This document shows, one piece after another, positions 1 through 64,000 of a stretch of DNA of 64,000 nucleotides. The notes under the pieces are model-generated. The model searched no databases. It was not told the origin of the DNA and worked only from the letters and a program-made list of their open reading frames with translations. The DNA comes from Halorussus sp. MSC15.2 (GTDB taxonomy: Archaea > Halobacteriota > Halobacteria > Halobacteriales > Haladaptataceae). Made by a program: the position numbers and the translations under genes. Position 1 is the stretch's first letter, and every line of letters begins with the position of its first letter. The stretch is from the NCBI RefSeq assembly GCF_010747475.1, contig NZ_VSLZ01000001.1:1116001-1180000 (forward strand), written 5' to 3'.

Positions 1-221
1 ACTTTCTGGCGGACCGCGGCGACCGGGTCTCGCACGTCCACGTCAACGACGCCCGCGAGGCCGCCGACGAACACGTCCCCACGGGGTCGGGGACGCTGGA
101 CTTCGAGACGGCGCTGGCACCGCTCCGCGGTGACTGGACGGGGACGGTCTCCGCGGAGGTGTACACCTTCGACTTCGACTATCTGGAACTCAGCGCCGAG
201 AAACTGGACGGCTACCTCTGA
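1..221 (+). CDS. sugar phosphate isomerase/epimerase family protein, C-terminal end (5' cut by window)
   Basis: Only the last 72 codons are present, reading from base 3 to the TGA at 219-221. The visible peptide contains VSHVHVNDA, then GSGTLDFETAL, then SAEVYTFDFDYLE and a short helical tail. This pattern (a histidine-rich strand, a G-G-x-L-D-F element, a glutamate near the end of a strand) is typical of the last strands of xylose-isomerase-like TIM barrels, where H and E bind a metal. The substrate cannot be inferred from this fragment. The family call is inference from a short segment. Confidence 0.6.
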   Translation, partial: FLADRGDRVSHVHVNDAREAADEHVPTGSGTLDFETALAPLRGDWTGTVSAEVYTFDFDYLELSAEKLDGYL

Positions 222-307
222 GTCGGGCACCGGATAGTTCTCCGAGTCCGGACCGGGACGTTGCCGGAGCGTCCGAGTTTATCAGGGGCGGCCCTGTACC
301 CGATACC

Positions 308-1267
308 ATGCGCGCAGTTCGCTATCACGAATACGGCGGCCCGGACGTACTCAGAGTCGAAGACGCGGAGCGACCCGACCCCGGTCGCAGGGAGGTACGC
401 GTCGAAGTTCGCGCCGCGGGCGTCAACCCGGTGGACACCTACTTCCGTGAAGGGAGCTACGAACCGCCCGAACTCCCGATGATACCGGGGTCGGACCTCG
501 CCGGTGTCGTGGACGCCGTGGGCGAGGACGTGGACGAGTTCGCCGAGGGCGACCGAGTGTTCGGCACGGGACTGGGCAACGACCGACAGGGGACCTACGC
601 CGAGTACGCGGTCGCGCCGACCGACCGCCTCGCGCACCTGCCCGAGAGCGTCGATTTCGAGGAGGGCGCGGCCGCCGCGCTCGTGGGCGTGACCGCGTGG
701 CGCGCGCTGGTGGACCACGCGGGTCTCGAACCCGCCGAGACGTGCCTCGTCCACGGCGGGTCGGGCGGCGTCGGTCACGTCGCGGTCCAACTCGCCGACG
801 CCGCGGGAGCGCACACTGTCACCACTGCGTCCGCGGAGTACCACGACCGACTCGAAGAACTGGGCGCGAACTCGCCCGTGGACTACGGCCGCGAGGACCT
901 CGCCGACGCCGTGGTCGAGGCGGCAGGCCGTCCCGACGTGATTCTGGACCACCGACTCGACGACTACCTCGACTTCGACGCCGAAGTCGGGACGCAGGGC
1001 GTCCGCGTCGTCGGCATCGGGAACACCCGACCCGCGGCCGGGTTCGAGAACATCGCGGCCGCTCGCGCACAGGAGATGACCCTCCAGTTGATGAGCATGT
1101 ACAACACGCCGGACATGTCGGCGGTCCTCCTGAAACTGGCGCGATTGCTGGAGTCGGGTGACCTCCGCCCGCACGTCTCGAAGCGCTACGACTTGGACGA
1201 GGCCGCCGCGGCCCAGAAGGCGGTCCTGCAGAACAGTTTCTTCGGGAAGTTGGTCGTCACGCCGTGA
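308..1267 (+). CDS. NADPH:quinone oxidoreductase-like medium-chain dehydrogenase
   Basis: A 319-residue protein of the zinc-independent medium-chain dehydrogenase/reductase superfamily (quinone oxidoreductase group). The N-terminal GroES-like domain (about residues 1-120) contains GVNPVDTYFREG and IPGSDLAGVVDAVGEDV. The Rossmann domain carries the nucleotide-binding stretch HGGSGGVGHVAVQLA near residue 150. The structural-zinc cysteine cluster of alcohol dehydrogenases is absent. It would reduce quinones or other enones with NADPH in the cytosol, possibly in redox stress defence. Length fits the family. The ATG at 308 is preferred because the protein starts MRAVRYHEYGGPD, a typical family N-terminus. 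It stands alone between unrelated genes. Confidence 0.85.
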   Translation: MRAVRYHEYGGPDVLRVEDAERPDPGRREVRVEVRAAGVNPVDTYFREGSYEPPELPMIPGSDLAGVVDAVGEDVDEFAEGDRVFGTGLGNDRQGTYAEYAVAPTDRLAHLPESVDFEEGAAAALVGVTAWRALVDHAGLEPAETCLVHGGSGGVGHVAVQLADAAGAHTVTTASAEYHDRLEELGANSPVDYGREDLADAVVEAAGRPDVILDHRLDDYLDFDAEVGTQGVRVVGIGNTRPAAGFENIAAARAQEMTLQLMSMYNTPDMSAVLLKLARLLESGDLRPHVSKRYDLDEAAAAQKAVLQNSFFGKLVVTP

Positions 1268-1508
1268 CGGACGTCGCTGCCGCGACTGTCTCGGCAGAGA
1301 ACGCCTGATTTCGTCCGTTCAACGTCCCATCCCGTTCTTAATGCTCGCGTTTCCGGCGCGAAATTCGCGTTCCGGCGGACGGATTCGCGTCCTCACCTTC
1401 TCCGCCGGTGTAAACTCGACTTAACCGCGGAACTGTTTCACGCCGATTGCAACGGACTCGACCCCTTTCCACTGGATAGCCCGTCGTCCGAGTCGCGGAA
1501 CGACAACC

Positions 1509-2273
1509 ATGACAGAGAACAATCGAGACGACGAGCGGCCGGAGGAGAGCATCGAAGCACTGACCGAGAATCTGGGCGGCGGGTCCGACTCGCGGCGCGG
1601 ATTCCTGAAGAAGGGAGCCACGGCGTCGGCGGCGGGTCTCGGACTGTCCGCAGGCGCAGGGAACGTCGCGGCATCGGGAGACGGAGACGAGACGACGACG
1701 CAGGCCGAGGGGCAGGACGAGGTCAACCCGGTCGCGGTGCTGAACTACGCGCTGGTCCTCGAACGCCTCGAAGCGACGTTCTACACTCGCGGACTAGAGG
1801 AGTTCAGCGAGGACGAAATCGAGAGTTCCGACATCGCGGGCAACTTCGGCGAGACGGTCCAGTCGTCGCTCTACGACCAACTCACGACGATTCGCGACCA
1901 CGAACAGTCTCACGTCGATTACCTCGTGAAGACCATCGAGAAGTTGGGCGGCGACCCGGTCTCGGCCGACCAAGTCAGCTTCGCGTTCCCGCTCGAAAGC
2001 CCGTCCGGGTTCATCAAGACGGGACAGACGCTCGAAACGACCGGCGTCTCGGCCTACGACGGCGCGATAAACCTGCTGAAGCAGGACAACCTGTTGACCG
2101 CCGCGGCCACGGTTGCCACGGTCGAGGGCCGCCACTCCGCGTATCTCAACGGTCTTACGGGGAAGTCGCCGTTCCCCCGAGCGTTCGACAACGCCAAACC
2201 GCCCGCGGAGATACTGCCGCTGGTCGCTCCGTTCGTGGAGGGCGACGTGAAGGAACTCCTCGAAATCGTGTAG
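1509..2273 (+). CDS. Tat-exported ferritin-like domain protein
   Basis: A 254-residue protein with a long acidic N-terminus followed by a twin-arginine signal (SRRGFLKKGATASAAGLGLSA, about residues 28-48), so the folded domain is probably exported. The rest is predicted helical with ferritin-like metal-ligand spacing: LERLEATFYTRGL near residue 83, DHEQSHVDYL in the middle, and VEGRHSAYLNG near the end, each supplying acidic and/or histidine residues. This matches the extracytoplasmic ferritin-like family (PF13668 type). The role is unproven; related proteins are seen in stress or surface contexts. The ATG at 1509 is chosen because it gives the complete Tat leader. Confidence 0.8.
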   Translation: MTENNRDDERPEESIEALTENLGGGSDSRRGFLKKGATASAAGLGLSAGAGNVAASGDGDETTTQAEGQDEVNPVAVLNYALVLERLEATFYTRGLEEFSEDEIESSDIAGNFGETVQSSLYDQLTTIRDHEQSHVDYLVKTIEKLGGDPVSADQVSFAFPLESPSGFIKTGQTLETTGVSAYDGAINLLKQDNLLTAAATVATVEGRHSAYLNGLTGKSPFPRAFDNAKPPAEILPLVAPFVEGDVKELLEIV

Positions 2274-2318
2274 GACGCGCTCGACGGTATCGGCGAGGTC
2301 GGCGATACTGGCCGTCGC

Positions 2319-3357
2319 TCAGATTTTCACCATGACCTTGACGGCGTCGCGCTGGTCCATCGCGCGGTACCCCTCGGGAACGCCGTCGAGTCCGACGGTC
2401 CTCGTGAAGACGGGCGAGGGGTCGAGGGTGCCCTGAAGCACGTCCGCCATCAAGTCGTCCACGTACGCGCGAACGGGGGGCGACCCCGCCTTCGAGTCCG
2501 ACGTTCTTCCCGAACGCGGTGTCGAGGAAGGCGGCCTCGTCCACGCCCGCCGGGACGCCGACGTAGCCGACGGTGCCGCCGGGCCGCGCGACCTGAAAGG
2601 CGGTGTCCATCGAGGACTCCGCGCCGACGCATTCGAGGACGTGGTTCGCGCCGCCGTAGGTGAGTTCGGTGACCTCCTCTACGGCCTCCTCGCCCCGCGC
2701 GCTCACGACCTCGGTCGCGCCGAACTCCTCGGCTATCTCCAACCGGTCCTCGTGGTGGCCCATGGCGATGATGCGCTCGGCACCGAGTCGCTTGGCGGCG
2801 AGCACGCCGCAGAGGCCGACCGCTCCGTCGCCGACCACGACCGCAGTGTCACCGGCTTCGACGCCCGCGCTCACCGCGGCGTGGTGACCCGTACACATGA
2901 CGTCCGTGAGCGGGAGGAGGGATTCGAGGACCGACTCGTCGTCCGCGTAGCGCTCGGGGACGCGGACGAGCGTGCCGTCGGCGTGGGGCGCGCGAATCTT
3001 CTCGCCCTGCGCGCCGGTGTTCTCGCCGCCCCAGCCAGCGCCGTTCTCGCAGGAGGTGTGGAGTCCCTTTCGACAGAACTCGCACTTCCCGCAGCTAATC
3101 GAGAACGGCGAGAACACGCGGTCGCCCGGCCGGACGTGGGTGACGTCCTCGCCGACCTCCTCAACGATGCCCATCGGTTCGTGACCGACCCGGCTCGGCG
3201 TCGGGTAGTCGCGCTCCCCGCGGTAGAACCAGAGGTCGGAACCGCAGATGGCGGTGTGGGTGACCCGGACGACGGCGTCCGTCGGCTCCTGAATCTCCGG
3301 GTCGGAAACTTCCTCTATCTCGATATCGCCTTCGCCGTGGAACACTGCGGCATCCAT
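2319..3357 (-). pseudogene. zinc-dependent alcohol dehydrogenase, broken by a 1-base insertion
   Basis: The start at 3357 gives MDAAVFHGEGDIEIEEV and a typical zinc alcohol dehydrogenase: CGSDLWFYRGERD and GHEPMGIVEEVG supply catalytic zinc ligands, CGKCEFCRKGLHTSC the four-cysteine structural zinc site, and GDGAVGLCGVLAAKRLGA the Rossmann fold. The frame is lost about residue 292. A run of six G (2475-2480 on the plus strand) has one base too many. With one base removed, the protein continues GGVAPVRAYVDDLM to AVKVMVKI and a TGA at 2319-2321, giving a normal 345 residues. Unrepaired, the frame runs on to 2155 as a basic nonsense tail. It may be a real mutation or a homopolymer sequencing error. 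A TATA-like box lies about 28 bases upstream (minus strand, about 3381-3389). Confidence 0.85.
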
Positions 3358-3672
3358 ACCTGCGCTTCCCGTGGAACGCTGAAAAAGCCGGGGTTCACGG
3401 TGGTCGTTGCTGGAGAACGACGCCGTCTCGACCCCGAACGACGACTGCGGTCGCGGGGAGACCCCGACGAAATCGCCGAGACGACGGTGGTTCTCTGCCG
3501 GGGTCTCCTCCAGGACTGCCGATTGGACGCTGCCCGGCTACACGAAGTCTTGAACGTTCGTCAAATTCCGCACTGTATCACGGTCGTTAAGAACAATTAT
3601 ACCGGCAAAAATCGTCTCACAGGTTACGAACCGTTTCACTTTTAGCCGTGGGTTCGATAGCGAGACTCACAC
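3358..3672. other. intergenic region between divergent adh and first NSS transporter
   Basis: This 315-base spacer holds the adh promoter at its left end and the transporter promoter at its right end, with the GGTTACGAACC palindrome at 3622-3632. A second AT-rich patch (AATTATACC, about 3594-3602) could be another promoter. No convincing small coding frame was seen. Confidence 0.6.
3622..3644 (+). promoter_or_regulatory. palindromic operator-like motif plus TATA-like box of first NSS transporter
   Basis: GGTTACGAACC (3622-3632) is an inverted repeat with a 3-base centre. Six bases later comes the TATA-like CTTTTA (3639-3644), about 30 bases before the ATG at 3673, which implies a very short leader. 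The reverse complement of the same motif sits before the second NSS gene (5250-5259). An operator role is inference. Confidence 0.5.
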
Positions 3673-5007
3673 ATGTCGGAACGAGAAACATGGACGAGTA
3701 GAATTGGATTTATCTTCGCCGCCGTCGGGAGCGCGGTGGGACTCGGGAACATCTGGTCGTTCCCGTTCCAGACCGCGGCGAACGGCGGTGCCGCGTTCCT
3801 CGTGGTCTACCTGTTGGCCGTGTTCCTCATCGGCTTCCCGACCATGATGGTCGAGTTCGTCATCGGTCGGCGCGGCGAGCGCAACCCCGTCGCCGCGTTC
3901 GAGAAAATCGGCTACGGGAACTGGTCGTTCGCCGGCGGACTCGGCGTGTTCTCCTCGCTGGTGACGCTGTCGTTCTACAGCGTCGTCGGCGGGTGGGTCC
4001 TCAGTTACATCGTCGGTAGCGCCACCGGCGCGTACTTCGGCGACGCGGGAGCGTACTTCGGGTCCATCGCCTCCGGTCCCACCGCCATCGCCGCGCACGC
4101 GGTGTTCATGCTCATCACCATCGGCATCGTCGCGTCGGGCGTCACCGACGGTATCGAGCGCGCCACGACGTTCATGATTCCCGCGATTCTGGTCCTCCTC
4201 GTCGGACTCGCCGCTTGGGCGACGACGCTCGAAGGGGCCACGGCGGGGTACGCGTTCTACCTCTCGCCGGACTTCGGCGTCATCGCGGACAACTTCTGGT
4301 CCATCGTCCCGCCCGCCATGGGGCAGGCGTTCTTCACGCTCTCGCTCGGATTCAGCGTGATGATAGCCTACTCCTCGTACCTCGGCCGCGACGATAGCCT
4401 CCCGGCCGACGGCGGTGCCATCGTCGTCGTCAACACGTTCGTGGCGCTCCTCGCCGGGTTCGTCGTCTTCCCCATCCTGTTCGCCACGGGCGGCGCGGGC
4501 GGTGCGGGCGGCGGTGCCGGGACGGCGTTCGTCGCCCTCGCGGGTGCGTTCGGTAACCTCCCCGCGGGCGGTATCATCGGCTTCGTCTTCTTCGCCGTGC
4601 TGCTGTTCGCGGCGCTCTCCAGTTCCATCAGCCTGCTGGAAGTGCCGGTGTCGTACATCTCCGAGAACTACGGGTACAGTCGGGCCACCACCGCGGTGGC
4701 GATGGGCGCGACCATCGCTCTCGTCGGCGTCCCCGCGACGTTCGGCACGTCGTGGCTCGGATTCTACAACGACGTGGTGTTCAAGTTCCTCCTCCCCGTC
4801 GCCGTCCTCCTGCTCGCCGTCTTCGTCGGTTGGGTCGCCGACACGGAAGCGGTGGACGAACTGGGTCGAGGCTCCACGTTCGGCGAGTCGTTCACCACGG
4901 CGTGGCTCTGGTGGGTCCGCGTCGTCGTCCCATTCGCCGTCATCGTGACCCTCTACCTCGGCATCACGGCCCTCTACGAGGGTATCACCACGGGAGCCTA
5001 CTTCTAG
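3673..5007 (+). CDS. sodium-dependent transporter, neurotransmitter:sodium symporter (NSS/SNF) family
   Basis: A 444-residue polytopic membrane protein. Its first membrane helix carries the NSS signature AAVGSAVGLGNIWSFPF, where the unwound helix binds sodium and substrate in LeuT-type transporters. Other family segments are GGAAFLVVYL, EFVIGRRGERNP, LSFYSVVGGWVL, TLSLGFSVMIAYSSYLG and the Ser-rich ALSSSISLLEVPVSY. Bacterial members (LeuT, MhsT) import amino acids with sodium; the substrate here is unknown. It is followed after 291 bases by a clear paralogue, so the pair arose by duplication. A glycine-rich loop (GGAGGAGGGAGTAF) precedes helix 8. Confidence 0.92.
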   Translation: MSERETWTSRIGFIFAAVGSAVGLGNIWSFPFQTAANGGAAFLVVYLLAVFLIGFPTMMVEFVIGRRGERNPVAAFEKIGYGNWSFAGGLGVFSSLVTLSFYSVVGGWVLSYIVGSATGAYFGDAGAYFGSIASGPTAIAAHAVFMLITIGIVASGVTDGIERATTFMIPAILVLLVGLAAWATTLEGATAGYAFYLSPDFGVIADNFWSIVPPAMGQAFFTLSLGFSVMIAYSSYLGRDDSLPADGGAIVVVNTFVALLAGFVVFPILFATGGAGGAGGGAGTAFVALAGAFGNLPAGGIIGFVFFAVLLFAALSSSISLLEVPVSYISENYGYSRATTAVAMGATIALVGVPATFGTSWLGFYNDVVFKFLLPVAVLLLAVFVGWVADTEAVDELGRGSTFGESFTTAWLWWVRVVVPFAVIVTLYLGITALYEGITTGAYF

Positions 5008-5298
5008 GGCCGACGCGCCTCGGCTCTCGAACGCGGCGTCATTCCCCGAACTCGACTATTTTCGCGGCGCTCGCCGATTCGACTCGACTACCGATGGCTC
5101 TCCGCGAGTTCTGGTTACGAATCGTAGATTAAAAGCCGAGTATCGGCGTCGGAATCTATACTTCTTCAGATGGACTCCAGTTTGTCGCCCACTCGATTAC
5201 AGAGAACTACCGAATTACGCCGGAAAGAGCATCATATTTCCGAATTAACGGTTCGTAACTCGAAACCCTCTTATGGCCGTGTGGGCGAGTGTGTCGCA
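5008..5298. other. intergenic region between the two NSS genes, with two promoter-like elements
   Basis: Contains TACGAATCGTA (5116-5126), an 11-base inverted repeat, followed at once by an AT-rich ATTAAAAG (5128-5135), and 120 bases later a second motif/TATA pair (5250-5275). No separate gene was seen. The frame upstream of 5299 is open back to 5170, but I do not regard it as coding. Confidence 0.5.
5250..5275 (+). promoter_or_regulatory. operator-like motif plus TATA-like box of second NSS transporter
   Basis: GGTTCGTAAC (5250-5259) is the reverse complement of GGTTACGAAC before the first NSS gene. A TATA-like CTTATG (5270-5275) lies 26 bases before the ATG at 5299, as in leaderless haloarchaeal promoters. 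This supports ATG 5299 over the upstream in-frame ATG at 5170. Confidence 0.5.
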
Positions 5299-6639
5299 AT
5301 GACACGCGAATCGTGGCGCACGCGACTCGGCTTCATCCTCGCCGCAGTCGGCAGCGCCGTCGGCTTAGGTAACGTCTGGCGGTTTCCGTGGATGACCGCA
5401 GAGAACGGCGGAAGCGCGTTTCTGGTGGTGTACCTCGCGATTATCCTGCTGGTCGGCGTCCCCGGCCTGCTCGCGGAGTTCGTCATCGGGCGGCGCTCCC
5501 AGCGCAACCCAGCGGGCGCGCTCTACAGGCTCTCTTCGGGGTCGAAGTCGTGGGGCGCGGTCGGTCTCTTCGGCGTCGTGACCGCGGTCGTCCTGCTGTC
5601 GTTCTACAGCGTCGTCGGCGGGTGGATTCTCCGATACTTCCTCGCCAGTTTCACCGGCGCGTACTTCGGGTCGCCCGGCCAGTACTTCGGGGCCATCGAC
5701 TTCGGTCTCCCGGCGGTCGGCTTCCACGTCGGCTTTCTCGCGCTCACGGCGTTAGTCGTGGTCGGGGGTATCCGGGACGGCATCGAGCGAGCGACGAAAG
5801 TCATGATGCCCGCGATAATCGTCCTGCTCGTCGCACTGGCAGGGTGGGCGGTCACTCGACCCGGCGCGGGCGCGGGCCTGTCGTTCTACCTCGACTTCGA
5901 CGGGGCCTACCTCCGAGCCAACTTCTTCGACGTGCTGGGCGCGGCGGCGGGACAGGCGCTGTTCACGCTCTCGCTCGGCGTCGGCACGATGATAACCTAC
6001 GCCTCGTATCTGGGCGACGACCACAACCTCGCGTCCGACGGGAGCCTCATCGCGGTGCTGAACACCGGCGTCGGGGTTCTCGCGGGGTTCGTCGTCTTCC
6101 CGCTCCTGTTCGCGACGGTGGGCGAACTGACTGGTCCGGCCGCGGCGGGCGGCGGTCCCGGCGCGCTGTTCGTGAGTCTCGCCGGTGCGTTCTCCCAACT
6201 CCCCTTCGGCCAACCGCTCGCGGTCGTCTTCTTCGGCGTCATCGTCCTCGCGGCGCTGTCGTCGTCCATCAGCATGCTCGAAATCCCGGTGGCCTACCTC
6301 GTGGACGAGTTCGGACTGGAGCGCCGGACCGCGACCGCCACGCTGACGTGTCTCGTTCTGGTGACCGGGTCGGCCAACGCGCTGAACCCCGGTCTGTTCG
6401 GCTTCGTGGCGGGGACGCTCGTGGACCTGATGCTGACCACGGGTCTCGCGGGGTTCCTCGTGTTCGTCGGGTGGGTCCTCGGCAAGGACGCCGTGACCGA
6501 GTTCTCGTCGGGCGCGGGGTCGCGCGTCCGGTCGCTCGGCCCGGCGTGGCTCTGGTCGGTCAGGACGATTCTGCCGCTGTTCCTGCTCGGCACGCTCGCG
6601 GTGAACCTGCTGGCGCTCGCGGGCGTCTCGCTGTTCTGA
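5299..6639 (+). CDS. sodium-dependent transporter, NSS/SNF family (paralogue of preceding gene)
   Basis: A 446-residue NSS symporter closely related to the upstream gene. Shared segments include AAVGSAVGLGNVWRFPW, EFVIGRRSQRNP, LLSFYSVVGGWIL, FTLSLGVGTMITYASYLG and ALSSSISMLEIPVAYL. Tryptophan replaces serine after the first-helix NVW, and there are differences around the substrate site, so specificity may differ. The frame is open upstream to an ATG at 5170, but those extra 43 residues (basic, no family match) are not membrane-like, and a promoter sits 26 bases before 5299. The start at 5299 is therefore chosen. Confidence 0.92.
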   Translation: MTRESWRTRLGFILAAVGSAVGLGNVWRFPWMTAENGGSAFLVVYLAIILLVGVPGLLAEFVIGRRSQRNPAGALYRLSSGSKSWGAVGLFGVVTAVVLLSFYSVVGGWILRYFLASFTGAYFGSPGQYFGAIDFGLPAVGFHVGFLALTALVVVGGIRDGIERATKVMMPAIIVLLVALAGWAVTRPGAGAGLSFYLDFDGAYLRANFFDVLGAAAGQALFTLSLGVGTMITYASYLGDDHNLASDGSLIAVLNTGVGVLAGFVVFPLLFATVGELTGPAAAGGGPGALFVSLAGAFSQLPFGQPLAVVFFGVIVLAALSSSISMLEIPVAYLVDEFGLERRTATATLTCLVLVTGSANALNPGLFGFVAGTLVDLMLTTGLAGFLVFVGWVLGKDAVTEFSSGAGSRVRSLGPAWLWSVRTILPLFLLGTLAVNLLALAGVSLF

Positions 6640-6754
6640 GAACCCGAACCTCTTTCCTGCTTAGTACTGATTCCGCGCTTTGTTCCTCTACCGTCCTCGA
6701 CAGCGCCGAGCGTGACGAACCACTAAGTCCGTCCGTGGGCAACGCTAGCAGGCG

Positions 6755-7690
6755 ATGGATACCACCAAACAGCTCTACGAACAGGAGGCGACCGGGTGGA
6801 AGCGCGGCCTGTACGACGACATCCAGCGGACGTTCCGCGCGCCGGTGGTCAACTGGATATTCCGGACGCTGATGGCGAATCGCCCGGAGTTCCTCCGATA
6901 TCTCTGGGGGCAGGTGAAACCCGTATTCCAGACGCGGGCCTTCGGTCGATACACGGTTCAGTATCGAGACGCGGTCCTCTCGGCGGTGGAAAGCGAGGGG
7001 GCGATTCCGCGGTTCCGCCGCGAGGAGGTGGACGTCCGACCGGCCGAGTATCGCGAGCTACGCGGCCAAATCGCCACTTTCGACGTCGTCGCCCCGCGGC
7101 TCGCGCTGCTCTTCGAACTCGCCGACCGCCTGCTGCACGACGACCCCGTCGGCGAGGAGTGGGGCGGCGAGGCGTCAGCGGGCGACGACGCCGAGGACGA
7201 AGACCGACGCCGAGACGCCGGGCGAGCGGCCACCGCCCCGCTTCCGGCGTGGCTCGACGCCGACCGCGGACTGTCACCCACGCTCGGTACCGCGGACGAA
7301 CTCGACGGGGACGCCGCCACCGCCGTCTCGGAAATCGAGGCGTTCCACGGTCTCGGCGACACGCTCCCGAGCGTCTATCGGTGTCTAGTCCAGTGGCCGG
7401 GGTATCTCACCGCGGCGTGGCCCGAGTCGAAACCCCTGCTGGAGTCCGACGGGTTCGAGGAGGGGCACGAGCGCGCCGACGAACTCACCGCCGAGTTCGT
7501 CTCCCGGCTTCCCTACGCCCCGCGACTCCGCCCTGAGGACCTGCGTCGCCGGGGGATGGACGACGAGGCCGTCGAAGACGTACAGCGACTGTTCCGCCGC
7601 TTCGACACGGGACCCGTCGAGACGGTCCTGCCCGCCATCGCGCTCCACGCGGAGACTGTCGGGGCCGCCGGGCGGCGCGAGTGGGACTGA
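6755..7690 (+). CDS. DehI-like halocarboxylic acid dehalogenase family protein
   Basis: A 311-residue all-helical protein resembling the DehI group of 2-haloacid dehalogenases. It has two related halves: FRAPVVNWIFRTLMANRPEFLRYLWGQ near residues 30-56 and LPSVYRCLVQWPGYLTAAWPE near residues 207-227, the internal repeat that defines DehI-type proteins. In characterised DehI, an aspartate activates water to displace halide from both D- and L-haloacids. I cannot confirm the catalytic residue here. A low-complexity acidic linker (about residues 130-155) separates the halves. Many haloarchaea carry such proteins without known haloacid growth, so the real substrate may differ. No obvious operon partner. 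Confidence 0.75.
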   Translation: MDTTKQLYEQEATGWKRGLYDDIQRTFRAPVVNWIFRTLMANRPEFLRYLWGQVKPVFQTRAFGRYTVQYRDAVLSAVESEGAIPRFRREEVDVRPAEYRELRGQIATFDVVAPRLALLFELADRLLHDDPVGEEWGGEASAGDDAEDEDRRRDAGRAATAPLPAWLDADRGLSPTLGTADELDGDAATAVSEIEAFHGLGDTLPSVYRCLVQWPGYLTAAWPESKPLLESDGFEEGHERADELTAEFVSRLPYAPRLRPEDLRRRGMDDEAVEDVQRLFRRFDTGPVETVLPAIALHAETVGAAGRREWD

Positions 7691-7803
7691 CGGCGACGAC
7701 CGCGGAGTCGGTTCCACAGCGGCCGAACCTGATTTTAGCAACGCTTTTCCCGCCCGTAGTACTCAAATCGCCTAATGAGTAGCCATCGGAGGGTTCGACG
7801 AGC

Positions 7804-9354
7804 ATGACGATGGAAGACAAGATAGACGAACTCCGCGAACTACGCGAAGAGGCCCTGCAGGGCGGCGGCGAGGAGCGAATCGAGGCCCAACACGACAAGG
7901 GGAAGATGACCGCGCGCGAGCGCATCGACTACTTCCTCGACGACGGCACGTTCAACGAGTTCGACCAGCTTCGAACCCACCGGAGCCACAACTTCGGCAT
8001 GGAGGAGAAACAGGTCAAGGGCGACGGCGTGGTGACGGGGTACGGCGAGGTCAACGGTCGGAAGACGTTCGTCTTCGCCCACGACTTCACCGTCTTCGGC
8101 GGGTCGCTCGGCGAGGTGTTCGCCGAGAAGGTCTGCAAGGTGATGGACAAGGCGATGGAGGTCGGCGCGCCGGTTATCGGTCTCAACGACTCGGCCGGGG
8201 CGCGGATTCAGGAGGGCGTCTCGTCGCTCGCCGGGTACGCTGAAATCTTCCGGCGCAACACCGAGGCCTCCGGCGTCATCCCCCAGATTTCGGCCATCAT
8301 GGGACCGTGTGCCGGGGGCGCGGTCTACTCGCCCGCCATCACGGACTTCATCTTCATGGTGGAGGACACCAGCCACATGTTCATCACCGGCCCGGACGTC
8401 ATCGAGACGGTCACGGGCGAGCAGGTGACATTCGAGGAACTGGGCGGCGCGAAGACCCACGAATCGACCTCCGGCGTCTCGCACTTCTCGGAACCCTCCG
8501 AGAAGGATGCCCTCGACGACATCCGACGCCTGCTGTCGTACGTCCCCCAGAACAACGTCGAGGACCCGCCGCGGGTCGAACCGTGGGACGACCCCGAGCG
8601 ACGCGACGAGGAACTGACGAACGTCGTCCCCGACGAACCGAAGAAGCCCTACGACATGACCCGCGTCATCGACGGCGTGGTGGACGAAGACTCCTTCTTC
8701 GAGGTGCAGGAGGGGTACGCCAAGAACATGGTCATCGGCTTCGCGCGACTCGACGGGCGGTCGGTCGGGGTCGTCGCCAACCAACCGCGAGTCAACGCCG
8801 GGACGCTGGACATCGAGGCCTCCGAGAAGGCCGCCCGGTTCGTCCGGTTCTGCGACTCGTTCAACATCCCCATCACGACGTTCGTGGACGTGCCCGGGTT
8901 CATGCCCGGTACCGACCAAGAGCACGGCGGCATCATCCGTCACGGCGCGAAACTGCTGTACGCCTACTCCGAGGCCACCGTGCCGCTGATGACGGTCATC
9001 ACCCGGAAGGCCTACGGCGGGGCCTACGACGTGATGGCCTCCAAGCACATCGGCGCGGACGTCAACTACGCGTGGCCGACCGCCGAAATCGCGGTGATGG
9101 GTCCGAAGGGCGCGGTCAACATCCTCTACGACGACGAACTCGCCGAGGCCGAGGACCCCGAGGCCCGCCGCGAGGAACTCATCGACGAGTACCGCGACCA
9201 GTTCGCCAACCCCTACACGGTCGCGGACCTCGGCTACGTGGACGACGTGCTCGAACCGCAGGACACTCGCCCGCGCCTCATCGACGACTTAGAGATGCTG
9301 TCGAGCAAGCGCGACGAGCAACCCGACAAGAAACACGGGAACATCCCGCTCTGA
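7804..9354 (+). CDS. pccB: propionyl-CoA/acyl-CoA carboxylase, carboxyltransferase (beta) subunit
   Basis: A 516-residue carboxyltransferase of the PccB/AccD type. It moves the carboxyl group from carboxybiotin to propionyl-CoA (and perhaps acetyl-CoA), giving methylmalonyl-CoA. Recognisable elements are [32 protein letters not shown], the oxyanion-hole stretch [16 protein letters not shown] (about residue 169), and in the C-terminal half [28 protein letters not shown] and [11 protein letters not shown]. Two ATGs lie close together at 7804 and 7810; the first is used. The gene ends 5 bases before the small pccX gene. The biotin carboxylase partner pccA lies 8.4 kb downstream. Confidence 0.93.
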
Positions 9355-9359
9355 GACCC

Positions 9360-9683
9360 ATGGCGACATCTCACTCCGAGGAGCGCGAGGAGTCGGACGC
9401 CGCGGACGCGCCGACCGACGTGACCCTCGACGGGGCGGACCTCGTCGTTCCCGACGACGCCACCGACGAGGAGGCCGCCGCCATCGCCGCGGCAATCGGC
9501 GCACACCTCCGGGCGCAGGCGGCCGCGGCCGCCGCCGCGGAGAGCGACGACGAGGAGACGTGGCGCGACCGGCGCTGGTCGTTCGCGGGTCGCCTGCGCG
9601 GGTTGCAGGGCCGCGCGGGCCGCGTCCCCGAGAGCGCGCCCACGGACGCGTGGACCGCTTCGGGGCGTACCGACCGGTTCTGA
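9360..9683 (+). CDS. pccX: small third subunit of haloarchaeal propionyl-CoA carboxylase (PccX-like)
   Basis: A 107-residue acidic protein beginning at an ATG (9360-9362) just after the pccB stop. It has an acidic disordered N-terminus, a central segment [26 protein letters not shown], and a basic tryptophan-containing end [17 protein letters not shown]. The E-x-A-A-I-x-A-A-I-x-x-H-x pattern followed by a W-x-x-x-x-R tail is characteristic of the small epsilon-type subunits of acyl-CoA carboxylases. In Haloferax mediterranei a comparable small protein, PccX, is needed for propionyl-CoA carboxylase activity. Position directly behind pccB supports the same role. The assignment is by context and composition. 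Confidence 0.8.
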
Positions 9684-9928
9684 CGCCGCTCTTCTCCGGC
9701 AGTCGATAGTTCATCTCGCCGCTCTTTGTTCCGCACGTATCGTAACCTCTCGTTTTCACCCACGTATCGTGCTCCCCGCTCCTTCCGCCCGCCACCGCGT
9801 GTCGGAAATCTGGGGGTTACGTCTAAGTAACAGTGGATACTACGCTTGGTAGCGACTGGCTCCGTCAAATCACCGTCTCGGTGCCCGAGGCGGCAGATTC
9901 TCGCGCCGGGGGCCGGGAGGGGACTACT

Positions 9929-10921
9929 ATGGTCGAAGTACTCTACGCTATCCAGCACGCGTTCATGCGCAAGACGTTCGAGGCGATAGACAAACACGTG
10001 ACCGCGGAGTCCGCGTACGTCCCGATGAACGTCGGGGCGCGGGGTGCCTCCGAGTCGATTCCCGAGGTCAGCGTGGACGAGGTGGGGGCGATAGACCGGC
10101 AGGTGCGGCGAATCGACCCGGACGTGGTGGTGTACAACCACCGACACAAGGCCAACGACGCGACGTTTCACGAGGAGTACCCGCTCGTCCACGTCCGCCA
10201 CGGCGCGTCCATCGGTCGCGGGGAAATCGAGGAGACCGCCGAGATGACCGGCGAGGCGGTGGACCTCGCGCTCGCGCCCGGCGAGCGCTGGGCCAGCAGA
10301 TACGAGGAGGTCTACCCCGACGACGTGGACGTGTCGGTCGTCGGCGTCCCGGAGGCCGACCAACTCGTGACCGCCGAGCGCCCGGGCGAGCGGCGCGTGC
10401 TCTACGCGCCGACCAACCACAACTACGGCGGCGGGTCGTACCTGAACACGGCCCGCGAGATAATCGACCTGTTCGAGGGCAGCGACTACGAACTCCTGTT
10501 CCGGCCCCATCCGGCGGACCGCGACGAGGAACCCGGCGCGTCGCTGACCGCCGAGTGCCGTGACCGCATCGCCGAGATACCCAACGTGGTCTTCGACGAG
10601 AACGAAACGCCGATAGCGAGCATGCGGGCGTCGGACGTCCTGTTGTCGGACTACTCGGGCATCGTCACGGAGTGGCTCCACACCGGTCGCCCGCTGGTCC
10701 AACTCACCGACGTCGCGTCCGACGAGAACGAGGTCCCGAACATCGGTCACACCGTGAGCGTCGAGAACCTCGACCTCGGGACCATCGAGCGCCTCTACGA
10801 GGAGGGGTATCCGAACCGCATCGCCGAGCGCGCGGCCGCCTTCCGGTCGGAACTCGGGATTCCGATAGACGGCAGGGCCAGCGAGCGCGCCGCCGCCGAG
10901 GTGATGTCGTGCGTGGAGTGA
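9929..10921 (+). CDS. CDP-glycerol glycerophosphotransferase family protein
   Basis: A 330-residue GT-B-like protein of the TagB/TagF (CDP-glycerol:poly-glycerophosphate transferase) family. Diagnostic segments are VLYAPTNHNYGGGSYL, LLFRPHPADRDEEPG (the R-P-H-P motif) and SDVLLSDYSGIVTEWLHTGRPLVQL, where S/D-Y-S-x-x-x-x-E binds the nucleotide substrate. Bacterial relatives extend teichoic-acid polymers from CDP-glycerol. Haloarchaea have no teichoic acids, so it probably adds a polyol-phosphate to a surface glycan, glycolipid or lipid. ATG 9929 is chosen because the family-like sequence begins there; the frame is open further upstream to 9833. The 3' end overlaps the next gene by 13 bases. 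Confidence 0.85.
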   Translation: MVEVLYAIQHAFMRKTFEAIDKHVTAESAYVPMNVGARGASESIPEVSVDEVGAIDRQVRRIDPDVVVYNHRHKANDATFHEEYPLVHVRHGASIGRGEIEETAEMTGEAVDLALAPGERWASRYEEVYPDDVDVSVVGVPEADQLVTAERPGERRVLYAPTNHNYGGGSYLNTAREIIDLFEGSDYELLFRPHPADRDEEPGASLTAECRDRIAEIPNVVFDENETPIASMRASDVLLSDYSGIVTEWLHTGRPLVQLTDVASDENEVPNIGHTVSVENLDLGTIERLYEEGYPNRIAERAAAFRSELGIPIDGRASERAAAEVMSCVE

Positions 10922-11643
10922 TTCTCGCGGCGGGTCGCGGGAGCCGGATGGGCGAGACCACCGACGACGTGCCCAAGGCGTTCCTCGAAGTCGAAGGCCG
11001 GACGCTGTACGAGCGCCAGCGCGCGGCGCTGGCGGGAGTCGCGGACGCCGTCACCGTCGTCCTCGGCTACGAGGCCGAGACCGCCCGCGAGCGCCTCTCG
11101 TCGGTGGAGAACCGCGACGAGCGCTCGCCGACGACCGACACCGTGGTGCTGGACGACTGGGACGAGTACGACAACGCCGAGTCGCTGCGGCGGGCGCTGG
11201 TCGGTATCGACGAGGACGCCCTCGTGCTGAACGGCGACGTGGTTCTGGCCCCGCGGACGCTCGGTCGGATGGTCCGGCGCTTCGAGGAGGTCGGTCCGGC
11301 GTACAACGTCGTCGGTTGCCTGCCCGGCGTCCAGAACGACCACACCGCGATACGCTGCGACGACGCCGACGAGGTGACCGACTACGGCGAGATTCCCGGC
11401 CACCGACACGCTGGCGTCGGCGTTGTCGCGCGACGGAATCTGGACGACGCGACAGACGTGCTGGCTTGCAACGCCGACGACTGGTACCCGCACCTCTACC
11501 CCGAGACGCCGACCAAGCGAGTGGTCGTCTCGCCCGACGCACACCTCGAAATCAACCGGCCCGCGGACCTCGAACGGGCGCGTGAGCGCCTCCCGCTCGC
11601 CCGGTCGTCGCCCGTATTCTCCCGCCCCGACGCCGTCAGGTGA
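10909..11643 (+). CDS. sugar/polyol-phosphate nucleotidyltransferase (NTP_transf family)
   Basis: A 244-residue nucleotidyltransferase starting at a GTG inside the end of the preceding gene. The N-terminus has the NTP-binding signature GVILAAGRGSRMGETTDDVPKAF (LAAGxGxRM...PK), a mid-segment LVLNGDVVL typical of the metal-binding loop, and EINRPADLERARERL at the C-terminus as in cytidylyltransferases such as IspD/LicC-type enzymes. It likely makes an NDP-activated small molecule (CDP-glycerol, CDP-inositol or CDP-choline-like) for the adjacent glycerophosphotransferase. The overlap implies translational coupling. The substrate is inference. Confidence 0.82.
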   Translation: MRGVILAAGRGSRMGETTDDVPKAFLEVEGRTLYERQRAALAGVADAVTVVLGYEAETARERLSSVENRDERSPTTDTVVLDDWDEYDNAESLRRALVGIDEDALVLNGDVVLAPRTLGRMVRRFEEVGPAYNVVGCLPGVQNDHTAIRCDDADEVTDYGEIPGHRHAGVGVVARRNLDDATDVLACNADDWYPHLYPETPTKRVVVSPDAHLEINRPADLERARERLPLARSSPVFSRPDAVR

Positions 11644-11691
11644 CGAGTACGGAAAGTTTACAAAGCAGGGGTCCCGCTCCCTCGGCAAGCA

Positions 11692-12399
11692 ATGGAACTC
11701 ATCGCCCACCGCGGGTGCGCGGACGAGTACCCCGAGAACACCCTCCACGCGCTCGAACGCGCGTCTCGACGCCTCCCCGCCGTCGAGTTGGACGTGCGCC
11801 GGTGTGGCTCCGGCGAACTGGTCGTCTTCCACGACGAGACGGTCGATAGAGTGACCGACCGGACCGAGGCGGTCGCCGACCTCGACTGGACCGACCTGCG
11901 GGAACTGGCCGTCCTCGACTCCGACGAGGGCGTTCCGCTCCTCTCGGAGGCGCTGGCCGCGGTCCCCCCGAGCGTGAGCGTGCAAGTCGAACTGAAGGAG
12001 ACCGGCGTCGGTGCCGACGCGGCGACCGTCGTCGCCCAGTCCGGCCGCGAGGCTCGGTTCACCTCGTTCGTGCCGGAGGCGCTGGCCGAGGTCCGCGAGG
12101 CCGACCCCGACGCCTCGCTGGGCTACCTGTTCGGCGGCGGCCCGGGCGTCGAGGGCGGTCTCGACACCGCCCGCGAACTCGACTGCGACTCCCTCCACCC
12201 CCACGCCGACCTCTGCATCGGAACCGACGTGGTCGAGCGCGCCCACGCCGACGGCATGGACGTAATCGCGTGGGGTGCCGACTCGCAGTCGGTCTTCGAG
12301 GCGCTCCGCGCTGCGGGTGCGGACGGCGCGACCGCGGACAGTTGGACGGTGGCGGGAGTCGAAGCGGACGCCGAGGACGGGGCCGCGGTCGCGGACTGA
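11692..12399 (+). CDS. glycerophosphodiester phosphodiesterase
   Basis: A 235-residue GDPD-fold protein. It begins MELIAHRGCADEYPENTLHAL, containing HRG and PENT-x-x-A, the metal/catalytic signature of the family. This is followed by VELDVRR (the E-x-D metal pair) and VVFHDETVDRVT, with the second catalytic histidine. The C-terminal half has VQVELKE and CDSLHPHADL, VIAWGADS. It hydrolyses glycerophosphodiesters to glycerol phosphate and an alcohol. It lies 48 bases behind the nucleotidyltransferase, so it probably belongs to the same glycerophosphate cluster, either recycling headgroups or editing the polymer. There is no signal peptide, so it should act in the cytosol. Confidence 0.9.
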   Translation: MELIAHRGCADEYPENTLHALERASRRLPAVELDVRRCGSGELVVFHDETVDRVTDRTEAVADLDWTDLRELAVLDSDEGVPLLSEALAAVPPSVSVQVELKETGVGADAATVVAQSGREARFTSFVPEALAEVREADPDASLGYLFGGGPGVEGGLDTARELDCDSLHPHADLCIGTDVVERAHADGMDVIAWGADSQSVFEALRAAGADGATADSWTVAGVEADAEDGAAVAD

Positions 12400-12465
12400 C
12401 CCGTCGTATTCGACTGCCTCGCCGAATCCCCACTGCTCCGGCGCATCCGGGGGGACACCGACGGA

Positions 12466-13848
12466 TTACTTCGTTTTCGACGCGCGTACTTCGACAGTCC
12501 CGGGGTCGAGCGTCAGCCCCATCGAGAGGTCCAGTTCGCGGGTGACGCGCTCGAACTCGACCCGGCGCGCGAGCGTCGCCAACACGAGTTGGAGTTCGGT
12601 CATGGCGAACCGCATCCCGATGCAGTGGCGGGGACCCCCGCCGAACGGGAAGTACGCGTACTCTGGGCGTTCGGACTCGGGGTCACCGCGCCACCGCTCG
12701 GGCCGGAACTCGTCGGGCGCGTCCCACCAGCGTTCGTCTCGCTGGACGTTGTAGGTCGCGAGTTGGAGCGTCGTGTCGGCCGGGATTCGATAGCCGCCGA
12801 GGACCGTCTCCGTTCTGGGCTGACGGTAGAGCGAGTACACCGGCGGGTAGAGTCTCAGGGCCTCGCGGACGACCTGTTCGGTGTAGTCGAGTTCCGGGAG
12901 GTCGCCGAACGCGGGGTCGCGCCCGCCCAGCACCGCGTCGAGTTCGGCGTCGAGTCGCTCTCGGGCGTCGGGATTCCCCGCGAGGAGCCAGCAGGCGTAC
13001 GTCAGCGCGGTCGAAGTCGTCTCGTGGCCCGCGAACAGGAAGGTCACGAGTTGGTCGCGGACCGCCTCGGGTTCCATCCCCGTCTCGTCGGCGTCCGCGG
13101 CCGCGACCAGCAGCGAGAGCAGGTCGTCCCGGTCGGCGGTGTCGCCCCTGCGCTCGGCTATCAGATTCTCCACGAGACCGTCGAGGTCGGCCATCGCCCG
13201 CTCGTACCGGCGTTCGGTCCGGGTCGGGACCCACTCCGGGAGGAACGAGAGCAGGCCGAACCGGTCCATAATCGCGCCGATGGCCCGGGTCGCCTCTCGG
13301 ACGACCGCCCCGCGCTGGGCGTCGAAGTCGAGGTCGAACAGCGCCCGCGTCAGCACCCGGAGCGTCAGCGACGCGAAGGCGTCGCCGAGTTCGACCACCT
13401 CGCCGTCGGCCCAGTCGTCGGCCGTCGCGGCGGTCCCGGCGACCATCTCGTCGGCGTACGACCGGATTCGCTCGGGGGTGAACGCCGACTGGAGCGCGGT
13501 GCGCTGGCGACGCCAGCGTTCGCCCTCGGCGAAGGCGAGACCCCGCGGCGCGACGAGGTCGCCGAACGCCATCTCGAAGTCGCCCTTCTCGAAAGCGTCG
13601 TTGCGCGAGACCAGCACCGTCTCGACCACCTCTGGGTCGAAGACGGCCACGAACTCCTCGCCGAAGGCGCTGTAGGAGACGAGGTCGCCGTAGGAGGTGA
13701 GCGACTCGGCGAAACCGAGTGCGTCGCGGGACGCCGCGACGGTCGACCCGACGACGGGGAGTTCGGCGGGACCGGGCGGGAGGCGGTGGCAGTCCGGCGA
13801 CTCCTCGCTCGCCCGATGCTCTCGTTGCGCGCGGTCGAGTTCCGTCAT
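12466..13848 (-). CDS. cytochrome P450
   Basis: A 460-residue soluble P450. It shows the I-helix motif FLFAGHETTSTAL, the K-helix E-x-x-R in VVREALRLYPPV, the meander DEFRPERW, and the heme-binding loop FGGGPRHCIGMRF with the proximal ligand at about Cys409. The N-terminus LPPGPAELPVVGS is the proline-rich hinge. Its start (ATG ending at 13848) is preceded by a GGAG Shine-Dalgarno-like element on the coding strand. The P450 diverges from an HTH_10 regulator with 82 bp between starts. The substrate is unknown. It is a paralogue of the frameshifted P450 at 15814-17266. Confidence 0.93.
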   Translation of the reverse strand: MTELDRAQREHRASEESPDCHRLPPGPAELPVVGSTVAASRDALGFAESLTSYGDLVSYSAFGEEFVAVFDPEVVETVLVSRNDAFEKGDFEMAFGDLVAPRGLAFAEGERWRRQRTALQSAFTPERIRSYADEMVAGTAATADDWADGEVVELGDAFASLTLRVLTRALFDLDFDAQRGAVVREATRAIGAIMDRFGLLSFLPEWVPTRTERRYERAMADLDGLVENLIAERRGDTADRDDLLSLLVAAADADETGMEPEAVRDQLVTFLFAGHETTSTALTYACWLLAGNPDARERLDAELDAVLGGRDPAFGDLPELDYTEQVVREALRLYPPVYSLYRQPRTETVLGGYRIPADTTLQLATYNVQRDERWWDAPDEFRPERWRGDPESERPEYAYFPFGGGPRHCIGMRFAMTELQLVLATLARRVEFERVTRELDLSMGLTLDPGTVEVRASKTK

Positions 13849-13930
13849 GTCCACTCCTTCGCGGCGGAGTCGCCTCCCGGTTGCCGCGAAGCACTTAGTC
13901 TTTTTATACGTCGCGTCTGTTCGTCCGCGT
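13849..13930. promoter_or_regulatory. 82-bp divergent P450/HTH_10 promoter region (copy A)
   Basis: Holds CACTTAGTC (13892-13900) directly upstream of a TATA-like TTTTATA (13902-13908) centred 26 bases before the GTG of the regulator. Read from the other strand, GTATAAAAAG lies 55-60 bases upstream of the P450. Copy B (17267-17348) has the same length and a similar arrangement. Confidence 0.6.
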
Positions 13931-14590
13931 GTGAAATCTCTGGACGTGACGCTCCGACTCCCGGAGGAACTGCAACTCTCGGTGCCCGAACGCGTCGCGC
14001 CCGGCGACGACTTCGAGCGCGAGGAGTTGCTGTCGTGGCAGGTCCACGAGACCGAGAGCGTCGTGGACTTCCTCTCGCTGGTGGTCGGCGACGTCGAATC
14101 CATCCGAGCGGCGCTGGCCGCCGTCGAGTCGGTTCGGTCGTTCGACCTCGCGCCGGTGACCGACGACACCTTCTACGCCTACGTCACGATGGACCTGCGC
14201 CACGAGGACGAGGTGTGGCTCTCGGCCGTGGACGGTCGCCGCGTCGTTCTCGTCCCGCCCGTCGTGTTCGGGCCGGACGGCGCGATAGCGCTCACGGTCC
14301 TCGGCGACCCCGAGGAACTCCGGCGGGTCGTCGCCGACTTCCCCGACGGGGTATCGGTCGAAATCGACCGGCTGGGCGAACACCGCCACCTCGCGGGGTC
14401 GCTGGCCGGTCGCCTCACGATGCGCCAGTTCGAGGCCGTCGAGGCGGCCCGCGACCTCGGCTACTACGAGGTGCCCCGCGAGACCGAACTGGCCGACGTG
14501 GCCGACGCGCTCGACTGCACCGAGAGCACGGCGTCGGCGCTCCTCCGGAAGGCGGAGGGTGCGCTCGTGGACGCGGCGCTCGTGCGGTGA
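13931..14590 (+). CDS. HTH_10 (Bat-like) transcriptional regulator, P450-linked copy A
   Basis: A 219-residue protein starting at GTG. The first 150 residues form a haloarchaeal sensor-like domain with no cofactor motif that I recognise. The C-terminus (about 160-219) is an HTH_10 domain: LTMRQFEAVEAARDLGYYEVPRETELADVADALDCTESTASALLRKAE, the pattern of the bacterio-opsin activator (Bat) family. It is divergent from a P450 gene and probably controls it. The paralogue at 17349 has the same length and an equally spaced divergent P450. The TATA-like element 26 bases upstream supports this GTG. Confidence 0.88.
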   Translation: MKSLDVTLRLPEELQLSVPERVAPGDDFEREELLSWQVHETESVVDFLSLVVGDVESIRAALAAVESVRSFDLAPVTDDTFYAYVTMDLRHEDEVWLSAVDGRRVVLVPPVVFGPDGAIALTVLGDPEELRRVVADFPDGVSVEIDRLGEHRHLAGSLAGRLTMRQFEAVEAARDLGYYEVPRETELADVADALDCTESTASALLRKAEGALVDAALVR

Positions 14591-14613
14591 CCGTCCGTCG
14601 ACGGAACGTATTG

Positions 14614-14790
14614 CTACGCACCGTCCGCTCGGTATCGCCCGGTCAGATACCCCGGCAGGAAGACTCCCACGGCGGTGACGACGAGGTAGCCTGCCCAGTC
14701 GGGTACTCCCTCGACGGAGGCGACGGCGAATCCGAAGGGGACCGCGACGGCGATGCAGGCGAGGATTATCTTGTTCTCGCGGGAGACCAT
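14614..14790 (-). CDS. small two-helix membrane protein, hypothetical
   Basis: A 58-residue protein starting MVSRENKIILACIAVAVPFG. Two hydrophobic helices are visible (about residues 7-25 and 32-50, the latter DWAGYLVVTAVGVFLPGYLTG) with a short basic/acidic tail. I do not recognise the family. The frame is open further upstream (to 14892), but that extension is basic and unlike a haloarchaeal protein. It sits tail-to-tail with the regulator and is followed on the same strand by no close partner. Confidence 0.6.
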   Translation of the reverse strand: MVSRENKIILACIAVAVPFGFAVASVEGVPDWAGYLVVTAVGVFLPGYLTGRYRADGA

Positions 14791-14891
14791 GCTCTCTTTC
14801 CGCGCTCCTGACAGATACCTGTTTCTCACGCGCTGACCGCCCGTTCGCGGAACCAGCGACCGCGAGCGGGAGACGTTCGACTCTAAAGTCA

Positions 14892-15743
14892 CTACGCCCG
14901 ACAGACGGCGAGCATGTGTTCGGACGTGTCCACGACGCTCCGGTCTTCCCGCAACTGCGCGACGATTTCGCGCACCTCGTCCATCCCCTCCTCGCCGACG
15001 TCAGACAACTCCTCCTGTAACTGCGAGGCGGGACCTTCCAACCCCACCAGTCTCTCGACCGTCAAGCCGCCGTCTTCCAGTTCGCACTCGAACTCGTCGG
15101 CCCGGAAGAAGTGACACTCGGCCCACCCCTCGCCGTCGGCCAGTTCCTCGACGGCCGCCTCCGTGTAGTCACCCGTTTCGGCGATGTGCTTCAGCAGACC
15201 GAACCGCTCGCCGTGTTTCATGCCGTACCGCACCGACGAGAGACGACCGATGACCGAGACGAAGACCGGCGCGCCCGGACGAGCCACGCGTCGGAGTTCT
15301 CGAATCGCGCGTTCGCGCTCCTCGGCGTCCACGACGTGACTGAGGGGTCCGCCCAGACAGCACACCGCGTCGAACTGCTCGGACTCGAACGGCAGGTCCC
15401 GGAGGTCCGCCTGCTCGGTCGCGACGCGCTGGCCGACGCCCCGTTCGGCGGCCTTCTCGCGGGCGATAGCGACCTGTTCGGCGCTGATGTCCGCGAGCGT
15501 CACCTCGTGACCGCGCTCGGCCAACCAGAGTGCGTATCTGCCCGCCCCACCGCCCGCGTCGAGAACGCGCACGGGTTCGGTCGTCTGGTCCGAGTCGGAA
15601 CGCTCCTCAGGGTCGGGCAAGTGTTCGGCGAGGTAGTCGGTCGTGGTCTCGAATTCGAGGCGCGTGACGGGGTTGGCGTCGAGGCGTTCCCACTCGCCCT
15701 CGCCGAACTCGTCGTAGTAGCGCCGGGGGTCCATGTCGGTCAT
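14892..15743 (-). CDS. class I SAM-dependent methyltransferase
   Basis: A 283-residue Rossmann methyltransferase. Motif I is VRVLDAGGGAGRYALWLAERGHEV, the acidic ribose-binding residue follows in TLADIS, motif II is FDAVCCLGGPLSHV, and RRVARPGAPVFVSVIG is the post-motif III strand. The substrate is unknown; the family includes small-molecule methylases. It lies between the two P450/regulator modules, so it might modify the same metabolite, but this is only position-based. MTDMDPRRYYDEF is a typical start, and the ATG at 15743 is followed by the whole fold. Confidence 0.85.
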   Translation of the reverse strand: MTDMDPRRYYDEFGEGEWERLDANPVTRLEFETTTDYLAEHLPDPEERSDSDQTTEPVRVLDAGGGAGRYALWLAERGHEVTLADISAEQVAIAREKAAERGVGQRVATEQADLRDLPFESEQFDAVCCLGGPLSHVVDAEERERAIRELRRVARPGAPVFVSVIGRLSSVRYGMKHGERFGLLKHIAETGDYTEAAVEELADGEGWAECHFFRADEFECELEDGGLTVERLVGLEGPASQLQEELSDVGEEGMDEVREIVAQLREDRSVVDTSEHMLAVCRA

Positions 15744-15813
15744 CGCGTTCGTACGTGTTAGCGACCGGACAATAAGAATTAGTGTGGCGTGATACCTCGT
15801 ATCACGACCGGAG

Positions 15814-17266
15814 TTACCGACGCTCGACTCGCATCTCCAGCGGGTCCTCGGGTCGGAGCGTCGCCGCCATGGTGAGGTCGGGGTCACCGTCGTAGGTGGG
15901 TTCGAAGGCGAGTTCGCGGGCCATCGTCGCCAGCACGAGTTTCAACTCGGTCGTCGCGAACCGCATCCCGATGCAGTGTCGCGGACCCCCGCCGAACGGG
16001 AAGTAGGCGTACTCGGGCAGTTCCGACTCGAAGTCGTCGCGCCACCGCTCGGGTCGGAACTCGTCGGGGTCGTCGTAGAATCGCTCGTCCCGGTGAATCT
16101 CGAACACGGGGAGCGTGAGGTTGGTACCTTCCCGAACGCGGTAGGGTCCGACCCGAACGTCCTCGGTCGGTTCCCGGAAGATAACGTAGGCTGGCGGGTA
16201 GAGACGCAGCGTCTCCTTCAGCACCCGGTCGATGTACGGCAGGTCCGAGAGGTCGGCCATCGTGGCGCGTCTGTCGCCGAGTTCGGCGTCGAGTTCCCCG
16301 CGGAGGCGTTCGAGTTCGGCGGGGTTGCGCCCGAGCATGGTGCCACGCGTACGTGAGCGCGAGCGAGGTGGTCTCGTGGCCCGCGAACAGGAACGTGACC
16401 ATCTGGTCGCGGACCTCGGTCTCCGACATCGTGGTGCCGTCCGGTCCCTCGGCGTCGAGCAGGATGGAGAGCAGGTCGTCGTACTCGTTCTCGCCGTCGG
16501 TCCGGCGTTCGGCTATCAGGTCGTCCACCATCGACTCGAAGTCGCTCATGGCGCGGTCGAACCGCCGGTTCTTCGGCGTCGGCACCCAGTCGGGGAGGAA
16601 CGCCGACGCGCCGCTGGCGTCGCCGCGGTCGTTCAGCGCCGCCGTCGCCTCCCGGACGACCGCCCGTCGCCCTTCCACGTCCACGTCGAACAGCGACTTG
16701 GCCAGAATCTTGAGCGTCAGTTCCGACATCGCGTCGCCCACGTCCACGACCGCGCCGTCCGCGAGGTCGTCGCAGAGTCGGTCGGCGTAGGTCACCATCG
16801 CGTCGGCGTAGCCCCGAATCTTCTCGGGCGTGAACGCCGGTTGGATGCGGACGCGCTGGTCGCGCCAGACCTCGCCTTCGGTGAGCAGCAGGCCCTGCTC
16901 GGCGAACCCGGCGGCTGAGTCCCGGAGAATCTGGGCCTTCCGAAATCGCTCGTTCTCCGCGACCAGAATCTGCTCCACGTAGTCGGGGTCGAAGACGGTG
17001 CAGAACTCGTCCCCGGCGACGCTGTAACGAACCGCGTCGCCCCGCGATTCGAGTCGGTCGTAGAATCCGAACGGGTCGCGGACGAACTCGACGGTGTTGC
17101 CGACCAGCGGCCACCCGTCGAGTCGCGGCGGTTCGCGGACGTCTGCGCCCGTTCCCTCCGCCCCGCCGGTGCGCTCGGCACCGCTCTCTGGGGCGTCGGT
17201 GCGTCCGGAAGCGCCTTCCGAGACGCCGCTACCTTCCGCGTCGCCCTCCCTCGCCGTGTCGCTCAT
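15814..17266 (-). pseudogene. cytochrome P450, broken by a 1-base insertion
   Basis: The 5' part (start ATG at 17266) encodes a P450 with a low-complexity Gly/Ser/Glu N-terminus, PRLDGWPLVGNTVEF, and the I-helix FLFAGHETTSLALTYAW. Then the frame breaks. The 3' part continues in another frame as LLGRNPAELERLRGELDAEL, KETLRLYPPAYVIF (E-x-x-R), DEFRPERW and the heme loop FGGGPRHCIGMRF (Cys about 431 after repair). Removing one base at about 16338 restores WHLLGRNPAE and a 483-residue protein. The break is not in a homopolymer. It is either a recent mutation or a sequence error. Paralogue of the P450 at 12466-13848. Confidence 0.88.
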
Positions 17267-17348
17267 GCGAGGAGATACCGACGCCGCGTCGATAGGAGTT
17301 CCGTCGAACTCACTAGCTTCTTTAAGTGTACTCGCCGATAGCTCGCGC
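17267..17348. promoter_or_regulatory. 82-bp divergent P450/HTH_10 promoter region (copy B)
   Basis: CACTAGCTT (17311-17319) precedes the TATA-like palindrome CTTTAAG (17320-17326), centred 26 bases before the GTG of the regulator. The palindromic TATA could serve both directions. The length is identical to copy A at 13849-13930. Confidence 0.6.
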
Positions 17349-18008
17349 GTGAAGTACCTCACGCTCACCCTCCGCCAGCCCCGGCGGACCCGCCACCCGA
17401 TGCAGAACTTCATCGCCGACTCGGAGTCGGTCGAGCGCGAGGAGTTGCTGGCGTGGAACCTCCTCCACGGCGAGGACGTGGAGTACGTGCTATTCTACGT
17501 CGAGGGCGACGTCGAACCATACCGCGAGGTCATCTCCGGCGTCGAGTCGGTCGAATCCTTCACTCTCGCTCCCATCGACGAGGAGTCGTTCTACGCCTAC
17601 GTCCGGCAGGTCACGCGCGACGCCGACCGCCGGTTTCGAGCGGCGTTCGCCCACCGCCACCTGCTCGTCATCCCGCCGATAGAATACACCGGTGAGGGCC
17701 ACATGCGGTTCACCGTCGTCGGTGAGTCGGACGACCTACAGACGCTACTGGACGGCTTCCCAGAAGGCATCACAGCCACGGTCGAGGAGGTCGGCGACTA
17801 CGACCGCCGCCACGGCACCGTCGCGGGCGCGCTGACCGACCGCCAGTTCGAGGCCGCCTCGGTCGCGGCCGAACTGGGCTACTACGAGGTGCCCAAGGAG
17901 GCGACGCTGGCGGACGTTGCCGCCCGACTCGACTGCGCGGAGAGCACGGCGTCGAACCTCCTTCGGAAGGCCGAGGCGAAGGTGATGGGACGCGTCGTGG
18001 ACGAGTAG
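17349..18008 (+). CDS. HTH_10 (Bat-like) transcriptional regulator, P450-linked copy B
   Basis: A 219-residue paralogue of the regulator at 13931, also starting at GTG. The N-terminal domain shares SVEREELLAWNLLHGEDVEYVLFYVEGDVEPYR-type features, DEESFYAYV and LVIPPIEY. The C-terminal HTH_10 domain reads LTDRQFEAASVAAELGYYEVPKEATLADVAARLDCAESTASNLLRKAE. Same length, same start codon and the same 82-bp divergent spacing to a P450 mark it as one half of a duplicated module. The ligand sensed by the N-terminal domain is unknown. Confidence 0.88.
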   Translation: MKYLTLTLRQPRRTRHPMQNFIADSESVEREELLAWNLLHGEDVEYVLFYVEGDVEPYREVISGVESVESFTLAPIDEESFYAYVRQVTRDADRRFRAAFAHRHLLVIPPIEYTGEGHMRFTVVGESDDLQTLLDGFPEGITATVEEVGDYDRRHGTVAGALTDRQFEAASVAAELGYYEVPKEATLADVAARLDCAESTASNLLRKAEAKVMGRVVDE

Positions 18009-18121
18009 CCCGATTTCCGACCTCGCGTCAACCGGTCGGGGCTTCGAAGTGGACGAAGCGCCAGTTCGGTCGGGATGAACCGACAGAATGAGGTATCCAT
18101 CCCGAGTATCCCCGTGCAAGA

Positions 18122-19963
<1,842 letters not shown>

Positions 19964-20026
19964 CGGAGCGACGACCGTGAATACGTAGCCACAATCCACT
20001 TGCGGTGCGCGGGCAAACGCCTACTC

Positions 20027-20401
20027 GTGCCGCAACTCTACCCCTATCGGCTAACCGAGTTTCTGCACGCGCAGGTCGGTGACGGTCTGCGGAGCGTCAT
20101 CTACCACGACCGAGAGGGGTACGAGGTCGTGTTCGTCCGCGAGGACGTGGACGACTTCTCGGAGACGGAGATAGACAACATCGTCGCCGACCTCTGGGCG
20201 AACTCCTACGAACAGGCCATCCGCGAGGACCTCCGCGGTCAAGGCCCGCTGAACTGCTCGGTCTGGGTGTTCGGCGAGGCCATCGAGATGCACTTCGTGG
20301 CCGACGAACGACAGGGCGTCGCGGTCTCGCTCGACACCGAGACGTTCCTCGCCCAGAACAGTTTCATCCGGCAGTGCCTCGGCGTCGCCGGTGTCGAGTG
20401 A
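20027..20401 (+). CDS. conserved haloarchaeal hypothetical protein (possibly DUF7522-like)
   Basis: About 124 residues from a GTG at 20027 (VPQLYPYRLTEFLHAQ); a TTG nine codons upstream is an alternative. The body reads VGDGLRSVIYHDREGYEVVFVREDV, then DNIVADLWANSYEQAIREDLRG and a beta-rich end VWVFGEAIEMHFVADERQGVAVSLD. L-R-S-V-x-Y followed by x-Y-x-x-x-x-V-R-E-D resembles a small haloarchaeal family I know as DUF7522, but the match is from memory. No catalytic residues are evident. It lies between pccA and a small winged-helix gene. Confidence 0.65.
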   Translation: MPQLYPYRLTEFLHAQVGDGLRSVIYHDREGYEVVFVREDVDDFSETEIDNIVADLWANSYEQAIREDLRGQGPLNCSVWVFGEAIEMHFVADERQGVAVSLDTETFLAQNSFIRQCLGVAGVE

Positions 20402-20471
20402 CTCTTAAATGCCTCTCACGTAAGGCCCAATCGTTACACCGGACGCGACCGTCTGTTACGTCGAGTCAACG

Positions 20472-20801
20472 ATGTCCCGAGACCCTCCGCACGACGCCGA
20501 CGGCGACGCCCCGTCGGTCGAACGGACGTTGCGCGTCCTCGCCGCCGACCGTCGCCGCGAGACCCTCTCGTTCCTCTTCGACTACGACGGCGACGCGGTG
20601 GCGGTCGAAGAACTCGCCGAAGAAGTCGCCGACGGCGACGCCACCGAACGAACCTATCAGTCGCTCCACCACGCTCACCTCCCGAAACTCGACGACGCGG
20701 GAATCGTCTCCTACGAGCGCCGCGACGAGCGCGTCAGCCTCGCGGGCGACCAGTCGCGAGTCGAGGAACTGCTCGCCGCCGCCGACACCGTCTCGAACTG
20801 A
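20472..20801 (+). CDS. small winged-helix DNA-binding protein (DUF7344-like)
   Basis: A 109-residue protein. After an acidic N-terminus, SVERTLRVLAADRRRETLSFLFDYDGDAVAVEELAEEV and LHHAHLPKLDDAGIVSYERRDERVSLA form an ArsR-like winged helix, the layout of the haloarchaeal DUF7344 group. It likely regulates transcription; the targets are unknown. It sits just upstream of birA, with 53 bases between, in the same direction. Confidence 0.8.
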   Translation: MSRDPPHDADGDAPSVERTLRVLAADRRRETLSFLFDYDGDAVAVEELAEEVADGDATERTYQSLHHAHLPKLDDAGIVSYERRDERVSLAGDQSRVEELLAAADTVSN

Positions 20802-20854
20802 CGGCGGTTCCGCGAAGCGCGTCTTTCTTGACCCGTTCGTTCGTACCTCCCACC

Positions 20855-21841
20855 ATGAACGACACGCGCCGCGCCGTCCTCGACGCCCTCGCGGACGGAC
20901 CCGTCCCCGGCCCGGAACTCGCCGACAGCCTCGGCGTCTCGCGCAATGCAGTCTGGAAACACGTGGAGGCGCTCCGCGACGCGGGTTTCGAGATTACCAG
21001 CGACGACGACGGCTACGTCCTCGACGCGCCGCCGGAGTACGGCGGTCCCGCGGTCGAGTTCGGTCTCGACGCGCCCTTCGAAGTCGAGTACTACGACGCC
21101 ATCGGAAGCACGAACGACCGCGCCCGGGAGTTAGCGACCGAGGGGACCGCGGACGTCGCGGTGCTGGCCGACGAGCAGACCGGCAGTCGGGGGCGACTCG
21201 ACCGGGAGTGGTCGGCCCCCTCGGGTGGGGTCTGGGCGAGCGTCGTCCTCCGGCCCGACCTGCCGCCCGCCCACGCCCCCGCGCTCACCTTGGCGGCCGC
21301 GGTGGCGACGACCGACGCTGCCCGCGAGGCGGGTGTCCCCGCCGAAATCAAGTGGCCGAACGACGTGCTCGTCGGCAACGAAGGGGAGAGAGGAGGCCGA
21401 AAGCTCGCCGGTATCCTGACCGAGATGGAGGGGGAGGCCGACCGCGTCTCGTGGGTCGTGGTCGGCGTCGGCGTGAACGCGAACGTCTCGACCGACGACC
21501 TCCCCGAGGGCGCGACCAGCATCGAGGCGGAGGTCGGCGACATCGACCGCCGGGCGTTCGTCCAGCGCCTCTTGGAGCGATTCGACGAACTCCGGGCCGA
21601 CCCCGAGAAGGCGGTCGAAGCGTGGCGCGAGCGGTCGGCCACGCTCGGCCAACGCGTGCGGGTCGAGACCGGCGTGGCGCAGAGCGCCACGGACGACGAG
21701 CGGGGCGACCGCGAGTCGACCGGGGAACTCGTCGGCGAGGCCGTGGACGTGGCGTTCCCGGGCGCGCTCGTGGTGGAGACCGACGACGGCGAGCGCGTCC
21801 GGGTCCACGCGGGCGACTGCGAACACCTGCGCCCGGTGTGA
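20855..21841 (+). CDS. birA: bifunctional biotin operon repressor/biotin-[acetyl-CoA-carboxylase] ligase
   Basis: A 328-residue BirA. The N-terminal winged helix (RRAVLDALADGPVPGPELADSLGVSRNAVWKHVEAL, about residues 4-40) is followed by the ligase core: SIGSTNDRARE-type IGSTNDR, DEQTGSRGRLDREWSAPSGGVWAS (variant of the GRGRxGR biotinyl-AMP loop) and IKWPNDVLVGNEGERGGRKLAGIL. The C-terminal SH3-like domain ends in VETDDGERVRVHAGDCEHLRPV. It activates biotin with ATP and transfers it to the carrier lysine of PccA, encoded 0.9 kb upstream. The HTH suggests it may also regulate biotin or carboxylase genes. Confidence 0.94.
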   Translation: MNDTRRAVLDALADGPVPGPELADSLGVSRNAVWKHVEALRDAGFEITSDDDGYVLDAPPEYGGPAVEFGLDAPFEVEYYDAIGSTNDRARELATEGTADVAVLADEQTGSRGRLDREWSAPSGGVWASVVLRPDLPPAHAPALTLAAAVATTDAAREAGVPAEIKWPNDVLVGNEGERGGRKLAGILTEMEGEADRVSWVVVGVGVNANVSTDDLPEGATSIEAEVGDIDRRAFVQRLLERFDELRADPEKAVEAWRERSATLGQRVRVETGVAQSATDDERGDRESTGELVGEAVDVAFPGALVVETDDGERVRVHAGDCEHLRPV

Positions 21842-21915
21842 GGTGAATCTCTGACTTGCGCTTTCGACGCGGTACCGTTCAAATACGCCACAGAAACGGC
21901 GACGAGAGTTACGAC

Positions 21916-22072
21916 ACGCCACGGAACCAGCGACGGGACCTCGAAAGCCCTCGCGCGGTTCGCGGTCAGCGACATATCCTCGACTCGCTTCGCTCGTCTT
22001 CGGATAGGGGTCGCTGAGACGACCACGATGAACGCGAGCCGCACTCGCCCTTTCAGTCTACCAAGAGGTCGG
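21916..22072. repeat. possible dispersed intergenic repeat
   Basis: The stretch includes CTCGAAAGCCCTCGCGCGG, GTCAGCGAC paired with GTCGCTGAG, the inverted-repeat-like CGACTCGCTTCGCTCGTC, and ends GCACTCGCCCTTTCAGT. I associate this combination with a short element recurring between haloarchaeal genes, often mis-called as a small basic protein on the other strand. Only one copy is in the window, so repetition itself is not shown here. Confidence 0.35.
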
Positions 22073-22183
22073 CTGATTCACCGAGCGACGTGGATAGTTG
22101 GTGGACCGTATCTAAACACTCTCGGCGCGTGCAGGCGGGTGCGGTGACTCCTCGTTGTCGGCCTCAGGACGGTTTACGGTACT

Positions 22184-22239
22184 GGTGCAGGCAGTGGTCG
22201 CGGTGCCGTTCGGTGACTCTGCGGTGCAGGCAGTAGTCG
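22184..22239. repeat. direct repeat pair of 17 bases
   Basis: GGTGCAGGCAGTGGTCG (22184-22200) and GGTGCAGGCAGTAGTCG (22223-22239) differ at one base and are 22 bases apart. A partial third copy, GTGCAGGCGG, lies at about 22129-22138, and CGGTGACTC occurs twice (22142-22150, 22211-22219). Confidence 0.7.
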
Positions 22240-22292
22240 TAAAGTCGCTAGGAATGCTCTTCGAGTCGCCAGTAGCTGATACGAACTCTCGT

Positions 22293-22786
22293 TTACGGCA
22301 CCGACCGCCCGACGTTCGCGCTCTCGGTCTCCGATTCGACAGACTCCTCGCCGTCGCCGCCCACCTGCACCGTCAGCACCGGGACCGAACAGGCGCGGAC
22401 GACGCCCTCGGCGACGCTCCCGAGCAACAGGCGGTCGATGCCGCCCCGGCCGTGGGTGCCCATCACCACGAGGTCGCAGTCCTCGGTCTCGGCGTACTCC
22501 ACGATGCGCCTGCTCGGCGACCCGTCGAGGATGCTGGACGTGACCTCGACGCCCCGTCTCGACGCGATTTCCTCGACCCGCTCCAGCGCGTTCTGGCCTT
22601 CCTCGCGCAGCACGTCGTCCACGCCCTCCCACGAGGTCTCCATGTGGAGACCGCGAACGTCGCCGAGTTGACGACGTAGACGGCGTGAAGCTCCGCCCCG
22701 TGTGCGGCCGCCAGTTCGGCGGCGTGTTCGACCGCGCGCTCGGTGTCGGACGAGCCGTCGGTCGGCACGAGTATCCGGTCGTACAT
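22293..22786 (-). pseudogene. universal stress protein (UspA family), broken by a 1-base deletion
   Basis: The start at 22786 gives MYDRILVPTDGSSDTERAVEHAAELAAAHGAELHAVYVVNSATFA, the classic Usp N-terminus. The frame then breaks about residue 45. The remainder is intact in another frame: LHMETSWEGVDDVLREEGQNALERVEEIASRRGVEVTS, then VVMGTHGRGGIDRLLLGSVAEGVVRACSVPVLTV, the ATP-binding G-2x-G-9x-G-S/T motif. Restoring one C on the plus strand near 22651 gives TFAGLHMETSW and a 164-residue protein. Usp proteins are cytosolic nucleotide-binding stress proteins. It may be real decay or a sequence error; three other genes in the window share the same kind of lesion. Confidence 0.85.
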
Positions 22787-22899
22787 CTATCTGGTGGTTG
22801 GTAACATCCCACACATATTAAGCCTTTGCAGTCCGGTGCGACTGTGTTCTCTGTAGATAGAATTGGCGGTGCCCGCCTCTCCCCCGACTACCGTCGGAA

Positions 22900-23913
22900 C
22901 TACAGTATCACGTCGGCCACGTCGCCCGTTCCCGCGCGCCGCACGACCGCCCGAACCACGTCCTGCGCCCCGGCGAGGTTGTCGGTGTCGCCGTCGAGGA
23001 CGAGCAGTTTCCCGGCCCGGCCCTCCTCGATGACGCCGCAGTCGAGGCCTGCGATTTGCGCGCCGTTGAGCGTCGCCATCCGGAGGACTTCGCGGGCCGA
23101 CACGTCCGCGAGTTTGGCGGCGAACTCCATCTCGCGGAACATCGAGGGGGAGTTGAGCATCACGTTGTCGGTGCCGAGTGCGACGGTGGTTCGCTCGACG
23201 AGGTCGGCGATGGGCGGGACGCCGACACCGGTCACGAGGTTCGAGCGCGGACAGACCACCACCGGCGTCTCGTTGTCCGCCAGTCTATCGAGGTGGAGTG
23301 GTTCGGGGTGGACCATGTGGACGAGGAAGTCGGGGTCGAGGTCGAGCGCGGGGTTGATGTCCGAGGCGTCGCGCTCGCCCGCGTGGATGCCGAACAATTT
23401 CTCCTCGCGGGCGGTCGCGTTGCGCTCCTTTGAGAAGTCGGCGTCGCGCGCACCGCTCGCGCCGAACCCGTCTGCGGCCTCCATCGCCTCGACGGTCTCT
23501 CTGCCCAGTATCACGGGGTCCACGTCGAGTCCTTCGACCGCCTCCCGGAGGGCGTAGACGCCTTCGACGCCGCCCTCGCGGAACTCGAGGAACGAGGCCG
23601 TGCCGGTCTCCTCCATCATCGTCGCGGACCGTCGCATGGCCTCGACCTTCTCCTCGCGGGAGGCCGCCCGCAGGAGTCGGTGCTTCAGACCGTCGGGCGG
23701 CGCGACGAGTTCGTCCAGACTCAGGCCGCCACCGGCCTCCTTGGCGATTGAGTCGCCGATGTGCGTGTGGGCGTTGACGAACGCGGGAAGCACGATGTTC
23801 GAGGACTCGGTCGATACCTCCTCGATTGCGGTTATCTCGCCGTCCTCGACCACGACCCGGCCCTCTACGGGTTCGAACTCCGGGCCGCGGAGGACGGTCC
23901 CCTCGACTATCAT
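22900..23913 (-). CDS. amidohydrolase family protein (metal-dependent hydrolase)
   Basis: A 337-residue amidohydrolase. The N-terminal beta domain is MIVEGTVLRGPEFEPVEGRVVVEDGEITAIEEV. The metal motif is VLPAFVNAHTHIGDS (H-x-H), followed by FGIHAGE (histidine), LVHMVHP (histidine) and VALGTDNVMLNSPSMFREM, with the conserved aspartate. This fits the chlorohydrolase/cytosine-deaminase-like branch, so it probably deaminates or hydrolyses a nucleobase-like or other cyclic compound. ATG 23913 is preferred because the family N-terminus begins there; the frame is open upstream. Confidence 0.85.
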   Translation of the reverse strand: MIVEGTVLRGPEFEPVEGRVVVEDGEITAIEEVSTESSNIVLPAFVNAHTHIGDSIAKEAGGGLSLDELVAPPDGLKHRLLRAASREEKVEAMRRSATMMEETGTASFLEFREGGVEGVYALREAVEGLDVDPVILGRETVEAMEAADGFGASGARDADFSKERNATAREEKLFGIHAGERDASDINPALDLDPDFLVHMVHPEPLHLDRLADNETPVVVCPRSNLVTGVGVPPIADLVERTTVALGTDNVMLNSPSMFREMEFAAKLADVSAREVLRMATLNGAQIAGLDCGVIEEGRAGKLLVLDGDTDNLAGAQDVVRAVVRRAGTGDVADVIL

Positions 23914-24042
23914 GTGTGTGTAACTCTCGGGGGAGTCCTTCAAATCCTCCCTTTTCGGTCGTCCCGAACGCACGGAAACCTGTAACCAGCGTGTCCAGTC
24001 TATTGACCACATCTATGTGCGTCGGTGGCATTACGGTATTCA

Positions 24043-25575
24043 ATGACTGACGACGCCCGGTCGAACCCGCCCCCGGACGATGTCTCTGCGGCGGACGTGT
24101 ACGAGCGCATCACCGACGCCGTCTTCGCGCTCGACGAGGAGTGGCGGTTCACGTACCTCGACGAGCAGGCCGAGCGCCTCCTCCAGCGGAGCGAGGACGA
24201 ACTGCTCGGGTCGGTTATCTGGGACGAGTTCACCGAAGCGCCCGATTCGAAGTTCCGGCAGGAGTACGAACGCGCGATGGCGTCTCAGACCCCCGTGACG
24301 TTCGAGGCGCAGTACCCGCCGCTAGATACGTGGTTCGAGGTGCGCGCGTACCCCTCCGAGACGGGACTCTCGGTCTACTTCCGCGACGTGACGGAACGCG
24401 TCCGCCGGGAGAACGTCCTTCAGGAACGCGAACAGGCTCTCCGTCGCGCCTACGAGGTAATCGCGGACAGCGACCGGACGTTCTCCGAACAGATAGAGGC
24501 GCTCCTGAACGTCGTCAAGGACGCGGTCGGGACCGACTACGCGACGCTCTCGCGCGTCCACGGTGACCGGTACGTCTTCGAGGTGGTGGCCACTCCGGAC
24601 GACGCCGACCTCGAAGCGGGCGACACGGTCCCGCTGAAGTCGACGAACTGTGACCGCGTCGTCGCGACCGAGCAGACGCTCGTTCTCAACGACGTCGAGC
24701 GAGACGCGCCGGAGATGGCCGACCGGTCGGGGAACGCCGAGTGGGGAATCTCCTGTTACCTCGGCGCGCCGGTGTCCGTGGGCGGCGACGTCTACGGTTC
24801 GTTCTGTTTCTACGACATGGAGTCGCGGAGTCGGGCGTTCTCCGACTGGCAGGTGACGTTCGTCAATCTCCTTAGCAACTGGGTGAGCTACGAACTCGAA
24901 CGCCAGCGCCAGAACGAGCGACTCGAATCGTTCGCCGGCATGGTCGCCCACGAACTCCGCAACCCGCTCCACATCGCCCAACTCTACCACGAACGAGCGA
25001 GCGACGGCGACGAGGCGGCGGCCGAGGAGGTGGCCACCGCACTCGAACGCATCGAGGAGATAATCGACGTCGTTCTGGTCACCGCCCGAAGCGAGGACTC
25101 GGTCATCGACTGGGAGGCGGTGGAGTTAGCCGACGCCGCCACAGAAGCGTGGGCGAACGTGACGGCGGGCGAGTCGAAACTCGCGGTCGAAACAGACCTG
25201 ACCGTGGAGTCCGACCCGATTCACCTCCAGCACCTCCTCCAGAACCTCTTCAAGAACGCCGTCGAACACGGTTCGACGAGTCCTCGTTCGCAGGTTCACG
25301 AGGACGCCGTGGAACACACCGACTCGGGCGTGACCGTCACGGTCGGGCGTCTCCCGTCGGGCTTCTACGTCGCGGACGACGGGCCGGGGATTCCCCCCGA
25401 GGAGCGCGCGACCGTGTTCGACGCGGGGTACACTACCGACGAGGGCGGCATCGGTCTCGGGTTGACCTTCGTCAAGCAACTCGCCGACACCTACGACTGG
25501 GAGTGTCGGGTGACCGAGAGCGACGCGGGCGGCACGCGCTTCGAGTTCACCGGCGTCGATATCATCGGCGAGTAG
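24043..25575 (+). CDS. soluble PAS-GAF sensor histidine kinase
   Basis: A 510-residue kinase without membrane helices. A PAS domain (about 14-130: VYERITDAVFALDEEWRFTYLDEQAERLL ... GLSVYFRDVTERVR) is followed by a GAF domain (about 148-285: LLNVVKDAVGTDYATLSRVHGDRYVFEV ... YGSFCFYDMESRSRAF). Next comes the phospho-acceptor region MVAHELRNPLHIAQLYHERA with His about residue 303, and an HATPase (NLFKNAVEHGS, VADDGPGIPPEERATVFDAGYTT, GGIGLGLTFVKQLADTYDW). It probably senses a cytosolic cue. No response regulator is adjacent. ATG 24043 is chosen over an upstream GTG. Confidence 0.92.
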   Translation: MTDDARSNPPPDDVSAADVYERITDAVFALDEEWRFTYLDEQAERLLQRSEDELLGSVIWDEFTEAPDSKFRQEYERAMASQTPVTFEAQYPPLDTWFEVRAYPSETGLSVYFRDVTERVRRENVLQEREQALRRAYEVIADSDRTFSEQIEALLNVVKDAVGTDYATLSRVHGDRYVFEVVATPDDADLEAGDTVPLKSTNCDRVVATEQTLVLNDVERDAPEMADRSGNAEWGISCYLGAPVSVGGDVYGSFCFYDMESRSRAFSDWQVTFVNLLSNWVSYELERQRQNERLESFAGMVAHELRNPLHIAQLYHERASDGDEAAAEEVATALERIEEIIDVVLVTARSEDSVIDWEAVELADAATEAWANVTAGESKLAVETDLTVESDPIHLQHLLQNLFKNAVEHGSTSPRSQVHEDAVEHTDSGVTVTVGRLPSGFYVADDGPGIPPEERATVFDAGYTTDEGGIGLGLTFVKQLADTYDWECRVTESDAGGTRFEFTGVDIIGE

Positions 25576-25640
25576 CGAACGCCGAAACGACAGCCACAGA
25601 GCGGAGGATGCGGGAAGGCGGGTTCCCCGACCGGAGTCCG

Positions 25641-26864
25641 TCAGAACTCGTCCAGCGTCGTCCGCGTGCCGGTCGTTCGGACCTCGTTGACGAGCGCGCC
25701 GTCGGTCTCCAGTCCCAGCACGCGCTCGGCGGCGTGTCCGACCGCCTCGGTCGCCTCGGCGGGCGCGTAGACGCCGAGTCGCCACTGTTCGCGCTGGACG
25801 TGCTGGAGCGCCGCCACCAGCGCCGACTGCTCGTCGAGGCGTCGAATCTCGCCGTTGACGATGACTCGACTCTCGGACTCGGTCATGCTGGGCCGGTCCA
25901 GCACCTCCACGATGACCTCGCCCGGTTCGACCTGCGCCGCCGCGGCGATGTCGGCCTCGTACTCCCGCAGCGTCTCGTAGTCGGCGTCGATGACCGACTC
26001 GGGAACGTCGGCCATCTCGGCCCAGACCGCGCGCTTGTAGAGGTCCCGGTCGCTGAGTCGCCGGGCGTAGGCTTCGGTCTCGGGCGTCTCTCGCAGCGCC
26101 ACGAGGAGGTCGTAATCGTCCATCCGGCGGAGTCGCTCGGCCGTCACGTCCGAGACCTCCAGCAGGCGTTCGCTGGCCTGCTGGAGCAGTCCGCGGGCGA
26201 TGCGCGTGACGTGGTGGTTGTAGACCGTAGGGTTCATCAGCGCCCGCGCCAGCAGCAGACTCTCGGCGGTCGGGACGTTGCCCTCGCCCAGCACGAGTTC
26301 GCCGTCGATGAGCGTGAGTTCGCGCACGAGTCGCGAGTGGTCGATGGTGCCGTAGGGGACGCCGGTGTGGTGGGCGTCCCGGACGAGATAGTCCATCCGG
26401 TCCACGTCGAGTTCGCCCGAGACGAGTTGGCCCAGTTTCCCGTCGCCGGCGATGAGGTCCGCGACGGTGTCGGGACTGTGGCCGTGGTCTCGAAGCACGT
26501 CGCCGACCTCGCTGTCGGCGAGGAGTTCGTGAACGTCGTCGTGGTACTTGCCGGTGTGTCGGTGGACGACCCCCTCGATGGAGTGGCTGTACGGGCAGTG
26601 ACCCACGTCGTGGAGGATGGCGGCGGCCCGGACGCGCTCGGCCTGCTTGCCCCGAATCCCGAGGTGGTCGAGCGCTTCGCAGGCGAGGTGGTAGACGCCG
26701 AGACTGTGCTCGAAGCGAGTGTGGTTCGCGGAGGGGTAGACGAGATGGGCCGGACCGAGCTGTTTGATGCGCCGGAGTCGCTGGACCGCGGGCGTGTCGA
26801 ACAAGGCTCGCGCGACGCCCTCGACCTCGATGTGGTCGTGGACGCTGTCCTTGATGGTCTTCAT
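25641..26864 (-). CDS. HD-domain phosphohydrolase (dGTPase-like)
   Basis: A 407-residue HD-superfamily protein. Near the N-terminus it has [39 protein letters not shown], which supplies the first histidine, then [20 protein letters not shown] with the HD metal pair. Downstream are [27 protein letters not shown] and [21 protein letters not shown], as in SAMHD1/YdhJ-type dNTP triphosphohydrolases. It likely hydrolyses dNTPs or related nucleotides. It stands alone, convergent with the kinase. The small spacer to the kinase (about 65 bases) holds no gene. Confidence 0.88.
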
Positions 26865-27028
26865 GTTACACGATTCGACGGCTTGGTATAAAAACCGCCG
26901 GGAGCGGAGCGCCGATGGACCGGACTCTGCAAGCCTACAGAACCGTTCCCCTGCTCCTCGTTCCTCCGTCTGTTCGTCGGGGTGGACATTACTGTCCTCC
27001 CGAAAGAAACAGCGGGACTGGGAGGCCG

Positions 27029-27145
27029 CTACGCGCCGGAGTCGGTCGTCGGCTCCCGGATGATGCGACCGATTATCTCGCCGATGTCTGGCGCGCTACG
27101 GTCGCCGTCCCGGTCGCTCTCTGGAAACGGCGGCTTGTCTGGCAT
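27029..27145 (-). CDS. possible small acidic protein, 38 residues
   Basis: An ORF from ATG (27145) to TAG (27029-27031): [19 protein letters not shown] followed by [19 protein letters not shown]. Composition is acidic and hydrophilic like genuine haloarchaeal proteins, and codon third positions are GC-rich, while alternative frames are basic. The short [11 protein letters not shown] helix is amphipathic. No family is recognised. It could be chance at this length. Confidence 0.35.
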
Positions 27146-27280
27146 CTGGGTCTCCACCCCACGTCACTGTCTGTCACGCTGGGGGAAAGTCTCTGGGTTG
27201 CCTTTCCTGACACGCACTCCATTCTACAAGGCTGTACACCCGGAGAAACTCCGCGTCGTGCCCGAGCGTCGAGCGATTTT

Positions 27281-27297
27281 CGGAGCCTACGGCTCCG
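27281..27297. other. 7-bp hairpin near cofD
   Basis: CGGAGCC TAC GGCTCCG, a perfect stem with a 3-base loop, preceded on the plus strand by four T. It might end a transcript or fold in an upstream leader. Function unproven. Confidence 0.35.
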
Positions 27298-27370
27298 CCG
27301 GTGCGGTCCGACCGCCGTAAAATGCCGCGACAGCACAAGCGTTTACCCGTTCGAAGACGCAACTCGGCAT

Positions 27371-28380
27371 ATGACGACGTTTCTCTCCGGGGGTACCGGC
27401 ACCCCCAAGCTACTGTCGGGCGCGGAGTCGGTCTTCGACCCGGCCGACGCCACAGTCGTCGCCAACACCGGCGACGACGTGGAGTTGGGCGGCCTGTTGG
27501 TCTGTCCGGACGTGGACACCGTCCTGTTCGAGCAGGGCGGTCTGCTGGACCGCGAACGCTGGTGGGGCATCGCCGACGACACGACCGAGACCCACGACAA
27601 CTCCGCGACATCGCCGACGCCGCGGGTCTCGACCCCGGTCCGCGCTACCTGTCCGACGACGCCCAGACCGCGGGCCGGGACCTCTCCAGGTGGCGGCGGT
27701 TCTCCGGCGTCGCGGAGTTCATGGAACTCGGCGACCGCGACCGGGCGGTCCACGTCACCCGCACCGGCCTACTCGACGAGGGCCGCAGTCTCACCGAAGT
27801 CACGCGACTCCTCGCGGACGCCTTCGACGTGCCCGTGGACGTTGTGCCGATGAGTGACGACCCGGTGGCCTCCATCGTCCACACGCCAGCGGACGACGAC
27901 GAGTACGCCGACGAGATGCACTTTCAGGAGTTCTGGGTGGCCCACCGGGCCGACCCCGAGGTCGAGCGCGTCGAGTTCCGCGGCGCCGAGGACGCCGACC
28001 CCGCCCCGGCCGCCCTCGGCGCGATAGCGGAAGGGCCGGTCGTCGTCGGCCCCTCGAACCCCGTCACCAGCATCGGGCCGATGCTGGCCATCGACCGACT
28101 CCGCGAGGCGCTCGAAGACGCGACGGTCGTCGCCGTCTCGCCGTTCGTCGAGGACGAGGTGTTCTCCGGCCCGGCCGCGAAACTGATGGCGGCCGCGGGC
28201 TTCGAACCCTCGACGAAGGGCGTGGCGCAGGCCTACCCCTTCGCCGACGCGTTCGTGCTGGACGACGACGACGGCACCGACCTCGACCGGCCGGTCGTCC
28301 GGACCGACACCGAGATGCAACACGAGGCGGACGCCGAGCGCGTGGCCCGCGCCGTCGCCGACGCGCTGGAGGTGGTCTGA
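27371..28380 (+). pseudogene. cofD: 2-phospho-L-lactate transferase (F420 biosynthesis), broken by a 1-base deletion
   Basis: The start ATG 27371 gives [17 protein letters not shown], the CofD N-terminus, then [24 protein letters not shown]. The frame breaks at about residue 76 (27598/27599). The rest is intact in another frame: [58 protein letters not shown] and [21 protein letters not shown]. Adding one G restores THDELRDIAD and 336 residues. CofD joins 2-phospholactate to riboflavin-derived Fo in coenzyme F420 synthesis, which haloarchaea normally retain, so a sequence error is plausible. Its stop directly abuts the next start. Confidence 0.9.
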
Positions 28381-29154
28381 GTGTTCGAACCGCGACTCGC
28401 GCTCGCCAGCCTCAGCGGCCGGTCGGACGCTGCGTGGGCCGAGTCCGCCGCGGAGTTCGCGGGCGCGGCGTTCCTCGGCGGCATCGCGCTCGACGGCCCG
28501 ACCCGCGAGGCGGCCCGCGAGATGGTCGGACGCGACCGCGAGGAGTTCCTGCCCGACGACCCCGCGGCCTTCGTGGACCGGCAACTCGCCGCGCTGGAAG
28601 ACGCCGACCTCCGTCCGGGGTTCAACGTCCGGACCACCACGCTCGAACCGCTTCGAGAGGTCGCGGAAATCTGCGCCGACCGCGACGCGATTCTCGAACT
28701 CAACGCCCACTGCCGACAGGACGAGATGTGCGAGGCCGGGGCTGGCGAAACTCTCCTACGCGATACCGACCGCCTCCGCGAGCAGGTGGCCGCCGCCAAA
28801 GGGACGCATCCACAAGGACCCGCAGTGAGCGTCAAAGTCCGCGCGGAGTTGCCCGACGTGGACCTCCGCGAGGTGGCCGCAGCGATAGCCGACGCCGGGG
28901 GCGACGCGGTCCACGTCGATGCCATGGACTCCGAGAGCGTTGTCGCCGAGATAGCCGACGTCGCGGACGAGCGGGACCTGTTCGTGATAGCGAACAACGG
29001 CGTCCGCGACGAGGCCACGGTCCGGGAGTATCTGGCCTACGGCGCGGACGCCGTGAGCGTCGGCCGACCGAGCGACGACTCCGAGGTCCTCCGGCGCGTC
29101 CGGGCCGCGGCGGACGACTGGTTCGAGGCGGAGAAACGGGAGGTGTCGGCATGA
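28381..29154 (+). CDS. archaeal tRNA-dihydrouridine synthase-like protein
   Basis: A 257-residue TIM-barrel flavoprotein candidate beginning at a GTG immediately after the cofD stop. Features include FEPRLALASLSGRSDAAWA, ILELNAHCRQDEMCEAGAGETLLRDT (the C-R-Q-x-x-M/C region of Dus proteins, E-L-N-x-x-C), VSVKVRAEL, AVHVDAMDS and VIANNGVRDEATVREYLAYGADAVSVGR, the phosphate-binding end of FMN barrels. It reduces uridine in tRNA in the characterised family. The N-terminus is more divergent than bacterial Dus. It lies in a four-gene run starting with cofD and overlaps the next gene by 4 bases. Confidence 0.8.
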   Translation: MFEPRLALASLSGRSDAAWAESAAEFAGAAFLGGIALDGPTREAAREMVGRDREEFLPDDPAAFVDRQLAALEDADLRPGFNVRTTTLEPLREVAEICADRDAILELNAHCRQDEMCEAGAGETLLRDTDRLREQVAAAKGTHPQGPAVSVKVRAELPDVDLREVAAAIADAGGDAVHVDAMDSESVVAEIADVADERDLFVIANNGVRDEATVREYLAYGADAVSVGRPSDDSEVLRRVRAAADDWFEAEKREVSA

Positions 29155-30044
29155 CGCCCGCAGAGAACGCCCAGCTCGCGCTCCTGCTGGAGGTGGCGGG
29201 CACGCCCAAGCCGGGGAACGTGGACCGCGAGCGCGACTTCCCGGACCTCCGATTCGAACACTTCCTCGCTGGCACGGTCGGGGCGGGACCGGGCCTGCGC
29301 GCGGCCGAGGAGGGCGCGCCGGTCGGCGAGGCGTTCGAACGTGCTATCGCGGGGATGAGCCAGCAGGAGGGCGGTAACACCCAGTTCGGCGCGCTCCTCC
29401 TGCTCGTTCCGCTGGTGAAGGCGGCGTCCGCGAACGAGGGCGGCGACGACCGCGAGGCCGACGAAGACGACGAGGACGCGCCGGACCGACTCTCGCCAGA
29501 GGACGTCACCCGGGTCGTGGAGGCGACGACCACCGAGGACGCCGCCGACTTCTTCCGGGCGTTCGACCACGCCGACGTGTACGTGGACGACCCGCCGGAG
29601 GACGCCGCCGAGTTGGACGTTCGCCGCGGGAGCGACGCGATTACGGCGGTCGAGGAGCGCGGGGTCACGCTGTACGACGTGCTAGCACTCGGCGACGACG
29701 CCGACGACGTGGCCGCCGAGTGGACCGGCGGGTTCGAGCGCACCTTCTGGGCGGCCGACCGCCTCGCCGAACTGGCCGGGTCGGCCCCTGTCTCGGCGAT
29801 GGCCGCGCAGGTCTACCTCGAACTGCTCGCGCGCGAACCCGACACGCTGGTGGCGAAACAGCACGGCGCGAAGACGGCCGAGAGCGTCCGTGTCCGAGCG
29901 CAGGAGGCCCTCGAAGGCGGTCCCGAGGTGGTCGAGGCCTTCGCCGAATCGCTGGTCGCCGACGGCGTTAACCCCGGCACCACGGCCGACCTCACCGCGG
30001 CGGGACTGTTCGTCGCGCTGACCCGCGGGGAGGTGTCGGTGTGA
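29151..30044 (+). CDS. triphosphoribosyl-dephospho-CoA synthase (CitG-like) family protein
   Basis: A 297-residue helical protein. Family traits are AQLALLLEVAGTPKPGNVDRERDF (the T-P-K-P-G-N-V motif of CitG/MdcB), FEHFLAGTVGAGPGLRAAEEG, QQEGGNTQFGALLLLVPL (G-G-N-T-x-x-G) and the C-terminal SLVADGVNPGTTADLTAAGLFVA (N-P-G-x-T-A-D-L). In bacteria CitG makes the prosthetic group of citrate/malonate lyase; haloarchaea lack that system, so this archaeal branch probably uses another substrate. An insertion of acidic residues lies near 100-115. It overlaps both neighbours by 4 bases (ATGA and GTGA), implying translational coupling. Confidence 0.85.
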   Translation: MTPAENAQLALLLEVAGTPKPGNVDRERDFPDLRFEHFLAGTVGAGPGLRAAEEGAPVGEAFERAIAGMSQQEGGNTQFGALLLLVPLVKAASANEGGDDREADEDDEDAPDRLSPEDVTRVVEATTTEDAADFFRAFDHADVYVDDPPEDAAELDVRRGSDAITAVEERGVTLYDVLALGDDADDVAAEWTGGFERTFWAADRLAELAGSAPVSAMAAQVYLELLAREPDTLVAKQHGAKTAESVRVRAQEALEGGPEVVEAFAESLVADGVNPGTTADLTAAGLFVALTRGEVSV

Positions 30045-30760
30045 GCGACGGCGGCGAGTCGCCGACCGCTCCGACAGGTGACCGAACGACCGCCGAGGAC
30101 CGTCCGTCGCCGGCGGACCGACGCTCGCCCGAGGGCTGGCCGGTCGAACTCTGCGGGGTCACCGAGTCGGTCGTGACCACGCTCGGCCCCAACGACCTGT
30201 GGAACGTCGCGGCGCTCGGTCTCCACCCGCCCGAAACGCCGTCGGACGCGGACTCGGCCGACGGGACGACCCCGTCCGACCCGACCGACTCGGCGGCCGA
30301 ACCACCCGTGACAGCCCGGACGTGGGGGAACACCCGAACCCGGCGCAACTTCCACCGGCAGGGCGGCGGATACGTCCAGTTCGTGCGCGACCCGGTGGAC
30401 TTCGTGGACGCCACGCTCTCGATTTTCGAGGTCGAGCAACCGGTGCTGGACAGCGCCGACGCGTGGGTCGCAGTGGAGGCCGAGCAGGTCGATTCCGGCG
30501 TCTCGGGAGCGACTCGGTGGGAGGAGTGGGAACTCACTCCTCGCGACGGCGCGGTCGAACGCGAGACCGTGCCGACCGTCAATCGGGGATTCAACTCGGT
30601 CGTGGAGGCCACCGTCGCGGCCTCGCGACTCGGCGTCGACGCGTACGACCAGACCGAACTGCAGAATCGGCTGGCGTACTTCGAGGACGTCGGCAGAACG
30701 TGCGGTGACGACCGCGTGCGCGCGGCGTTCGACCGACTCCGCGACCACCTCGCGGAGTAG
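30041..30760 (+). CDS. DUF447 domain-containing protein
   Basis: A 239-residue protein from GTG 30041. After an acidic low-complexity lead (about 1-30), the domain begins WPVELCGVTESVVTTLGPNDLWNVAALGLHP, then TWGNTRTRRNFHRQGGGYVQFVRDPVDFVDATL and, near the end, PTVNRGFNSVVEATVAASRL. This is the archaeal DUF447 pattern, a split-barrel fold of the flavin-reductase type. The biochemical role is unknown. The tight coupling to a CitG-like gene and cofD suggests a cofactor-linked role. A second acidic insertion sits near residues 68-90. Confidence 0.88.
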   Translation: MSDGGESPTAPTGDRTTAEDRPSPADRRSPEGWPVELCGVTESVVTTLGPNDLWNVAALGLHPPETPSDADSADGTTPSDPTDSAAEPPVTARTWGNTRTRRNFHRQGGGYVQFVRDPVDFVDATLSIFEVEQPVLDSADAWVAVEAEQVDSGVSGATRWEEWELTPRDGAVERETVPTVNRGFNSVVEATVAASRLGVDAYDQTELQNRLAYFEDVGRTCGDDRVRAAFDRLRDHLAE

Positions 30761-30839
30761 TCGCCCGAGGCGGTCCTTCGGGTCGAACAGTTTCCATCTT
30801 TTCGTTCGACACGACTCGTGGTCGCCGGTCCGACCGAAC

Positions 30840-31040
30840 TCAGATGCCGTCTTTGCGGTCGATGGTGACCGTCCAGTCGGGCAGTTCTTCGGGTTCGTAT
30901 TCGAGGTCCCAGACGCCTTCGACGTCCTCGCCCTCGCCGAACGCGCGAAGCACGAGCGCTTCGAGTTCGCTTTCGAACGAGGGGTCGGACGACCCGCGTT
31001 CGACGGTACCCCGGTCGGTGTCTCGGTCAGTCCCGCGCAC
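30840..31040 (-). CDS. small hypothetical protein, 66 residues
   Basis: An acidic protein with a charged, probably disordered start (MRGTDRDTDRG) and a compact end: FESELEALVLRAFGEGEDVEGVWDLEYEPEELPDWTVTIDRKDG. The composition fits a real haloarchaeal gene. No family recognised. It is convergent with the DUF447 gene and divergent from S17e; the 115-base gap to S17e carries both promoters. Confidence 0.65.
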   Translation of the reverse strand: MRGTDRDTDRGTVERGSSDPSFESELEALVLRAFGEGEDVEGVWDLEYEPEELPDWTVTIDRKDGI

Positions 31041-31155
31041 AGTTACTGCTACGGTCTGGAAGTTCCACTATAATTATCCTTCCGAATCGAAACGTCAGTC
31101 TCGGTCGTCGGTGCGAACGGATGCTTTTATGGTCGCCAACGGGGAACTGTCGGGC

Positions 31156-31329
31156 ATGGCAATCAAACCCGACTACGTGAAGAAGACGGGGAAAATCCTG
31201 CTGGAGCGGTACCCCGACGCCTTCACGACCGACTTCGAACAGAACAAGGAGAGCGTCCAGAAACTCACCAACATCGAGTCCAAGGGCGTCCGCAACCGCA
31301 TCGCGGGCTACGTGACGACCAAGAAGTAA
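31156..31329 (+). CDS. rps17e: 30S ribosomal protein S17e
   Basis: A 57-residue protein, MAIKPDYVKKTGKILLERYPDAFTTDFEQNKESVQKLTNIESKGVRNRIAGYVTTKK, the complete archaeal S17e (eukaryote-type small-subunit protein). The S-K-x-x-R-N-R-I-A-G-Y end is diagnostic. The frame is open upstream, but the family starts at this ATG. It is followed 222 bases later by asd, a pairing I recall as common in haloarchaea. Confidence 0.95.
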   Translation: MAIKPDYVKKTGKILLERYPDAFTTDFEQNKESVQKLTNIESKGVRNRIAGYVTTKK

Positions 31330-31518
31330 CGCCGGTGAGCCGTCTGCTTACTGCGACAATCTCTCCGTTAGTGGCTACGCTGCGATTCGCTTCTCTCCAA
31401 TTTGGTTCTCTGCGGTTCGCAACTCGGCGGTCCGCTCGTCCACGGTCCACTGCTTCGCAGTTCACTGCTCCCAAATCCGATTTTTCGGCCCCGCAAAATG
31501 GTGGCGCTTCCCAAATCG

Positions 31519-31524
31519 TTTTAT
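31519..31524 (+). promoter_or_regulatory. TATA-like box of asd
   Basis: TTTTAT lies about 30 bases before the ATG at 31552 in an otherwise GC-rich region, consistent with a promoter giving a leader of only a few bases. Confidence 0.5.
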
Positions 31525-31551
31525 CGCCGTAACGCCGAACCATCCTGTACA

Positions 31552-32586
31552 ATGACCGTAAGAGTCGGCGTTCTCGGTGCGACGGGCGCGGTCGGCCAGC
31601 GATGCATCCAACTGCTGGACGGCCACCCCGAATTCGAACTGGCGGCGGTAACGGCGAGCGAAGACAGCGCGGGCCGCCCGTACAGCGAGGCGGCGAAGTG
31701 GCGGGTGGACTCCCCGATTCCCTCAGCGGCGGCGGACCTGACCGTGCGCGCGACCGACCCGGACGAGATGCCCGACGACGTGGACCTCGTCTTCTCGTCG
31801 CTCCCGTCGGGCGTGGCGGCCGACGTCGAACCCGACTTCGCGGAGGCGGGCTACGTCCTCTCGTCGAACTCCTCGAACGACCGCCTCGCCGACGACGTGC
31901 CCCTCGTCATCCCCGAAATCAACCCCGGCCACCTCGACCTGCTGGAGGTCCAGCGCGACGAGCGCGGGTGGGACGGCGCGGTCGTCAAGAACCCCAACTG
32001 CTCGACCATCACGATGGTGCCGACCCTCGCGGCGCTCGACCAGTTCGGACTGGAGCGCGTGCAGGTCTCGACCCTGCAGGCCGTCTCGGGCGCGGGCTAC
32101 TCCGGCGTCAGTTCGATGGAGATAATCGACAACGTCATCCCCCACATCGGCGGCGAGGAGGAGAAGATGGAGACCGAATCCCGCAAGCTCTTGGGCACCT
32201 TCGACGGCGCGGAACTCGCGCACCACGACGCGGACGTCTCCGCGTCGTGCAACCGCGTGCCGACCATCGACGGCCACCTCGAGAACGTCTGGGCCGAGAC
32301 CCGCGACGACGTGACCGAGACCGAGGTCGAGGACGCCTTCCGCGGCGTGGAGAGTCTGGACCTGCCGAGTTCCCCGGACCCGCTCGTCGAGGTGTTCGAG
32401 GACCCCAGTCGCCCGCAACCCCGCCTCGACCGGACGCTGGGCGGCGGGATGACCATCGCCGCGGGCGGCGTCCAGACGACGTCCGCCGGGGTCCAGTACA
32501 ACACGCTGGCCCACAACACGATTCGCGGCGCGGCGGGCGCGGCGGTGCTGAACGGCGAGTTGTTGCAGAGCGAAGGCTGGATTTGA
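31552..32586 (+). CDS. asd: aspartate-semialdehyde dehydrogenase
   Basis: A 344-residue enzyme that reduces aspartyl phosphate to aspartate semialdehyde with NADPH for lysine, threonine and methionine synthesis. It has the Rossmann start VRVGVLGATGAVGQRCIQLL, the catalytic-cysteine segment VKNPNCSTITMVPTLAALDQFGL, LQAVSGAGYSGV, and the second catalytic region with the histidine-containing SCNRVPTIDGHLE. It belongs to the archaeal/fungal type, judged by length and motif context. It is probably a monocistronic gene with its own promoter. Confidence 0.95.
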   Translation: MTVRVGVLGATGAVGQRCIQLLDGHPEFELAAVTASEDSAGRPYSEAAKWRVDSPIPSAAADLTVRATDPDEMPDDVDLVFSSLPSGVAADVEPDFAEAGYVLSSNSSNDRLADDVPLVIPEINPGHLDLLEVQRDERGWDGAVVKNPNCSTITMVPTLAALDQFGLERVQVSTLQAVSGAGYSGVSSMEIIDNVIPHIGGEEEKMETESRKLLGTFDGAELAHHDADVSASCNRVPTIDGHLENVWAETRDDVTETEVEDAFRGVESLDLPSSPDPLVEVFEDPSRPQPRLDRTLGGGMTIAAGGVQTTSAGVQYNTLAHNTIRGAAGAAVLNGELLQSEGWI

Positions 32587-32673
32587 GGTTCTGGACGGTT
32601 CGGAACTCGCGTTTTCACGCGAAAACGGCGCTTCCGGAAGTTCTCCCGTCGGAGAAGGCCGGACCCCGCCCGC

Positions 32674-34164
32674 TCAGAAGGGGTACTCGCGCGGTTCGTG
32701 TTGCAGCGATATCCACTTCTTCTCGGTGACCTCGTCCAAGATTTCGGTGGTGTTGTACCCGCCCACGCCCGAGGCGTTGGTCCCGCCGAACGGGACGTGC
32801 GCCTCGTCGTTGACGGGTTGGTCGTCGACGTGGACCATGCCGGTGTCGAGTCGCTCGGCTATCTCCATCCCCGTGCCGACGTCACCGGCGTGGACCGACC
32901 CCGAGAGACCGTACTCGGTGTCGTCGTGAATCTCGACGGCCTCGTCGACGTCCGAGAACGGGATGACCGGCGCGATGGGACCGAAGTGCTCGAAGCAGGC
33001 CGCGGACATGTCGTTGGTCACGTCCGAGAGGACGGTCGGCGCGACCACCAGCGAGTCCTCGACGCCCTCCGTCCCGACGGTCTCGCCGCCGGTTTCGAGG
33101 GTCGCCCCGGCCTCGACGGTCTCCTCGACGTACCCGAGCATCTCGTCGCGCTGGGACTCGTCGATGATGGGTCCGACGACCGTCTCCGGGTCGTGGGCGC
33201 TCCCGACCGGGAGCGACTCGGCGCGTTCGGTGAGTCGCTCCACGTACTCGTCGTAGACGTCCTCGTGGACGATGTGGCGGTTGATGGAGATGCAGACCTG
33301 TCCCTGATGGACGAACGACCCGAACACCGCCGAATCGACCGCCTCCTCCACGTCGGCGTCCGCGGTGACGATGTGGCCGTTGTTGCCGCCGAGTTCCATC
33401 GCCGCCACCGAGAGGTTCTCGCCCGCGGAGGCGGCGACGCCCCGGCCGACCGGGGTAGACCCGGTGAACGCCACCACGTCGCTCTCGGGGTGTTCGACCA
33501 CCCGGTCGCCGATGTCGGACCCGCGGCCGGTCACGACGTTGAGCAGGCCGTCCGGGAGGCCCGCCTCCTCGTACAGTCTCGCGATGAGGAGACCCCCGGT
33601 GATGGGCGTGTTCGTCGCTGGCTTGAGCACGACAGCGTTCCCGGCGGCGATGGCGGGCGCGACCGCCCGTCCGGAGAGGTTGAGCGGGAAGTTCCACGGC
33701 GAGATGACAGTGACGACGCCCTCGGGTTCGACTCGGACGAGGTTCTCCTTGCCGGGGACGTTCGAGTCGGCCTGCTCGCCCTTCATCCGTCGCGGGAACG
33801 TCGAGGCTTCGACGGCTTGGTCGGTCGCGAGCTGGACCGACGTTTCGCCCATGATTCGGGACCCGCCCGCCTCGCGGGCCAGCATCTCGACTATCTCCTC
33901 CTCGTACTCCTGAAGCACCTGCGCGTACTCCTGCGCGACGCGCTCGCGCTCGGCGGGCGGGGCCTCGGCCCACTCCTCTTGGGCCTCGGCCGCGGCCTCG
34001 TAGGCGGCGTCCACGTCGGTCTCGACCCCCGCGGGTACTCGCGCGACTTCCTCGCGCGTCGAGGGGTCCTCGACGGCCAGTTCCTCCTCGCCCTCGGAGG
34101 GGACCCACTCGCCGTCGAGGAAGATGCTGTTCCAGTCGGCGTCTATCGAAATGTCCGGGGCCAT
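32674..34164 (-). CDS. NAD(P)-dependent aldehyde dehydrogenase
   Basis: A 496-residue aldehyde dehydrogenase. It has ISPWNFPLNLSGRAVAPAIAAGNAVVLKPA (Asn of the oxyanion hole), VAFTGSTPVGRGVAASAGENL, the general-base glutamate in AAMELGGNNGHIV, and the catalytic cysteine in VHQGQVCISINRHIV. The C-terminus reads FGPIAPVIPFSDVDEAVEIHDDTEYGLSGSV. The sequence is closest in style to benzaldehyde/succinate-semialdehyde-type enzymes, but I would not name a substrate. No operon partner; it is convergent with asd. Confidence 0.92.
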   Translation of the reverse strand: MAPDISIDADWNSIFLDGEWVPSEGEEELAVEDPSTREEVARVPAGVETDVDAAYEAAAEAQEEWAEAPPAERERVAQEYAQVLQEYEEEIVEMLAREAGGSRIMGETSVQLATDQAVEASTFPRRMKGEQADSNVPGKENLVRVEPEGVVTVISPWNFPLNLSGRAVAPAIAAGNAVVLKPATNTPITGGLLIARLYEEAGLPDGLLNVVTGRGSDIGDRVVEHPESDVVAFTGSTPVGRGVAASAGENLSVAAMELGGNNGHIVTADADVEEAVDSAVFGSFVHQGQVCISINRHIVHEDVYDEYVERLTERAESLPVGSAHDPETVVGPIIDESQRDEMLGYVEETVEAGATLETGGETVGTEGVEDSLVVAPTVLSDVTNDMSAACFEHFGPIAPVIPFSDVDEAVEIHDDTEYGLSGSVHAGDVGTGMEIAERLDTGMVHVDDQPVNDEAHVPFGGTNASGVGGYNTTEILDEVTEKKWISLQHEPREYPF

Positions 34165-34225
34165 CGTCAGCGATACGTGGCGATTGTGGAAAAGCCGAGG
34201 GGCCGCGGCCGTTCGGGCCTGTCGG

Positions 34226-35185
34226 TCACACCACTCGATTCTCTACCTCCTCGCCCTCGTCCAACCGCCGCACGTTCTCCGCGACGATGTCGGCCAACCG
34301 CGAGTAGTACTCGGGCGTGTGGCCCGAGCAGTGGGGCGTAATCAGGCAGTTCTCCAGATTCCAGAGCGGGTGGTCCTCCGGGAGCGGTTCGGGGTCGGTC
34401 ACGTCGAGCGCCGCGCCCCGAAGGTGGTTGCCCCGGAGCGCCCACAACAGGTCGTCGGTGTCCACGACCTGTCCGCGCGCGACGTTGACGAGGACGGCGT
34501 CCGGCGGCGTCGTCTTGAGTTCCGCCTCGCCGATTAGCCCGCGGGTCGTCTCGGTCAGCGGGCAGGCCAGCACGAGGTAGTCGGTCCGGGCCAGCGCGTC
34601 CTCGAACTCCGGTCCCTCGAACCCGACCACCTCGTCGGTCGGGCCGCCCTTCTCGGGCGTGTAGCGCACGCCGATAGTCTCCACGCCGAACCCCTGCAGG
34701 CGTTCGACCACCGACCGGCCGATGGCTCCCAGTCCGACGACGGTGACGGTGCTGTCCTGCAACTCGCGGGCGCGGAAGTGCCGCCACTCGCGCCGCTGTT
34801 GGCGTCGCCACCCCTCGTGGAGGCGGCGCGCGAACACGAGCAGGTTCCCGACGACGTGTTCGCCGATGTTCGGACCGTGGACGCCCGAGGCGTTCGTAAC
34901 CGCGACGCCGCGGTCTTCGAGCGCCGAGAGCGGTAGGTGGCCCGTTCCGGCGTAAGCGCACGCGAATAGTTCTAGTTCCTTGGCCTCGGTCAGCAGGGCC
35001 TCGTCTATCTCCATCCCGGCGACGACGGGCGCGTCGGCGACGAGTTCCCGTTCCTCGGTCGGGGTTCGGGCGTGGCGAACGTCGCGGTCTGGGAGTCGCT
35101 CGCGGAGTTCGTCGGCGTACTCCGAGACCGGGACGCCGTGAGTGCTCTTCCGCAGGACCACTACGTCGGGACTGTCGTCGGTCAT
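34226..35185 (-). CDS. D-2-hydroxyacid dehydrogenase (NAD-dependent)
   Basis: A 319-residue D-isomer-specific 2-hydroxyacid dehydrogenase (phosphoglycerate/glyoxylate reductase type). It has DRGVAVTNASGVHGPNIGEHVVGNLL, the Rossmann motif VTVVGLGAIGRSVVERLQGFG, then LVLACPLTETTRGLIGEAELKTTPPDAVLVNVARGQVVDTDDLLWAL with catalytic Arg, AALDVTDPEPLPEDHPLW with catalytic Glu, and the histidine in LITPHCSGHTPEY. It reduces 2-keto acids or oxidises D-hydroxy acids; the substrate is unknown. It is separate from the adjacent aldehyde dehydrogenase by about 60 bases in the same direction. Confidence 0.92.
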   Translation of the reverse strand: MTDDSPDVVVLRKSTHGVPVSEYADELRERLPDRDVRHARTPTEERELVADAPVVAGMEIDEALLTEAKELELFACAYAGTGHLPLSALEDRGVAVTNASGVHGPNIGEHVVGNLLVFARRLHEGWRRQQRREWRHFRARELQDSTVTVVGLGAIGRSVVERLQGFGVETIGVRYTPEKGGPTDEVVGFEGPEFEDALARTDYLVLACPLTETTRGLIGEAELKTTPPDAVLVNVARGQVVDTDDLLWALRGNHLRGAALDVTDPEPLPEDHPLWNLENCLITPHCSGHTPEYYSRLADIVAENVRRLDEGEEVENRVV

Positions 35186-35398
35186 TCGTGGCGTCGTTTC
35201 GGTACGGGGGATTAAAGTGGCACCTGAAACGGCGAACGCGGAGCGCCGAGGTGGCGACGAATCGCGTCTGAGCGACCGGTCGAACCGGCCTTCGCGAGCG
35301 TTCAGGAGGCGGTCGGCGGTTACAGAGACCGTCTAGACGCGGTCACGGATTCCGCGGCCACCGGTGCAACTACGTACGTCGGCGTCCGAACGGACGAC

Positions 35399-35785
35399 GT
35401 GTTCAGCGTCGAAACGGACGAGCGAACCGAGGTCGTGGACGTGACCGACCGGGTGGCCGAGGCGGTGCCCGACGACGTCGGGTCCGGACTCTGCACCGTC
35501 TTCGTCCGCCACACAACCGCGGGAGTCGTCGTACAGGAGGCCGAGTCGGGGCTGCTCGACGACATCGCGGCGTTCGCGACGGAACTCGCGCCGAGCGACG
35601 GCGACTACCGTCACGACAGAATCGACGACAACGCCGACGCCCACCTCCGGGCGACGGTGCTCGGCGAATCGGTTTCGGTCCCCATCGAGGACGGCGAACT
35701 TGCGCTCGGGACGTGGCAGTCCGTGCTGTTCGTGGAGTGCGACGGGCCGCGAACTCGGCGGGTCGAAGTTGTCGTGACAGAGTGA
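35399..35785 (+). CDS. YjbQ family protein (secondary thiamine-phosphate synthase)
   Basis: A 128-residue YjbQ/UPF0047 protein from GTG 35399. Core features are the strand VVDVTDRVAEAVP, LCTVFVRHTTAGVVVQEAESGLLDDI with the H-T-T motif, the conserved YRHDRIDDNADAHLRATVLGESVSVPIEDGELALGTWQSV, where H-x-x-x-D-D-N-A-x-A-H-L is the family signature, and VLFVECDGPRTRRVEVVV at the end. YjbQ proteins have weak thiamine-phosphate synthase activity in vitro; the physiological role is uncertain. The start gives a typical N-terminus. Confidence 0.9.
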   Translation: MFSVETDERTEVVDVTDRVAEAVPDDVGSGLCTVFVRHTTAGVVVQEAESGLLDDIAAFATELAPSDGDYRHDRIDDNADAHLRATVLGESVSVPIEDGELALGTWQSVLFVECDGPRTRRVEVVVTE

Positions 35786-35836
35786 GCGCGGCGAATCAGG
35801 TGAGCGTGGTGGGGCGAGGTGTGTCGGGGTCCGCCC

Positions 35837-36823
35837 CTATCGCCTCGTGTCGCCAATTCGGGGGTCCATCACGGCGTACAGCACGTCCTGTAGGAAGTTG
35901 GCCGCGACGCCCACGAACGCGATGACCATCGTGGTCCCGATGACGACCGGCATGTCTCGCTTCTCGATGGCGTAGAGGCTCAGGGCGCTCAACCCCTGAA
36001 TGCCGAATATCTCCTCGATGACGTAGATGTTGACGACGAGGACCGCCACCATGTCGGTGAAGAACAGCGACGTGATGGGGACCGCGGCGTTCCGGAGGAC
36101 GTGGCGAGCGACCGAGAGGCGCGAGACTCCTTTGGCCTTGAGCGCGTCCACGAACTCGGCGTTCACGTACTCCATCGACTCCGCCCGCGCGTACCGGAGT
36201 TGCCCGGCGAACAGTCCCGTGGCCAGCACCAGCGACGGGAGGACGAACGCTCGGAGGTGGGCGACCGACCAGAACGCCTCACTCGCGAACTCGGGTCGTC
36301 CGATGCGCGACGACCCGACCTCGACGGCGAAAGCCACCGCGACCATCTCCGCGAGCCAGAAGTTCGGTATCCCGAGACCGAGGTACGCGACCAGACTCGA
36401 CGCCCGGTCGAAGAGTCCCTTCCGGTTGAACGCGGCGTAGAGACCTATCAACACCCCGTTGACCAGCGACAGCAACAGCGCCGGGACGACGTACATCGCC
36501 GTGTAGGGCAGTCGCTCCAGTATCAGCGAGGTCACCGGTCGCTCGAAGCTGTACGATATCCCCCAGTCGAGCGTCGAGACGTCTACCATCCACCGGGCGT
36601 ATCGCTGGAGGAGCGGGTCGTCGAGATTTCGCGCTTCTCGATACGCCCGAATCGCCTCACGGACCTCCTCGGCGCTGCCGCCCTTCTTGGCCACCGAGTA
36701 GGCGACCAGTGCCTGATTCGGGTCCGGCGTAGCGGCGACGAAGACGAACGCCACGCTCACGACCAAATAGACGGCGACGAGCGCGATTATCGCCCGTCGG
36801 GTGACGTGGCCGAGCAGTCTCAT
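35837..36823 (-). CDS. dipeptide/oligopeptide-type ABC transporter permease (DppB-like)
   Basis: A 328-residue permease. Membrane segments include RRAIIALVAVYLVVSVAFVF at the N-terminus, MYVVPALLLSLVNGVLIGLYAAF, SLVLATGLFAGQL and later helices. The EAA loop ALKAKGVSRLSVARHVLRNA contacts the ATPase. The extracytoplasmic loop between helices 1 and 2 carries LDDPLLQRYARWMVDVSTLDWGISY. It should pair with the divergent DppC-like permease (36991). No binding protein or ATPase gene is near, which is unusual. A longer reading frame upstream of 36823 is not used because the membrane domain begins at MRLLGHVTRRA. Confidence 0.88.
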   Translation of the reverse strand: MRLLGHVTRRAIIALVAVYLVVSVAFVFVAATPDPNQALVAYSVAKKGGSAEEVREAIRAYREARNLDDPLLQRYARWMVDVSTLDWGISYSFERPVTSLILERLPYTAMYVVPALLLSLVNGVLIGLYAAFNRKGLFDRASSLVAYLGLGIPNFWLAEMVAVAFAVEVGSSRIGRPEFASEAFWSVAHLRAFVLPSLVLATGLFAGQLRYARAESMEYVNAEFVDALKAKGVSRLSVARHVLRNAAVPITSLFFTDMVAVLVVNIYVIEEIFGIQGLSALSLYAIEKRDMPVVIGTTMVIAFVGVAANFLQDVLYAVMDPRIGDTRR

Positions 36824-36990
36824 CGGTCCACCATCCTGAAGACAAATAATTAATATTTGCGGTAGTCCGATAGTTCGGCGTCTCTGGGCTACCGTCGCGG
36901 AGACTGACGGACCAGTCCTCCCTCGTCGAGTTGTGGACAGAGTATCAACATTTATTGGACGAGGTTCGAAACTGTCCGCGTATCGATACG

Positions 36991-38133
36991 ATGGACGATG
37001 GCGACGGAGCGGACGACGGGGTCGCATCCGAAGGGGCGTCGGTCGGCGACCGCTTCACGGCGTTCGGTGTCGGTGCTGGCTGTCTCGGACTCGGGTTCGC
37101 GGTCGATTTGTTCGTCCGCGGCGAGGGCGAGCCGTTGGCGCTGGGATTCGACCCGTCCGGTCTGGACTGGCTGTTCGCCCTGTCGTGGCTCGCGTTGGCC
37201 ACGTTCGTCGTCTGGCCGTTGGCCGCCCGCCCGCGGATGACCCGGACCTACTGGAACCGCCTCCGGACGAACCGGTTGGCGGTCGCCAGCCTCGCGTACC
37301 TCGTCGTCTTCCTCGTGGTCGGCACCGTGGGACCGTGGTTCCTCCGACCCGAGTTGAACTTGGACCACGCCCACCAACCTCCGATGTTCTTCGGCGTCGC
37401 CGAAGGGCGGGTGTACGAGTGTCTCGGACCGGTCGTAGACGGATGGTGTCGCGGGACGCTGCGTTACCCGCTAGGCACGAACAGCACCGGAAAGAGCGTC
37501 GTCGCGCTGCTCGTGTCGGGAATGCGGGTGAGCCTCTTGGTCGCGCTGGTCTCGGCGACGATTCTGGTCCCCGTCGGCGTCGCCATCGGCGTCGTCGCCG
37601 GGTACGCGGGCGGGTGGACCGACACGCTGTTGATGGGCTACGTTGACGTCCAACAGACGCTCCCGGCGTTCGTCCTCTATCTCATCCTCGTCTTCCTCTT
37701 CGAGAAGGGACTCCTGCTGGTCGTGCTGGTGTTCGGGTTGACGAGTTGGGGCGGGACCGCCCGGATGGTCCGGAGCGAGGTGCTTCAGCGCCGGAAAGAG
37801 GGCTACGTTACGGCCGCCCGGAACGCGGGGGCGAGCCACTGGCACGTCCTCCGGAAGCACCTGCTTCCGAACGTCTCCTCGACCGTGGTGACCGCGACGA
37901 GCAGACAGATACCCCTCTTCCTGCTGACCGAGGCGGCCATCGCCTACCTCGAACTCAACGACTTCTTGTTGATGTCGTGGGGCGAAATCATCGCGCTCGA
38001 ACTCCGAAAGGAGTTCCCGGCGACGTGGTGGACCTCGACGTTCGCGGTCTCGCTACTGGCGGTAACGATACTCTCGTTCAGCGTGCTGGGCGACGCCCTC
38101 CGCGACGTGCTGGACCCGAAAGAGAGCGCCTGA
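36991..38133 (+). CDS. dipeptide/oligopeptide-type ABC transporter permease (DppC-like)
   Basis: A 380-residue permease, longer than usual because of an N-terminal extension with two extra helices (AFGVGAGCLGLGFAVDLF and LDWLFALSWLALATFVVWPL) before the standard DppC N-terminal helix LAVASLAYLVVFLVVGTVGPWF. The binding-protein-dependent transport domain includes VALLVSGMRVSLLVALVSATILVPVGVAIGVVAGYAGG and the EAA loop YVTAARNAGASHWHVLRKHLLPN. It starts at ATG 36991, about 40 bases after a TATA-like ATTTATT. Divergent from its partner, with no ATPase nearby. Confidence 0.87.
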   Translation: MDDGDGADDGVASEGASVGDRFTAFGVGAGCLGLGFAVDLFVRGEGEPLALGFDPSGLDWLFALSWLALATFVVWPLAARPRMTRTYWNRLRTNRLAVASLAYLVVFLVVGTVGPWFLRPELNLDHAHQPPMFFGVAEGRVYECLGPVVDGWCRGTLRYPLGTNSTGKSVVALLVSGMRVSLLVALVSATILVPVGVAIGVVAGYAGGWTDTLLMGYVDVQQTLPAFVLYLILVFLFEKGLLLVVLVFGLTSWGGTARMVRSEVLQRRKEGYVTAARNAGASHWHVLRKHLLPNVSSTVVTATSRQIPLFLLTEAAIAYLELNDFLLMSWGEIIALELRKEFPATWWTSTFAVSLLAVTILSFSVLGDALRDVLDPKESA

Positions 38134-38165
38134 GTCCGGGACGGTCGGCGGCGGCCGTCGCGGGA

Positions 38166-39395
38166 CTACGCGTTCTGCACCTCCTCGACGAACCCGCGCA
38201 TGTGTGTCGCGGTCTTGTTGTAGCAGTTGCGCGTAATCGTGAGGACGTCGCTGTTGGACTTCCACGAGTCGGGGTTGTCGTAGATGGCGTAGAACAGCGT
38301 CGAGAGGTAGTCGTTGCTGTACTTCGCGACGGTCTTGGTCGCCTCGGCGGCGTCGTCCACGGGCGCGGCGTACTGCGTCCGCTGGAACGCGTCCTTGAAC
38401 TTCTCGCCGGAGTCCCAGTTGCTGTGCACGAACGACTCGTAGTCGTAGTGCACCCACTGGTTGTTGAACTGCTTGAGTTCGAGACCAGTGTGGAGGGGTT
38501 GCCCGGCGTCGCTGAGAAAGTGGGTCGCGTACCCGAGGTTGACGAAGGCGCTGTACTTGCTCGTTCCCATCTCGTCTCTCGCCTTCTGGAGGTACTGTTT
38601 CGCGTACTTTGGGGCGTCGCCCGTCTGCCCGTCGTAGTAGCGCGTCCCGTTCCACCACAACTCGAAGTCGGGGTTCCAGTAGTGGCGATACGAGTGGAAC
38701 ACCTGATCGACGGCATCTTGGATTTCGCTGACGAGTTCGTCGGGCCACCCGTCCGGGAGATACTGTGAGACGTCGCACTGACAGCCCCAGTCGTCGGGGT
38801 CGCCGCCGTTGTCACGCGCGAGGCCGGCGTAGTATGAACTCACGTCCATCTGCTCGCAGGCCAGTCCCGCCATCCGGTTGTGGTCGTTCGGTGCCCACTC
38901 CGGCGAGACGGCGGCGTCGCCGGAGCGGAGACGTCTCCCGCCGTCGCCGACCGCGCTCGCCACTTCCCCGAACTGCCGCCGCTCGGCCGCGGTCGATAGT
39001 GCGCCCGAGCCATCGACCGCCACGTCGTTCCGCTTGGGGTCGAGTTCGTATCGAATCGTGTTCTCCGTCTCGACACGCCGTACGGGGTACTTCTGCCACA
39101 TCTTGTGGAGGAAGTTGCGCGCTCGCTTGCGCTCGGGCGTCGAGAGGTCCGCCTCTTCGAGGTACGCCAGCGTCTGGTCTTTGTCACCCACGAGCAGGTT
39201 GTCATAAGGTGTGACTCGCTTGACGGTGTCGTCGATGACCGTCCGCTGGACCTCGCCGAACACGTCGGCGTCGTCCGCGCCGGTACGCTCAGTCGCAACC
39301 GACACCCCGGACACTCCGGCCACGGCCGCGGAGACGGACGCGAGGGATTTCAGGACGGTGCGTCTACTCGACCGAATCGATATGTCTCCCGACAT
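38166..39395 (-). CDS. Tat-exported zinc-dependent phospholipase C/P1-nuclease-like protein
   Basis: A 409-residue exported protein with a Tat leader (SSRRTVLKSLASVSAAVAGVSG, about residues 9-30). The core resembles zinc-dependent phospholipase C and S1/P1 nuclease: WAPNDHNRMAG, HSYRHYWNPDFELWW, and FVNLGYATHFLSDAGQPLHTGLELKQFNNQWVHYDYESFV. The run H-x3-D-x3-P-x-H is the zinc-ligand signature of these enzymes. It may cleave extracellular phospholipid headgroups or phosphodiesters. An AT-rich promoter (TATATAAAATAA, 39413-39424) sits just before the start, suggesting a leaderless transcript. Function is by fold analogy. Confidence 0.7.
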   Translation of the reverse strand: MSGDISIRSSRRTVLKSLASVSAAVAGVSGVSVATERTGADDADVFGEVQRTVIDDTVKRVTPYDNLLVGDKDQTLAYLEEADLSTPERKRARNFLHKMWQKYPVRRVETENTIRYELDPKRNDVAVDGSGALSTAAERRQFGEVASAVGDGGRRLRSGDAAVSPEWAPNDHNRMAGLACEQMDVSSYYAGLARDNGGDPDDWGCQCDVSQYLPDGWPDELVSEIQDAVDQVFHSYRHYWNPDFELWWNGTRYYDGQTGDAPKYAKQYLQKARDEMGTSKYSAFVNLGYATHFLSDAGQPLHTGLELKQFNNQWVHYDYESFVHSNWDSGEKFKDAFQRTQYAAPVDDAAEATKTVAKYSNDYLSTLFYAIYDNPDSWKSNSDVLTITRNCYNKTATHMRGFVEEVQNA

Positions 39396-39410
39396 ACAAA
39401 TTTGTTTCTA

Positions 39411-39427
39411 AGTATATAAAATAAAGG
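39411..39427 (-). promoter_or_regulatory. AT-rich promoter of the phospholipase-C-like gene
   Basis: A run of A/T bases (AGTATATAAAATAAAGG on the plus strand) 16-32 bases upstream of the start at 39395; it provides a TATA box on the minus strand. Confidence 0.55.
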
Positions 39428-39584
39428 TATTCCCGAATATATTCTATTGTAAAATTATAAGAATAGAATTGTCGGACAGCGACCTCGCTGGGCGACGTGA
39501 AAACCGACCCGACGATGTTCGGGGCGCTCCCAGTTTCCGAAAACGACGACTCGGTAGTAACTCCGAAAGAGCGTATCGGACCGT

Positions 39585-39836
39585 ATGACAACGGGAGGCG
39601 CGTTCGCCGACTCGACGATGGCCGTGGCGCTCAAGACCGTCACGCTGGCGCTCGGCGGCACGATACCATACTTCGCTCTCAGGGCGTACCGTCGGACGAA
39701 TGTGCCCGCGCTCCGCGTTCTGGTCGTCGGATTTGGTCTCGTGACCCTCGGGACTGTCCTCGGCGGACTCGGGCGAGCGGTCATGAGGCTCTCGGTGGAG
39801 GCGCGCCCCCAGCGGGGACCCCGCCCGCGGATGTAG
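39585..39836 (+). CDS. small membrane protein, DUF7521-like, C-terminally truncated
   Basis: An 83-residue frame with ALKTVTLALGGTIPYFALRAYRRTNVPALRVLVVGFGLVTLGTVLGG, two helices of a haloarchaeal small membrane family (DUF7521-like from memory). Family members usually continue with a third helix. Here the protein ends in an unrelated basic tail (RPQRGPRPRM), and neither other frame shows a good third helix. It may be decayed. No regulator is adjacent, although such genes often accompany one. Confidence 0.5.
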   Translation: MTTGGAFADSTMAVALKTVTLALGGTIPYFALRAYRRTNVPALRVLVVGFGLVTLGTVLGGLGRAVMRLSVEARPQRGPRPRM

Positions 39837-40060
39837 TTTCCCGCGGAGACGACTCGTGTCACCGCAGGCTACCGTATCGATTACCAATGAAAAGGTATTT
39901 ACACTACCCGCGAACAGAACCACCAAACCGCCCGTTAGTCCTCCGACAGTTCCCGAACGCGGGCGGCTTCCCGAACGATGGCCCGAACTCGTAGCTCCGC
40001 CGGCGGTGTTCGCCCGCCCGGGTTCGTTGTCTCGCCCGTCCCGGAGGTGCCCGTCGAGCC

Positions 40061-41869
40061 GTGACCCTCGTCGAGACCCTGTCGTCGGTGTTCCTCCGAC
40101 CGCTCGGACTCGCGGCGCTGGCGGCCGCGATACCCGTGATACTGCTCTACTTGCTCAAACCGGACCCGGAGACCGTCTCGTTTCCGGCGGTCGAGTTCCT
40201 CGTCGGCGACCGCGAGGAGAGTCGGCGACACCCCGCGCTCCGACGACTCCGGCGCAACGCGCTCCTGCTCGTCCAATTGCTCGCAATCGCTGTCGTCGCG
40301 GTGTCGCTGGCCGCGCCCTACGTCCCGGTCTCTGAGCGACGCACTGTCTCGGAGACGGTGGTCGTGGTGGACGCCACCGCGAGCATGGCGACCGAGGCGG
40401 ACGGCGCGACCCGCTTCGACCGGGCGGTCCGCGCGGCGAAGGACGCCGCGACCGGAGAGACCTCCGTCGTCGTCGCTCGGGACGAGACCGCAGTCCTCAC
40501 CCGGCGCGCCCCGGCCGCGGAGGCGAAGGCCGCGCTCGACGGTCTCCGAGTCACTGACGCGCCGGGGGACCTCCGGGACGCAATCAGCCGCGCGGCGGCG
40601 GTCGCTGGCGACGACGCACGCATCGTAGTTGTGAGCGACTTCGCCTCGGGCGACTGGCGGACCGCGGTCGCCTCGGCCCGCGCACGGGGGTACGCGGTGG
40701 ACCTCCGACAGTTCGACCGCGGCGGGTCGGCCAACGTCGGCGTCGTCGGCTACTCGTTCGCTAACGGCACCGTCACGGTCAGGGCGAAGAACTTCGGCAA
40801 CGCGGAGACCACGCGCCGATTCTCGTTCGGCGAGGTTACCCGGTCGGTGACGCTCGGACCGGGCGAAGTCGCCACCGCGACGCTCCCGGTCCCCGCTGGC
40901 GGCGGGACCGTTCGCCTCTCGCCGGGCGACTCGTTCCCGACCGACGACCGACTCGCGGTCGCGGCACCCGAGGACCCGACGACCGACGTACTGGTGGTGA
41001 CTAACGACGAGAACCGGCCCCTGATTACGGCGTTGCGGGTCGTCCGCGGGACGAGCGTGACGGTCAAGAACCCGCCCGCGTCGATTTCGAAGTCCTACGA
41101 CCTCGTCGTGTTCAGCGAGGTCCGGCCCGACAGACTGCTCGACGGGACGCTGCAGTTCGCCCGCGAGACGCTGTCCTCTGGCGGGGGCGTCGTGATTCAG
41201 GCCCAGTCGAACCTCTCGGCGGTCGGCTACGGCGACCTGCTCCCGGTCGCGCCCAACGGGACCGCCACCGACCCGGCGGTCCGCCAACCCGACCCGACCC
41301 CCATCACCGAGGACGTGACGTTCCCCGCACCTCAGACGTACGTGCGCGCCGACCTCCGGGCCGGGAACGCCCTGCTCAGCACGGTAAACGGCACGCCGTT
41401 ACTGGCGACCGCACGGCTCGACGGCGGCCGCGTGTTCTACTACGGCTACCCGGCGTCGGGGTCGTCGTTCGAACACAACTACCGCTACCCGGTGTTCTGG
41501 AAGCGCGTCGTCTACGAACTGACCGGCCGACGGTCGCTGTCGGCGACGAACTACCGGACCGGCACCACCCTCCCGCTCGGCGAGAACGTGACCGTCCGGA
41601 CGCCCGACGGAAGCCGACGAACCAGCGCCCTCGCCTTCCGGCGCGTCGGCTTCCACGAGGTCGGGGAGCGGCGATACGCCGCGTCGCTGGCCAGCGTCGC
41701 CGAGTCGAACGTCACCGCCCCGTCCGTGACCGATGACGGGACCAGCGCGGTCGGAACCGACGCCGAGACCACGACCGTCCCGAAGAAGCTGACCCCGCTC
41801 GTCGCGGGTCTCGCGGCGCTGCTCGTCCTGTTGGAACTGGGTCTCCTGCGTTACCGAGGTGACCTCTGA
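40061..41869 (+). CDS. BatA-like membrane protein with von Willebrand factor A domain
   Basis: A 602-residue protein starting GTG (VTLVETLSSVFLRPLG). The N-terminus is a BatA-type region: FLRPLGLAALAAAIPVILLYLLKPDPETVSFPAVEFLVGD, then a second helix (LLLVQLLAIAVVAVSLAAPYVPV). A VWA domain follows, with a MIDAS-like VVVVDATASMATEADGATRFDRA (D-x-T-x-S). Later parts form beta-rich repeats and a C-terminal helix (LTPLVAGLAALLVLLELGLLRYRG). It is the first gene of a six-gene operon with MoxR and DUF58. The role is probably a membrane-associated partner of the MoxR ATPase; the substrate is unknown. Confidence 0.85.
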   Translation: MTLVETLSSVFLRPLGLAALAAAIPVILLYLLKPDPETVSFPAVEFLVGDREESRRHPALRRLRRNALLLVQLLAIAVVAVSLAAPYVPVSERRTVSETVVVVDATASMATEADGATRFDRAVRAAKDAATGETSVVVARDETAVLTRRAPAAEAKAALDGLRVTDAPGDLRDAISRAAAVAGDDARIVVVSDFASGDWRTAVASARARGYAVDLRQFDRGGSANVGVVGYSFANGTVTVRAKNFGNAETTRRFSFGEVTRSVTLGPGEVATATLPVPAGGGTVRLSPGDSFPTDDRLAVAAPEDPTTDVLVVTNDENRPLITALRVVRGTSVTVKNPPASISKSYDLVVFSEVRPDRLLDGTLQFARETLSSGGGVVIQAQSNLSAVGYGDLLPVAPNGTATDPAVRQPDPTPITEDVTFPAPQTYVRADLRAGNALLSTVNGTPLLATARLDGGRVFYYGYPASGSSFEHNYRYPVFWKRVVYELTGRRSLSATNYRTGTTLPLGENVTVRTPDGSRRTSALAFRRVGFHEVGERRYAASLASVAESNVTAPSVTDDGTSAVGTDAETTTVPKKLTPLVAGLAALLVLLELGLLRYRGDL

Positions 41870-44256
41870 TGAACCTACCATTCGACGCGCCGGTGGAGTT
41901 CGCCCGACCGGTCGTCCTCGCGGCCGTCCCTGTCGCCGCGGTCGCCCTCTGGCTACTCGTCCGAGAGTCGAGTACCGCGACCGAACTGACCGGCGACTCG
42001 GACGACCGGGACGGCGGACGGACCGACGACGTAGTGGGCCGCCGCACCCACGTCGCGCTCTGGTCGACGCGCTTCGTCGTCGTCACCTGCCTCGTCGTCG
42101 CGGCCGCGGGTCCGACGACCGTCTCCACCGCGACCACGGCGGGCGACCCGCAGGTCACGATGCTGGTGGACGACTCGGCGAGCATGGGCGTCCACTCGCC
42201 GGTCGCAGACGACCTCGAAGCCGGAATCGAGGACGAGGGCGTCGCGGTGAACCGCGTCACGGTCGCCACCGGCAATCGGTCGCGCGTCGGGTCCGGAATC
42301 GTGGCCAACGTCCGCCCGAACGGGAGTCTGCTGGTGGTCTCGGACGGGCAGGTCACCGGCGGCGCGTCGCTGTCGCGGGCGACCGACCTCGCTCGCTCGG
42401 TGAACGCCACTATCAACCGGGTCCGACTGACTCAGAACCAGTCGGACGCCCGCGTATCCGTCTCCGGGCCGCGGAAGGCCAGCGTCGGCGTCGAGAACCG
42501 ATTCGGTGTGACGGCCGCCGGACTCGACGGTGCGCCGACGGACGCGACCGTCACCGTCTCCGCCGACGGGTCGCAGGTCGCCTCCCGGCAGGTTCCCGAG
42601 GACGGGTCGTTCACCGTCACGCACACCTTCAACGATACCGGACCCCACCGAATCACGGCCCGTCTCGACAGCGACGACGCCTACGAGGTCAACGACGTGT
42701 ATCGCAAGACGGTGCAGGTCGTGGAACAACCGCGGGTCCTCTACGTGAGTCGCGGCGACTACGCCTTCGAGGGGTACCTCCGGGAACTCTACAACGTCAC
42801 CCGCGCGGAGTCGGTGCCCGCAGACCTCGACGACTACTACGCGGTCGTCGTCCACGACGTGGCCGCGCCCGACCTCGGCAACGTCGGCGCGCTTCAGGAA
42901 CACGTCATCGACGGCGGGGGCCTGCTCGTGGTCGGGGGCGAACACGCTTACGAGAAGGGCCGATACGGCAACTCCCGGATTTCGTCGCTGCTCCCGGTCG
43001 AGGTCGGCGGTTCGACCGGCCCCAAGTCCCGCGTCGTGCTGGCGGTGGACGTGTCGGGGAGCGCGAAGTCGGGCATGCGAGTCCAGAAGGCGCTCGCGCT
43101 CGACGTTCTCTCGCAGTTGGGGAACCGAAACGAGGCGGGCATCGTCGCGTTCGAGCGGAACGCCTACCGGGTCGCCGACCTCGCGTCGCTGAAGACCGAC
43201 CGCGAGACGTTGCAGCGGAAGATTCGAAGCCTCGAAAGCGGCGGCGGGACCCGAATCAGCGCGGGGTTGCTCGGCGCGTCGAAGATGCTCGGGGAGAACG
43301 GCGGCACCGTCATCCTCCTGAGCGACGGCCGCGACTCCGCGAAGCCGACGTTCGCGGCGGCCGAGAAACTCGCCGACCGGGACGTCCGGGTCGTCAGCGT
43401 GGGCGTCGGCAGCGTGAACGAACGCGTCCTCCGCGGGGTCGCCGAGCGCACCGGCGGGTCGTTCCTGCTGGCCGACGAGACCGACCGACTCCGAGTCCGG
43501 TTCGGCGGCCAGAACCGTCGGTACAGCGGCGACCACGCGGTCGTGGTGGACGACGGCCACTTCGTCACTCGCGGGGTCTCACCGACCGCTTCGCTTCCCG
43601 GAGCCAATCAGGTGAGCGTGAAGGAGGGCGCTGACCTGCTGGTCGCGACCGGCTACGGCGCGCCCGCCGTCTCGGCGTGGCGCTTCGGTCTCGGCCGGGT
43701 GGCCGCCGTCACGGCCTACGGCGCGGACGGGAGTCTCGGCGACCTGCGGTCGAAGCCGAACTCGCTGCTGCTCTCGCGGTCGGTGAACTGGGCCATCGGT
43801 GACCCCCAGCGGAAGGCGACCGGCGTCGTGGCCGCGCCGGACACCCGCGTCGGCGAGTCGACGACGCTCGTCTACGCGGGCGAGAATCCGCCCGAGAGCG
43901 CCGACCTGTCGTTCTCGGAGGTCGCGCCCGGCCGGTACGAAGCCCGGAGCGCGCCGACCCGACCGGGATACCGCGAGGTTCTCGGGAGCGCGTACGCGGT
44001 CAACTACCCCGCCGAGTACGCCGCGCTCGGCGCGTCGCCCGAACTGAAGCGGGCGGTCGAGCGAACCGGCGGTCGGACGTTCTCGGCGGACAGTCCCGCG
44101 GCCATCGCCTCGGCGGTCGAGCGACAGTCGACTCGAAAGCGTCGAGTCGAGCGGTCGTGGGACTGGGCGTTTCTCCTCGCGGGCCTGCTGGTCTTCGTCG
44201 GCGAGGTCTGCGCTCGGCGGCTCCGCCGTCGCCGCGGTCAGGAAGTGATACCATGA
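41869..44256 (+). CDS. large membrane-anchored von Willebrand factor A domain protein
   Basis: A 795-residue protein whose ATG overlaps the previous stop by one base. N-terminal helices (VVLAAVPVAAVALWLLV and STRFVVVTCLVVAAAGPTTV) are followed by VTMLVDDSASMG and, at about residues 385-560, a full VWA domain: VVLAVDVSGSAKSGMRVQKALALDVLSQLG (D-x-S-x-S), GGGTRISAGLLGASKML and VILLSDGRDSA. The C-terminus has one helix (WAFLLAGLLVFVGEVCARRL). The two MIDAS motifs suggest two metal-binding VWA modules. Probably a target or adaptor of the MoxR encoded downstream. Confidence 0.87.
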   Translation: MNLPFDAPVEFARPVVLAAVPVAAVALWLLVRESSTATELTGDSDDRDGGRTDDVVGRRTHVALWSTRFVVVTCLVVAAAGPTTVSTATTAGDPQVTMLVDDSASMGVHSPVADDLEAGIEDEGVAVNRVTVATGNRSRVGSGIVANVRPNGSLLVVSDGQVTGGASLSRATDLARSVNATINRVRLTQNQSDARVSVSGPRKASVGVENRFGVTAAGLDGAPTDATVTVSADGSQVASRQVPEDGSFTVTHTFNDTGPHRITARLDSDDAYEVNDVYRKTVQVVEQPRVLYVSRGDYAFEGYLRELYNVTRAESVPADLDDYYAVVVHDVAAPDLGNVGALQEHVIDGGGLLVVGGEHAYEKGRYGNSRISSLLPVEVGGSTGPKSRVVLAVDVSGSAKSGMRVQKALALDVLSQLGNRNEAGIVAFERNAYRVADLASLKTDRETLQRKIRSLESGGGTRISAGLLGASKMLGENGGTVILLSDGRDSAKPTFAAAEKLADRDVRVVSVGVGSVNERVLRGVAERTGGSFLLADETDRLRVRFGGQNRRYSGDHAVVVDDGHFVTRGVSPTASLPGANQVSVKEGADLLVATGYGAPAVSAWRFGLGRVAAVTAYGADGSLGDLRSKPNSLLLSRSVNWAIGDPQRKATGVVAAPDTRVGESTTLVYAGENPPESADLSFSEVAPGRYEARSAPTRPGYREVLGSAYAVNYPAEYAALGASPELKRAVERTGGRTFSADSPAAIASAVERQSTRKRRVERSWDWAFLLAGLLVFVGEVCARRLRRRRGQEVIP

Positions 44257-45029
44257 GCTACATCGGCGACACAATCAACGTCGTGCTGGCGCTGTTCGTC
44301 GGCCTGTCGGCACTCGGTCTGGTCGGAACGACCGTCTACTATCAGGAGTCGGTGGACCAACTCCGGACCGAGAACGAGCAGTTGACCGACCGAAACGCCG
44401 AACTGGAGAGCGAGGTCCAGCGCAAACAACAGCGCATCGACCGACTGAACCGGTCGCTCCGGGACGTCAACCAGACGCTCCAGACGCGGCTCTCGGACAT
44501 CGAGGAGGTCTCCAAGCGGTTGCGGGCGACCGAGAAGTCGCTCAACGCCACGCGGTCGGAACTCAACTCGACCGAGCGCCGACTGGAGCGGGCGCGGAAT
44601 CGACTCGCCTCGCTCAAAGACGAGCGCGACAGGCTGAAACGCCAGTTCGAGGCGGCCAAGGCCCGCACCGACGAACTCAACGCGACCATCGACCGACTCG
44701 AATCCCGGGCCGACGCCCGCAACGAGACGCTGAAGCGGGTCAACCGGACCGTCCAGCGCCAGCAACGGATGCTCGTCGAGAAGAACCAGACGATAGAAGA
44801 ACTCCGGAACGAAATCGAGCAGCTCCGCGAGCGAATCGAGGAGCTAGAAAACTCGTCGTCGAACGACTACGCTCGGCCGGACCGACTCCGCCGGAGTCGG
44901 TCGGAAGCTCCGGTGGCGCGCCGACCTGACGTGGAACGACCGGTAGTTGGGCGACCCGACCTCGGAGGACCGGCGGTCCGGCAACCTACGGTCGGGCGAC
45001 CGCCCGGCAACGCGGGGGTGGCACGATGA
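44253..45029 (+). CDS. membrane-anchored coiled-coil protein with Arg-Pro repeat tail
   Basis: A 258-residue protein. One N-terminal helix (VVLALFVGLSALGLVGTTVYY, about residues 9-29) is followed by about 170 residues of near-continuous coiled coil rich in Leu/Arg/Glu (for example ELESEVQRKQQRIDRLNRSLR and IEELRNEIEQLRERIEELEN). The last 50 residues carry irregular repeats of R-P-D-V/L and V-G-R-P. The coiled coil probably multimerises or spaces the operon proteins outside or along the membrane. It overlaps both neighbours by 4 bases (ATGA). No enzyme motif. Confidence 0.85.
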   Translation: MSYIGDTINVVLALFVGLSALGLVGTTVYYQESVDQLRTENEQLTDRNAELESEVQRKQQRIDRLNRSLRDVNQTLQTRLSDIEEVSKRLRATEKSLNATRSELNSTERRLERARNRLASLKDERDRLKRQFEAAKARTDELNATIDRLESRADARNETLKRVNRTVQRQQRMLVEKNQTIEELRNEIEQLRERIEELENSSSNDYARPDRLRRSRSEAPVARRPDVERPVVGRPDLGGPAVRQPTVGRPPGNAGVAR

Positions 45030-45931
45030 GCGACGACGACGAACCGCAGGCGAGTCCCGACGAGAGCGCCCCCGACGAAATCCGCGCCGCGCTCGCCCAG
45101 ATTCGTCGGGAGTGTCGCAAGGTGGCGTTCGTCTACGCGAGTCTAGACGCGGTCTGCGTCCTGCTGGCTGTCGGGTTCGCCGCCGGAGCGGTCGGTCTCC
45201 CCGTGCTGGACGCCGAGTTAGCTGCGGCGTCGTTCAGTTCGCTGGGCCTGCCCGCGCCGGACGTCGCCACGCTACTCGGCGTGGTCGCCGGAGTCGCGAC
45301 GTTCGTCGCGGAGTTCGTCCTCCGGACGCGCCGCCCCGCCGCCGAGCAGTTCGAGGCGGCCAACCCCGAGGTACGCGAGGCGCTCCGGACCGCCCGCGAC
45401 GCCGCCGGGGCCGACCGGACGAATCCGATGACGCGGGCGCTATACGCCGACGTTCTCGACCGACTCCGGGAGACCTCAAGCGTCGGTCTCGTGAACACGA
45501 CCCGGTTGGCGGCGACGGTCGTCCTCGCGTTCGCGCTGAGTCTGGCGATGGTCCAGACGGCCGCCATGGGTCTCGACCTCGGCGTCGCCCTCTCCGGACC
45601 GGGACCGGGGTCGGGCGGTCCGGCCGACGGTTCCGCCGACCGGGGCGCGCTCTCGAACCAGACCGCGGAACTCCGCAGCGGCGACGAGGTGCTGGGCGAA
45701 CCGACCGACGTGACCGCGGGGTCCGAGAACCTCTCGGCCGCGGTCAGCGCGAGTCCGGGCGGGGAGGGCCAGCGCGACTGGAACTACGACAGCGACGCGG
45801 GCGACGGGTCGGGTGACGGTGATGGCGTTGACGCCCAGCGCGCCGGGTTCGCCTCGCCCGACCGGGTCGAAGACGCGGCGCTCGTACAGCGATACGCACA
45901 CCAACTCCAAGGGAACACTACGGATGACTGA
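45026..45931 (+). CDS. membrane protein of the MoxR operon (DUF7502-like)
   Basis: A 301-residue protein with an acidic start, two closely spaced helices (LDAVCVLLAVGFAAGAVGLPV and LLGVVAGVATFVAEFVL) and a third (LAATVVLAFALSLAMVQTAAM), then a long Gly/Ser/Asp-rich disordered tail ending YAHQLQGNTTDD. Between helices 2 and 3 lies a conserved-looking helical segment (AAEQFEAANPEVREALRTARDAA). I know a haloarchaeal family at this operon position as DUF7502. It overlaps its upstream neighbour by 4 bases and moxR by 8 bases. Function unknown; a likely membrane partner of MoxR. Confidence 0.75.
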   Translation: MSDDDEPQASPDESAPDEIRAALAQIRRECRKVAFVYASLDAVCVLLAVGFAAGAVGLPVLDAELAAASFSSLGLPAPDVATLLGVVAGVATFVAEFVLRTRRPAAEQFEAANPEVREALRTARDAAGADRTNPMTRALYADVLDRLRETSSVGLVNTTRLAATVVLAFALSLAMVQTAAMGLDLGVALSGPGPGSGGPADGSADRGALSNQTAELRSGDEVLGEPTDVTAGSENLSAAVSASPGGEGQRDWNYDSDAGDGSGDGDGVDAQRAGFASPDRVEDAALVQRYAHQLQGNTTDD

Positions 45932-46877
45932 CCGAAAATCGGCTATCGACGACGTGACGAACCGCATTCGAGCGATACGGTCCGAGGTGCGCGAGCGCAT
46001 CGTCGGACAGGAGCAGGTGGTAGACCACGTGTTGGCCTGCCTGCTCTGCGACGGCAACGCCCTGTTGGAGAGCACGCCGGGTCTCGGCAAGACGCTGCTC
46101 GTCAGGACGCTGGCGGAGGTGACCGGACTCTCGTTCTCGCGCATCCAGAACACGCCGGACCTGATGCCCTCGGACGTCATCGGCACCGAGATGGTCCGCG
46201 AGACCGAGACCGGCCGGACGTTCACCTTCGAGAAGGGACCGGTGTTCGCCAACCTCGTCCTCTCCGACGAGATAAACCGGGCGACGCCCAAGACCCAGTC
46301 GGCCCTGCTCGAAGCCATGGAGGAGGGGCAAGTGACCGCCGGGAACGAGACCTACGACCTGCCCGAACCGTTCTTCGTGCTGGCGACCCAGAACCCCATC
46401 GACCAAGAGGGGACTTACCCCCTGCCGGAGGCCCAGTCCGACCGCTTCCTGATGAAGATACTCGTGGACTACCCCGACGCGGAGGCCGAGCGCGAAATCG
46501 TGGACCGGTACACTCGCGACGTGGATGCCTCGGTCTCGGTCGAACCGCAGGTCTCGACCGGCGAACTCCGGAAGATGCAGCAGTTGACCCATCAGGTCCC
46601 CATCGCCGACGACCTCCGGGACCTCGCGGTGGACGTCGTGCGCGAGACGCGGAGCGCCGACGACCTCGAATACGGCGCGAGTCCGCGCGCCAGCATGTCG
46701 CTGGTCCGGGCGGCGAAGGCCCGCGCGCTCGTGGCGGGCCGGTCTCACGTCGGGAGCGAGGACGTGACCGAGATGGCCGTCCCCGTCCTCCGCCACCGCG
46801 TCGTCGTGGACTTCCGGGCCGAGCGCGAGGGGATGACCCCGGACGACGTGATAACCGCGCTGGTCGAGGACCGATGA
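45924..46877 (+). CDS. MoxR family AAA+ ATPase
   Basis: A 317-residue MoxR ATPase. It has LLESTPGLGKTLLVRTLAEVT (Walker A), QNTPDLMPSDVIGTEMV, FANLVLSDEINRATPKTQSALLEAMEEGQV (Walker B and arginine context), FFVLATQNPIDQEGTYPLPEAQSDRFLMK (sensor 1) and SPRASMSLVRAAKARALVAGRS (sensor 2). MoxR proteins act as chaperones that load cofactors or assemble VWA-containing partners. The start at 45924 overlaps the preceding gene by 8 bases, and the stop overlaps the DUF58 gene by 4. It is the motor of the operon. Confidence 0.93.
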   Translation: MTDRKSAIDDVTNRIRAIRSEVRERIVGQEQVVDHVLACLLCDGNALLESTPGLGKTLLVRTLAEVTGLSFSRIQNTPDLMPSDVIGTEMVRETETGRTFTFEKGPVFANLVLSDEINRATPKTQSALLEAMEEGQVTAGNETYDLPEPFFVLATQNPIDQEGTYPLPEAQSDRFLMKILVDYPDAEAEREIVDRYTRDVDASVSVEPQVSTGELRKMQQLTHQVPIADDLRDLAVDVVRETRSADDLEYGASPRASMSLVRAAKARALVAGRSHVGSEDVTEMAVPVLRHRVVVDFRAEREGMTPDDVITALVEDR

Positions 46878-47731
46878 TAACCGCCGAGTTCCTCGACGAA
46901 CTCGACCGGTTCGACGCCGCCAACGACCGGAACGCTCGGTCCCAACAGCAGGGCGAGCGCACCACCGAGGCGGTGGGCGAGGGCCTCACGTTCGCCGACT
47001 ACCGGCGGTACGCGCCGGGTGACGAACCCCGATTCATCGACTGGAACCTCTACGCCCGGACCGACGAACTCTACGTCAAGCAGTTCGAGGCCGAGCGCAA
47101 CTTCACGGTCCACGTCCTCGTGGACGCCAGCGCGTCGATGGACTTCGGCGAGGGCGACGCCCACAAATTCGAGTACGCCGCCAAACTCGGTCTGGGGTTC
47201 GCCTACCTGACCGCCCGGGACCACAACGAGTTCCGGTTCGCGACGTTCGGCGACGCCGCGGAGCGACTCGACCGCGGCCGGTCGAACCGCGGCGAGGTCC
47301 TCGGACTGGTCGAGCAGTGCAACGCGGTCGAACCCGACGGCGAGGCCGCCTTCGAGGACGCGCTGGCCGACTACGCCGCCACCATCGACTCGAAGGCACT
47401 GGTCGTGGTCTGCAGCGACTTCCTCGGCGACGTCGAGGCAATCGACGCCGGACTGGAGGCGCTGGCTTCGAATCAGGTCGTCCTCGCCCACGTCGTCGCG
47501 CCCGAGGAACGTAACCTGCCGACCGGCCGCGACGCCGTCTTCGAGGCGCTCGAAAGCGACGAGTCGCTCCGGGCCTACGTCAGCAATCGGTTAGAACGGT
47601 CCTACCGCGAGGAGTTCGACGCCCACGCCGACAGCGTGGAAGGCGTCGCCCGCGACCTGCGGGCGCGCTACGAGCGTATCGACACCGGGCGGTCGTTCTT
47701 CGAGTCGTTCGGCGAGTTGTGGTTCGAGTGA
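46874..47731 (+). CDS. DUF58 domain-containing protein
   Basis: A 285-residue protein of the MoxR-associated DUF58 family. The core shows GEGLTFADYRRYAPGDEPRFIDWNLYARTDELYVKQFEAERNFTVHVLVDASASMDFGEG, where the D-W and Y-V-K-x-F motifs are family hallmarks and D-A-S-A-S is a VWA MIDAS. The rest is a VWA-like fold (LVVVCSDFLGDVEAID). The final helix lies in a 60-residue charged tail. It overlaps moxR by 4 bases. DUF58 and MoxR commonly pair. It is the last gene before the AT-rich region. Confidence 0.9.
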   Translation: MITAEFLDELDRFDAANDRNARSQQQGERTTEAVGEGLTFADYRRYAPGDEPRFIDWNLYARTDELYVKQFEAERNFTVHVLVDASASMDFGEGDAHKFEYAAKLGLGFAYLTARDHNEFRFATFGDAAERLDRGRSNRGEVLGLVEQCNAVEPDGEAAFEDALADYAATIDSKALVVVCSDFLGDVEAIDAGLEALASNQVVLAHVVAPEERNLPTGRDAVFEALESDESLRAYVSNRLERSYREEFDAHADSVEGVARDLRARYERIDTGRSFFESFGELWFE

Positions 47732-47919
47732 GTCAGTGAGAAATCAGAATTGAAGAACCGCCGCTGTTCAAGAGTCATTTTCTACAGGAATATGATTATA
47801 ATTTGATAGGGTGGTTCCAGACAGACTAAAGATAGTTGGAGTTGAAGAATAAAAATAAAGAAATGAAATATAATATAATGGTGTTTATATAATGGTATTT
47901 GGAGTAGAAAAGAAGAAAA

Positions 47920-47927
47920 TATTTAAA
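47920..47927 (+). promoter_or_regulatory. TATA-like box of the Tat-exported AT-rich gene
   Basis: TATTTAAA lies 20-27 bases before the first ATG (47944). Placing the transcript start about 26 bases downstream of its centre gives about 47950, so translation may begin at the third-downstream in-frame ATG at 47953. Confidence 0.5.
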
Positions 47928-47943
47928 CAGTTGGATTTTATTA

Positions 47944-48753
47944 ATGAGTGCAATGAGAGGAAATCTCAACAGGCGGAATTTCATCCGTGCGACTGGAACT
48001 GGATTAGCATTCGGCGCAACTTCGGGCGTGGTGAGTGCACAGAAATCAAACGGTAACAGTGAATCAAGCAAGACGTCCCCGCTCGTTATTCGAAATGGGA
48101 AGCTTGACCTCTTAGTCAAGGGTCGTAGCGGGAAAACATTGAATCACGAAGACGTTCTTGAACGAGTCAATACAGTGGAATCTGGATTGACTCAGAGTGC
48201 AGTCCAATCACTTAAAAAAGGGGAATCAGTTACTGGCTGGGATGCAGCGGCAATGCTCGCAAGCTCTGTCAAAAAAATAAACAAATTCAAGCAGAAGGGA
48301 TTAGTTAAATTTGGCGGATCAAAAGACAACCCCTCTGTTCTTCCTACTAAAAAATCCCTTGAGGCCTATCGGGAACTGACAACCTCTAATGTCACTACAC
48401 AGGGTTGCGGCGTAACTAAATACAATGTTCGGCAACCTAAGGCGACAGATCCGTACATTAAGGTGTCGCTGTTTACAGACGATCAAGACTCGGAACTCCT
48501 GAAAACACGCCTCAATCAGGGCGCTATCACCGCCGGATTTATCGGTACTCTTGTCGGTACCGGTACCATCGGCGGTGGAGCACCAGTCACGATTTTCTGC
48601 GCTGTTTTAAGTGCTAGTGCAGCAATTTACGCGGCGGAGATTGGTCTTCAGAACAACGGTTGCGGCGTGGAAACAGTTGTAAAGTACCTCCCTGTCCCGG
48701 GAACTCCCCCAGTCCCCAAACTCACATTTGACGTCTATGTGAATTCCCAGTAG
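47944..48753 (+). CDS. Tat-exported protein with bacteriocin-like C-terminal domain, hypothetical
   Basis: 269 residues from ATG 47944 (an in-frame ATG at 47953 fits the promoter spacing better). A Tat leader NRRNFIRATGTGLAFGATSGVVSA is followed by a lysine/serine-rich helical segment (about 45-150). The C-terminal region starts QGCGVTKYNV (Cys155), has a beta-like KVSLFTDDQDSELL, then a glycine-rich hydrophobic stretch AITAGFIGTLVGTGTIGGG to IFCAVLSASAAIYAAEI with Cys219, and ends NNGCGVETVVKY (Cys240). Two G-C-G-V motifs around a hydrophobic core recall bacteriocin-like exported proteins. I do not recognise a named family. Unlike its neighbours it is not acidic and uses AT-rich codons. It could be a halocin-like peptide antibiotic or a surface protein. 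Confidence 0.7.
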   Translation: MSAMRGNLNRRNFIRATGTGLAFGATSGVVSAQKSNGNSESSKTSPLVIRNGKLDLLVKGRSGKTLNHEDVLERVNTVESGLTQSAVQSLKKGESVTGWDAAAMLASSVKKINKFKQKGLVKFGGSKDNPSVLPTKKSLEAYRELTTSNVTTQGCGVTKYNVRQPKATDPYIKVSLFTDDQDSELLKTRLNQGAITAGFIGTLVGTGTIGGGAPVTIFCAVLSASAAIYAAEIGLQNNGCGVETVVKYLPVPGTPPVPKLTFDVYVNSQ

Positions 48754-48770
48754 AGAGCCATCAATAGAAC

Positions 48771-48779
48771 TATATTTTT
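48771..48779 (+). promoter_or_regulatory. TATA-like box of the small membrane gene
   Basis: TATATTTTT is centred 25 bases before the ATG at 48799, matching a leaderless transcript and giving the small gene its own promoter. Confidence 0.5.
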
Positions 48780-48798
48780 GGAAGACACTACGCAAAAT

Positions 48799-48975
48799 AT
48801 GGCCTCAACAGAAAAAACCCTATTTGCAATAGGAGCTCTAATCTGCTTCGGTGGGGTCTTTTACGGCCTCTGGCTATACTACACTATCCCGAGTGTAGGT
48901 TTTAACGATATCGTTGCTTTTCTTTTCCTTGGGTTACTTGGGGCAGTGTGCCTTAAAAGATTTCTTCCTCTCTAA
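48799..48975 (+). CDS. 58-residue two-helix membrane protein (possible immunity protein)
   Basis: MASTEKTLFAIGALICFGGVFYGLWLYYTIPSVGFNDIVAFLFLGLLGAVCLKRFLPL forms two membrane helices with a short polar loop between them. It is 45 bases behind the bacteriocin-like gene, in the same direction, with its own TATA box. Size and topology match immunity proteins of bacteriocins, but no homology is claimed. The ATG at 48799 is preferred to a TTG seven codons upstream, because of the promoter spacing. Confidence 0.6.
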   Translation: MASTEKTLFAIGALICFGGVFYGLWLYYTIPSVGFNDIVAFLFLGLLGAVCLKRFLPL

Positions 48976-49105
48976 GAGGCGTTAATAAAAATATTTGCGT
49001 CAACACTGGGCATGATGGAGTTCTAATTTCGTTTCAAGCGTAATTTACCGTAATTTGTAATGACAGCGATGGCAGTTCGTGTATAATCAACCTACTACGC
49101 AACTC

Positions 49106-49131
49106 AAAACCGAAAGAATCGGAAGAAAGTA
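49106..49131 (-). terminator. hairpin and T-rich tail after tRNA-Glu
   Basis: On the minus strand the tRNA is followed by TACTTTCTT, a CCGA-TTCTT-TCGG hairpin (plus 49110-49122) and GTTTTG. This would end the tRNA transcript. Confidence 0.45.
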
Positions 49132-49206
49132 TGCTCCGTCAGGGATTTGAACCCTGGTCATCGGCTCGAAAGGCCGAAATGATTGGCCGGACTACACCAA
49201 CGGAGC
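49132..49206 (-). tRNA. tRNA-Glu (anticodon UUC)
   Basis: Read on the minus strand, 75 bases: the acceptor stem GCTCCGT pairs with ACGGAGC, the D-arm is TGGTGTAGTCCGGCC, the anticodon stem TCGGC/GCCGA encloses the loop CTTTCGA with anticodon TTC, and the T-arm is CCAGGGTTCAAATCCCTG. The discriminator is A (plus 49132) and CCA is not encoded. The sequence is the typical haloarchaeal tRNA-Glu. Confidence 0.95.
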
Positions 49207-49255
49207 GTACGTCCACACTCACTGCGAGTGCATTTCTTCGTTCCGGCCGGATTAG

Positions 49256-49261
49256 TTTAAA
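49256..49261 (-). promoter_or_regulatory. TATA-like box of tRNA-Glu
   Basis: TTTAAA (in AGTTTAAACG, 49254-49263) lies about 50 bases upstream of the tRNA 5' end, giving a leader of about 25 bases. A CACTC/GAGTG inverted repeat (49216-49230) lies in that leader. Confidence 0.5.
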
Positions 49262-49315
49262 CGTTCCGTTATCGCCCGAAGGCGGCCGTGTCGGGCGTTC
49301 ACAACCGGCCGCGGC

Positions 49316-51292
49316 TCACTTCCCTTCGAATTCTGGCTCGCCGTCGCCCATGAACGCCGTGACGCCCTCCATCAGGTCGTCGGTGTTCATGAGGTGGCCG
49401 AACGCTTGGGACTCGACTTCGAGTCCGGCGTCGGTGTCGTCGCGGCCCGCGAGCATCGCGCGCTTGGTGTACTTCTGGGCGATGGGCGGTCCGGCCGCGA
49501 GGTCGGCCGCCAGTTCGAAGGCCCGCTCCTCGAACTCCGACGCCTCGACGACCTCGTTGACGAAGCCGAAGTCGGCCATCGTCTCGGGGTCGAAGCGGTC
49601 GGCGGTGAAGATTATCTCCTTGGCGCGGCCCTCGCCGACGATGTGCTTGAGGCGCTGGGTGCCGCCCCATCCGGGCAGGAGACCCAGATTGTGCTCGGGT
49701 TGGCCCATCTCGGAGCGCTCGGTGGCGAGACGCAGGTCGGCGCAGGTCGCCATCTCCATGCCGCCGCCGAGGCAGTAGCCGTCGATGCCCGCGACGACCG
49801 GCATCGGACAGGATTCGAGTTTGCCGAAGGTCTCTTGGCCCTTCTTCGAGAGTTCGACCGCCTGCAGCGGGTCGCCGCCGCCCGCGGCCATGCTCTGGAC
49901 GTCCGCGCCCGCGGAGAAGGCCTTGTCGCCCTCGCCGACGAGCAGGAGCGCGCGCACCTCGTCGTCCTCCTCCAGCGCGTCGATGGCGTCGCCGAGTTCG
50001 TCCAGCAGGTCCTCGCTGACCGTGTTCATCCGGTGGGGTCGGTCGAGGACGACCTTGCCGACCATCTCGCCGGGTTTCTCGACGCGGATGGTGTCGTAGT
50101 CGTACGCGCCCTCGTCGGCGTCGTCCGAACCGCCGTAGAAACCGCCCTCGGCGGCGGCCTCGCGGAGGTAGTCGCTGGCCTCGTATCGCTCGGCACCGGT
50201 CTCCTCGTGGAGGTCGTCGAGGGTGTCCGCGAGCGCTTCGAGACCGGCCTCGTCGGCGATTCGCGCCGGACCGTCGGGGAAGCCAGCGCCGAGCATCACG
50301 GCCTCGTCGATGGCGTCGGGGTCGGCCACGTCGTTCGCGACCAGTTTGGCGACCTCGTTGGCCATCACCGCCTGGAGGCGGCGAACCGCGTCCTCCCTCC
50401 CGGCGTCGGTCGGAATCTGGGCACCGCCGTCCTCGTAGTCGTAGAACCCCTCGCCGGTTTTCTTGCCGAGTTTCTCCTCCTCGACCTTCTGGGCGAGGAG
50501 CGGGCAGGGTTCGTAGGCGTCGCCCAGCACCTCGTGCATGTAGTCGAGGACGTGGTAGCCCACGTCGATGCCGACTTGGTCGGCGAGTTCGAAGCTCCCC
50601 ATCGGCAGGCCCATGTCGAACTTGGTCGCGCTGTCTACCTCCTCGATGGTGTAGTCGCCGGACTCGACCATCCACGCCGCCTCGTTCATCAGGGGAACGA
50701 GGATGCGGTTCACGATGAACCCGGGACTGTCCTTGCGGACGCGGACCGGCGTCTTGCCCATCTCCTCGGCGAGGTCCTCGGTGAGGTCCAGCACCTCGTC
50801 GTCGGTGTGTGCGCCCGAGATGACCTCCACGAGTTGCATCCGGACCGGCGGGTTGAAGAAGTGCATCCCGCAGAACCGCTCGGGTCGCTCGGTGACCTCC
50901 GAGAGTTCGGTAATCGAGAGGCTGGAGGTGTTGGTGGCGAACACCGCCTCGTCGGGCGCGTACTCCTCCAACTCCCCGTACACGTCCTTCTTGATGTCCA
51001 TCTTCTCGGGAACCGCCTCGACCACGAAGTCAGCGTCTGAGACGGCCTCCTCGAAGTCCACGAGCGGCGTCACGCGGTCGAGGGAGGCGTCGGCCTCTTC
51101 TTCGGAAATCTGGTCTTTCTCCGCCAGTTTGTCGAGGCTCCACTCTATCTGTTCGTAGCCGTTCTGGACGAACTCCTCCTTGATGTCGCGCAGGTTGACC
51201 TCGTACCCGGCGAGGGCCGCGACTTCCGCGATGCCGTGGCCCATGTTGCCCGCTCCGAGAACCGCGATGGTGTTGATATCTTCTACGTCCAT
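49316..51292 (-). CDS. 3-hydroxyacyl-CoA dehydrogenase / enoyl-CoA hydratase fusion protein
   Basis: A 658-residue two-enzyme protein. The N-terminal half (1-390) is 3-hydroxyacyl-CoA dehydrogenase: [39 protein letters not shown] (catalytic His-Phe-Phe region) and [17 protein letters not shown]. The C-terminal part (about 420-658) is an enoyl-CoA hydratase: [14 protein letters not shown] and [46 protein letters not shown], with oxyanion-hole and catalytic glutamates. The order (dehydrogenase first) is the reverse of bacterial FadB and is common in archaea. It carries out two steps of beta-oxidation and is divergent from an acyl-CoA dehydrogenase. The start at 51292 gives the family N-terminus. 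Confidence 0.94.
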
Positions 51293-51366
51293 ACGTGTAG
51301 GGTCACTTGCCGGCCGTTTCAACGTTTCCCTATCGGAGATTAGAAACTCGGCACAAGTTTACTCAC

Positions 51367-51385
51367 GGTTACGAAACGATTTACG
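51367..51385 (+). promoter_or_regulatory. GGTTACGAA-like motif and TATA-like region of the acyl-CoA dehydrogenase
   Basis: GGTTACGAAACG followed by ATTTACG, the latter about 26 bases before the ATG at 51408. It shares the GGTTACGA core with the NSS-transporter motifs. Regulatory role is inference. Confidence 0.4.
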
Positions 51386-51407
51386 GGAGGGTGTGCAAAC
51401 TCCGCGC

Positions 51408-52559
51408 ATGGACTTCGGACTCTCCGACGAACAGAAGCAGATTCGCGAGGAAGTGCGGCGGTTCGCCGAGAACGAAATCGAACCGGTCGCCCAAGAGTAC
51501 GACGTCGAAGAGAAGTACCCCCACGAGGTCATGGACAAGGCCGCCGAGATGGGGATGCTCGGTTCCATCATCCCGATGGAGTACGGCGGCGCGGGCTACA
51601 ACAACCTCGAGTCAGCCATCATCACTGAGGAACTGTTCGCGGTGGACCCCGGCATCGGTCTCTGCGTCACCTCGGCCTCGTTCGGCGCTCACGCCATCAT
51701 GGAGTTCGGCACCGACGACCAGAAAGAGCGGTTCCTCTCCCCGGTCGCGGCGGGCGACGCCATCATGGGCGCGGCCATCTCCGAACCCGACACCGGGTCG
51801 GACGTCTCGTCGGTCTCCACCAGCGCAGAGAAGGACGGCGACGAGTGGGTCGTCAACGGCAACAAGATGTGGATAACGAACGGGTCGGTCGGCGACTACT
51901 ACGTCGTCCTCTGTCAGACCGACCCCGACGCCGACGGTCGGTACAACGGGTTCAGTCAGATTGTGGTCGAGTCCGACCGCGACGGGTTCAAGTCCGAGAA
52001 GATAACGGGGAAACTGGGCATCCGAGCCTCCGACACTGCGGAACTCATCCTCGACGACGTGCGCGTGCCCGAGGAAAACCTCATCGGGACGCGCGGGATG
52101 GGCTTCCTCCAGCAGATGCAGTTCTTCGACGAAACCCGGACCGCGGTCGCGGCGCAGGGCGTCGGCATCGCCAAGGGGGCCTGCGAGGCCGCGCTCGACT
52201 ACGCCCAAGAGCGCGAGCAGTTCGACCGCCCCATCTCGGAGTTTCAGGCCATCCAGCACAAACTCTCGGAGATGCACACTCAGACCGAGGCCGCGCGTAA
52301 CCTGACCTACAAAGCCGCGTGGAACGTCGACCAAGGCGAAGACGTCACGAAACTCGCCAGCATGGCCAAGGAGTTCGCCTCCCGCGTGGCCGTGGACGTG
52401 GCCGACGAGGCCGTCCAGATTCACGGTGGCGCTGGCTACGTCAACGACTTCCCGGTCGAGCGGTTCTACCGCGACGCGAAGATTACCCAGATTTACGAGG
52501 GCACCACCGAGATTCAGAAGAACATCATCGCCCGCGAACTGCTCGGAAAGGGCTTCTAA
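51408..52559 (+). CDS. acyl-CoA dehydrogenase
   Basis: A 383-residue flavoprotein that begins beta-oxidation. It starts [24 protein letters not shown] and contains [40 protein letters not shown] (FAD/substrate region), [23 protein letters not shown], and the C-terminal [40 protein letters not shown] with the catalytic glutamate in Y-E-G-T-T-E. It is divergent from the HAD-ECH fusion, so it likely belongs to the same fatty-acid pathway. A GGTTACGAA-like motif overlaps its promoter (51367-51385). Confidence 0.94.
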
Positions 52560-52706
52560 CGCCCCTCCGTAGCGTCCCCGGTCGTTTTCTCGCGGTATTA
52601 CCGGTTCGCACGTCGTCGCCGCTCTTTGTTCCTCTCTGAGAAGAACTTAATTACTGTCTTGGAGGAAGTATATAGATTCAAGTAGAACGAACGTTCATTC
52701 TCGACC

Positions 52707-54050
52707 ATGGTAAACAAAACCAATCGACGCTCGTTCCTAAAAGGTGCAGGCGCGGCGCTCGGCGGACTCGCACTGACGCCGACGGTCTCGGCGTCGTCGG
52801 CCGAGAAACGATACCTCGTGGACCTCAAGTCGGCGTCCGACGGCGTCCTCGACGGACTCGACGTCGTCCACGACCTGAGCCAGATAGACCTCGCAGTCGT
52901 CGAGGCCCAGAAGGCCGACGCCGAGGGTGCGGCCTTCTCGAAGGACGTGGAACTGGAGTTCGACTTCGCACAGGCGGAGGACAACGGGAACGGTGACGAA
53001 CCCGGCCCGCACAAGCTCTCGCAACTCCAGTGGGACAAGCAGTCCCAAGGCGTCTCGGGCGTTCACGGCCGGACCCGCGGCGAGGGGACCCGCGTGGCGG
53101 TCATCGACTCGGGCGCGATACCGCATCACCCGGACCTCGAAGGGTCGCTCAACACCGACCTCTCGCGCAACTTTACCGGTGACGGCGGTGACTTCACGCC
53201 GTGGTACAACGACCACGGTACTCACGTCGCTGGCATCATCGCGGGCGACGACACGAACGACGAGGGCATCGTCGGCACCGCGCCCGCGACCGAACTGGTG
53301 GCGCTCCGCGTGTTCACCGGGCCGTTCGCATTCTTCGGCGACATCATCGCGGCGATGACCTATGCCGGCGACATCGAGGCCGACGCGGCCAACATGAGCC
53401 TCGGCGTGTATCCGCTGCCGGACAACAAGGAGAACCAACTCCTGAAGGACTCAATCGAGCGAGCGACCGACTACGCGGCGTCGCAGGGCACCCTCATGGT
53501 GGCGGCCGCGGGCAACGACGGCGTCAACCTCGACACCGACGGTGACGTCATCAGTCTCCCGAACGAGGCCGACAACGTGATGAGCGTCAGCGCGACCGGT
53601 CCCGTCGGCTACCGCTGGGACGACAAGGGCAACGGGAAGTTCATTCGCAATTACCGCGCGGCGTTCAACAAACTCGACGAGTCGCCGACCGACCCCGCGC
53701 CGTACACCAACTACGGGAGCGACGCCATCGACATCAGCGCCCACGGCGGGAACTACGACACCGAGGCCAAGGGTACCGACGCCAACTGGCAGTACGACAT
53801 GGTGCTGAGCACCGTCTTCGAGTGGGGCGACGACGACAGTATGGTTCCGTCGTACGGGTGGAAGGCCGGAACCAGCATGGCGGCACCGCAGGTCACTGCG
53901 ACCGCCGCGCTCCTCAAGAGCGCCAACCCCGACGCGACGCCCGCCGAAATCCGCGACCACCTCGAATCGACTGCGCGCGACGTCGGTTCGGCGAAGTACC
54001 ACGGCAACGGCCATCTCGATATCGAGGCCGCGCTCGACGAGTCGATTTAG
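52707..54050 (+). CDS. Tat-exported S8 family serine protease (subtilase), copy 1
   Basis: A 447-residue subtilisin-type protease. The Tat leader is TNRRSFLKGAGAALGGLALT (about residues 5-24). A propeptide-like region (about 30-100) with EKRYLVDLK and DVVHDLSQIDLAVVEA follows. The catalytic triad is D in VAVIDSGAIPHHPDL, H in NDHGTHVAGIIAG, and S in AGTSMAAPQVTATAALL; the oxyanion Asn lies in VAAAGNDGVN. It degrades extracellular protein, as haloarchaeal halolysins do. A TATA-like TATATA is centred about 35 bases upstream. A close paralogue follows 324 bases downstream. Confidence 0.94.
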   Translation: MVNKTNRRSFLKGAGAALGGLALTPTVSASSAEKRYLVDLKSASDGVLDGLDVVHDLSQIDLAVVEAQKADAEGAAFSKDVELEFDFAQAEDNGNGDEPGPHKLSQLQWDKQSQGVSGVHGRTRGEGTRVAVIDSGAIPHHPDLEGSLNTDLSRNFTGDGGDFTPWYNDHGTHVAGIIAGDDTNDEGIVGTAPATELVALRVFTGPFAFFGDIIAAMTYAGDIEADAANMSLGVYPLPDNKENQLLKDSIERATDYAASQGTLMVAAAGNDGVNLDTDGDVISLPNEADNVMSVSATGPVGYRWDDKGNGKFIRNYRAAFNKLDESPTDPAPYTNYGSDAIDISAHGGNYDTEAKGTDANWQYDMVLSTVFEWGDDDSMVPSYGWKAGTSMAAPQVTATAALLKSANPDATPAEIRDHLESTARDVGSAKYHGNGHLDIEAALDESI

Positions 54051-54374
54051 GCCGCTCGGCGGACCGAACCGCCGTCGCTCGTTTCTCTCTCTCCGATGCG
54101 GCGGGCTTCCGGACTGGCGCGCTGGACCCGGCGCGAGGACTGCCGACGAGTCCGAGCGCCGCCACGCTCCGCCGGTCGGCAGTTCCATTTCGACCGTCCT
54201 CGACGTTCGAGTCACCGCTAACGGACTCTTCGGTCGTGTCGGTGTCTCTCGGAGACCACGTCGCCGGAACAATCGCGTCTGCTTCTCGAAGAAACGAAAA
54301 CTGGGTTTACCGATACGTACGTTTCAGTGATATTCTAACAGAATTATTAATAGTATGCCGTAAATACCTCCTGT
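54051..54374. other. 324-base gap between the tandem S8 protease genes
   Basis: No coding frame of haloarchaeal character. It includes GC-rich inverted segments just after the first gene, and the promoter of the second gene at its right end. Confidence 0.6.
54344..54352 (+). promoter_or_regulatory. TATA-like box of second S8 protease
   Basis: TTATTAATA is centred 27 bases before the ATG at 54375, implying a leaderless transcript and separate control of the second copy. Confidence 0.55.
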
Positions 54375-55769
54375 ATGGGAAATAAAACCAATCGACGAAC
54401 GTTCCTGAAAGGTGCTGGCGCGGCGCTCGGTGGACTCGCGTTCACCGCGACGGTCTCGGCGAAATCGGTCGAAGACCGGTACATCGTCGATTTGCGCGAC
54501 ACCGCCGAGGGCGACTTGGAGGGACTCACGGTTGTCCACGATTTGAGTCAAATCGACATCGCGGTCGTCGAAGGCGACGAGAAGGCTCTCCGCGGGATGC
54601 GTCACTCCAAGGACGTGGAGATGCGGTACGAGGTGGACGAGGAGTACGACGAGGAGGACGACGAAGGCGACGGGGACGAGGACGAAGACGGAACCACATC
54701 CCGTCGCGAACTCCAGTGGGACAAACATTCCCAAAACACTGGTGAGGTCCTCGAGGAGACTGCGGGTCAGGGGACCCGCGTGGCGGTCATCGACTCGGGT
54801 GCGATTCCCAACCACCCGGACCTGAGCAGTCCGCTCAACACCGACCTCTCGAAGAACTTCACGGGCGACGGGGGTGACTTCACGCCGTGGTACAACGACC
54901 ACGGCACTCACGTCGCTGGCATCATCGCCGCCGACGGGTCGAACACCGACGGCGTGGTCGGCACCGCACCGGGGACCGAACTGGTGGCGCTCCGCGTGTT
55001 CACCGGCCCGTTCGCGTTCTTCGGCGACATCATCGCGGCGATGACCTACGCCGGCGACATCGAGGCGGACGTGGCTAACCTGAGCCTCGGCGTGTACCCG
55101 CTCCCCGACAACGAGGAGAACCAGACGCTGCGAGACTCCATCGAGCGCGCGACCGACTACGCGGCGTCGCAGGGCACGCTGATGGTCGCGGCCGCGGGCA
55201 ACGACGGGGCCAACCTCGACAATGACGGCGACGTACTCAGCCTCCCGAACGAGGCCGACAACGTGATGAGCGTCAGCGCGACCGGACCTATCGGTTTCCG
55301 CTGGGACGACGGTGCGTCGAGCGAGGAGGACGGAGACGGCGAGGTGGAAGAGCCACTCGAAGACCTGCGGAAACCGACGACGACGCCCGCGTCGTACACG
55401 AACTTCGGGCGCGAGGCTATCGACATCAGCGCGCCCGGTGGAAACTCCGTCCAGAACCCGCCGTCGGACGCAAACTGGCAGTACGACATGGTGTTGAGTA
55501 CCACGGTCACGTGGGACGACGACGACAACATGGTCGCCGACTACGGGTGGAAGGCCGGAACCAGCATGGCGGCACCGCAGGTCTCAGCGGCCGCCGCGCT
55601 CGTCAAGAGCGCCAATCCCGACGCCAAGCCCGGTCAAGTCCGCCGTCACCTCGAAGCGACCGCGGAGGACGTGGACCAACCGAAGTACAGCGGCGAAGGG
55701 CACCTCGACCTCGAAGAGGCGGTCGAGGAGGAGATTGAACACGAAGACGAGGAGGACGAAGACGACTGA
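54375..55769 (+). CDS. Tat-exported S8 family serine protease (subtilase), copy 2
   Basis: A 464-residue paralogue of the upstream gene. Tat leader TNRRTFLKGAGAALGGLAFT; propeptide-like segment with YIVDLRDTAEGDLEGLTVVHDLSQIDIAVVE; then an added very acidic linker (about residues 88-112, mostly Asp and Glu). The catalytic D is in VAVIDSGAIPNHPDL, H in NDHGTHVAGIIAA, S in AGTSMAAPQVSAAAALVK, and oxyanion N in VAAAGNDGAN. A second acidic insert (EEDGDGEVEEPLED) sits near residue 320, and the C-terminus is Asp/Glu-rich. The acidic inserts, absent from copy 1, are where the copies diverged. Confidence 0.94.
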   Translation: MGNKTNRRTFLKGAGAALGGLAFTATVSAKSVEDRYIVDLRDTAEGDLEGLTVVHDLSQIDIAVVEGDEKALRGMRHSKDVEMRYEVDEEYDEEDDEGDGDEDEDGTTSRRELQWDKHSQNTGEVLEETAGQGTRVAVIDSGAIPNHPDLSSPLNTDLSKNFTGDGGDFTPWYNDHGTHVAGIIAADGSNTDGVVGTAPGTELVALRVFTGPFAFFGDIIAAMTYAGDIEADVANLSLGVYPLPDNEENQTLRDSIERATDYAASQGTLMVAAAGNDGANLDNDGDVLSLPNEADNVMSVSATGPIGFRWDDGASSEEDGDGEVEEPLEDLRKPTTTPASYTNFGREAIDISAPGGNSVQNPPSDANWQYDMVLSTTVTWDDDDNMVADYGWKAGTSMAAPQVSAAAALVKSANPDAKPGQVRRHLEATAEDVDQPKYSGEGHLDLEEAVEEEIEHEDEEDEDD

Positions 55770-55826
55770 CCTCCCGAGACCGCCGACGTTCCGAGGGCGC
55801 TCCGCTCGTAGGTTCCGAGGCGCTCT

Positions 55827-56255
55827 TCACGCGATTTGCCACGTCCAGCGCGAGTCGAGATAGTACCGGTACAGTCCGCTGATGAAGATGGCGAACCCGT
55901 TGGCGACGAGGTAGACGAACCCGCCCCAGTTGACGAACGCCCAGAGCAGTGCCAACTGGAGCGGAATCGCGGTCCCGCGGACGACGTTCGTCCGGAGCAG
56001 GCCGACGAGGTAGTCGTATCTGGCGGTGTACTGCGCGTGCTGGAACGTCCACGCGTTGTTCACGAAGAACTGGAGGATAATCGTCATCTCGATGGCCAGC
56101 GTGGCCGCGACCAGATAGTTGAGACTGGCGTACTCGACGAGTAGCCACAGCACTACCGTCTGTACGAGGGCCGCGCTCGCCCCGACGACGACGAACCGAT
56201 ACAGTCGGACGACAGTCGGGTGCTTCGCCACGCTACGGTATCCGGAATCACCCAC
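55827..56255 (-). CDS. GtrA family membrane protein
   Basis: From GTG 56255, 142 residues; the frame stays open to an ATG at 56339 (170 residues), but that extension is basic and not membrane-like. Four helices are visible: LYRFVVVGASAALVQTVVLWLLVE, YLVAATLAIEMTIILQFFVNNAWTF, GTAIPLQLALLWAFVNWG and FVYLVANGFAIFISGLYRYYL. The N-N-A-W-T-F segment and terminal R-Y-x-x-x-S/D-R-x-W-T-W are GtrA hallmarks. GtrA proteins are thought to help move lipid-linked sugars in surface glycan synthesis. It is convergent with the second protease gene. Confidence 0.82.
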   Translation of the reverse strand: MGDSGYRSVAKHPTVVRLYRFVVVGASAALVQTVVLWLLVEYASLNYLVAATLAIEMTIILQFFVNNAWTFQHAQYTARYDYLVGLLRTNVVRGTAIPLQLALLWAFVNWGGFVYLVANGFAIFISGLYRYYLDSRWTWQIA

Positions 56256-56352
56256 GACAGTTACAGGAAGAGTTCGAGGGAGTAGTGCGTTCTGGTTTCG
56301 GCGGTCTGCCTCCCGTGCTCTCTTCGACGCGGCCAGCATCGGTCCATCGACG

Positions 56353-57411
56353 TTACGTCCACGTCTCCCGAATCACGCGGAGCCAGTTGCCCTGCGCGAT
56401 GGACCGAACCTCGTCCTCGCCGAACCCGCGACGCCGAAGCTCCGCAATTACGTCCGGAAGCCCGGTCACGTCGCCGACCGAGTCGATGACGGTCGCGCCG
56501 TCGAAGTCCGACCCGAGCGCCACGTGTTCGACGCCCGCCCTGTCGGCGACGTACTCGACGTGGTCGACGAGCGTCGAAATCGGCGCGTCGGGGTCGCCCG
56601 CTCCGTCGGGCCGGATTTGGCTCGCCGCGAAGGTGATGCCGACGACGCCGCCGGAGTCGGCCACGGCGTCGAGTTGCTCGTCGGTCAGGTTGCGACTCAG
56701 CGGGCAGACGCCGCGGGCCGCGCCGTGGCTCACGACGAGCGGGTCGGTCGTGCGTTCGGCGGCGTCTCGGAAGGTGGCCGCCGTGGTGTGCGCGAGGTCC
56801 ACGAGGACGCCGCGGTCGTTGCAGGCCGCCACGAGGTCCCTACCCGCGTCGGTCAGTCCCGGGCCGGTGTCGGGCGTGCCGGGGTACTCGAACCGGACGC
56901 CGTGTCCGAACTCGTTGGGGCGACTCCACACTAATCCGATGGAGCGAACTCCCGCGGCGTAGAGGAAATCGAGGTTCGACAGGTCCGGCGCGACCGCCGC
57001 CGCGCCTTCGAGGTGGGGAATCGCCGCGAGGGCGTCGGCGTCGGCCATGGTGGCTTCGAGGTCGTCGTACTCGCCGACGACTCGCACCGCGCCGTCCGAC
57101 TCGGCCGCGATGCGGTGGAGGCGCGCCAGCGCGTCGTAGGTGAACGACTTGGCGCGCTCGTGGCCCACGGCGGGCGGCAGGTCCGTCTCGTACCCCTCGT
57201 CGGTCTCGGTGCGCTCGTACTCGTAGCCGTCGTTCGGGACGAACACGGCGAAGAAGCCGCCGCCGAGGTTCCCCTCCCGCGCTCGCGGCAGGTCCACGTG
57301 GCCCGACTCGCTCCGCTCGAAGAACGAGCGGCCGCCGCCGCGTTCCTCCACGTGGAGGTCCAGCAGGGTGTCGTTGTGGCCGTCGAAGACGCGAATACCG
57401 GAGTCGCTCAT
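56353..57411 (-). CDS. membrane (renal) dipeptidase, peptidase family M19
   Basis: A 352-residue zinc dipeptidase. Metal ligands lie in VFDGHNDTLLDLHVE (H-x-D), LVVSHGAARGVCPLSRNLTDEQL (histidine), and HVALGSDFDGA (conserved D). The family region GVLVDLAHTTAATFRDAAE supplies another histidine. The C-terminus VIAELRRRGFGEDEVRSIAQGNWLRVI is typical of M19, where G-N-x-x-R-V ends the barrel. It hydrolyses dipeptides, including D-containing ones in bacterial homologues. No leader, so probably cytosolic. It is divergent from the methylase-like gene. Confidence 0.93.
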   Translation of the reverse strand: MSDSGIRVFDGHNDTLLDLHVEERGGGRSFFERSESGHVDLPRAREGNLGGGFFAVFVPNDGYEYERTETDEGYETDLPPAVGHERAKSFTYDALARLHRIAAESDGAVRVVGEYDDLEATMADADALAAIPHLEGAAAVAPDLSNLDFLYAAGVRSIGLVWSRPNEFGHGVRFEYPGTPDTGPGLTDAGRDLVAACNDRGVLVDLAHTTAATFRDAAERTTDPLVVSHGAARGVCPLSRNLTDEQLDAVADSGGVVGITFAASQIRPDGAGDPDAPISTLVDHVEYVADRAGVEHVALGSDFDGATVIDSVGDVTGLPDVIAELRRRGFGEDEVRSIAQGNWLRVIRETWT

Positions 57412-57497
57412 TGGTGAACGGGAGGTGTGCGGAGGACTGTCAAACTATCGGAGGGAGGGCGACCGCCGTATCGACCGACATCACCCGACCCCGAGAA

Positions 57498-57503
57498 GTT
57501 ATC
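57498..57503 (+). promoter_or_regulatory. TATA-like box of the DNA-methylase-like gene
   Basis: GTTATC is centred about 28 bases before the GTG at 57529. It supports that start over the more upstream open frame. Confidence 0.4.
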
Positions 57504-57528
57504 AGGCACCCGCCAGAAGTTCCCTCTC

Positions 57529-58209
57529 GTGCAGACGTTCCTCACTCTCGAACACGACCGGGAGAGCGATATCCCGGCCGAGTACGACGACGTGCGGACG
57601 CCGGAGGCGTACGTCCGACACTTCCTCCGGGAGTTCTCTGAGCCGGGCGACACCGTCTTCGACCCCTTCGCCGGATTCGGGACCACCCTGACGGTCGCCG
57701 AGGAACTGGGCCGAGTGCCGTACGGCGTCGAGTACGAGGAGGACCGGGTCGAACTCGTCCGCGACCGAATCGACCGCCCCGAGAACGTCCGACGGGCCAG
57801 CGCGCTCGAACTCGACTTCGACCGGTTCCCGGCGTTCGACTGCTGTCTCACCTCGCCGCCGTACATGGAGCGGACGATGACGGTGAACCCCTTCCGGAAC
57901 TACGCGACCGACAGCGAGAGCGACTACGAGGCGTACCTCGCCGACCTGACCGACCTGTTCGCCAGACTGGCCGACCACGCGGCCGCCGACGCTACTGTCC
58001 TCGTGGACGTCTCGAACATGAAGCACGAGGACAGGGTGACGACGCTGGCGTGGGACGTGGCCGATGCCGTGTCCGAGTCGTTGGACTTCGGTGGCGAGGT
58101 GGTCGTCGGGTGGGAGGGCGAGGAGCAGACCGAGCGGGACGGCGGAACCTACGGTTACGGCTATGACCACAGTTACTGTCTGGTGTTCCGGGCGGACGGG
58201 ACCGAGTGA
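57529..58209 (+). CDS. site-specific DNA methyltransferase-like protein (N4/N6 type), orphan
   Basis: 226 residues from GTG 57529 (VQTFLTLEHDRESDIPAEYDDVRTPEAYV). The SAM motif DPFAGFGTTLTVAEELGRVPYGVEYEED (F-x-G-x-G) and the catalytic TSPPYMERTMT (S-P-P-Y) mark an amino-methyltransferase of the DNA N4-cytosine or N6-adenine class. The fold order is motif I before the catalytic motif. Archaeal relatives may instead modify RNA (TRM-G10-like). No restriction endonuclease is adjacent. ATPase and target-recognition regions are not evident. The frame is open upstream, but the promoter spacing favours this GTG. Confidence 0.8.
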   Translation: MQTFLTLEHDRESDIPAEYDDVRTPEAYVRHFLREFSEPGDTVFDPFAGFGTTLTVAEELGRVPYGVEYEEDRVELVRDRIDRPENVRRASALELDFDRFPAFDCCLTSPPYMERTMTVNPFRNYATDSESDYEAYLADLTDLFARLADHAAADATVLVDVSNMKHEDRVTTLAWDVADAVSESLDFGGEVVVGWEGEEQTERDGGTYGYGYDHSYCLVFRADGTE

Positions 58210-58245
58210 GCCGTTCGGACAATTCCGTCCGAGGAAACCGCCGAC

Positions 58246-59616
58246 TCAGAATTCGTACTCGTCTTCGCGGAACTGCACGTACTTGCCCTTCCTGTACTTG
58301 CGCTTGACCGTCTTGTACTTCGTGACGAGTTTCGCGCCCGTCAGGCCCGACGAGAGCTTGTACTTCAGGAGTCCGCCCTCGCCCTCGTCGGCGAGGAGGT
58401 CGCTCGCCATCGAGAACGTCCGGTCCCAGTCGTCGGGGCCGTAGTCGGCCACGATGTCGGCGAAGGTGACGTTCCGGGTTATCTCGTCGCCGATGGCCTC
58501 CTTCCAGCGGTCGTTGTAGCCGTCGAGGCGGCCCTTCCCGGCGAGTTCGCCCGCTATCGCCCCGGTCCGGACCGCGACGTGGTAGCCGCCCTCGTGGAAC
58601 GCCGAGGTGGTCCCCATCGCGCCGCCGACGACGGCGACGTTGGCCGCCGTGGGCGAGTCGATGGGCCGCGTGGAGGAGATGGGGTAGGTCTCGGTCCCGC
58701 CGCTCTTGCCGCGGTCCTCGACCAGCGGGAAGTCGCTCGGGTCGTACTCGTCGCCGTACTCGCGTTCGAGCAGTCGCTCGATGTACTCGGCGGGACGGGG
58801 CAGGGTCTCGTCCTCGGGTCGGAGGAGGTCGTAGGACTCGGGGTCGTCCACGTCGTCGAGGGTCATCCCGATGGGCATCGTGAGACCGACGCGAGCGACC
58901 GTCCCGTCGTTGGGGAACACCCACGGGTAGGCCGTCTCGCCGGGCATCACGCCCCACCAGAACTTGAGCGAACTGTCGTCGAACAGTTCCTCGGGGAACT
59001 CCCGGTACTCCTGATACGCGATGTGGTTGGCGGTGTTCGGGGCCATCACGTCCGAGACCTTGCGGTCGTCGGGCGAGAGTCGGTCCAGCACGCGCATCGT
59101 GACCTGTCGCTGGGGACCGTCGGCCAGCACGAGGTAGTCGGCCTCGATTTCCTCGCCGTCAGAGAGCCTGAGAGTGTGGGTCGGCGACCCCGTGAGGTCG
59201 GTCTCCACGTCGGTGACGCCGACGCCCACGCGGTACTCCGCGCCCGCTCGTTCGGCCCGGTCGCGGAGCCAGTCGTCCATCCGCGGCCGGTCGAAGGTGA
59301 ACCCGAACCCGTCGTAGGAGGACTCGATGCCCGTGTCTTCCATGACGCAGTCCTCGTTCGGACCGAGGAACTCGGTCCGGTCCAACTCCCGGAGGACGAC
59401 GTGGTCGGGAATCTCCTCGAACGGGATGTCCATGATGTCCACCCAGTAGTCGAGCATCCCGGCGGCGTCCGTCGAGTCCGGTCCCAACTCCTCGCGGTCG
59501 GCGCGCGGAACGCCCTTCTCGACGAGGAGCGCGTCGGCCCCCTCTTCGGTGGCCGCCCGCGCGGCGGACGTCCCGGCCGGACCGCCACCGACGATTGCAA
59601 CGTCGACTCGCTTCAT
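58246..59616 (-). CDS. FAD-dependent oxidoreductase of the geranylgeranyl reductase family
   Basis: A 456-residue flavoprotein. N-terminal dinucleotide fold VDVAIVGGGPAGTSAARAATEEGADALLVEKG; then FTFDRPRMDDWLRDRAERAGAEY, DYLVLADGPQRQVTMRVL, the FAD-binding NVAVVGGAMGTTSAFHEGGYHVAVRTG, and a basic C-terminal tail (KTVKRKYRKGKY). Such enzymes include digeranylgeranylglycerophospholipid reductase, which saturates archaeal membrane lipids, and FixC-like electron-transfer dehydrogenases. I cannot tell which applies. It is divergent from an enoyl-CoA hydratase. The ATG at 59616 starts the family N-terminus. Confidence 0.85.
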   Translation of the reverse strand: MKRVDVAIVGGGPAGTSAARAATEEGADALLVEKGVPRADREELGPDSTDAAGMLDYWVDIMDIPFEEIPDHVVLRELDRTEFLGPNEDCVMEDTGIESSYDGFGFTFDRPRMDDWLRDRAERAGAEYRVGVGVTDVETDLTGSPTHTLRLSDGEEIEADYLVLADGPQRQVTMRVLDRLSPDDRKVSDVMAPNTANHIAYQEYREFPEELFDDSSLKFWWGVMPGETAYPWVFPNDGTVARVGLTMPIGMTLDDVDDPESYDLLRPEDETLPRPAEYIERLLEREYGDEYDPSDFPLVEDRGKSGGTETYPISSTRPIDSPTAANVAVVGGAMGTTSAFHEGGYHVAVRTGAIAGELAGKGRLDGYNDRWKEAIGDEITRNVTFADIVADYGPDDWDRTFSMASDLLADEGEGGLLKYKLSSGLTGAKLVTKYKTVKRKYRKGKYVQFREDEYEF

Positions 59617-59822
59617 ACCCCTACGGTTCCGCGCCGGGTATTAAAGAATTGACCTTCCGAGTTCGTGGCAGTACGGCGCGGGATTTTCGCCGAATCCTGT
59701 CGGACGAATATCCGGTTCGGTCCGACGGCCGCCGTCGGCCGCGCTCTCCCGATTCGAACTCGGTGTCGGCGTCCCCTACCGACACGCGGCGATTTATCCG
59801 TTCCGACGACAAATACAGACAC

Positions 59823-60611
59823 ATGAGCGACACTGAACACGTCACCGTCGAGCGAACCGACGGCGTCGCCCGAATCACGCTGGACCGCCCCGAGACTCAC
59901 AACGCTCTCGACGCCGAGGCCGCCGCGGAGTTACAGGCCGCGGTCGAGTCGGTCGCGGACGACCCCGCGGTCCGGTGCATCGTCCTCGCCGGAATCGAGG
60001 GCGCGTTCTGCACCGGCGCGGACCTCTCGGGGATGGACGGGACCCGCGAGGACGCCCGCAGACTCCGGCGCATCGCCACGAGACTCCACGCCGCGGTCGG
60101 CCACCTCGCCGGGGTCCGAAAACCCGTCGTCGCCGGAGTGAACGGCGTGGCCGCGGGCGGCGGGTTGGGTCTCGCGCTCTGCGCCGACATCGTGGTGGCC
60201 AGCGACGACGCCCGGTTCGAGTTCGCCTACCCCCGAATCGGTCTCTCGGGCGACGGGGGTTCGACCTACTTCCTACCCCGACTCGTGGGACTGCGGAAGG
60301 CCAAGGAGATAGCCCTGCTCGACGAACCCATCGCCGCCGACGAGGCGGTCGGGATGGGTCTCGCGACCGAAGCGGTCGCGTCCGACTCCTTCGAGGACCG
60401 ACTCGCGGCGCTCGCGACCGACCTCGCCGACGGCCCGACGAAGGCCTACGGCGCGACCAAGCGCCTGCTGGCCGAGAGCTACGGGCGGCGCTTGCCCGCC
60501 CAGATGGCCGCAGAGAGCGACGCTATCACTCGACTCGCGGCGACGGAGGACTACGCGGCCGGACTCGCGGCGTTCGGTGAGGACGAGGAGGCGACCTTCG
60601 AGGGTCGCTGA
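59823..60611 (+). CDS. enoyl-CoA hydratase/isomerase family protein
   Basis: A 262-residue crotonase-fold enzyme starting MSDTEHVTVERTDGVARITLDRPETHNALDAE. The oxyanion-hole elements are IEGAFCTGADLSGMDG and GVNGVAAGGGLGLALCADIVVASDDARFEFAYPRIGLSGDGGSTYFLPRLVG. The catalytic acid of true hydratases is in the F-E-F-A-Y-P-R-I-G-L segment region; exact chemistry is unclear. It is likely part of fatty-acid or aromatic degradation. No partner genes are directly adjacent. Confidence 0.9.
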   Translation: MSDTEHVTVERTDGVARITLDRPETHNALDAEAAAELQAAVESVADDPAVRCIVLAGIEGAFCTGADLSGMDGTREDARRLRRIATRLHAAVGHLAGVRKPVVAGVNGVAAGGGLGLALCADIVVASDDARFEFAYPRIGLSGDGGSTYFLPRLVGLRKAKEIALLDEPIAADEAVGMGLATEAVASDSFEDRLAALATDLADGPTKAYGATKRLLAESYGRRLPAQMAAESDAITRLAATEDYAAGLAAFGEDEEATFEGR

Positions 60612-60680
60612 CCGAGGTCTCGCGGAGACTACTTTTCGGCCCGACCGGACGAGCTACGCCGCGTCGCCCGGCCGGGCGAC

Positions 60681-62540
60681 TTACTCCGTATCGCCCGACT
60701 CGTGGGGCCGACTGCTCCCGTCGTCGGGGTCGATTTCGAGGTACTTGGCGAACAGGTCCGCCACCCGCGAGTAGGCGTCGAGGACGTTCTCCCGCTTGAG
60801 GAAGCCGTGTGGTTCGTCCTCGTAGGTCTGGAACTCGTAGCGCTTGCCGTGCTTCTCCAACTCCTCGACCAGTTGCTCGGACTGGCTAACGGGGACGCGA
60901 GCGTCCTGCTCGCCGTGGAGAACGAGCAGCGGCGCGTCGATGTCGGGGACCGACCGGACGGGACTCGCCTCGCGGTAGTTGTCGATGTCGGTCGCGGGGA
61001 AGCCCAGTTCGCGCTTCATCAGCCGCCAGCCCACGTCGTCGGTGTCGTCCGAGAACGTCTCGTAGTCGTAGACGCCGTAGAAGGCCGCTCCGGCGTCGAA
61101 GCGGTCGGTCTTCCCCAGCGCGTTGACCGTCATCAGGCCGCCGCCGCTCCCGCCGAAGATGCCCGCGCGGTCGGGGTCCACGGCGTCGTAGGCGTCCGCG
61201 AGCGCGTCCGCCGCGTTCACCACGTCGTCGAGGTCGCCCTCGCCCCACGCGAAGTCGTTGCGGTTCCGGAACTCCCGGCCGAACCCGCTGGACCCGCGGT
61301 AGTTCGGTTCTATCACGGCGAACCCCTGCGCGGCGAAGTACTGGGCGCGGTGGTTGAACTCGTAGCCGTCGAACGCGGTGGGACCGCCGTGGGGGTGGAC
61401 GAGCAGGGGAACCGAGTCGGAGTCGGCCCGTTCGTGGCCTTCCGGGAGGTAGACCATCGCGTGAATCTCGACCCCGTCTGTCGAATCGTAGGTAATCGAC
61501 CCCGGTTCGACGAACCGGTCGTCGAGACCCGCGGGCGGTCGTCCTGTGACGCGCTCGCCGGTCGAGAGGTTGCGGACTTCGGGCGGCGTGGTCGGGTCCG
61601 CGGCGACAGCGAAAACGTCGCCCTCTCGCCACTCGGGGAAGTAGCGGTCGCCGGGAGCGTCGGTCAGGGTCTCGGTCTCGCCCGAGTCGCACGAGACGGT
61701 CCGGACGCTCACGTCGCCCTGCCGCGTCGCCGTGACCGCGAGGGTCTCGCCCGTGGCGTCCCACGAGGGCGCGCCGAAGTCGGTTCCGCGCTCGGCCAGC
61801 AGTCGCTCGGGTTCGGCGCGGTCCGGACCGGTGACGTAGACCGCGTCGAACCCGCTCTCGTCGTGGACGAACGCGACTTCGTCCGAGTCGGGTCGCGGCC
61901 GGGGCGCGTAGGCGTTCACCGAGTCGGCGGCGAAAATCGGTTCGACCGCTCCGTCGCGGGTCACGCGGACGACCTGACTCGCGCGGTCCGACAGGTCGCG
62001 GTGGCGCGTCCGGACGGCGTAGAGCGCGCCGTCGTCGTCCCACCGGGGGTCGGCGTAGAGGAACTCGTCGTCGCGCAGGACCTCGACGCGGCGGCCGTCC
62101 GCGGCGGCGACGGCGAGTGACCCCGGCGACCAGTTGTCGGTCACGAACGCGATTTCGTCGCCGTCGGGCGAGAATCGGGGCTGGGAGTCGAGCGCCTCGT
62201 GGTTCGTGACGCGACGCTTCTCTCCGGTTTCGGGGTCCACGGTCCAGACGGAGAGACCGTCGCCGTCCTCGCCGGCGTAGGCGATAGCGTCGCCCTCGGG
62301 GTGCCAGTCGAACCACCGCGGGTCGAGGTGGGTGTAGCGCTGGGCGAGGACCCCTCTGCTGGTGAGTGTTCTGGTATCGTCGCCGTCTTTCAACAGGAGG
62401 TTCGTCCGATGCTCGCGGCTCTCGGCGTAGACGAGGCGGTCACCGTCGGGTTCCGCGACAACCTGCTCGGCCGTCTCGGCGGTCGCGGCGTCGGCAAGCA
62501 GGTTGTCGGTCGCGGTGTCACGCAGGTCGCGTCGATACAT
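60681..62540 (-). CDS. S9 family peptidase (prolyl oligopeptidase-like)
   Basis: A 619-residue peptidase. Residues 1-360 form WD40-like beta-propeller blades (for example GDAIAYAGEDGDGLSVWTVDPETGEKRRVTNHEALDSQPRFSPDGDEIAFVTDN). The C-terminal alpha/beta hydrolase has LLVHPHGGPTAFDGYEFNHRAQYFAAQGFAVIEPNYRGSSGFGREF, the nucleophile GIFGGSGGGLMTVNAL, aspartate in LLVLHGEQDARVP and histidine in EDEPHGFLKREN. It cleaves peptides after proline or as an acylaminoacyl peptidase. There is no signal peptide; probably cytosolic. Confidence 0.93.
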   Translation of the reverse strand: MYRRDLRDTATDNLLADAATAETAEQVVAEPDGDRLVYAESREHRTNLLLKDGDDTRTLTSRGVLAQRYTHLDPRWFDWHPEGDAIAYAGEDGDGLSVWTVDPETGEKRRVTNHEALDSQPRFSPDGDEIAFVTDNWSPGSLAVAAADGRRVEVLRDDEFLYADPRWDDDGALYAVRTRHRDLSDRASQVVRVTRDGAVEPIFAADSVNAYAPRPRPDSDEVAFVHDESGFDAVYVTGPDRAEPERLLAERGTDFGAPSWDATGETLAVTATRQGDVSVRTVSCDSGETETLTDAPGDRYFPEWREGDVFAVAADPTTPPEVRNLSTGERVTGRPPAGLDDRFVEPGSITYDSTDGVEIHAMVYLPEGHERADSDSVPLLVHPHGGPTAFDGYEFNHRAQYFAAQGFAVIEPNYRGSSGFGREFRNRNDFAWGEGDLDDVVNAADALADAYDAVDPDRAGIFGGSGGGLMTVNALGKTDRFDAGAAFYGVYDYETFSDDTDDVGWRLMKRELGFPATDIDNYREASPVRSVPDIDAPLLVLHGEQDARVPVSQSEQLVEELEKHGKRYEFQTYEDEPHGFLKRENVLDAYSRVADLFAKYLEIDPDDGSSRPHESGDTE

Positions 62541-62650
62541 GGCTGTGGTATGCCGTGACCCGGGTTTATGTTTCAGGGTAGCGGAGAATCGCCCATTTTG
62601 TTCCCTAGGTTTATTGTAGGTAAGTTATATTGTATGGTTGGGTGTTACCT

Positions 62651-62893
62651 ATGAACAAGAAACTGCTCGTCGCGGTTGTCGCACTCGGACTGCTAGTCGG
62701 ACTGACCGGGCAAGTCGGAGCAACGGTATCGACGGACGGCTGTCTCTCCACGGTGGAGGACACCGAACACTGTGGCCACTCGATAGAGTTGGTCTCGAAC
62801 GACCTCGTGAACGAAGAGGGCGACCTGTCGGTCGTCGTGACGGGGGAAGACCAATTCTGCGATGCTGAGAAGATAGGAGGCAACAAGTGTTAG
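62651..62893 (+). CDS. small secreted four-cysteine protein, hypothetical
   Basis: 80 residues: a Sec-type leader KKLLVAVVALGLLVGLTGQVGA (about 3-24), then a mature peptide of about 56 residues with cysteines in DGCLST, EHCGHS, QFCDAE and the final residue (GGNKC). No family recognised. Four cysteines and small size suggest a disulfide-stabilised secreted peptide, perhaps toxin-like, but other roles are open. An AT-rich TTATAT (62625-62630) lies about 23 bases upstream. It stands alone between an S9 peptidase and an amidohydrolase. Confidence 0.65.
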   Translation: MNKKLLVAVVALGLLVGLTGQVGATVSTDGCLSTVEDTEHCGHSIELVSNDLVNEEGDLSVVVTGEDQFCDAEKIGGNKC

Positions 62894-63049
62894 AACAGAG
62901 GCCGGGAACACCCATCCCTGACGTAGCGGGTGGACTGTTCGGTCGTCGGTAGAGGGTGGCGATACCGACGAAACGTCGTCCCCTCCTCCGGTTACCGGAT
63001 GGAGTTTCGAACCGAAACTCTATTACTCACACTTGCTGACCTACGAGTC

Positions 63050-64000
63050 GTGCGAGCAATCGTCAATGGGACGGTCCACACGGTTTCGGAGCGCGGCACG
63101 ATAGACGGCGGAACGGTGCTGGTCGAGGACGGCGAGATTTCGGCGGTCGGCCCGGACGAGGAGGTGGAGATTCCGGACGACGCCGACGTGCTCGATGTCG
63201 AGGGTCACCACGTCACTCCCGGACTCGTCGACGCCCACAGTCACGCCGGGATGGCCGAGTGGGGCGAACCCGAGGACGGCGACTTCAACGAGGTGTCGGA
63301 CCCCGTGACGCCCCACGTCAACGCGCTCGACGGGTTCCACCCTCGCGACGAGGAACTCCAGCACGCGTTTCAGGGCGGCGTCACGACCGTCTCGGCCCGG
63401 ATGGGGAGCGCGAACGTAATCGGGGGCGTCATCTGCTCGATGAAGACCTACGGCGACGTCGCAGACCGGATGCTCGTCCGCGAGGACGGCATGAAGGCCG
63501 CGTTCGGCGAGAACCCCAAGCGGTTCCACGGCGACCAGAAGGACCGCCAGCCCTCGACTCGGCCGGGAGTGGCCGCGACCCTCCGGCAGGCGCTGATGGA
63601 GGCCGAGGACTACGTCGAGCGACGCGAGAAGGCGCGCGAGGAGGGCGACCCCTTCGAGCGCGACTTGGGCATGGAGAACCTCGCCCGCGTCGTGGAGGGC
63701 GACCTGCCGCTCCGGGTCCACGCCCACCGCGCCGACGACATCGCCACGGTGTTCCGTATCGCCGACGAGTTCGGCATCGAGAACCTCTCCATCGAACACG
63801 CGACGGAGGGCCACGTCCTCGCCGAGGAGTTCGTCGAGCGTGACGTGCCCGCCGTGGTCGGCCCGACCATCTCGTCGGCGAGCAAGTACGAACTCCGCAA
63901 CATCACCTTCGAGACGCCGGGCATCCTCCACGACGCGGGCGTGAAGGTCGCCATCCAGACCGACGCGCCGGTGCTCCCGCAGGAGCATCTGGACGTCTGT
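63050..64000 (+). CDS. amidohydrolase (imidazolonepropionase-like), 3' end cut by window
   Basis: The first 317 codons of an amidohydrolase, from GTG 63050 (VRAIVNGTVHTVSERGTIDGGTVLVEDGEISAVG). The metal site is GLVDAHSHAGMAEWGEPEDGDFNE (H-x-H), with histidine in LRVHAHRADDIATVF and NLSIEHATEG, and the conserved aspartate in KVAIQTDAPVLPQEH near the cut. The branch resembles HutI/Xaa-Pro-type amidohydrolases of unknown substrate. The C-terminus lies outside the window. A TATA-like CTATTA sits about 30 bases upstream. Confidence 0.85.
   Translation, partial: MRAIVNGTVHTVSERGTIDGGTVLVEDGEISAVGPDEEVEIPDDADVLDVEGHHVTPGLVDAHSHAGMAEWGEPEDGDFNEVSDPVTPHVNALDGFHPRDEELQHAFQGGVTTVSARMGSANVIGGVICSMKTYGDVADRMLVREDGMKAAFGENPKRFHGDQKDRQPSTRPGVAATLRQALMEAEDYVERREKAREEGDPFERDLGMENLARVVEGDLPLRVHAHRADDIATVFRIADEFGIENLSIEHATEGHVLAEEFVERDVPAVVGPTISSASKYELRNITFETPGILHDAGVKVAIQTDAPVLPQEHLDVC

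What the first reader, a model, noticed from the sequence alone, without database searches (positions are those of the whole stretch)
47740..49131. AT-rich island at tRNA-Glu carrying a Tat-exported bacteriocin-like protein and a small membrane partner
Composition drops sharply between the DUF58 gene and the 3' end of tRNA-Glu. The segment holds only two genes: an exported protein with a bacteriocin-like C-terminal domain, and 45 bases later a 58-residue two-helix protein with its own TATA box. Size, order and topology match a secreted antimicrobial with its immunity protein, delivered by the Tat route as halocins are. Tat export, composition shift and gene order are visible; toxin and immunity roles are inference.
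Basis: partly seen in the sequence, partly recalled or inferred. Interest (0 to 1): 0.72.

Follow-up and report, generated by a model that had tools for sequence, protein, structure and literature searches.

The report
Halocin-like exported toxin with membrane partner
A short AT-rich insert next to a transfer-RNA gene in a salt-loving archaeon carries what looks like a secreted antimicrobial protein and a small membrane protein that protects its maker; both belong to a scattered haloarchaeal gene-pair family that the searched public family libraries do not recognise.

Summary
Between the DUF58 gene and tRNA-Glu(TTC), GC falls from about 0.67 to 0.41-0.49. The segment holds a 269-aa twin-arginine protein and, 45 nt later, a 58-aa two-helix ORF. 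It is a recent insert: six congeners keep DUF58 and tRNA-Glu only 61-90 bp apart, against 1,400 bp here.

The exported protein has no Pfam or NCBIfam family. It founds a divergent family of 46 further loci in 34 haloarchaeal genomes. All share a C-terminal module: a disulfide-type Cys pair, a predicted four-strand sheet with an inserted hydrophobic helical hairpin, a G[C]G motif and a final Gln.

Nearly every member sits beside a membrane ORF (2, 4 or 6 helices). ORFs with at least 2 helices are about 100-fold enriched within 150 nt downstream. Recurrent partner families occur in several orientations; one toxin has three tandem copies. In at least 12 loci the exported gene is broken and the partner intact. 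This window's own partner survives alone in three other genomes. A halocin C8-like gene elsewhere in this genome has the same layout.

Best reading: Tat-exported, membrane-acting, halocin-like antimicrobial plus immunity protein. Killing and protection are untested. It is not a member of the halocin C8 or geobacillin-26 families; halocin H4 and a 2019 archaeal-toxin survey could not be compared.

The parts
47793..49131 (.). Accessory insert between the ancestral 3' flank of DUF58 and the 3' end of tRNA-Glu (left edge approximate)
   Evidence: Empty site in G012 (61 bp) and five other congeners; GC 0.41-0.49
47920..47927 (+). TATA-like element of the exported gene
   Evidence: Sequence TATTTAAA 17-24 nt before the ATG; inference
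47944..48753 (+). Exported halocin-like protein, 269 aa, intact
47944..48045 (+). Twin-arginine signal region (NRRNFIRATG, residues 1-34)
   Evidence: Sequence; R10 and R11 nearly invariant in alignment A6
48076..48378 (+). N-terminal domain (residues 45-145); model suggests helix-helix-helix-hairpin, possibly winged-helix-like
   Evidence: AlphaFold2 pLDDT mostly 70-87 with a weak stretch at residues 81-100; Foldseek hits weak and not significant
48391..48750 (+). C-terminal effector module (residues 150-269); Cys155/Cys240 predicted disulfide; hydrophobic helical hairpin residues 180-236 in a four-stranded sheet
   Evidence: 35-sequence alignment A7, pLDDT 78, pTM 0.70; Cys co-occurrence
48771..48779 (+). 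TATA-like element of the small gene (TATATTTTT), conserved in G002 and G008
48799..48975 (+). Small two-helix membrane protein, 58 aa, predicted immunity protein
   Evidence: Homologues in G002 (73%), G008 (67%), G269 (35%); dN/dS 0.08-0.36
48768..49152 (+). Unit homologous to G002 (75% DNA identity): small gene with promoter, 3' flank and the tRNA-Glu 3' end
   Evidence: blastn alignment
49132..49206 (-). tRNA-Glu(TTC), the insertion landmark

Best explanation
The pair is a haloarchaeal bacteriocin (halocin-like) cassette. The exported protein is made as a precursor, folded in the cytoplasm and exported by the Tat pathway. Its C-terminal module, a small sheet locked by one disulfide and holding a glycine-rich hydrophobic helical hairpin, is the effector and probably acts by inserting into or perturbing the membrane of related archaea. 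The N-domain acts as carrier or intramolecular chaperone. The adjacent small membrane protein sits in the producer's membrane and blocks the hairpin, giving immunity. Shown: export signal, module conservation, family-wide linkage to membrane ORFs, accessory distribution, and purifying selection on module and partner. Inferred: toxicity, membrane target, immunity and processing.
For: Family of 46 loci in 34 genomes with a conserved Tat signal and C-module. ORFs of 50-145 aa with 2 or more helices: 3.1 per kb within 150 nt downstream on the same strand, against 0.00-0.04 per kb beyond 1.2 kb; 21 of 43 non-redundant loci within 250 nt, the rest being 6-helix, divergent, inverted or upstream partners. 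Recurrent partner families by blastp, e.g. one 4-helix family downstream (L046), inverted downstream (L044) and divergent upstream (L052) of related toxins. Three tandem paralogous partners behind one toxin (L127). Broken exported gene with intact partner in at least 12 loci, including a TnpB insertion. Partner kept alone in three genomes with dN/dS 0.08-0.36. Cys pair present or absent together. A halocin C8-domain gene in the same genome has the same AT-rich, Tat, small-membrane-ORF layout.
Against: No activity data. The window's partner has no detectable homologue beside any other member of the toxin family, and occurs alone in three genomes. One locus (L059) has an intact exported gene with its partner cut by an insertion sequence. 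The excess of broken toxins over broken partners (12:1) is not significant if the toxin gene is simply a three-fold larger target (p about 0.13, own calculation). No significant PDB fold match.
Confidence: 0.7

Rival explanations
1. The exported protein is a secreted or surface protein with a non-antagonistic role (adhesion, signalling, envelope), and the membrane protein is its anchor, receptor or export helper.
For: No toxicity data; Tat export and a membrane partner alone do not prove antagonism; the partner sometimes lies at a distance or in another orientation.
Against: Patchy distribution in AT-rich inserts with an empty site, fast divergence (20-35% identity), frequent decay of the exported gene with partner kept, tandem partner copies, partner kept alone.
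Confidence: 0.13
2. For this window only: the 58-aa gene is an independent resident of the tRNA-Glu hotspot and its place behind the exported gene is coincidental.
For: The homologous unit in G002 starts exactly at the small gene's promoter and runs to a tRNA-Glu 3' fragment, without any exported gene; homologues stand alone in G008 and G269.
Against: Family-wide background of such ORFs within 150 nt is about 100-fold lower than observed; the 2-helix size and 45-nt spacing match other members; orphan immunity genes are expected in such systems.
Confidence: 0.12
3. Two-component lytic or pore complex: both products are needed together, the small protein being a second effector subunit, not immunity.
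For: Constant adjacency; two-peptide bacteriocins exist (general knowledge).
Against: Partner types with 2, 4 and 6 helices go with one module family; partner has no export signal and is preserved when the exported gene is dead or absent.
Confidence: 0.03
4. Intracellular toxin-antitoxin stabilisation module of a small mobile element.
For: Small two-gene accessory insert at a tRNA.
Against: The larger protein carries a Tat signal in all intact members; gene order and partner orientation vary.
Confidence: 0.02

Closest known systems
Halocin C8 (ProC8/HalI; NCBIfam TIGR04449 halocin_C8_dom)
   Same: Tat-exported precursor with an N-domain and a C-terminal effector of about 75-120 aa; AT-rich island; in this same genome a TIGR04449 gene also has a small membrane ORF (83 aa) 68 nt downstream (PMC11509114 for ProC8).
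   Different: No TIGR04449 match in the window protein or in any scanned member; two cysteines instead of the many of the C8 domain; predicted strand-hairpin-strand module; immunity seems to be a separate membrane protein rather than the N-terminal half.
Geobacillin-26 family class III bacteriocins (NF035925; alicyclobacillin 24)
   Same: About 24-26 kDa exported proteins with a hydrophobic C-terminal helix and a membrane-associated action (PMC13176240).
   Different: Sec rather than Tat export (PMC13176240); only noise-level matches to the model, similar to control genomes and below cut-off.
Halocin H4 of Haloferax mediterranei
   Same: Haloarchaeal, 30-35 kDa class (PMC11509114); thought to perforate the cell surface (PMC6759562).
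   Different: Sequence could not be retrieved here, so relationship untested.
Circular bacteriocins (plantacyclin B21AG, enterocin NKR-5-3B)
   Same: Weak, non-significant sequence similarity in the hydrophobic helices (E 0.54 and 1.9).
   Different: Not significant; no sign of circularisation or of its enzymes.

Membership tests
Halocin C8 (TIGR04449) | Match to the halocin C8 domain model above its cut-off of 24 bits | tested here: not met
   No hit in the window protein or in the scanned members; the same model finds a true C8 gene elsewhere in this genome at 40.6 bits
Halocin C8 (TIGR04449) | Tat-exported precursor | tested here: met
   RR motif at residues 10-11, conserved in family
Halocin C8 (TIGR04449) | N-terminal half of precursor confers immunity | not testable with these tools
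   Needs expression assay
Geobacillin-26 family (NF035925) | Model match above cut-off of 40 bits | tested here: not met
   Best 13.3 bits in one of 24 members; control genomes also give sub-cut-off hits
Halocins (functional class) | Secreted protein that inhibits other haloarchaea | not testable with these tools
   Export signal present; inhibition not assayed
Bacteriocin plus immunity cassette (functional class) | Effector gene linked to a small membrane immunity gene across relatives | tested here: met
   About 100-fold enrichment, recurrent partner families
Bacteriocin plus immunity cassette (functional class) | Partner gives specific protection | not testable with these tools
   Needs expression assay
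Halocin H4 | Sequence homology to HalH4 | not tested
   halH4 not found in the collections searched
Known protein families (Pfam, NCBIfam) | Match above gathering score | tested here: not met
   None for the window protein or the 24 scanned members
tRNA-integrating element | Integrase gene and direct repeats of the tRNA 3' end flanking the insert | tested here: not met
   No integrase ORF and no tRNA-end repeat at the left edge; a tRNA-Glu 3' fragment borders the homologous unit in G002 only

The most novel reading that the evidence does not exclude
A new family of archaeal antimicrobial proteins in which a disulfide-clasped sheet presents a membrane-inserting helical hairpin, exported already folded by Tat. 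In one subfamily the carrier domain and effector module are separate, translationally coupled chains (TAATG overlap at the domain junction), so the effector, which lacks its own signal, would leave the cell by hitch-hiking on the carrier. Interchangeable 2-, 4- and 6-helix membrane proteins provide immunity.
Probability: 0.35. Interest if true: 0.8.

Novelty: new variant of a known kind. Interest (0 to 1): 0.62.

Why it matters
Few halocins have known genes, and most are hard to find by sequence because their sequences are unknown or too divergent (PMC11509114). This family gives a sequence signature (Tat signal, CG...DD...hairpin...N-x-G-C-G-V...Q) and a linked partner rule that exposes about 46 candidate antimicrobial/immunity pairs in haloarchaea; where annotation was seen, the exported gene is called hypothetical or is not annotated. 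It makes directly testable how haloarchaea protect themselves from their own membrane-active proteins, and whether Tat can carry a signal-less effector as a passenger.

Tried and rejected
Plasmid, phage and IMG/VR searches with the window protein or two subfamily alignments found no viral relative; two plasmid relatives were found with other members. Matches of alignment A1 with E above about 1e-5 cover only the Tat signal and were discarded. L134-L136 are stand-alone hydrophobic hairpins, not members. Geobacillin-26 similarity was followed up and dropped as noise. Fold searches of the full model and of the module gave nothing significant; the hint that the N-domain is winged-helix-like rests on weak hits only. 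Attempts to retrieve halocin H4 failed, and the 2019 mBio survey of archaeal toxins is not held, so prior description of this family there cannot be excluded. Direct-repeat search for attachment sites at the insert's edges found none. Specific homology between the window's partner and partners of the nearest toxins was tested by shuffling and not supported. The split precursors were first taken as pseudogenes and then reclassified, because the TAATG junction is shared by divergent genera.

Full report
WHAT IS THERE. The segment between the DUF58 gene (ends 47731) and tRNA-Glu(TTC) (49132-49206, minus strand) drops to 0.41-0.49 GC against about 0.67 on both sides. It holds two credible genes: a 269-aa protein with a twin-arginine signal (47944-48753) and, 45 nt later, a 58-aa two-helix protein (48799-48975) with its own TATA-like element. 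The genome is a haloarchaeon by its relatives.

IT IS A RECENT INSERT. In the closest congener (DUF58 97% identical) the DUF58 stop and the tRNA are 61 bp apart; six of six congeners that keep the synteny have 61-90 bp, the window has 1,400. The first 50-60 bp after DUF58 are still recognisable in the window, so the insert begins near 47793 and ends at the tRNA 3' end. No integrase and no flanking direct repeat of the tRNA end were found. The exported protein is absent from the other 27 genomes of the family-level group.

THE EXPORTED PROTEIN FOUNDS A FAMILY. It matches no Pfam or NCBIfam model. Single-sequence search of 392 genomes of the order gives 14 genomes with a match, some of them weak. 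A profile gives about 30 members in the same sample, after discarding Tat-only matches. A module-only profile finds members in 24 of 125 genomes of one family and about five of 146 of another. Loci were fetched for 46 members in 34 genomes. A phylum-wide sample added nothing convincing outside the order. Named members include Natronorubrum halalkaliphilum, Natronobiforma cellulositropha and Natrarchaeobius chitinivorans, and plasmids of Natrinema, where the gene is called hypothetical or is unannotated.

ANATOMY OF THE PROTEIN. All intact members have a Tat signal, an N-domain of about 100 residues, and a C-module of 95-120 residues with the pattern C-[GN] ... [FY]-x-x-[DN]-[DN] ... G-rich hydrophobic hairpin ... 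N-x-G-C-G-[VI]-x-[IV] ... Q at or near the end. Of the members, 22 have both Cys1 and Cys2 (the table lists 20, because L046 and L061 were misread by the pattern and were corrected on the alignment). Three lack both. Eight that lack Cys2 have Cys1 plus an alternative Cys in the DHC/DDC position. One (L122) has Cys1 and a Cys in its tail. None has Cys2 without Cys1. This is what a conserved disulfide would give. AlphaFold2 models the module as strand-strand-four helices-strand-strand with pLDDT 78 and pTM 0.70. The full-length model is poorer (66, pTM 0.48). Neither has a significant PDB match.

THE MEMBRANE PARTNER IS A FAMILY TRAIT. Around the members, ORFs of 50-145 aa with at least two hydrophobic helices occur at 3.1 per kb within 150 nt downstream on the same strand, against 0.00-0.04 per kb farther than 1.2 kb. 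Other members have a six-helix protein of about 300 aa, or a small partner upstream, divergent or inverted. Partners fall into recurrent homologous families: a 69-aa two-helix family in six genomes, a 4-helix family in six loci, a 6-helix family in eight loci, and a second 4-helix family that lies in three different orientations beside three related toxins. L127 has three tandem paralogous partners. Both genes show dN/dS of 0.12-0.49 in close pairs.

DECAY PATTERN. In at least 12 loci the exported gene is broken by frameshift, stop, deletion or a TnpB insertion while the partner is intact. In one both are dead (L120). In one the exported gene is intact and the partner is cut by an insertion sequence (L059). 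Because the exported gene is a larger target this asymmetry is only suggestive (p about 0.13 for 12 of 13 if three quarters is expected; own calculation).

THE WINDOW'S OWN PARTNER. Homologues of the 58-aa protein exist in three other genomes (73%, 67% and 35% identity), each without an exported gene nearby; the profile search found no member in two of them (G002, G008) and none was listed for the third. In G002 the homology to the window is 391 bp at 75% and runs from the partner's promoter through its 3' flank into a 22-bp fragment of the tRNA-Glu 3' end. So the partner with its promoter is an inheritable unit tied to tRNA-Glu, found with the exported gene here and alone there. dN/dS between these copies is 0.08-0.36. 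This fits orphan immunity, but it also leaves room for an independent gene, and is the main weakness of the pair-specific claim.

INTERNAL COMPARISON. The same genome carries one halocin C8-domain gene above the TIGR04449 cut-off. It lies in an AT-rich stretch, has a Tat signal in a frame shifted relative to the module, and is followed 68 nt later by an intact 83-aa three-helix ORF. A relative of an experimentally known halocin thus shows the same layout and the same decay pattern.

HOW IT MOST LIKELY WORKS. Shown: export signal, module, linkage, accessory distribution, selection. Inferred: the folded precursor leaves by Tat; the hairpin of the module perturbs the membrane of related archaea; the small membrane protein protects the producer. 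Split precursors (L062, L066, L067, and L063 with an extra stop), where the N-domain ORF ends at a TAATG overlap exactly before the module, suggest that N-domain and module are separable partners.

KNOWN OR NEW. It works like a halocin cassette but fails the sequence test for halocin C8 and for the geobacillin-26 family. Halocin H4 could not be obtained and the main survey of archaeal toxins is not held. From memory, that survey proposed many uncharacterised archaeal families as candidates, so this one may be on its list. I therefore rate it a new variant of a known kind.

Noticed in passing
L062 4342-4686, L066 4339-4656, L067 (oriented 4339-4656), L063 (oriented 4004-4345): Exported precursor split into two ORFs joined by a TAATG stop-start overlap exactly at the N-domain/C-module junction, shared by divergent genera.
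   Followed up: partly
L127 4382-5387: Three tandem paralogous 69-72 aa two-helix genes behind one exported gene, like a stacked immunity cluster.
   Followed up: partly
G000:C4 around 191504-191707 minus strand (L154): Halocin C8-like precursor with its Tat signal frameshifted from the C8 domain, in an AT-rich stretch with an intact 83-aa three-helix ORF 68 nt downstream.
   Followed up: partly
L172 oriented 5334-5355 and 5456-5500: Two successive fragments of a tRNA-Glu 3' end behind the orphan partner in G002, suggesting repeated integration at tRNA-Glu.
   Followed up: no
L132 oriented 3923-4351: Member with Tat signal fused directly to the module, without the N-domain.
   Followed up: no
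L139, L140, L145, L147 downstream of tRNA-Glu: About 1 kb of lower-GC DNA between tRNA-Glu and the 3-hydroxyacyl-CoA dehydrogenase gene in other congeners, so both sides of this tRNA receive inserts.
   Followed up: no
L075 oriented 4352-5563: TnpB-type gene inserted inside the module of an exported gene, partner intact.
   Followed up: partly
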